From a virus: a stretch of DNA of 20,326 bases. The translations under genes were made by a program, and so were the position numbers. The notes below the pieces were generated by a model, which saw nothing but the letters and a program-made list of their open reading frames with translations, ran no database searches and was not told the origin of the DNA. The stretch's first letter is position 1; each line of letters starts with the position of its first letter. The stretch lies in the IMG/VR virus record IMGVR_UViG_3300023196_001783, positions 1 through 20,326 of that record; one strand, written 5' to 3'. Below are positions 1-20,326 of this stretch, piece by piece.

Positions 1-860
1 ACACTGGTGCACAGGGAACTCAGGGCTTCCAAGGCACGCAGGGTTTCCAAGGCGACAAAGGAATGATATGGGACGGCGCGTGGGTAATCTCCACGGTGTA
101 TGCGCTGGATGAAGTCGTCAGCAATGATGGCGCATCGTACATCTGTAAGCTGGGACACACAGCCGCTGCCGGAGACGAGCCGGGAGTGGGCGGGTCGTGG
201 ACAACGTATTGGGATTTGGTGGCTGACAAAGGCGATCAAGGCTTCCAAGGCACGCAGGGTGATCAGGGCGATCAGGGATTCCAAGGCTTCCAAGGTACTC
301 AAGGCTTCCAAGGTACTCAAGGCTTCCAAGGCACATCTGGTGCTGCGGACTTCTCATTTAATATTGAGGACGACGACACCACAGTAGTTACCGTGGATAA
401 CGCGGAGGAAGTGAAGTTCACTTCGGGTTTAGGCCTTGATGTTGACTGGACGGATACCACCGGCCCGAACTATGTGATGACGTGGAACCTTGACCTGAAT
501 GAACTTTCTGCGTCAGGCACGTTGATCAGTACGGATGACCTTGTGGTGGTTGACGGCACGCTGACACGCAAGACGCAGATCAGTACCATCCCGTTGAGCA
601 TCTTCAACAACAATTCCAACTGGAACAACTACTCCTACACCGTGTCGGAGATAACCGGCCAGACTGCCCTCACGTCGGGGCTGGCGGACACCGATGAATT
701 ACAACTGTCAGACGGTGGCGTATTGAAACGCATGGACATGTCCGTGGTGTTTGATTACATCGACCCGAAGATCACACAGATCGACGGCACGAAAGTTACT
801 GTCGCCAGTTCGGCACCGGGTTCCCCGTCCACGGGTGACCTTTGGATTGATACCAGCTAA
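1..860 (+). CDS. Collagen-like tail fibre protein, 5' partial
   Basis: The gene enters from the left edge: the frame is open from the first full codon at base 3, so the Met at 63 is internal. Seen in order: a Gly-X-Gln collagen-like stretch (3-62); a Trp/Tyr-rich module of about 50 residues (63-225, from WDGAW to YWDLVA); a second collagen-like stretch (about 229-340) made of GFQGTQ and GDQ units; then a beta-rich C-terminal part of about 170 residues ending in GSPSTGDLWIDTS. Collagen-like GXY repeats are typical of trimeric phage tail fibres, and the WxGxW...Y module resembles the small carbohydrate-binding-like inserts found in such fibres. I infer a trimeric host-recognition fibre or fibre tip. 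The stop overlaps the next start in TAATG, so the genes are probably translationally coupled. The exact receptor role is not visible. Confidence 0.85.
   Translation, partial: TGAQGTQGFQGTQGFQGDKGMIWDGAWVISTVYALDEVVSNDGASYICKLGHTAAAGDEPGVGGSWTTYWDLVADKGDQGFQGTQGDQGDQGFQGFQGTQGFQGTQGFQGTSGAADFSFNIEDDDTTVVTVDNAEEVKFTSGLGLDVDWTDTTGPNYVMTWNLDLNELSASGTLISTDDLVVVDGTLTRKTQISTIPLSIFNNNSNWNNYSYTVSEITGQTALTSGLADTDELQLSDGGVLKRMDMSVVFDYIDPKITQIDGTKVTVASSAPGSPSTGDLWIDTS
285..330. repeat. 18-bp tandem repeat in fibre gene
   Basis: The unit ggcttccaaggtactcaa occurs twice exactly (285-302 and 303-320), followed by a partial third copy. It encodes the hexapeptide GFQGTQ of the collagen-like stalk. Near-identical codons recur at 20-50 and 240-260, so the stalk probably grows and shrinks by slippage or recombination. 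Confidence 0.9.
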
Positions 861-1123
861 TGCGGTGCTTGGGCAACACTCCCGACCACTGTTGCTATCT
901 CGACAGTAAGCCGTGTCCACATCTGGAAGAGAATACCGTGGAAGGGCGACGTTGGGCGTGTGGCCTACGCAGGAAGCTGGGCAACTGGGACGACGTGTTG
1001 GAGTCAAAAGAGTACAAGGCCGACGTGTTGCCAGTGTTCGGGCCTATAGGTATCAACTGTAAGGATTGGCCGAAAGGCAAACACTGCGGCGAGTGTGGGT
1101 ACGGAGTAGAAAATGCCAGTTGA
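860..1123 (+). CDS. Small cysteine-rich protein of unknown function
   Basis: This 87-residue protein starts at the ATG that overlaps the stop of the upstream fibre gene (TAATG) and ends inside the next gene, so it is coupled on both sides. It has eight cysteines (residues 3, 11, 12, 19, 34, 67, 76, 79) in the pattern CCYL-x4-CPHLEE, ACGLR, INCKDW and CGECG. There is no signal peptide or membrane segment. The spaced Cys and the CxxC pair at 76-79 suggest metal binding (zinc, or possibly Fe-S), or disulfides if it is exposed on the virion. I recognise no named family. Its place inside a fibre cassette argues for a virion or fibre-assembly role, but this is inference. Spurious translation is unlikely given the tight overlaps on both sides and the structured Cys/Trp pattern. 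Confidence 0.7.
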   Translation: MRCLGNTPDHCCYLDSKPCPHLEENTVEGRRWACGLRRKLGNWDDVLESKEYKADVLPVFGPIGINCKDWPKGKHCGECGYGVENAS

Positions 1124-1715
1124 AAAACTTGTACCTTCAGCCAACGCCTCACCGGCCACAATACTCAACACCAATGATTACACGTTAATCAACGAAACTG
1201 TTGCGGCGGCTGATGCCTCTGTCAACGACAGTAATATCAACGACCAGACAGCTAACTCCGCCGCGTGGGCGTTGACCAATGTGGCGAGTCTAATTGATTC
1301 GGTTACTTCCGCCACGTTCCGCGTGCGTGCACGCATCAGCAGCATGACGGACGACGGCGCGACGTATCAATTCAGGTTGACGGTGAACGCTACGAACTAC
1401 GACATTACGTTTGTAGTCACGGGAGGTTCCGGGGACACCACGTACGCGGATAAGACGATTGCTGTAGGCACGGGATTTACCAAAGCACAATATGACGCGG
1501 CTACAGTTACACTGACACAAACATCCCATGCCAAGTCCATGGCTTCGGATAATTATTTCCTAGAGATAGATGCGTTTGAATTAGAGGTAGACTACACAGC
1601 AGTGGCAGGGTCGGCCACGTTCAAGTCAATGGACGGTGTGGCCGATTTAGACATTAAGTCGGTGACTGGGTTAGCGAGGGGCAGCATTAAGAACATTAAC
1701 GGAGTGGCGATCTAA
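1113..1715 (+). CDS. Beta-sandwich tail or fibre protein with C-terminal 11-residue repeats
   Basis: This 200-residue protein has an ATG inside the end of the cysteine-rich gene (11-bp overlap). Residues about 20-163 are Thr/Ala/Val-rich and beta-predicted. They run from a Trp (SAAWALTNV) through VRARISSMTDDGATYQFRL to a DAFELEVDYT strand, a layout like the jelly-roll or galactose-binding-like domains common in phage tail proteins. The last 30 residues are three copies of an 11-residue unit with core [FI]K[SN]x[DTN]G[VL]A: FKSMDGVADLD, IKSVTGLARGS and IKNINGVAI. The stop overlaps the next start (TAATG). Likely role: a fibre-associated or receptor-binding structural protein. There is no catalytic motif and I cannot give a named family. 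Confidence 0.75.
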   Translation: MPVEKLVPSANASPATILNTNDYTLINETVAAADASVNDSNINDQTANSAAWALTNVASLIDSVTSATFRVRARISSMTDDGATYQFRLTVNATNYDITFVVTGGSGDTTYADKTIAVGTGFTKAQYDAATVTLTQTSHAKSMASDNYFLEIDAFELEVDYTAVAGSATFKSMDGVADLDIKSVTGLARGSIKNINGVAI

Positions 1716-2293
1716 TGGGCCAGAAAAAATTAGCTGCCGTTGTGGGCGGCACAGACCTTGGGGTCTACATAGGCCCACAGGGATACCAAGGCGAGCAGGG
1801 GTTCCAAGGAACTCAGGGCGACCAAGGCGACCAAGGCACGCAGGGGTTCCAAGGCCCAGCCGACGGCGACCAAGGCGTACAAGGTGCGGACGGAGCACAA
1901 GGCGACCAAGGCACGCAGGGGTTCCAAGGCCCAGCCGACGGCGACCAAGGTGCGCAAGGGTTTCAGGGAACTCAAGGCGTCACCGGCGCACAAGGCGTTC
2001 AAGGTGATCAGGGTGACCAAGGTGCTGCAGGTGCGGCAGGCTCCACCGGCGCACAAGGTAATCAGGGCGACCAAGGCGACCAAGGCACCACGGGCAGCAC
2101 AGGTTCTACGGGTGGTTCCGGCGCACAGGGGCCGCAGGGTTCTACTGGCAACACGGGGGCACAGGGGCCAGCAGGCGCACAGGGGCCGCAGGGAGACATT
2201 GGTGCTGACTACACGGGGGTGACAGTCCACTCTGGCTCCGGCACGCCGTCAGCAGGCTTGGGCGCAGACGGAGACGTGTATTTCGAATCATGA
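1715..2293 (+). CDS. Second collagen-like tail fibre protein
   Basis: This 192-residue protein starts at the ATG overlapping the upstream stop. After about 19 residues, residues 20 to about 163 are almost entirely Gly-X-Y with Gln favoured in Y (GYQ, GEQ, GFQ, GDQ, GAQ). The sequence then shifts to GSTGSTGG and GPQGSTGNTG types. The Gly-X-Y register is broken twice by a GPADG step. The last 30 residues are non-collagenous and end GTPSAGLGADGDVYFES, related to the GSPSTGDLWIDTS end of the first fibre gene. Short collagen-like phage proteins of this type form trimeric rods. Here it could be a linker, a side fibre or a partner of the next protein, which it overlaps by ATGA. Base usage (caaggcgaccaaggc runs) matches the first fibre gene and the scaffold N-terminus. 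Confidence 0.85.
   Translation: MGQKKLAAVVGGTDLGVYIGPQGYQGEQGFQGTQGDQGDQGTQGFQGPADGDQGVQGADGAQGDQGTQGFQGPADGDQGAQGFQGTQGVTGAQGVQGDQGDQGAAGAAGSTGAQGNQGDQGDQGTTGSTGSTGGSGAQGPQGSTGNTGAQGPAGAQGPQGDIGADYTGVTVHSGSGTPSAGLGADGDVYFES
1823..1950. repeat. 53-bp direct repeat with 75-bp period in collagen-like gene
   Basis: A perfect 53-bp segment at 1823-1875 recurs at 1898-1950, an offset of 75 bp. The unit encodes 25 residues (DQGTQGFQGPADGDQG..., then VQGADGAQG). Because 25 is not a multiple of three, each unit carries one extra residue (GPADG) that shifts the collagen triplet register. A recent in-frame duplication is the simplest explanation. Confidence 0.92.
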
Positions 2294-2823
2294 CTTGGGC
2301 GCACGAAAAGGTTACTGGTAGTTGGGCTGGTCGTGTTGGTTGGCAGAAGGTCAGCGGTGCGTGGGAATATCCCATCCGCGCATACCGTAAGATCACCGGG
2401 ACGTGGACGGTCATTGGTCGTACACGCGTAACAAATCCCGCCGTTACCGCTATAAATGCGGAGTTGTCGCCAACTCAGGCCGAGGCCACAATAGGCATGA
2501 ACGATAACGGGACAGTAAATAAAACTCTGCTCAACGGGTCTTCGACAACACAGAATTTTTTAGACAAACCAGAAACTGGAGTCAGTCAGTATTACGAAAT
2601 GTGGATGGATGAAAACGCATCGTCGCCACTACCCACCAGCGCGTTGTCTATCAACGCAGGTGAGGCCACGTGGATAAGTTGCGACACCAACCCCACATAC
2701 CAAATTCAGCGCAGCAGTGTAGGAGTAAGCACAGTAGATATGGACGTGCAAATAAGAGAGAAAGCCCATACGGATAATATCATCACATCTTTGTGGCGCG
2801 TCCAAGCTGCCGTGGACATTTAA
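2290..2823 (+). CDS. Putative virion protein with three K-(V/I)-(T/S)-G-x-W motifs
   Basis: This 177-residue protein starts at an ATG overlapping the fibre stop (ATGA). The first 43 residues hold three copies of a short motif: KVTGSW (7-12), KVSGAW (20-25) and KITGTW (34-39). Short Gly-Trp hairpin repeats of this sort are seen in phage fibre and tail-tip proteins. Residues about 55-177 are Ser/Thr-rich with beta-strand character and no Cys except one near residue 137. There is no signal peptide or enzymatic motif. It is the last gene of the fibre block, before a 36-bp gap to the terminase genes. I infer a fibre-tip or tail accessory protein, possibly a binding partner of the collagen-like protein upstream. 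Confidence 0.7.
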   Translation: MTWAHEKVTGSWAGRVGWQKVSGAWEYPIRAYRKITGTWTVIGRTRVTNPAVTAINAELSPTQAEATIGMNDNGTVNKTLLNGSSTTQNFLDKPETGVSQYYEMWMDENASSPLPTSALSINAGEATWISCDTNPTYQIQRSSVGVSTVDMDVQIREKAHTDNIITSLWRVQAAVDI

Positions 2824-2859
2824 GTGGAATCGAAATCGTAACATGCGTAATATAAGCCC

Positions 2860-3663
2860 ATGAATAAATACGACGAACCTGTCAACCAGTGGCTGATAGA
2901 GCACTACGGTAGCTTCGGAAAGAATCTTGCCAGCAACTTGGCGAGTCTGACCGAGGAACACCGTAACTTCTGCGACAGGTATCTGGACACGGGCAATGTC
3001 ATGGAAGCTGCGCGAGACGCAGGCATCAAAGAGAAGTCGCCACAGCTTTTACTACACATCCCCAAGATTAGCGCGTACCTGAACATCTTGGCAGCCAAGC
3101 GAGAGGTAGACCTTGGCCGCGCCAGCACAGCAGAAATGCTGGACAGGATACGAGCCACCCCCATTGTGGCCAGTGACGATCAGCTACTGCCCCCGGAGAC
3201 GCTGGCAGAAATCAATGAGCAGCTTGCCGAGGACGGGTTGGGAGTAAGCAATGCGACTGACGACGAGTTGCTGGCAAACGCCGCACCCGACGGCGACATG
3301 GGCATAATGCAGGTTCCCCCTGTCACCATGCTACACAACACAGCCTTCGGCCCGGAGTGGGTACTGGAGCAGTTGGTGCGCGTCGCTGAACGCTGTCTAC
3401 AGATCGAACCCGTGTATGACAGGAAGGGTCGACCCATAGGGGAATTCAAATTTGAAGCCAATGCCGCGTTGAAATCGTTGGAGTTGGTGGGTAAGACCAT
3501 GGCCATGTTCAAGGAACGCGTGGAGTTGGGCGGCGCGGGTGGACTGGATAGTTTTGATTCAACACAGATCGACGAACGGATGGCGGCTCTGATTGAAAAG
3601 CATCCCAATTTAGCGAAAGGACTGGTACTTGAGCACACAACGAAATCAGATCGGAAACACTAG
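2860..3663 (+). CDS. terS: Terminase small subunit
   Basis: This 267-residue protein should be the DNA-recognition subunit of the packaging motor, binding concatemeric phage DNA and delivering it to the large subunit. Residues 30-57 (LTEEHRNFCDRYLDTGNVME then AARDAGIK) match the helix-turn-helix opening of the Terminase_2-like small subunits, in which a Y-L-x(2-4)-N-x(2)-x-A-A-x-x-A-G core is typical. Residues about 60-105 continue helically. The C-terminal third (ANAALKSLELVGKTMAMFKE, 208-227) is the helical segment common to longer TerS proteins. At 267 residues it is longer than many TerS proteins, with an acidic middle insert (about 105-150). The start at 2860 lacks a good Shine-Dalgarno sequence but is the first in-frame ATG. 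Its 3' end overlaps the large terminase by 35 bp, which fits the assignment. Confidence 0.85.
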   Translation: MNKYDEPVNQWLIEHYGSFGKNLASNLASLTEEHRNFCDRYLDTGNVMEAARDAGIKEKSPQLLLHIPKISAYLNILAAKREVDLGRASTAEMLDRIRATPIVASDDQLLPPETLAEINEQLAEDGLGVSNATDDELLANAAPDGDMGIMQVPPVTMLHNTAFGPEWVLEQLVRVAERCLQIEPVYDRKGRPIGEFKFEANAALKSLELVGKTMAMFKERVELGGAGGLDSFDSTQIDERMAALIEKHPNLAKGLVLEHTTKSDRKH

Positions 3664-5122
3664 CACCGGCGCAATTCCGATTCCCGAAGATTGGGAAGAC
3701 GCGAAACTAGAACTCTATCGTTTGATGGAGTTGAAAGCGCAGCGTGCACGCCTGCGCATGATCGACACCGTGTTCCCCGCTACCGGCCCCATAGCACGGG
3801 ACAAGTATTTCAAACACATGGACTTCTTGGCTGCGGGAGCAAACAACCGGGAGCGCGTAGTCTTTGGAGGTAACCGTTCAGGCAAGTCGTGGTTGGGAGG
3901 ATTCGAAACCACTCTGCATCTGACCGGCGAATACCCCGACTGGTGGAGAGGAAAGAGATTCAGTAAGCCCATCGTCGGTATCGCCTGCGGTAAGGACGGT
4001 AAGATTACGCGTGACTCCGTGCAGCGTATCCTGCTGGGTGACCGTAGTAGTTTTGGCACGGGGTTCATTCCCGGCAATCTACTTGACCGCAAACGCTGCA
4101 CCGCTTCACGCGCCGCGTCCGGGCTGTTCGATGAGGTGCCCGTTAAGCACGCGTCCGGCGGCTGGTCGTTACTGCGATTCAAGTCTTACGATCAGGGCCG
4201 CGAAGCGTTTGAAGCTACTGAATTGGATTGGGTGTGGGAGGATGAGGAAGCCCCGCTGGACATCCACAAAGAGAATCTAATGCGTACGATGACCACGCAC
4301 GGTTCCGTGATCAATTCCTTTACCCCCTTGAAGGGAGAGACGCCGCTTGTTGCCGACCTGTTGGACAGGGCAAGCAACGGTAGCGTGTACCAGTGCAAGA
4401 TATGGTGGGATGACTGTCCCCACCTAACAAAAGAAATGATCGACGATATGATGAAGCGGTACTCCGCGCATGAGATTCGCGCACGCCGCTATGGTGAACC
4501 TCAGTTGGGTGAGGGAGCCATCTACACCATTGACGAAAGCGAGTTGATGATACGCCCCATGGCCATACCAGAACATTGGCCCCGTGCGTTTGGCCTTGAC
4601 TTTGGCTGGACTCACCCCACTGCCGCCGTGTGGGGAGCATTGGACAGGGAAACCTCCACCGTCTACTTGTACTCAGAGCACCGGCGTGCCAAGGCAGAGC
4701 CAGCTATCCACGCAGCGGCTATTGCAGCGCGAGGTATCTGGATGCCGGGGGTATCGGAAACGGCTGGCACCAACATGTCGGACGGTAAACGAATGTTCGA
4801 CATATATAGGAAAACGCACGGCCTAAATCTCAAGAAGGCGGCCAAAGGGCCAGACACTGTTGAGTCCGGCATTATGCTGATGCAGGAAATGTTGGCCGAG
4901 GGGCGAATCAAAGTATTTGATTCCATGCGCATGTGGTTTGACGAGTATCGTTCTTATCACCGCAAAACCAACGGAGTTGTTCACAAGAAGAAGGATGATC
5001 TTATGGACGCCACACGTTACCTGATCACAGGAATACAAAAATACGCGAAGACCCACGCCGAAACCCGCATGCACGACGCACCGGGCAACGTGGTCGAACT
5101 TCGCTTCGGACGGAGCGCGTAA
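3629..5122 (+). CDS. terL: Terminase large subunit (ATPase-nuclease), TTG start
   Basis: This 497-residue packaging motor hydrolyses ATP to pump DNA through the portal and cuts the concatemer. Walker A is GGNRSGKS at residues 80-87. Walker B lies around DWVWEDEE (200-207) with its catalytic acidic cluster. A coupling-type SFTPLKG segment begins at 230. The nuclease domain opens with FGLDFGW (Asp324), the usual RNase H-like first metal ligand, and ends with KKDDLMDATRY (Asp456, Asp457, Asp460). I chose the TTG at 3629 because AAAGGA sits 7 bases upstream. The first in-frame ATG is codon 33, which would drop a predicted N-terminal helix. The start lies inside terS and the stop overlaps the portal start (TAATG), giving a tightly coupled packaging cassette. 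Confidence 0.96.
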   Translation: MSTQRNQIGNTSTGAIPIPEDWEDAKLELYRLMELKAQRARLRMIDTVFPATGPIARDKYFKHMDFLAAGANNRERVVFGGNRSGKSWLGGFETTLHLTGEYPDWWRGKRFSKPIVGIACGKDGKITRDSVQRILLGDRSSFGTGFIPGNLLDRKRCTASRAASGLFDEVPVKHASGGWSLLRFKSYDQGREAFEATELDWVWEDEEAPLDIHKENLMRTMTTHGSVINSFTPLKGETPLVADLLDRASNGSVYQCKIWWDDCPHLTKEMIDDMMKRYSAHEIRARRYGEPQLGEGAIYTIDESELMIRPMAIPEHWPRAFGLDFGWTHPTAAVWGALDRETSTVYLYSEHRRAKAEPAIHAAAIAARGIWMPGVSETAGTNMSDGKRMFDIYRKTHGLNLKKAAKGPDTVESGIMLMQEMLAEGRIKVFDSMRMWFDEYRSYHRKTNGVVHKKKDDLMDATRYLITGIQKYAKTHAETRMHDAPGNVVELRFGRSA

Positions 5123-7416
5123 TGACGGATAAAACAGAACAGGCATTGGTGCCTTACTCAGACGATGACGTGGAACGCGAGGCTGCGCGACGCGACACCT
5201 TGTCCCGTTTGGGAGGGGAACTAGAGGCACGTAAGGACGAGTGTGTAACGCACAAGACCATCATCGAAACCCGCATGCTGTTGGACGAAGCCCAATACTG
5301 GGGCAGTCGTGGCGGCACAACCACCAAGACCGATACGGTGGCCGGATTGGGTAATAACCGGGGAGCCTCAGACGGTTCACCGAAGGACAATAAGACGCGG
5401 AGCAAAACCCGCATAGCGTCGGCACGCATTGGCGATATGTTGTTCCCAACCAACTCACCCAACTGGGGACTGCGACCCACGCCAGACCCGGAAGTATCTA
5501 TCCCCGCACTGCAAGCCGAATACGAAGCGATGATGGCCAAGATACCGCCACCGCAGGAAGGTCAGCCAGCACCGGAGCCGCCACCCATCGACGAGCAGTT
5601 ACTTGCTTCGAAGGTAGCCGTCAGGGCGTGCAGGAAGATGAGTCGGAAAATCAAGGACACGCTGTCAGAAAGTCAGTATGCCAAGATTGGCCGCGCCGTA
5701 ATCAACGATGGTTGCAAGTTGGGTACTGGCATTATCAAAGGGCCATACGTTCGCAACCGCATCAAGCGCAAGTACGACACGGTGGAGACAGAAGGCACCA
5801 GTGTCGAGGTGTTGTCAGCAACGGTTGAAAAGCAGCCAGCCGTAGCGCGAGTGAGTCCATGGATGTTCTTTCCTCAACGCGCACGCTGCATTGAAGAGTG
5901 CGAACACGCGTTCGAACTGCACCTATTCACCAAGACCCAGTTGCAGAAGATGGTGATGACCCACGGCTTTGACCGTAAGGTTACCGCCGACTTAATTAAA
6001 GCTGGCCCCACCCGTGGCACGGTTGACGGCATGCTCGCTCAACGCGCAGCAATCACTGGCGACGGCGGACAAGCCACTCACTACGAACAGTGCTGGGCAA
6101 CGTGGGAATATCACGGGCCTATAGGCATTGAAGTATTACAAGCCAGCGGGTTGATGCCGGAAGGGGAAGAGAATCCATTACTGTCGTTCTATGGCGAGGT
6201 GTGGTTCATTAACGGCGAAGTAGTACGTATCAACCTGTCACCGTTGGAAGCTGATTCCGAACTGCCTTATCAGGTGTGGTGCTACGAGGAAGACGAAACC
6301 AGCGTGTTCGGCTTCGGCGTCCCGTTCATCATGCGCGATGATCAAGTCGTCATTGACATGATGTGGGACGCAATGACCCACAATGCCGCCGTGTCGGCAG
6401 GGCCACAGATAGCTATTCTCAAAGGCGTAGTAACGCCAGCCGACGGTAGCTTCCATATTCGTGGGCCTAAGTTGTGGTACGTCAACGACGAAGACATGCA
6501 CATACAGAACGCCATTCAAACGATGGTGATTCCGTCTACTGTCAATACCAACATGCCGCTGTACCAGCAGGCCAAACAGAACGCGGACGAAAATACCAAT
6601 CTGCCTATGTTGGCAGGCGGCGGTGAAGCCCAGCAGGTAGGTCAGCAGATGGACGGCAAGGCTGCCGTCATGAACCAACAGAATATCGTGCAGCGTGCCG
6701 CAGCGCATAGCTGGGACGACAACATCACAGGCCGACTGCTCCCCCGACTGTATGACTGGTTCATGCAGCACGACGATGACCCTGCTATTAAGGGTGACTT
6801 CGAAGTGGAAGTGCGGGGCGCGTCATATCTACTGGTCAAGGAAGTGCAGGCACAGCACGCACAAATGCTCATTCAGATGGCAGCCCAAGACCCAACCATG
6901 GCTGGCATGCTGCAGATGGAAGAACTGTACCGCGTGTACCTTGGCTTCATGGACATCCCGACTGCCCAGTTGATCAAGTCATCCGAAGAGATTGAACGCG
7001 ATCAGCAGAACGCCCAGCCCGACCCCATGCACGAAGCCGACTTACGACTAAAGAACGCGCAGGCCGCCGAGATAGAAATGAAAGTGCGGCAGGCCGAAGG
7101 TGGCGGCGAAGGCCAGCCAGCACCTATGTCCGAAGTCGAGTATATGAAACTGGAGTTGGAGTACGCCCGACTGGCGGACAAGGAAGCGGAGCGTGGTGCC
7201 AACATGCAGATAGAGAACATGCGTGCGCAGACACAGATGATGCGGGTAGCCTCAGATGAGAATATCTCGTATGAAAAAATCCGCGCTGACATGGAGAAAT
7301 TCTCGCGGTCACAGGCATCCGACGATTACTTCAAGGCTGCGTCACTGCGACTGGACGAGTTCCGCGACAGGCTGAAAGCAATTAACTTGTCACGCGGACA
7401 CGATACTTTTGGCTAG
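5122..7416 (+). CDS. Portal protein
   Basis: This 764-residue protein follows terL directly (TAATG overlap), the usual portal position. It should form the dodecameric ring at one head vertex, which docks the terminase and later the adaptor and tail. The N-terminal 130 residues are charged and helical (KTRIASARIGDMLFPTNSPN, then WGLRPTPDPE), as in large portals of the P22/N4 size class (700-770 residues). The centre contains the beta-rich clip and wing region (PWMFFPQRARC; EVWFINGEVVRINLSPLEAD). Residues about 480-530 (NTNMPLYQQAKQNADENTNLP) are typical of the long-helix region. From about 634 the protein is a long, highly charged helical tail with heptad-like spacing, likely a C-terminal barrel or coiled coil inside the head. 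The stop codon lies within an RNA hairpin (separate entry). No frameshift is seen. Confidence 0.92.
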   Translation: MTDKTEQALVPYSDDDVEREAARRDTLSRLGGELEARKDECVTHKTIIETRMLLDEAQYWGSRGGTTTKTDTVAGLGNNRGASDGSPKDNKTRSKTRIASARIGDMLFPTNSPNWGLRPTPDPEVSIPALQAEYEAMMAKIPPPQEGQPAPEPPPIDEQLLASKVAVRACRKMSRKIKDTLSESQYAKIGRAVINDGCKLGTGIIKGPYVRNRIKRKYDTVETEGTSVEVLSATVEKQPAVARVSPWMFFPQRARCIEECEHAFELHLFTKTQLQKMVMTHGFDRKVTADLIKAGPTRGTVDGMLAQRAAITGDGGQATHYEQCWATWEYHGPIGIEVLQASGLMPEGEENPLLSFYGEVWFINGEVVRINLSPLEADSELPYQVWCYEEDETSVFGFGVPFIMRDDQVVIDMMWDAMTHNAAVSAGPQIAILKGVVTPADGSFHIRGPKLWYVNDEDMHIQNAIQTMVIPSTVNTNMPLYQQAKQNADENTNLPMLAGGGEAQQVGQQMDGKAAVMNQQNIVQRAAAHSWDDNITGRLLPRLYDWFMQHDDDPAIKGDFEVEVRGASYLLVKEVQAQHAQMLIQMAAQDPTMAGMLQMEELYRVYLGFMDIPTAQLIKSSEEIERDQQNAQPDPMHEADLRLKNAQAAEIEMKVRQAEGGGEGQPAPMSEVEYMKLELEYARLADKEAERGANMQIENMRAQTQMMRVASDENISYEKIRADMEKFSRSQASDDYFKAASLRLDEFRDRLKAINLSRGHDTFG

Positions 7417-7430
7417 AAGTTCTGGCCAAA
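7408..7430 (+). promoter_or_regulatory. Stem-loop spanning the portal stop codon
   Basis: The arms tttggctaga (7408-7417) and tctggccaaa (7421-7430) pair over 10 positions (nine Watson-Crick plus one U-G wobble) around a 3-base loop. The portal stop TAG (7414-7416) is inside the stem. There is no following U-run, so it is a weak candidate for an intrinsic terminator. An RNA-processing or stability element between portal and scaffold genes is more likely. Confidence 0.6.
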
Positions 7431-7459
7431 CACGCAATGTAAGGTTATGATTAACGCCT

Positions 7460-7657
7460 ATGTTTATTGACCCACGAACTGTTGGTGGTAAAGGATTGCT
7501 GAATTGGCTTGAGGATAAGCTGGAAGGCAAACGCCACACACTTGAGAAACACGACAAAGAGTTTGGGGAAACTCAGTATCTCAGAGGGCAGATCAAAGGA
7601 CTTCGCACGGTGGTGGACTTAATAAATCAAGAGGAAACAGATGAGTCGACCGGCTGA
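7460..7657 (+). CDS. Small helical protein between portal and scaffold
   Basis: This 65-residue charged protein carries the core LRGQIKGLRTVVDLI near its C-terminus, preceded by ETQY. Short proteins with a similar helical layout (an E-T-Q-x-L-R-G-x-I-x-x-L-R type core) lie next to scaffold genes in other podoviruses. I cannot name a family or function. The ORF begins 43 bp after the portal stop, and its upstream region has only a distant AAGG and no strong ribosome site. Its 3' end overlaps the scaffold gene by 17 bp. It has no cysteine and no membrane segment. A role in head assembly or as a scaffold companion is inferred from position only. Confidence 0.7.
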   Translation: MFIDPRTVGGKGLLNWLEDKLEGKRHTLEKHDKEFGETQYLRGQIKGLRTVVDLINQEETDESTG

Positions 7658-8789
7658 ACAAATGGCAGAGGAACTGGACAACCAGCCACCCCTGTCCCAA
7701 GACGAAATCGACGAGCAAGCGTTCGCTGATGAATTTGATCGACGCACGGGTGTAGAGCCAGAGCCGGAAGGCGACCAAGGCGCACAGGCAGCCCCGGAGC
7801 CAGAAGGTGCCCAAGGCGCACAGGCAGCCCCGGAGCCAGAAGGTGCCCAAGGCGCACCACAACCCGTAGATGACCAAGGCGCACCACAACTTGTAGATGA
7901 CCAAGGCGTACAGCCCCCACCTGTTGCAGCACAGCCAGACCCGAATGATTTACTACCAGATGGTTCGTTGATACAACGTCCCGACTGGTATGCAGAACTT
8001 CCCGAACCGGCTCAACAGCAGTTCGACGCAAATGCGCGTCAGTTGAACCAGCTTCAATGGGACTACTCCAATGTACACGGACGACTTGCCCCGGTACAAA
8101 GGGAAAACGAAAGACTCCAGCGTAGGCTTGCCCAAGATGGGCAACCCAATCCAGCGCAGGCGTCTGGACAGGCCAGTCAATCCCAGCCGACGCCAGCAAC
8201 TCAAGAGATACATGACTTGCCGGAATTCAAGGAGTACGCGGAAGCGTTCCCCGAAGAAGCGAAGGCCATCGAAGCCCTGTTCGGGGCACAAACCGGACAA
8301 ATCGCGCAACTGAGTGAGAGGCTTACACAGATTTCTCAGGGGCTTGAACAGGTACAGAGCCAGTCAACGGTTCGCAACCAACAAGATGAACTTGGCCAAC
8401 TGACAACTGCGCATCCCGATTGGATGCAGGTACGTCAGACGCCGGACTATCAGCAATGGCTGGCAGGACAACCCGTCCCCATCCAACAGCTTGATGCGTC
8501 TCCGGCAGCCGCCGAGTGTATCTACGTGTTGGACGCGTACAAGCAGGCTGCCTACTTGTCTAACCTCCAACAGAACCCTGCTCCCGGCCCACAGGCCGAC
8601 CCTCGACAGGCAGCGGCGCAACAAACGCAGGCACATCGACAGACTTTAATTCAGACCCCGAATCCAGACCCGCAGGGTGGTGGTGTGGGCATACCGCAAG
8701 GTGACCCCGATGCAAACATGTCCGATGAGGACATGTTTGCGCAGGAGTTTGAACGTCGCGTGCAGGCACAACGACAACACACACGATGA
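7641..8789 (+). CDS. Scaffold protein
   Basis: This 382-residue, very acidic, Gln/Pro-rich protein sits directly upstream of the major capsid protein, where it should guide procapsid assembly and then leave. The start has a good ribosome site (GAGGAAA). Residues 1-35 are acidic and helical. Residues about 39-95 are low-complexity repeats (QAAPEPEGAQGA and PQPVDDQGA units). Residues about 100-330 are helical (AQLSERLTQISQGLEQVQSQ) and contain HPDWMQVRQTPDYQQWLAGQ and SPAAAECIYVLDAYKQAAYL, a pattern I associate with scaffolds next to N4-type capsid genes. The end is Gln-rich and basic (FERRVQAQRQHTR), as expected for a capsid-binding tail. The repeats use the same G-x-Q codons as the fibre genes. 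A 12-bp hairpin lies near its 3' end. Confidence 0.82.
   Translation: MSRPAEQMAEELDNQPPLSQDEIDEQAFADEFDRRTGVEPEPEGDQGAQAAPEPEGAQGAQAAPEPEGAQGAPQPVDDQGAPQLVDDQGVQPPPVAAQPDPNDLLPDGSLIQRPDWYAELPEPAQQQFDANARQLNQLQWDYSNVHGRLAPVQRENERLQRRLAQDGQPNPAQASGQASQSQPTPATQEIHDLPEFKEYAEAFPEEAKAIEALFGAQTGQIAQLSERLTQISQGLEQVQSQSTVRNQQDELGQLTTAHPDWMQVRQTPDYQQWLAGQPVPIQQLDASPAAAECIYVLDAYKQAAYLSNLQQNPAPGPQADPRQAAAQQTQAHRQTLIQTPNPDPQGGGVGIPQGDPDANMSDEDMFAQEFERRVQAQRQHTR
7785..7910. repeat. 36-bp and 27-bp tandem repeats in scaffold gene
   Basis: Two exact 36-bp copies (7785-7820, 7821-7856) encode QAAPEPEGAQGA, and a degenerate partial copy precedes them. They are followed by two 27-bp copies (7857-7883, 7884-7910) encoding PQPVDDQGA and PQLVDDQGV with a few base changes. 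All units are in frame, so copy number can change without breaking the gene. Confidence 0.93.
8712..8740 (+). promoter_or_regulatory. 12-bp stem-loop near the end of the scaffold gene
   Basis: The arms gcaaacatgtcc (8712-8723) and ggacatgtttgc (8729-8740) are perfectly complementary around the loop gatga. The hairpin lies in the scaffold coding region, about 50 bases before its stop and 64 bases before the capsid start. A perfect 12-bp stem with so short a loop is unlikely by chance in 20 kb. It may mark mRNA processing, stabilise the capsid message or slow translation at the scaffold end. Confidence 0.6.
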
Positions 8790-8803
8790 AGGATTGATAT
8801 ATC

Positions 8804-9868
8804 ATGGGTACAACTGCTCGCCATTACGGCGGTGTCGGTGCATATTCTGGCACCCCAACCGCCCCCGGCAACCGCACAAACGTGTATGCCGAACTCGACC
8901 TTATTGAACGCGCACGTCCACAACTGATTCTGGACATCGCTTGCGATAAGAAACTTATTCCAATGAACAAAGCCGAGACGATTACGTTCCGGCGTGCTGT
9001 GAATCCTGCAGTCTCCACTACGGTGGTGACGGAAGGCGTTACCCCGGCCAGCCGTGGTGTCGCTTACGAGGACGTCTCAGGTACGCTGGGCGAATACGCC
9101 GAAGTGTTTGAAATCACCAGCCGCATGAAAGAACTGGGCGAAGACGATGCCGTCAAAGACTCAGCCGACGTGCTCGCTGATCTGGTTGCAAACACCAAGG
9201 AAGCAGTCGCATGGGCAGCGTTCATTGCAGGCACCAACGTGACCTACTCAGGTTCCGCTTCTGCCCGTAATCAGGTACTCGCGCCGATTGGCTTGGGCGA
9301 CCTGCAGACGGCAGTGCGTTCCTTGATGGCCGCGAAGGCTGCCCGATTCTCCATGGCCAGTGGCGGTGGACTGCAGGACAACACCTTCCCAATCGAAGCT
9401 GCGTTCTACGGTTTCTCCCACACTGACCTCCACGCCGATTATCGTAATCTGTCTGGCTTCCGCACTACCGCCGAGTATGGTGGTAAGAAGGCTGTCAATG
9501 AGTACGAGTTTGGTGCGGTGGAGAATGTCCGCATTTTCACCACTCCGCAACTGACTCCGATCTTGGACGCAGGTGGCACGATCACCGCCGAGAACGTCAA
9601 GTCAAACAGCGGTACCGACGCCGACGTCTATCCCATTCTGGTTTGTGGCAAGCACGCGCTTGGTGCAGTCGACCTGAAAGGTGGAGGCAAGAAAGGCTAC
9701 GGTGGTGTGAAGATTAACGTCTTGAACGGCCCGGACAAGTCTGACCCGACTAACCAACGTGCATACGTTGCGTGTCGCTGGTGGGATTTGAAGATGATTC
9801 TGAACGACGCATGGTGCGTTCGGGTCGAAGTGGCTGCCACGGACGATCTGTCTGTACTGAACCCGTAA
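8804..9868 (+). CDS. Major capsid protein, N4-gp56 family
   Basis: This 354-residue protein builds the icosahedral head. Family features of the N4-gp56 type are visible. The N-terminus VYAELDLIERARPQLILDIA with DKKLIPMNKAETITFRR is the hallmark opening. It is followed by TEGVTPASRGVAYEDVSGTL, a helix EITSRMKELGEDDAVKDSAD, and a C-terminal half rich in beta-strand ending RWWDLKMILNDAWCVRVEVA. The start has AAGGA about 11 bases upstream, after a 14-bp gap from the scaffold gene. The scaffold upstream and the hairpin 22 bases downstream fit a highly expressed capsid unit. I see no separate capsid decoration (cement) protein by sequence. Confidence 0.94.
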   Translation: MGTTARHYGGVGAYSGTPTAPGNRTNVYAELDLIERARPQLILDIACDKKLIPMNKAETITFRRAVNPAVSTTVVTEGVTPASRGVAYEDVSGTLGEYAEVFEITSRMKELGEDDAVKDSADVLADLVANTKEAVAWAAFIAGTNVTYSGSASARNQVLAPIGLGDLQTAVRSLMAAKAARFSMASGGGLQDNTFPIEAAFYGFSHTDLHADYRNLSGFRTTAEYGGKKAVNEYEFGAVENVRIFTTPQLTPILDAGGTITAENVKSNSGTDADVYPILVCGKHALGAVDLKGGGKKGYGGVKINVLNGPDKSDPTNQRAYVACRWWDLKMILNDAWCVRVEVAATDDLSVLNP

Positions 9869-9890
9869 GTTAAGGTTCAGCGCAACCATA

Positions 9891-9914
9891 GGTGAGGGGG
9901 GTTTCCCCCTCACC
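9891..9914 (+). terminator. Strong hairpin after the capsid gene
   Basis: The arms ggtgaggggg (9891-9900) and ccccctcacc (9905-9914) form a perfect 10-bp GC-rich stem with loop gttt, in the 72-bp gap between the capsid gene and the next gene. Only a short mixed tail (gcttcaatc) follows, not a U-run. It may therefore be a leaky terminator or an mRNA 3'-end stabiliser that raises capsid output over downstream genes. Confidence 0.72.
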
Positions 9915-9940
9915 GCTTCAATCACTGGGAGTTACGAATA

Positions 9941-10729
9941 ATGGATTTAAAAACTGCTGCAGAAAACGACTTCGAACATTGTGAGCGCGACGAACTTGTC
10001 GTGTTTTGCGATGTACTGGGGGTGGAATACCTGCCACAAAATAACGCCAAGGCCCTCCGCAAGAAGTTGCTAGAGCAGCTTGGCCGGTACACCGAGTTGC
10101 TGGCAGGCGGCACTGGTGACGACAAGTCGGCACCGGCCTTCGAAGGTGAGGACTTGGACGTAGACGAGTTGACCTCACTCAACCTCAAGGCACAGGGTAA
10201 ATGGCAGGGACGGCGACGTCGCATTGTCCTTCACCGGGCTGCCGACCACGTGTCTACGTTCCCGCAATTTTTTGCGTGGGCAGACTTACATTGTTACATT
10301 CCGTTTGGTGAAGAGTGCGCCATCCCGTTTCCTATCTGGAACATTCTGGACGAAACGACACGCGGCCAGCGTTTGATACGCAAGCGTCGGGTGGACGAAG
10401 ACGGGCGTATTTATTACGAAGAAGTGTGGGTGAATTCCCAACGCTTTATGTTCAGCGACTTGGGCGACGACCCCGAAACTGCGCATTTGCCACGCGACAT
10501 GCACGAACAGTTCCGCTGGATGCACCACAAGACTGACAGCTATGATGGCTACAGCTTGCAACAGTTCAAGGACATGTGCCGTATGTTGAAGGTGCCATTG
10601 ACACAGGACAATGTGCGTACCTACAAGATGGCTGACTACAAACGTCGTATCTGCAGTACGATTGGTTTAGGGGCTGGACTGGCACACCCGCTGGCCCGGA
10701 CACCGAAGAAGAAGAAAGAAGCGGCGTAA
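9941..10729 (+). CDS. Virion-associated protein with SAP/HeH-like N-terminus
   Basis: This 262-residue protein starts after GGGAG about 10 bases upstream. Residues 16-49 (RDELVVFCDVLGVEYLPQNN, then AKALRKKLLEQLG) have the helix-extended-helix layout of SAP/HeH-type nucleic-acid-binding motifs. A core of about 120 residues follows with RRRRIVLHRA, IPFGEECAIPFPIWNILDE and EEVWVNSQRFMFSDLG, which I do not recognise as a named family but is mixed alpha/beta. The C-terminus is basic (RTPKKKKEAA). It sits between the capsid protein and the adaptor, where some podoviruses carry a DNA-binding or head-completion protein. I infer a DNA-contacting head protein at moderate confidence. A regulator is possible but less likely in this position. 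Confidence 0.65.
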   Translation: MDLKTAAENDFEHCERDELVVFCDVLGVEYLPQNNAKALRKKLLEQLGRYTELLAGGTGDDKSAPAFEGEDLDVDELTSLNLKAQGKWQGRRRRIVLHRAADHVSTFPQFFAWADLHCYIPFGEECAIPFPIWNILDETTRGQRLIRKRRVDEDGRIYYEEVWVNSQRFMFSDLGDDPETAHLPRDMHEQFRWMHHKTDSYDGYSLQQFKDMCRMLKVPLTQDNVRTYKMADYKRRICSTIGLGAGLAHPLARTPKKKKEAA

Positions 10730-10732
10730 ACC

Positions 10733-11470
10733 ATGGACTATTTGACCCTCGTAAAGCGGTTGGCGACTGAGACGGGCGCGGAGTTATCAAGCAAGATTAC
10801 TTCCGTACTGACGGTACCGCCAACTTCTTACGGGGAGTCAACTGAACACATCCTGCGTATGACCCAGTGGATTACGCAGGCTTGGTTGGAAATTCAGAAT
10901 GATCAGCCCAACTGGGAGTTCATGATTGCCACGGAGCAGGTAGCCTTGCTCCAAGGTCAGACAAGTTACGACATACGACAGGCGGTGGAAGACGCCACGG
11001 GTACCGATCAGTATGACGGCATCCGTCCGTTTGTAGCGAATGTTGACCACAGATATATTTGGGTGGTGGATGGTTCCACCTCCCCGCTGGTGAAGCAGCC
11101 CATGTACTATGTCCCGCCGGAGCATTTCTACGGTGACCGAGACAGGTACATAAGTGAGAAGGGCCAGCCGTACTGGTACAGTTTACAACCTGATGGGTGT
11201 CTGTCTATCGAAGCAGCCCCACCAGATAATAATTGGAATATCGAATTCGAATACCGTCTGCTCCCGCAGACGCTAGGCGCAGATTCGGACACACCAACAG
11301 GTTTGCCGGATAAGTTCCACATGCTCATCGTTTATTGGGCCATGGTGGAATACGCAGGGTTTGACGAAAGTGATCGTCAGTACAAGCGTGCCTTCAAAAG
11401 CTACCGGCGGATGTTGAACAAACTGCGGATTGAAAAAACGCGGGAGTTCACTATGCCGGGAGTGAGGTAG
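10733..11470 (+). CDS. Head-tail adaptor protein, SU10-adaptor-like
   Basis: This 245-residue protein should form the ring that joins portal to tail. The N-terminus runs MDYLTLVKRLATETGAELSS and then YGESTEHILRMTQWITQAWL with EIQNDQPNWEFM. The pattern of an E-x-x-x-I-x-x-M-x-x-W-I-x-x-A-W-x-x-I-Q-x-x-x-x-x-W helix is characteristic of the adaptor family typified by phage SU10 and its T7 gp11/P22 gp4 relatives. Beta-rich residues 70-170 follow, then FHMLIVYWAMVEYAGFDESD and a helical tail ending in FTMPGVR. The gene starts 3 bases after the preceding stop and ends one base before the nozzle start, consistent with tail-completion genes. Confidence 0.8.
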   Translation: MDYLTLVKRLATETGAELSSKITSVLTVPPTSYGESTEHILRMTQWITQAWLEIQNDQPNWEFMIATEQVALLQGQTSYDIRQAVEDATGTDQYDGIRPFVANVDHRYIWVVDGSTSPLVKQPMYYVPPEHFYGDRDRYISEKGQPYWYSLQPDGCLSIEAAPPDNNWNIEFEYRLLPQTLGADSDTPTGLPDKFHMLIVYWAMVEYAGFDESDRQYKRAFKSYRRMLNKLRIEKTREFTMPGVR

Positions 11471-14400
11471 TTGCAGCACGTAATAGTTGACGGTGGATTA
11501 GACCTTGTACGCGCCGCCCCAGCAGCATTGCCGGGGAGCATACGCGAGTGTCTGAACTATGAGGTAGGTTTCAGTCGTGGCCTCGCCCGTATCGACGGGT
11601 TGGAGAGGTTCGACGGTCAGACCAACCCGTCGTCAACAAACGCTTGGCGTTACTACATGCCCAACGCTGACATCACCGGCACCTTCACACCAGTAGAAAC
11701 ATTAACTTGGACAAAAGATGACCGCACCAGCGAATCAGGTGTGCTGGTGCAAGTTGAAGACGCGGGGACTCATAAAGGGTTGTTCATTGTCTTCCGGGCT
11801 ACAACCTCCGTGCCGCCAGATGGGGCCACCATTACGGGCGATACATCGGGGGCCAGCTTTGTCGTTGACACCGCCACCCAAGACATACGAAAAATCACCG
11901 ACTACTACGCTACGCATCAAGACTACCTCGCCGCACTTGATAGCTTCGCTGGAACCCTACGCACGGAAGTTGACCCAGTGCCGGGAACTGGCAGCGTCGT
12001 GGGGATGCACTTCCATGAAGATAAGTTGTACGCTGTCCGCGACTCGCGGGTGTTTACGTTCACAGACGACAGCACGGACTGGGCACCCAAAGTAGGTGGC
12101 TTCCTTATTTCCCCCACCAGCCAGCTTGGTGAGATAGTCGACTACGACCCGGACACCGACACGTTGTCAGTCCACGCCATGACTGCCGACGGGTTTGACG
12201 TAAGCGCAACAGACAACTGCACGGCGGCACTTGCCATCCGATTTGAAGACGGTGACGGTACGGTGGACGTAGGCGACGACGTGTCAGGCGACACCTCCAG
12301 CTACGCCGCAGTCGTCAGGTTCATTGAGGTGCGTAACGGCGCGTTCGATTCAGGCAACGCCGAGGGCGTTATGCTGCTTGAGTCGCAGGTAACGCTGACC
12401 GATGGTGAGTTCACCGCAGCGGAGAACGTAACCAACGACGAGGCAGGCAAGACCGGCTCGTTCACGGCAGAGGAAATCTTCGAACCCTACCTGCAAGATG
12501 TGCTGACGGTAGGTACCGTGGCCACGCAGGCAGAAACGGCATCCTTGTGGGAATCCAGCACGACGGGTTGGCAGAAGGCATGGGTAGGTCGACGCGTCGA
12601 CATCGACAACGGCACGACTGACCCCACAACAGCGGCAGCTACGCCAGCTAACACAGGCAACAAGCTACCCACAATCACGTCCATCCCGACGCCACGGTCA
12701 TACCGTATTGATTGGACAGGCACGGCGTCCGCCAACGACCCGACTCCGTTTGAGACGGACGACGCGGGTGTGACGAATATGGGCACAAGCTGGGCGCGTA
12801 GTACGTACTCGCGCAAGCAATCAGAAACTGTGCACCTCAACGGATTCAAGACCCAGCTTCGAAACGAAGATGTGGTCACCGGCATTGAAGTGGTGATCAA
12901 TGCCAAGGCCAACACGATTGGCGCGGATGACGGCGGCACGCTGTACATCCTGCATAAAGCCCCCAGCGGTCAGTACATTCGCGCAACTGTGCGGGTGGAC
13001 AATACTGGCGGGTATAACGATTACACGGTGGGCGGCCAGAACAGCAAGTGGGGCGAGAACCTTACACCAGAACTGGTCAACTCCGTCGACTTCAAATTTT
13101 TCATGTACGCTCGCGGCCACTTCTGTGACATTGACATCAACTGCGTCAAGGTCATCGTTTACTACAATACCAACACGGCGGAACAGCGGCTCTACGTCTA
13201 CGACACGGCGACAACAAGCGACGTGGGTTGGATACAAGTGCGTAAAGCAAACTTATCCACAGGCGCATGGGACGGTACCGGGGAGGGGTACCTACAGTTG
13301 TTCGACTGGTCGAGTCCCAACTTTAATGTGGGTATGCGCATCATGACAGGCGCAGGCAACACAGGTAATCTCATTGGCATCTTGACGTCAGACATCAACT
13401 TCCCCCTGTTGCCGGGGTCAAAGTTACTGGAAGACAATGCCAGTCGCTACCAATTTATTTCCTACAACTTTTTCGCCAGCGAAGAACTCAATGCCATCTA
13501 CGGTGTGAGTGGTGCAGGCCGTGCGTTCTATTACAACGGCCAGACGCTGGACTTCATCGACACCGGCGTGGGTGAGGAACGGGATAAGCCACGACATGTT
13601 GCGGCACACCAGACACGATTGGCCTTGGGCTTTGCGTGGGGTGAGGTGTACGTATCCAGCGTGGACGACCCACTGTCCTTCGACCCAATCACACTGGCAT
13701 CCACACACGGGTTTGGTGATCGTGTCACGGGCTTGCTGCCGTTGAACGGTATCGCCATGGCAGTGTTCACCGAGTCGTCCATCGGCGTGTTGCATGGTGC
13801 GGCCTTGGATTCAGACGGCGCAGGTATCCGACAGGAAGTGATCAGCCCGAACTCAGGTGCCATTGAGTACACCGTTCAGAACATTGGCAACCGGCCCATC
13901 TACGCAGACTTCCGTGGTATCAGCACGCTTGATGCACTGGAGCAGTATGGTGACTTCGGCACACGGCCACTCAGCTACGACGTGACGCCATGGTTGGTGG
14001 GTCGCCTGCAACGCAAGTCTGGTGTCGAGACGACAGACGAAAAAGTGGTGCACAGTGTGGTGGTGCGTAACAAGAATCAGTACCGACTGTTCTTCGCTGA
14101 CGGCTACGTGTTGACGTGCACGCTGGTGGGTCAGGAAATACAACCGCAGAATACAATCCAACGCTACTGGTTGGGAGGCACCACCAATAAGTACATGAAG
14201 GTATTTGCGACAGCTTCTGGTGTGACCACCGGCGGCCAAGATCGTGTCTTCGTGTCGGCAGAGGACAGGTTTGATGTCGACATGTCGGCGGAGGCCAGTT
14301 ACGTGTACGAACTTGACCGAGGCAACAGCTTCGATGGGTTCGAAATACAGGCGTTCTTCACGTGCTCCTACCACTTCGGTGAAGCACCGTACGCAGCGCA

Positions 14401-14698
14401 CAAATGGAACATAGTCCACATGCACGGTAAGGCTGCAGGAGCAGCGAGTTTGAAAATTTCACGTGCAGTGAACTACGAAGAGTTGGATAATCCTGTTATG
14501 CCGTACGAGCCAGCACCCTTTGGGAGTCTGGAGCACGTGCCGTCTGATCAGGGCAGGGCGTACTACGCCAAGTGTCGTTTGTCAGGCCGAGGATTTGCGG
14601 TGTCATTGTCAGTTGACCACCAGTCGGCAACAGAATTTCCACACATCATCCAGATGTTTACGTTTGTGGATGATCAACCTATCAGGATTAACAGGTGA
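11471..14698 (+). CDS. Tail nozzle or tubular protein with inserted beta-sandwich, TTG start
   Basis: This 1075-residue protein directly follows the adaptor (stop TAG then TTG). The TTG has GGGAG 7 bases upstream. The first in-frame ATG is codon 61, past the conserved-looking NYEVGFSRGLARIDGLERFD (about 29-48), so the TTG is preferred. I associate that RIDGxERFDG opening with the nozzle-type tail proteins that follow adaptors in podoviruses. Residues about 620-820 (NFFASEELNAIYGVSGAGRA; FAWGEVYVSSVDDPLSFDPI; FTESSIGVLHG) look like beta-propeller blades. Residues about 435-567 form an inserted domain with TVGGQNSKWGENLTPELVNS and ending KVIVYY, typical of a jelly-roll adhesion insert. Likely role: the tube through which DNA leaves, with an exposed extra domain. 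A host-binding function for the insert is inference. Confidence 0.72.
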   Translation: MQHVIVDGGLDLVRAAPAALPGSIRECLNYEVGFSRGLARIDGLERFDGQTNPSSTNAWRYYMPNADITGTFTPVETLTWTKDDRTSESGVLVQVEDAGTHKGLFIVFRATTSVPPDGATITGDTSGASFVVDTATQDIRKITDYYATHQDYLAALDSFAGTLRTEVDPVPGTGSVVGMHFHEDKLYAVRDSRVFTFTDDSTDWAPKVGGFLISPTSQLGEIVDYDPDTDTLSVHAMTADGFDVSATDNCTAALAIRFEDGDGTVDVGDDVSGDTSSYAAVVRFIEVRNGAFDSGNAEGVMLLESQVTLTDGEFTAAENVTNDEAGKTGSFTAEEIFEPYLQDVLTVGTVATQAETASLWESSTTGWQKAWVGRRVDIDNGTTDPTTAAATPANTGNKLPTITSIPTPRSYRIDWTGTASANDPTPFETDDAGVTNMGTSWARSTYSRKQSETVHLNGFKTQLRNEDVVTGIEVVINAKANTIGADDGGTLYILHKAPSGQYIRATVRVDNTGGYNDYTVGGQNSKWGENLTPELVNSVDFKFFMYARGHFCDIDINCVKVIVYYNTNTAEQRLYVYDTATTSDVGWIQVRKANLSTGAWDGTGEGYLQLFDWSSPNFNVGMRIMTGAGNTGNLIGILTSDINFPLLPGSKLLEDNASRYQFISYNFFASEELNAIYGVSGAGRAFYYNGQTLDFIDTGVGEERDKPRHVAAHQTRLALGFAWGEVYVSSVDDPLSFDPITLASTHGFGDRVTGLLPLNGIAMAVFTESSIGVLHGAALDSDGAGIRQEVISPNSGAIEYTVQNIGNRPIYADFRGISTLDALEQYGDFGTRPLSYDVTPWLVGRLQRKSGVETTDEKVVHSVVVRNKNQYRLFFADGYVLTCTLVGQEIQPQNTIQRYWLGGTTNKYMKVFATASGVTTGGQDRVFVSAEDRFDVDMSAEASYVYELDRGNSFDGFEIQAFFTCSYHFGEAPYAAHKWNIVHMHGKAAGAASLKISRAVNYEELDNPVMPYEPAPFGSLEHVPSDQGRAYYAKCRLSGRGFAVSLSVDHQSATEFPHIIQMFTFVDDQPIRINR

Positions 14699-14701
14699 TT
14701 T

Positions 14702-15955
14702 ATGGCAGCAGATAATGGTGGTGGAGTAACCAGCCCCGGCGGCACATATTACCCTCCGGGCACAGCTTGGCCGGGTGGTACGCCCCCGTGGATTTTCGAC
14801 GAGACGGCCAACCAGCCCCCCGTCGACATTCAATATAATCCAGACGGCACACCCGTCGACCCGCCGCCTGCAGACCCACAGCAGGCGTACTCGCAAGCCA
14901 ACGCTACGCAGGGGATTGGCGACTTGGATATGTTTGGCAAGCGGTACAACATTGCCGCAGGCAGCGCGGAAGGCTTTGGCCGTGATGCACAGGGTAATGA
15001 AATGTCGGCGTGGCACCTACAGCAGATGCTGGACTCAAACAGTCCGCTCATGCGACAGGCTTCCGCGATGGGTCAGGCGCAGGCAGGCTCACGGGGCTTG
15101 ATGAATAGCAACATGGCCATCGGTGCCGCACACGGCAGCATGGTCAGTCATGCCCAACCGTTTGCCTTGCAAGGTGCTGATGCGCACATGCAGGCAGCAA
15201 GGGAATCGCTCGCCGCCAAGAACCAAGCGGAACTGAATAATTCTCAGTTGACGACGCAGGCTAACATTGCCGCTGGTCAGTTGACCGGCGCATTGGACAA
15301 CACAGCACTGCAGTTGCAGGGTCAGTCTCTGATGAATCAAGATCAGCGTAACTGGCAGACCGACGAGAGTGCGGCGCAACGTGACTGGCAGGGCGAAGAG
15401 AACCAAGAGAACCGCGACTGGACGTCAGCAGAGAACATCCGCTCCAACTCGTTGGCATGGGCACAGTCAGAACTGCAGGCATACGCCAGTATTGGTATGA
15501 ACCGAGAGCAGGCACGTGCACAGGTGTTGGCCGACATTTACGGCAACCCGAACCTCACAGCATCCGAGCAGCGTGCGGCAGCAGCCAACGCTAATCGCGT
15601 GTTCGACGACATGGAAGGCCAACCATGGAATCCGCCAGCAGGTTTGCCGCAGTACGACCCGCAGACTGGCGATATTACCCAATCACAACCCGCACCGGCA
15701 CCGCCGGATACAGGTGGTGGACGCGGCCCCGGCAACAGAGGGCCGGGTGACGGCGGCGACGAGTGGGGAGGTGACCCATACAACGGACGCGACAGTTTTG
15801 TGGGCGGCAGAGATTCTAAGAGTGGCCTGCCTCGCAACCAGTTATTGTCCGATCAGTATTACAGCGACCTGAACCAGCGGTTTGGTCAGAGTTATTCCAG
15901 TGTGGCTTATCCGAGTATGTCCACAACTATGGACGCATTGCCACCAGTATTATGA
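14702..15955 (+). CDS. Putative internal virion protein with hendecad repeats
   Basis: This 417-residue protein has a Gly/Pro-rich N-terminus (residues 1-60). It is followed by a helical Gln/Ala-rich region (about 90-280) and a Gly/Pro/Asp-rich tail with GGGRGPGNRGPGDGGDEWGG. In the helical part, Trp218, Trp229 and Trp240 are spaced 11 residues apart in QRNW, QRDW and NRDW contexts. This is the signature of a right-handed hendecad coiled coil. Such 11-residue helical repeats occur in ejected or internal virion proteins of podoviruses. The start uses AGGTGA overlapping the nozzle stop. The ATGA end is coupled to the acetyltransferase gene. I infer an ejection-apparatus subunit. No enzyme motif is visible. 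Confidence 0.65.
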   Translation: MAADNGGGVTSPGGTYYPPGTAWPGGTPPWIFDETANQPPVDIQYNPDGTPVDPPPADPQQAYSQANATQGIGDLDMFGKRYNIAAGSAEGFGRDAQGNEMSAWHLQQMLDSNSPLMRQASAMGQAQAGSRGLMNSNMAIGAAHGSMVSHAQPFALQGADAHMQAARESLAAKNQAELNNSQLTTQANIAAGQLTGALDNTALQLQGQSLMNQDQRNWQTDESAAQRDWQGEENQENRDWTSAENIRSNSLAWAQSELQAYASIGMNREQARAQVLADIYGNPNLTASEQRAAAANANRVFDDMEGQPWNPPAGLPQYDPQTGDITQSQPAPAPPDTGGGRGPGNRGPGDGGDEWGGDPYNGRDSFVGGRDSKSGLPRNQLLSDQYYSDLNQRFGQSYSSVAYPSMSTTMDALPPVL

Positions 15956-16401
15956 CCAAGGTTTACTGCGCCAGATACGAAGACGTGAATGACATCGTTG
16001 TCTTTGGAAAGAAATTCCACAAGGAGTCATCCGGGTGGGAGCGAGTACCGTTCGTGGTGGACACGTTTCGCAAGAACATCGTGTCGACAGTAAGGACGCA
16101 GGGGTACGACGTGTTGGTGGCAAGGGACGAAGGCAAGGTAGTGGGCTTCCTCATAGCCGCTACCGACCAGATGATCTTTGGCAAGACGCGGTACGCCACC
16201 GATGTACATTTTGTGGCCCACAAGGGTGGACTGCAGTTGATACGAGAGTTTGAGAAATGGGCACGCAACCATGCAGCAGCTTGCATGATCATGACTATCG
16301 CCACGTCTGACCCGGAAGGGCGGATAGAACGGTTTTATGAGGCCGCCGGATTGGAACGAATTGGCACGTCGTTCATCAAGTGGCTAGAACAGGAAGGTTA
16401 A
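15952..16401 (+). CDS. GNAT-family N-acetyltransferase
   Basis: This 149-residue protein has the GNAT layout. Strands lead to YDVLVARDEGKVVGFLIAAT (52-71). The acetyl-CoA loop region VHFVAHKGGLQLIREFEKWA (85-104) follows, with a degenerate loop (HKGG in place of the usual R-x-x-G-x-G/A). Then come MIMTIATSDPEG and the C-terminal motif ERFYEAAGLERIGTSFIKWL. It transfers an acetyl group from acetyl-CoA to an amine; the substrate is not readable from sequence. It is coupled to the upstream gene (ATGA). A GNAT in the ejection cluster could modify a virion or host protein after entry or during assembly; this is inference. The unusual loop should bind CoA but could also mean lowered activity. Confidence 0.86.
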   Translation: MTKVYCARYEDVNDIVVFGKKFHKESSGWERVPFVVDTFRKNIVSTVRTQGYDVLVARDEGKVVGFLIAATDQMIFGKTRYATDVHFVAHKGGLQLIREFEKWARNHAAACMIMTIATSDPEGRIERFYEAAGLERIGTSFIKWLEQEG

Positions 16402-16403
16402 TC

Positions 16404-17426
16404 ATGTCGTTTATCAAGAAAGCGTTGAAGAAAATTTGGGAGTTCGTCAAGGAATACTGGGTGGAGATTGTTATGGTCGCCGCCATCGTGTTCACCGCAG
16501 GCATTGCAACAGTTGGCTGGGCTGCCTTCGCGGAGGTGATGGCTGCCGAGGGCTTAATGTCCGCCGTTGGCTCCACCATGTGGGCAGGCGTGACGGCTAC
16601 CGCTGGCTCCATGAGTATTGGTTCAGGTGCGTCAGGTGCCGCTGCCACTGCAGGTGGTGTGCAGGGTATGGGACTGGGTGCCGCTGCAGGTTGGGGCGGT
16701 TCCGGCTTGGGACTGGGCGTTACTGGTGGCGAGTATGCTGCCAACGCCGCAGCCTTGGGCGTGGCTCCGTCATCCGCTGCCATTAACACAGCAAACGCAG
16801 GTATCGCGCAGGGTCTGACAGCCGCAGAGGCCGAGGCCGCAGGTGCGAAAGTGGGCGCAGGCGTGATCAAGGGTGCCGCCGCAGAAGAAGCAGCCGTAGC
16901 CGCAGGTGGGGCAGGTATGTCCACCGGCAAAGCCATGTTACTCCAGACAGGATTGACTGCCGCAGGTGCCGTTGCTTCTGGTTACGCCGAAGGCAAGGCC
17001 ATTGAGGAACGACTGGCGCAGAATATACCCAAAGCCGCGTGGGGCGTACCGACGGAGGAACGTGGTGGCCGCTCAGATGGTGTGGAGAACTACCTGTTTG
17101 AAGGGGCTGTCATGCAGCCCGTAGGTGGTGGCCCCGCCAGTGCCGAAGCACAAGCCAGTGCACTGTCGTCCAAGCAGGCTAATCGACCACAGGCCAAGAA
17201 CGTATCCCTGATGGCCAGCAACATGCCGGGACAGAGCCGTGACGCCGGACAGTTTGGCGGGGTGGCATACAATCCGAAACAGATGCTGGGCAGTACAGGG
17301 TCAGGCGACGCTAACACGATGATGCCGGGTGACCCGCGCAGAAACGCCACGCGACAACAGGATAATTTTTCCCTCATGCCTGCAGTCGACAAGTGGAAGC
17401 TGCAGTCCTTTGGTAATTGGGGGTAG
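16404..17426 (+). CDS. Ala/Gly-rich membrane-associated internal virion protein
   Basis: I start this 340-residue protein at the ATG at 16404, which has AGGAAGG 6 bases upstream. A GTG at 16380 in the same frame would add 8 residues, lacks such a site and overlaps the GNAT gene. Residues 1-19 form a basic amphipathic helix (FIKKALKKIWEFVKEYW). Residues about 21-46 are a strong transmembrane segment (VEIVMVAAIVFTAGIATVGW). Residues 60-180 are Ala/Gly-rich with small hydrophobic runs, and a second hydrophobic stretch (AMLLQTGLTAAGAVASGYAE) follows near 175-195. The C-terminal 140 residues are polar. There is no signal-peptidase site. Membrane-active, Gly/Ala-rich proteins next to the lytic transglycosylase are expected in an ejectosome; that role is inferred from context. 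A host-membrane protein or holin is less likely. Confidence 0.7.
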   Translation: MSFIKKALKKIWEFVKEYWVEIVMVAAIVFTAGIATVGWAAFAEVMAAEGLMSAVGSTMWAGVTATAGSMSIGSGASGAAATAGGVQGMGLGAAAGWGGSGLGLGVTGGEYAANAAALGVAPSSAAINTANAGIAQGLTAAEAEAAGAKVGAGVIKGAAAEEAAVAAGGAGMSTGKAMLLQTGLTAAGAVASGYAEGKAIEERLAQNIPKAAWGVPTEERGGRSDGVENYLFEGAVMQPVGGGPASAEAQASALSSKQANRPQAKNVSLMASNMPGQSRDAGQFGGVAYNPKQMLGSTGSGDANTMMPGDPRRNATRQQDNFSLMPAVDKWKLQSFGNWG

Positions 17427-17435
17427 GAGAGGAAC

Positions 17436-18059
17436 ATGGAACAGCCAAACAATGTAGGTGCCCCACCGCAGGCACAGCGTGATCTGCTCGACCAGATGGT
17501 GGCGGAGGCAGTGGACTATATCCACGGCAAAGCCCGGACACAAGTGGTGGAACAGCTACGTAACTCTACCAACACGTCGGAGACAATCGCCGCTATCACC
17601 TACAAGGTGTCACGGGGCATCATCGAACGTCACAAGCAGGACGGTATGGCCATGGATATTGGCATGGACTTCGCCGTGGGTTTGGCTGCCGAGATTATCG
17701 ACATGCAGATTGAAATGATGGAACGGATTAACCCCGGCTTCGCTGAGAATTCCAACATGCAGCGTGTCCGTGAAGACGCCATGATGCGTGCCATCACCTT
17801 GCACGGCGAACAGGTAGAAGATACGCCTGAAAATCGTGAAGAAGCCAGCGTCATGCTACGTGGGATGATGCAGGATGGTACCGCTGACAAGGCGTTTGGC
17901 TACGTGAACAACCGTGCCGATCAGGATGGGCTGAATGTGGACGATATGATGCGACGCGGCAATGAACAGACCACAGGACAACGCAAGCCGTTGACTGGCG
18001 CAATCAGGGCAGGGCTGAATCCCGCCCCGGCACCGCTGATGGGAGATAACAATGGGTAG
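17436..18059 (+). CDS. Helical virion-cluster protein of unknown function
   Basis: This 207-residue protein starts after a strong ribosome site (GGAGAGGA just upstream). It is almost wholly helical, charged and Met-rich: LLDQMVAEAVDYIHGKARTQ, VSRGIIERHKQDGMAMDIGM, LAAEIIDMQIEMMERINPGF. It ends in a Pro-rich tail (LNPAPAPLMGDNNG). There is no membrane segment and no cysteine. I do not recognise the family. Overlap of its 3' end with the next gene (8 bp) and its place between the membrane-active protein and the transglycosylase gene suggest an internal virion or ejection subunit or assembly factor. Alternative explanations cannot be excluded. Confidence 0.68.
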   Translation: MEQPNNVGAPPQAQRDLLDQMVAEAVDYIHGKARTQVVEQLRNSTNTSETIAAITYKVSRGIIERHKQDGMAMDIGMDFAVGLAAEIIDMQIEMMERINPGFAENSNMQRVREDAMMRAITLHGEQVEDTPENREEASVMLRGMMQDGTADKAFGYVNNRADQDGLNVDDMMRRGNEQTTGQRKPLTGAIRAGLNPAPAPLMGDNNG

Positions 18060-18999
18060 CATCGCAATAAGTAACGCCCTTGGCAAAGGCTTGATGGCTG
18101 CAGGCGAAGGTGTCGACAAGCACTTTCAGTACAAGATGGAACAGCAGCGACTCAACAGTTTGAAAGAACTTGAGACGCAGAAGCTGGGCATTATGCGGGA
18201 CGAGCAGAAGTCCAATGATCAGTACCGCCAAGGTATGGTACGCAATGCGGACAACACGGCGTTCATGGCAGCACAGGAAAATTTCCAGTCGCAGATGGAG
18301 AAGCGTATGCAGGCCATCACCCGTGATCTGCCAGCGAATCAGGCACGCGCCATCTTTGGACAGTTTGTTAAAGGGTTGGACATGGAGCAGTTACAGTTGG
18401 CGAACGAGGATGAAATCGCAGAGGCGGCAGCCAAACTGCAGACGTTCGCTCAAGCCTACGGTGGCATGGAGCCAGACACTGCAGAGGACATCATCCGCAA
18501 GGTTAAGCGGTTGGCTGTTGCTGGTGCGCGGGACTGGAACCAAATGGTTAAGCGGTTCCCCGACATGGCCACGGAAATGACCCCACATGACGTGATCAAT
18601 ACGATGCCCGAACTGTATGACTTCATGGCAGAGACAGCACCGGAGCCAGTGGCCGAACCGGAAGCCGCGCCTACCGACACGTCGTTGATGGGGGCAGTTA
18701 CCGACAACGGGCCGACAGTAGACCCCAACCTGCCGCGCCAGCGTATAGGTAAAGAGGTAGGACTGTTTTCTTCCGAAGGGTACGGCCAAGCCAGCCGCGC
18801 CATGTTCACTCCCGTGTTCGACGCGTGGGACAACTGGATTAAAAATCCCGTCAAAGGCGCAGCAGGTGCAGTGAGAAATTTTGCCGTGGGCGACCCCGTG
18901 GCACAGGAAGCTGAACGTATTAGACAGCAGCGGTTGGGTAATGTGAACGGCCCACTGATGGACAACAACCCACAACCACAAGGCGGCGGTGGCTGGTAG
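18052..18999 (+). CDS. Putative internal virion protein, helical N-terminal half
   Basis: This 315-residue protein has GGGAG just before its ATG, which overlaps the preceding gene by 8 bp. Residues about 25-110 are a long charged helix (KMEQQRLNSLKELETQKLGI; MRDEQKSNDQYRQG; NFQSQMEKRMQAI), a likely coiled coil. Residues 110-205 stay helical. Residues 205-240 are Pro/Ala/Glu-rich (APEPVAEPEAAP). A segment with AMFTPVFDAWDNWIKNPVKG and a Gly-rich end (QPQGGGGW) follow. There is no catalytic motif. It resembles the internal virion proteins that sit just upstream of the transglycosylase gene in podoviruses. I infer a structural ejection protein at moderate confidence. Confidence 0.68.
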   Translation: MGSIAISNALGKGLMAAGEGVDKHFQYKMEQQRLNSLKELETQKLGIMRDEQKSNDQYRQGMVRNADNTAFMAAQENFQSQMEKRMQAITRDLPANQARAIFGQFVKGLDMEQLQLANEDEIAEAAAKLQTFAQAYGGMEPDTAEDIIRKVKRLAVAGARDWNQMVKRFPDMATEMTPHDVINTMPELYDFMAETAPEPVAEPEAAPTDTSLMGAVTDNGPTVDPNLPRQRIGKEVGLFSSEGYGQASRAMFTPVFDAWDNWIKNPVKGAAGAVRNFAVGDPVAQEAERIRQQRLGNVNGPLMDNNPQPQGGGGW

Positions 19000-19001
19000 T
19001 T

Positions 19002-20326
19002 ATGGACGGTTTAGACAGCATCATTGAACGGGAAGCGCAGACCAACGGCCTGCACCCCGACTTCCTGCGTGCAGTAATCAAGCAGGAGAGCGGCTTCGAC
19101 CCGGCAGCAGTCAGTCGAGTGGGTGCCGTGGGTATGATGCAGTTGATGGAAAACACGGTGCAGCAGCCGGGGTTCCACACCCCCGCCATGAAGCCAGAAG
19201 ATCGGGCTGACCCTGAGAAGAACATCGCCTTTGGCGCACGCTACCTCAAGGGACTGATCGACTACTACGGTGGTGACACCAAGATGGCATTGATCGCTTA
19301 CAACAATGGCCACGGTGACACGCAGAAGTGGTTGAAGGCGGGTGGGATTGAAGCTGACTTGCCCGGAGAGACACAGAACTATGTGAAGCGTATCTCTTCG
19401 CTGTTTGAAGGAGCCAAGAACGGTACCCCTATCACCCGTGACATCACGGACACGGCGCGTACACTGAAAGCATCCACCGAGGACAGGCTGCGGGAGATAC
19501 GTGACCAGTCACAGAACATGCCAGCCCTGATGCAAGCGCGTGATCAACTGGCAGGCGAAGGGATGAAGCCCACCGGCGCAGCAAGACTGGCCGATGAGGG
19601 TGAGTGGGCAGTCAAAGCCGTGGGTGCTGGCCTACTGGATACAATCAGCCTGCTCACTGGATTAGTTGATGGCCCCGCACAGTTCACCAAGCCCATAGCG
19701 GACGCACTGGAGAACACAGCTAACGACTTGCGCGAGTCCGTGCCTGACTGGATGAAGCCCAGCCTGCATAAGCGCATCTTCTCCCGCAATGAGGACGGCG
19801 GCATTGAGTTCGACTGGCCGTCGTTACGACAGGTAGCCAACCTTGCGTTCGAATCTATCTCCCCCGGCGGTGCCATTGTTACTGGTGCCAAGCTGGGACT
19901 GCGTGGATTGGGTAAGGTTAAGAAACTAGAGAAGATGCTGACCAAGGTGGACGCCGCTGGCGACACGCGGTTCACTAAGCTGGCCAAGGCTGGCTCACTG
20001 GGTGCTGCCAACTCTGCCTATATCTCCGCTGACACCTACCGCACGGTGTACGAGCGAGTGCTGGAAGATTCCAAAGCCGAAGGCATGTCCCTCAAGGATG
20101 CCACGGATGAGGCCACACGCTCCGCCTACTACGCTGCCGCCATAGCGGGAGCAATCGCCTTCCCTACCGGCGCGTTGGGAGAGGGCTTGGCCGCCACTGG
20201 TGCCAGCTTGTGGACACGACTGGGCAAAGGTGTGACTTACGGGTCATTGACCGAAGCACCGGAAGAGTCAGGCCAGTACCTTGCGGAACAGATTGGTTCG
20301 AAGCGACCCGTTGAACTGACAGAGTT
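19002..20326 (+). CDS. Lytic transglycosylase-containing ejection protein, 3' partial
   Basis: The ATG is 2 bases after the preceding stop and the frame stays open for 441 codons to the window edge. Residues 9-140 form an SLT-type lytic transglycosylase. AVIKQESGFDPAAVSRVGAV holds the catalytic Glu29, GMMQLM spans 44-49, and AYNNG spans 99-103 after the FGARYLKGLIDYYGGD helix. This enzyme cleaves peptidoglycan glycan strands to 1,6-anhydro ends, opening the wall for DNA ejection. Beyond residue 145 the protein is helical with hydrophobic patches (WAVKAVGAGLLDTISLLTGL; YYAAAIAGAIAFPTGALGEG). The family usually continues for many hundreds of residues as an internal virion protein that crosses the cell envelope. 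The rest lies outside the window. Confidence 0.9.
   Translation, partial: MDGLDSIIEREAQTNGLHPDFLRAVIKQESGFDPAAVSRVGAVGMMQLMENTVQQPGFHTPAMKPEDRADPEKNIAFGARYLKGLIDYYGGDTKMALIAYNNGHGDTQKWLKAGGIEADLPGETQNYVKRISSLFEGAKNGTPITRDITDTARTLKASTEDRLREIRDQSQNMPALMQARDQLAGEGMKPTGAARLADEGEWAVKAVGAGLLDTISLLTGLVDGPAQFTKPIADALENTANDLRESVPDWMKPSLHKRIFSRNEDGGIEFDWPSLRQVANLAFESISPGGAIVTGAKLGLRGLGKVKKLEKMLTKVDAAGDTRFTKLAKAGSLGAANSAYISADTYRTVYERVLEDSKAEGMSLKDATDEATRSAYYAAAIAGAIAFPTGALGEGLAATGASLWTRLGKGVTYGSLTEAPEESGQYLAEQIGSKRPVELTE

Follow-up and report, generated by a model that had tools for sequence, protein, structure and literature searches.

A conserved eight-cysteine protein gene paired with a jelly-roll protein gene in the fibre cassettes of uncultivated phages

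Introduction

Several phage tail fibres depend on dedicated assembly proteins, such as T4 gp38 and gp57A and lambda Tfa, whose genes usually follow that of the fibre and which are not known to have conserved cysteines. These are products of small genes that lie beside a fibre gene and depend on it, and the gene described here is likewise small and fibre-adjacent; as judged from their descriptions, however, the known assembly proteins are set apart from it by gene order and by the lack of its cysteines.

Two other systems are informative with regard to cysteines in the host-attachment apparatus. First, lambda gpL and the RcGTA hub protein are tail-tip proteins that each contain an Fe-S cluster (PMC7296036), and share with the putative attachment protein described here the presence of conserved cysteines; in gpL and the RcGTA hub, however, four cysteines hold one cluster inside a large hub protein, whereas the protein analysed here has eight cysteines, is a free-standing product of 87 residues and is linked to a fibre gene. 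No sequence match to these Fe-S proteins was found, and the hub architecture is absent. Secondly, in the Agrobacterium phage Milano, disulfides that sit in the sheath, baseplate, spike and fibre proteins crosslink the tail and the fibre attachment (PMC10811340). Disulfides thus have a structural role in the tail and in the attachment of the receptor-binding protein, and small proteins surround the spikes and fibres, although these small garland proteins are without cysteines, unlike the eight-cysteine protein (PMC10811340). No homologue was found in the collection of 50,697 phage records. Because of the disulfides of Milano (PMC10811340) and the Fe-S clusters of gpL and the RcGTA hub (PMC7296036), both disulfide bonding and metal binding by cysteines have precedent in phage tails, and an earlier statement, in a sequence-only reading of this DNA, that a metal-binding protein in a fibre cassette has no obvious textbook role needs to be qualified for the tail tip.

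Results and Discussion

The eight-cysteine gene and its relatives

The window, by which we mean the whole analysed stretch of 20,326 nucleotides of the IMG/VR virus record IMGVR_UViG_3300023196_001783, contains at 860–1123 on the plus strand a gene of 87 codons running from ATG to TGA. Its start codon (860–862) overlaps the TAA stop codon (858–860) of the preceding fibre gene in the sequence TAATG at 858–862, and the choice of start is backed by homologues that open with M-x-C or M-x-x-C. Cysteines occupy residues 3, 11, 12, 19, 34, 67, 76 and 79, exactly the positions given in the sequence-only reading, and the two motifs that it singled out, CCYL-x4-CPHLEE and CGECG, are present as described. 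The excess of cysteine over the neighbouring genes, also proposed there, is substantial: the other 18 genes of the window contain 36 cysteines in 6,181 residues (0.58%), and at this frequency the binomial probability of at least eight cysteines in 87 residues is 5e-8, or 3e-6 if the background is taken as 1%.

Relatives were identified in 58 IMG/VR records besides the window by four scans using the protein and its alignments and one using the domain encoded downstream; these searches depend on short conserved peptides, such that distant members without them are missed, and the records closest to the window are possibly absent from the set. All of the relatives are uncultivated viral contigs. 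In an alignment of 43 sequences, there is no variation at C3, H10, C11, C12, C19, R30, C34, W43 or V46, 42 of the 43 retain C67 and C76, and Trp32 and Trp70 are near-invariant. Exactly eight cysteines are present in 35 members and nine in the other eight, with none having fewer than eight. The last two are variably spaced (CxxC, CC, CxC or Cx4C), and in one member (L028) a C-terminal cysteine is absent and there is an extra one near the N-terminus. Comparisons of close pairs yield dN/dS values of 0.09–0.33. The sequence-only reading had named two outcomes that would speak against it, cysteines not conserved in homologues and a frame disrupted in close relatives; neither was found, since the cysteines are kept one by one across the alignment and the frame is intact and under purifying selection. 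The gene is present as a single copy in all 20 records searched whole with a profile, and what had looked like tandem copies in L013 and L015 proved on the same search to be artefacts of simple gene calling. We conclude that 860–1123 is a real and conserved gene.

An AlphaFold2 model of the protein, of middling confidence (pLDDT 76, pTM 0.69, weak beyond residue 70), shows a small fold in which two strands are accompanied by several short helices. Foldseek searches with this model returned nothing usable, the best E-values being 0.88 in the PDB and 3.7 in BFVD, which does not prove that the fold is new. Sequence searches gave no Pfam match for five members of the family, no NCBIfam match (best 0.15), no match in the PDB, and only isolated weak matches to PHROGs among the 43 members (best 0.005, in a single member). 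The motif HCCY is reminiscent of the HDCCY of secreted phospholipase A2, but the order differs and there is no Pfam match, and this likeness was rejected.

The family was also sought outside the uncultivated viruses. A tblastn search of the 50,697 phage records with the window protein and five diverse relatives gave only chance matches, and the end of the POA1180 fibre and BcepF1 gp66 were rejected as relatives as they are without the cysteine pattern. Two scans of 84,980 bacterial species returned two Curvibacter matches and nothing else; these were rejected because they lie in a long open reading frame antisense to other long frames and share 21 residues, and a profile run against 398 genomes from the phylum of Curvibacter found nothing. 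No member was found on plasmids, and a literature search of partial coverage found no description of the gene pair discussed below. The family thus appears so far to be known only from uncultivated viruses, and would define a previously unnamed family with no related curated one.

Pairing with a jelly-roll protein gene

The eight-cysteine gene lies within a cassette of fibre genes. To its left is a fibre gene (63–860, plus strand; the frame may begin left of the window) encoding collagen-like repeats and a stretch resembling CBM_5_12 (E 3e-5, just under the cut-off used), which is flanked by two collagen-repeat blocks. To its right, and overlapping it by 11 nucleotides, is the gene for a 200-residue protein (1113–1715, plus strand) with a jelly-roll, carbohydrate-binding-module-like domain at residues about 1–165; a candidate Shine-Dalgarno-like GGAG (1103–1106, plus strand) is located inside the eight-cysteine gene, 6 nucleotides before the partner ATG. 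These are followed on the same strand by genes for a collagen-repeat fibre protein (1715–2293) and a protein of 177 residues that is the last of the cassette (2290–2823), and then by the terminase small (2860–3663) and large (3629–5122) subunit genes. The tail-fibre setting proposed in the sequence-only reading is therefore well founded, with collagen and CBM-like neighbours on both sides and the terminase genes next.

The association with the partner gene is found throughout the family. Simple gene calls and all-against-all BLAST place one protein cluster directly downstream in most loci, and a profile of the N-terminal domain detects the jelly-roll after the eight-cysteine gene in 58 of 58 assessable records (of the 59 that carry the gene, L017 stops 81 nucleotides past it). 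Records that were not used in building the profile, which include L037, L047, L048, L050, L058, L060, L061, L063–L066 and L106, match the domain at E-values of 2e-16 or better. The domain begins with the next gene in 57 of the 58; the exception is L047, where it is located deeper within the same frame downstream. In that locus (L047:5533–6937) an apparent repeat insert of WVAVG...G units precedes the jelly-roll, placing the domain about 1 kb away with the pair kept. The two genes usually overlap, and the junctions between them range from −35 to +2 nucleotides, with +9 before the next open reading frame in L047. Four loci initially taken to be partner-less (L037 and L048–L050) were rejected as such, the partner being present in an overlapping frame.

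The converse also holds. A search with the jelly-roll domain as query found the eight-cysteine gene directly upstream in 19 of 20 loci, seven of which had escaped the earlier scans, and two further jelly-roll subtypes used as queries returned only loci already known to be paired. The sole exception among the 20 is a divergent jelly-roll copy (L067:2369–3204) with no eight-cysteine gene upstream. In the records assessed, the pairing of the eight-cysteine gene with a jelly-roll gene is obligate.

The two proteins have also diverged in parallel, with a Mantel correlation between their distances of 0.55 (maximum 0.25 in 2,000 permutations), although this may reflect only the shared ancestry of linked genes. 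The strict pairing, the frame overlap and the correlated divergence together suggest that the jelly-roll domain has the eight-cysteine protein as its direct partner.

The conserved 165 residues of the partner are predicted to form a jelly-roll (pLDDT 72), and had no sequence-family match at the cut-off used. The best structural match of the model is to the CBM16 domain 2zew (VIA-align Z 10.0, 128 aligned residues, rmsd 3.3), with which it shares just 12% identity; many other CBMs match as well, and among the Foldseek matches are also domains from phage tail tips and baseplates and lectin domains. The product of 1113–1715 is thus of CBM-like jelly-roll fold in a model of pLDDT 72, and sugar binding, as suggested by that fold, would be plausible, with the proviso that jelly-rolls of the CBM type are common. 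Beyond this domain the downstream proteins are highly variable, with matches between their distal parts in 15 of 435 pairs. A constant anchor joined to a variable distal part is how receptor-binding proteins are usually built.

The pair is kept amid changing surroundings. The window itself encodes a phrog_332 portal and a phrog_1357 capsid protein, whereas near the pair are a large terminase subunit and an SU10-like portal in L007, an HK97-type capsid (phrog_10) in L016 and a phrog_283 capsid in L026. The upstream neighbours across loci include collagen-repeat and phrog_644 proteins, and a 144-residue phrog_644-related protein is encoded ahead of the eight-cysteine gene in L006 (3131–3565), L007 (7567–8001) and other loci. 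The pair has the appearance of a receptor-binding cassette that is kept intact as its surroundings change. A metal-binding regulator or host modulator, lodged by chance in a late operon, would agree with the high content of cysteine and histidine, and host functions can be the target of small late proteins of phages; however, the eight-cysteine gene is tied to a single structural gene in each of the 58 assessable records, through different phage backgrounds, which argues against such a role, no zinc-finger family was matched, and we regard it as highly unlikely. More generally, zinc-binding families gave no match in Pfam or NCBIfam, and none in the PDB by sequence or by fold, the latter using the model of pLDDT 76 only. 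The host-modulating function that the sequence-only reading had allowed is likewise disfavoured by the exclusive linkage, while its other suggestions, an assembly factor or a fibre cap, are in line with the strict link to the gene that follows.

Proposed function of the eight-cysteine protein

It is very probable that the eight-cysteine and jelly-roll proteins act together in host attachment. Our preferred reading, to which we assign a probability of about 0.48, is that the former is a structural partner, an adaptor or clamp borne in the virion, of the jelly-roll protein encoded by the next gene. The eight-cysteine protein would be made first and would bind the conserved jelly-roll domain as the next product emerges; it would then stay in the particle, fixing the receptor-binding protein to the virion, such that the variable distal part of the fibre could meet the host surface. 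Its small fold would be stabilised by the eight cysteines, which would make up either four disulfides, formed after lysis, or two metal sites of four thiolates each.

A somewhat unlikely alternative is a chaperone dedicated to fibre assembly, which would fold or trimerise the downstream protein and be absent from the finished particle. The eight-cysteine gene is adjacent to and co-inherited with the fibre gene in 58 of 58 assessable records, and the overlapping frames, strict pairing and correlated divergence are all as in dedicated fibre chaperones, but known chaperones are usually encoded 3′ of the fibre gene and are not known to have a build of conserved cysteines. Moreover, the mean identity among the eight-cysteine proteins is 49%, compared to 27% for the partner domain, and because the small protein is more conserved than the domain that it would serve, we favour the adaptor over a chaperone that departs. 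A conservation above that of the partner domain may also point to a role of the eight-cysteine protein beyond holding the jelly-roll.

A further alternative is that the eight-cysteine protein is itself a distal tip, receptor-binding or enzymatic and either disulfide-rich or dependent on a metal, which the jelly-roll protein would display. The invariant His10, Arg30 and Trp43 and near-invariant Trp32 and Trp70 alongside the cysteines are in keeping with such a tip, as are the sugar-binding-like and collagen parts that make up the rest of the cassette. However, tips that contact the host normally diversify fast, whereas conservation of the eight-cysteine protein extends over very different phages, and no enzyme family was matched; we therefore consider a distal tip to be decidedly improbable.

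For the adaptor or clamp that we prefer, we slightly favour four disulfides over two metal sites, as a judgement, because the number of cysteines is nearly fixed at eight while the C-terminal spacing is variable; the CxxC, CC, CxC and Cx4C patterns of the last two would be no less suited to disulfides than to a tetrahedral metal site. A broader and improbable extension is that a cysteine-rich clamp of new fold and a CBM-like jelly-roll fibre constitute a two-gene attachment module moving between unrelated tailed phages, in which the cysteines would act as a lock under redox or metal control, with the fibre being set only when it is outside the cell or at the surface of the host. If the cysteines are so controlled, the pair would provide a testable case of fibre maturation that depends on conditions outside the host cell. 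The family would also serve as a marker for a single type of receptor-binding module in uncultivated phages that differ greatly in build, and would aid the search for host-attachment genes in metagenomes in which fibre proteins vary too much to be recognised.

Other genes in the window

Two further genes of the window, both on the plus strand, merit mention. A gene resembling GNAT acetyltransferases (15952–16401; E 0.001, below the cut-off) is located amid the virion genes. An open frame extending from 19002 to the end of the window has a start resembling lytic transglycosylases (AVIKQESGFDP...GAVGMMQLM), and on this sequence similarity its product is likely to be an internal virion protein that digests the cell wall.
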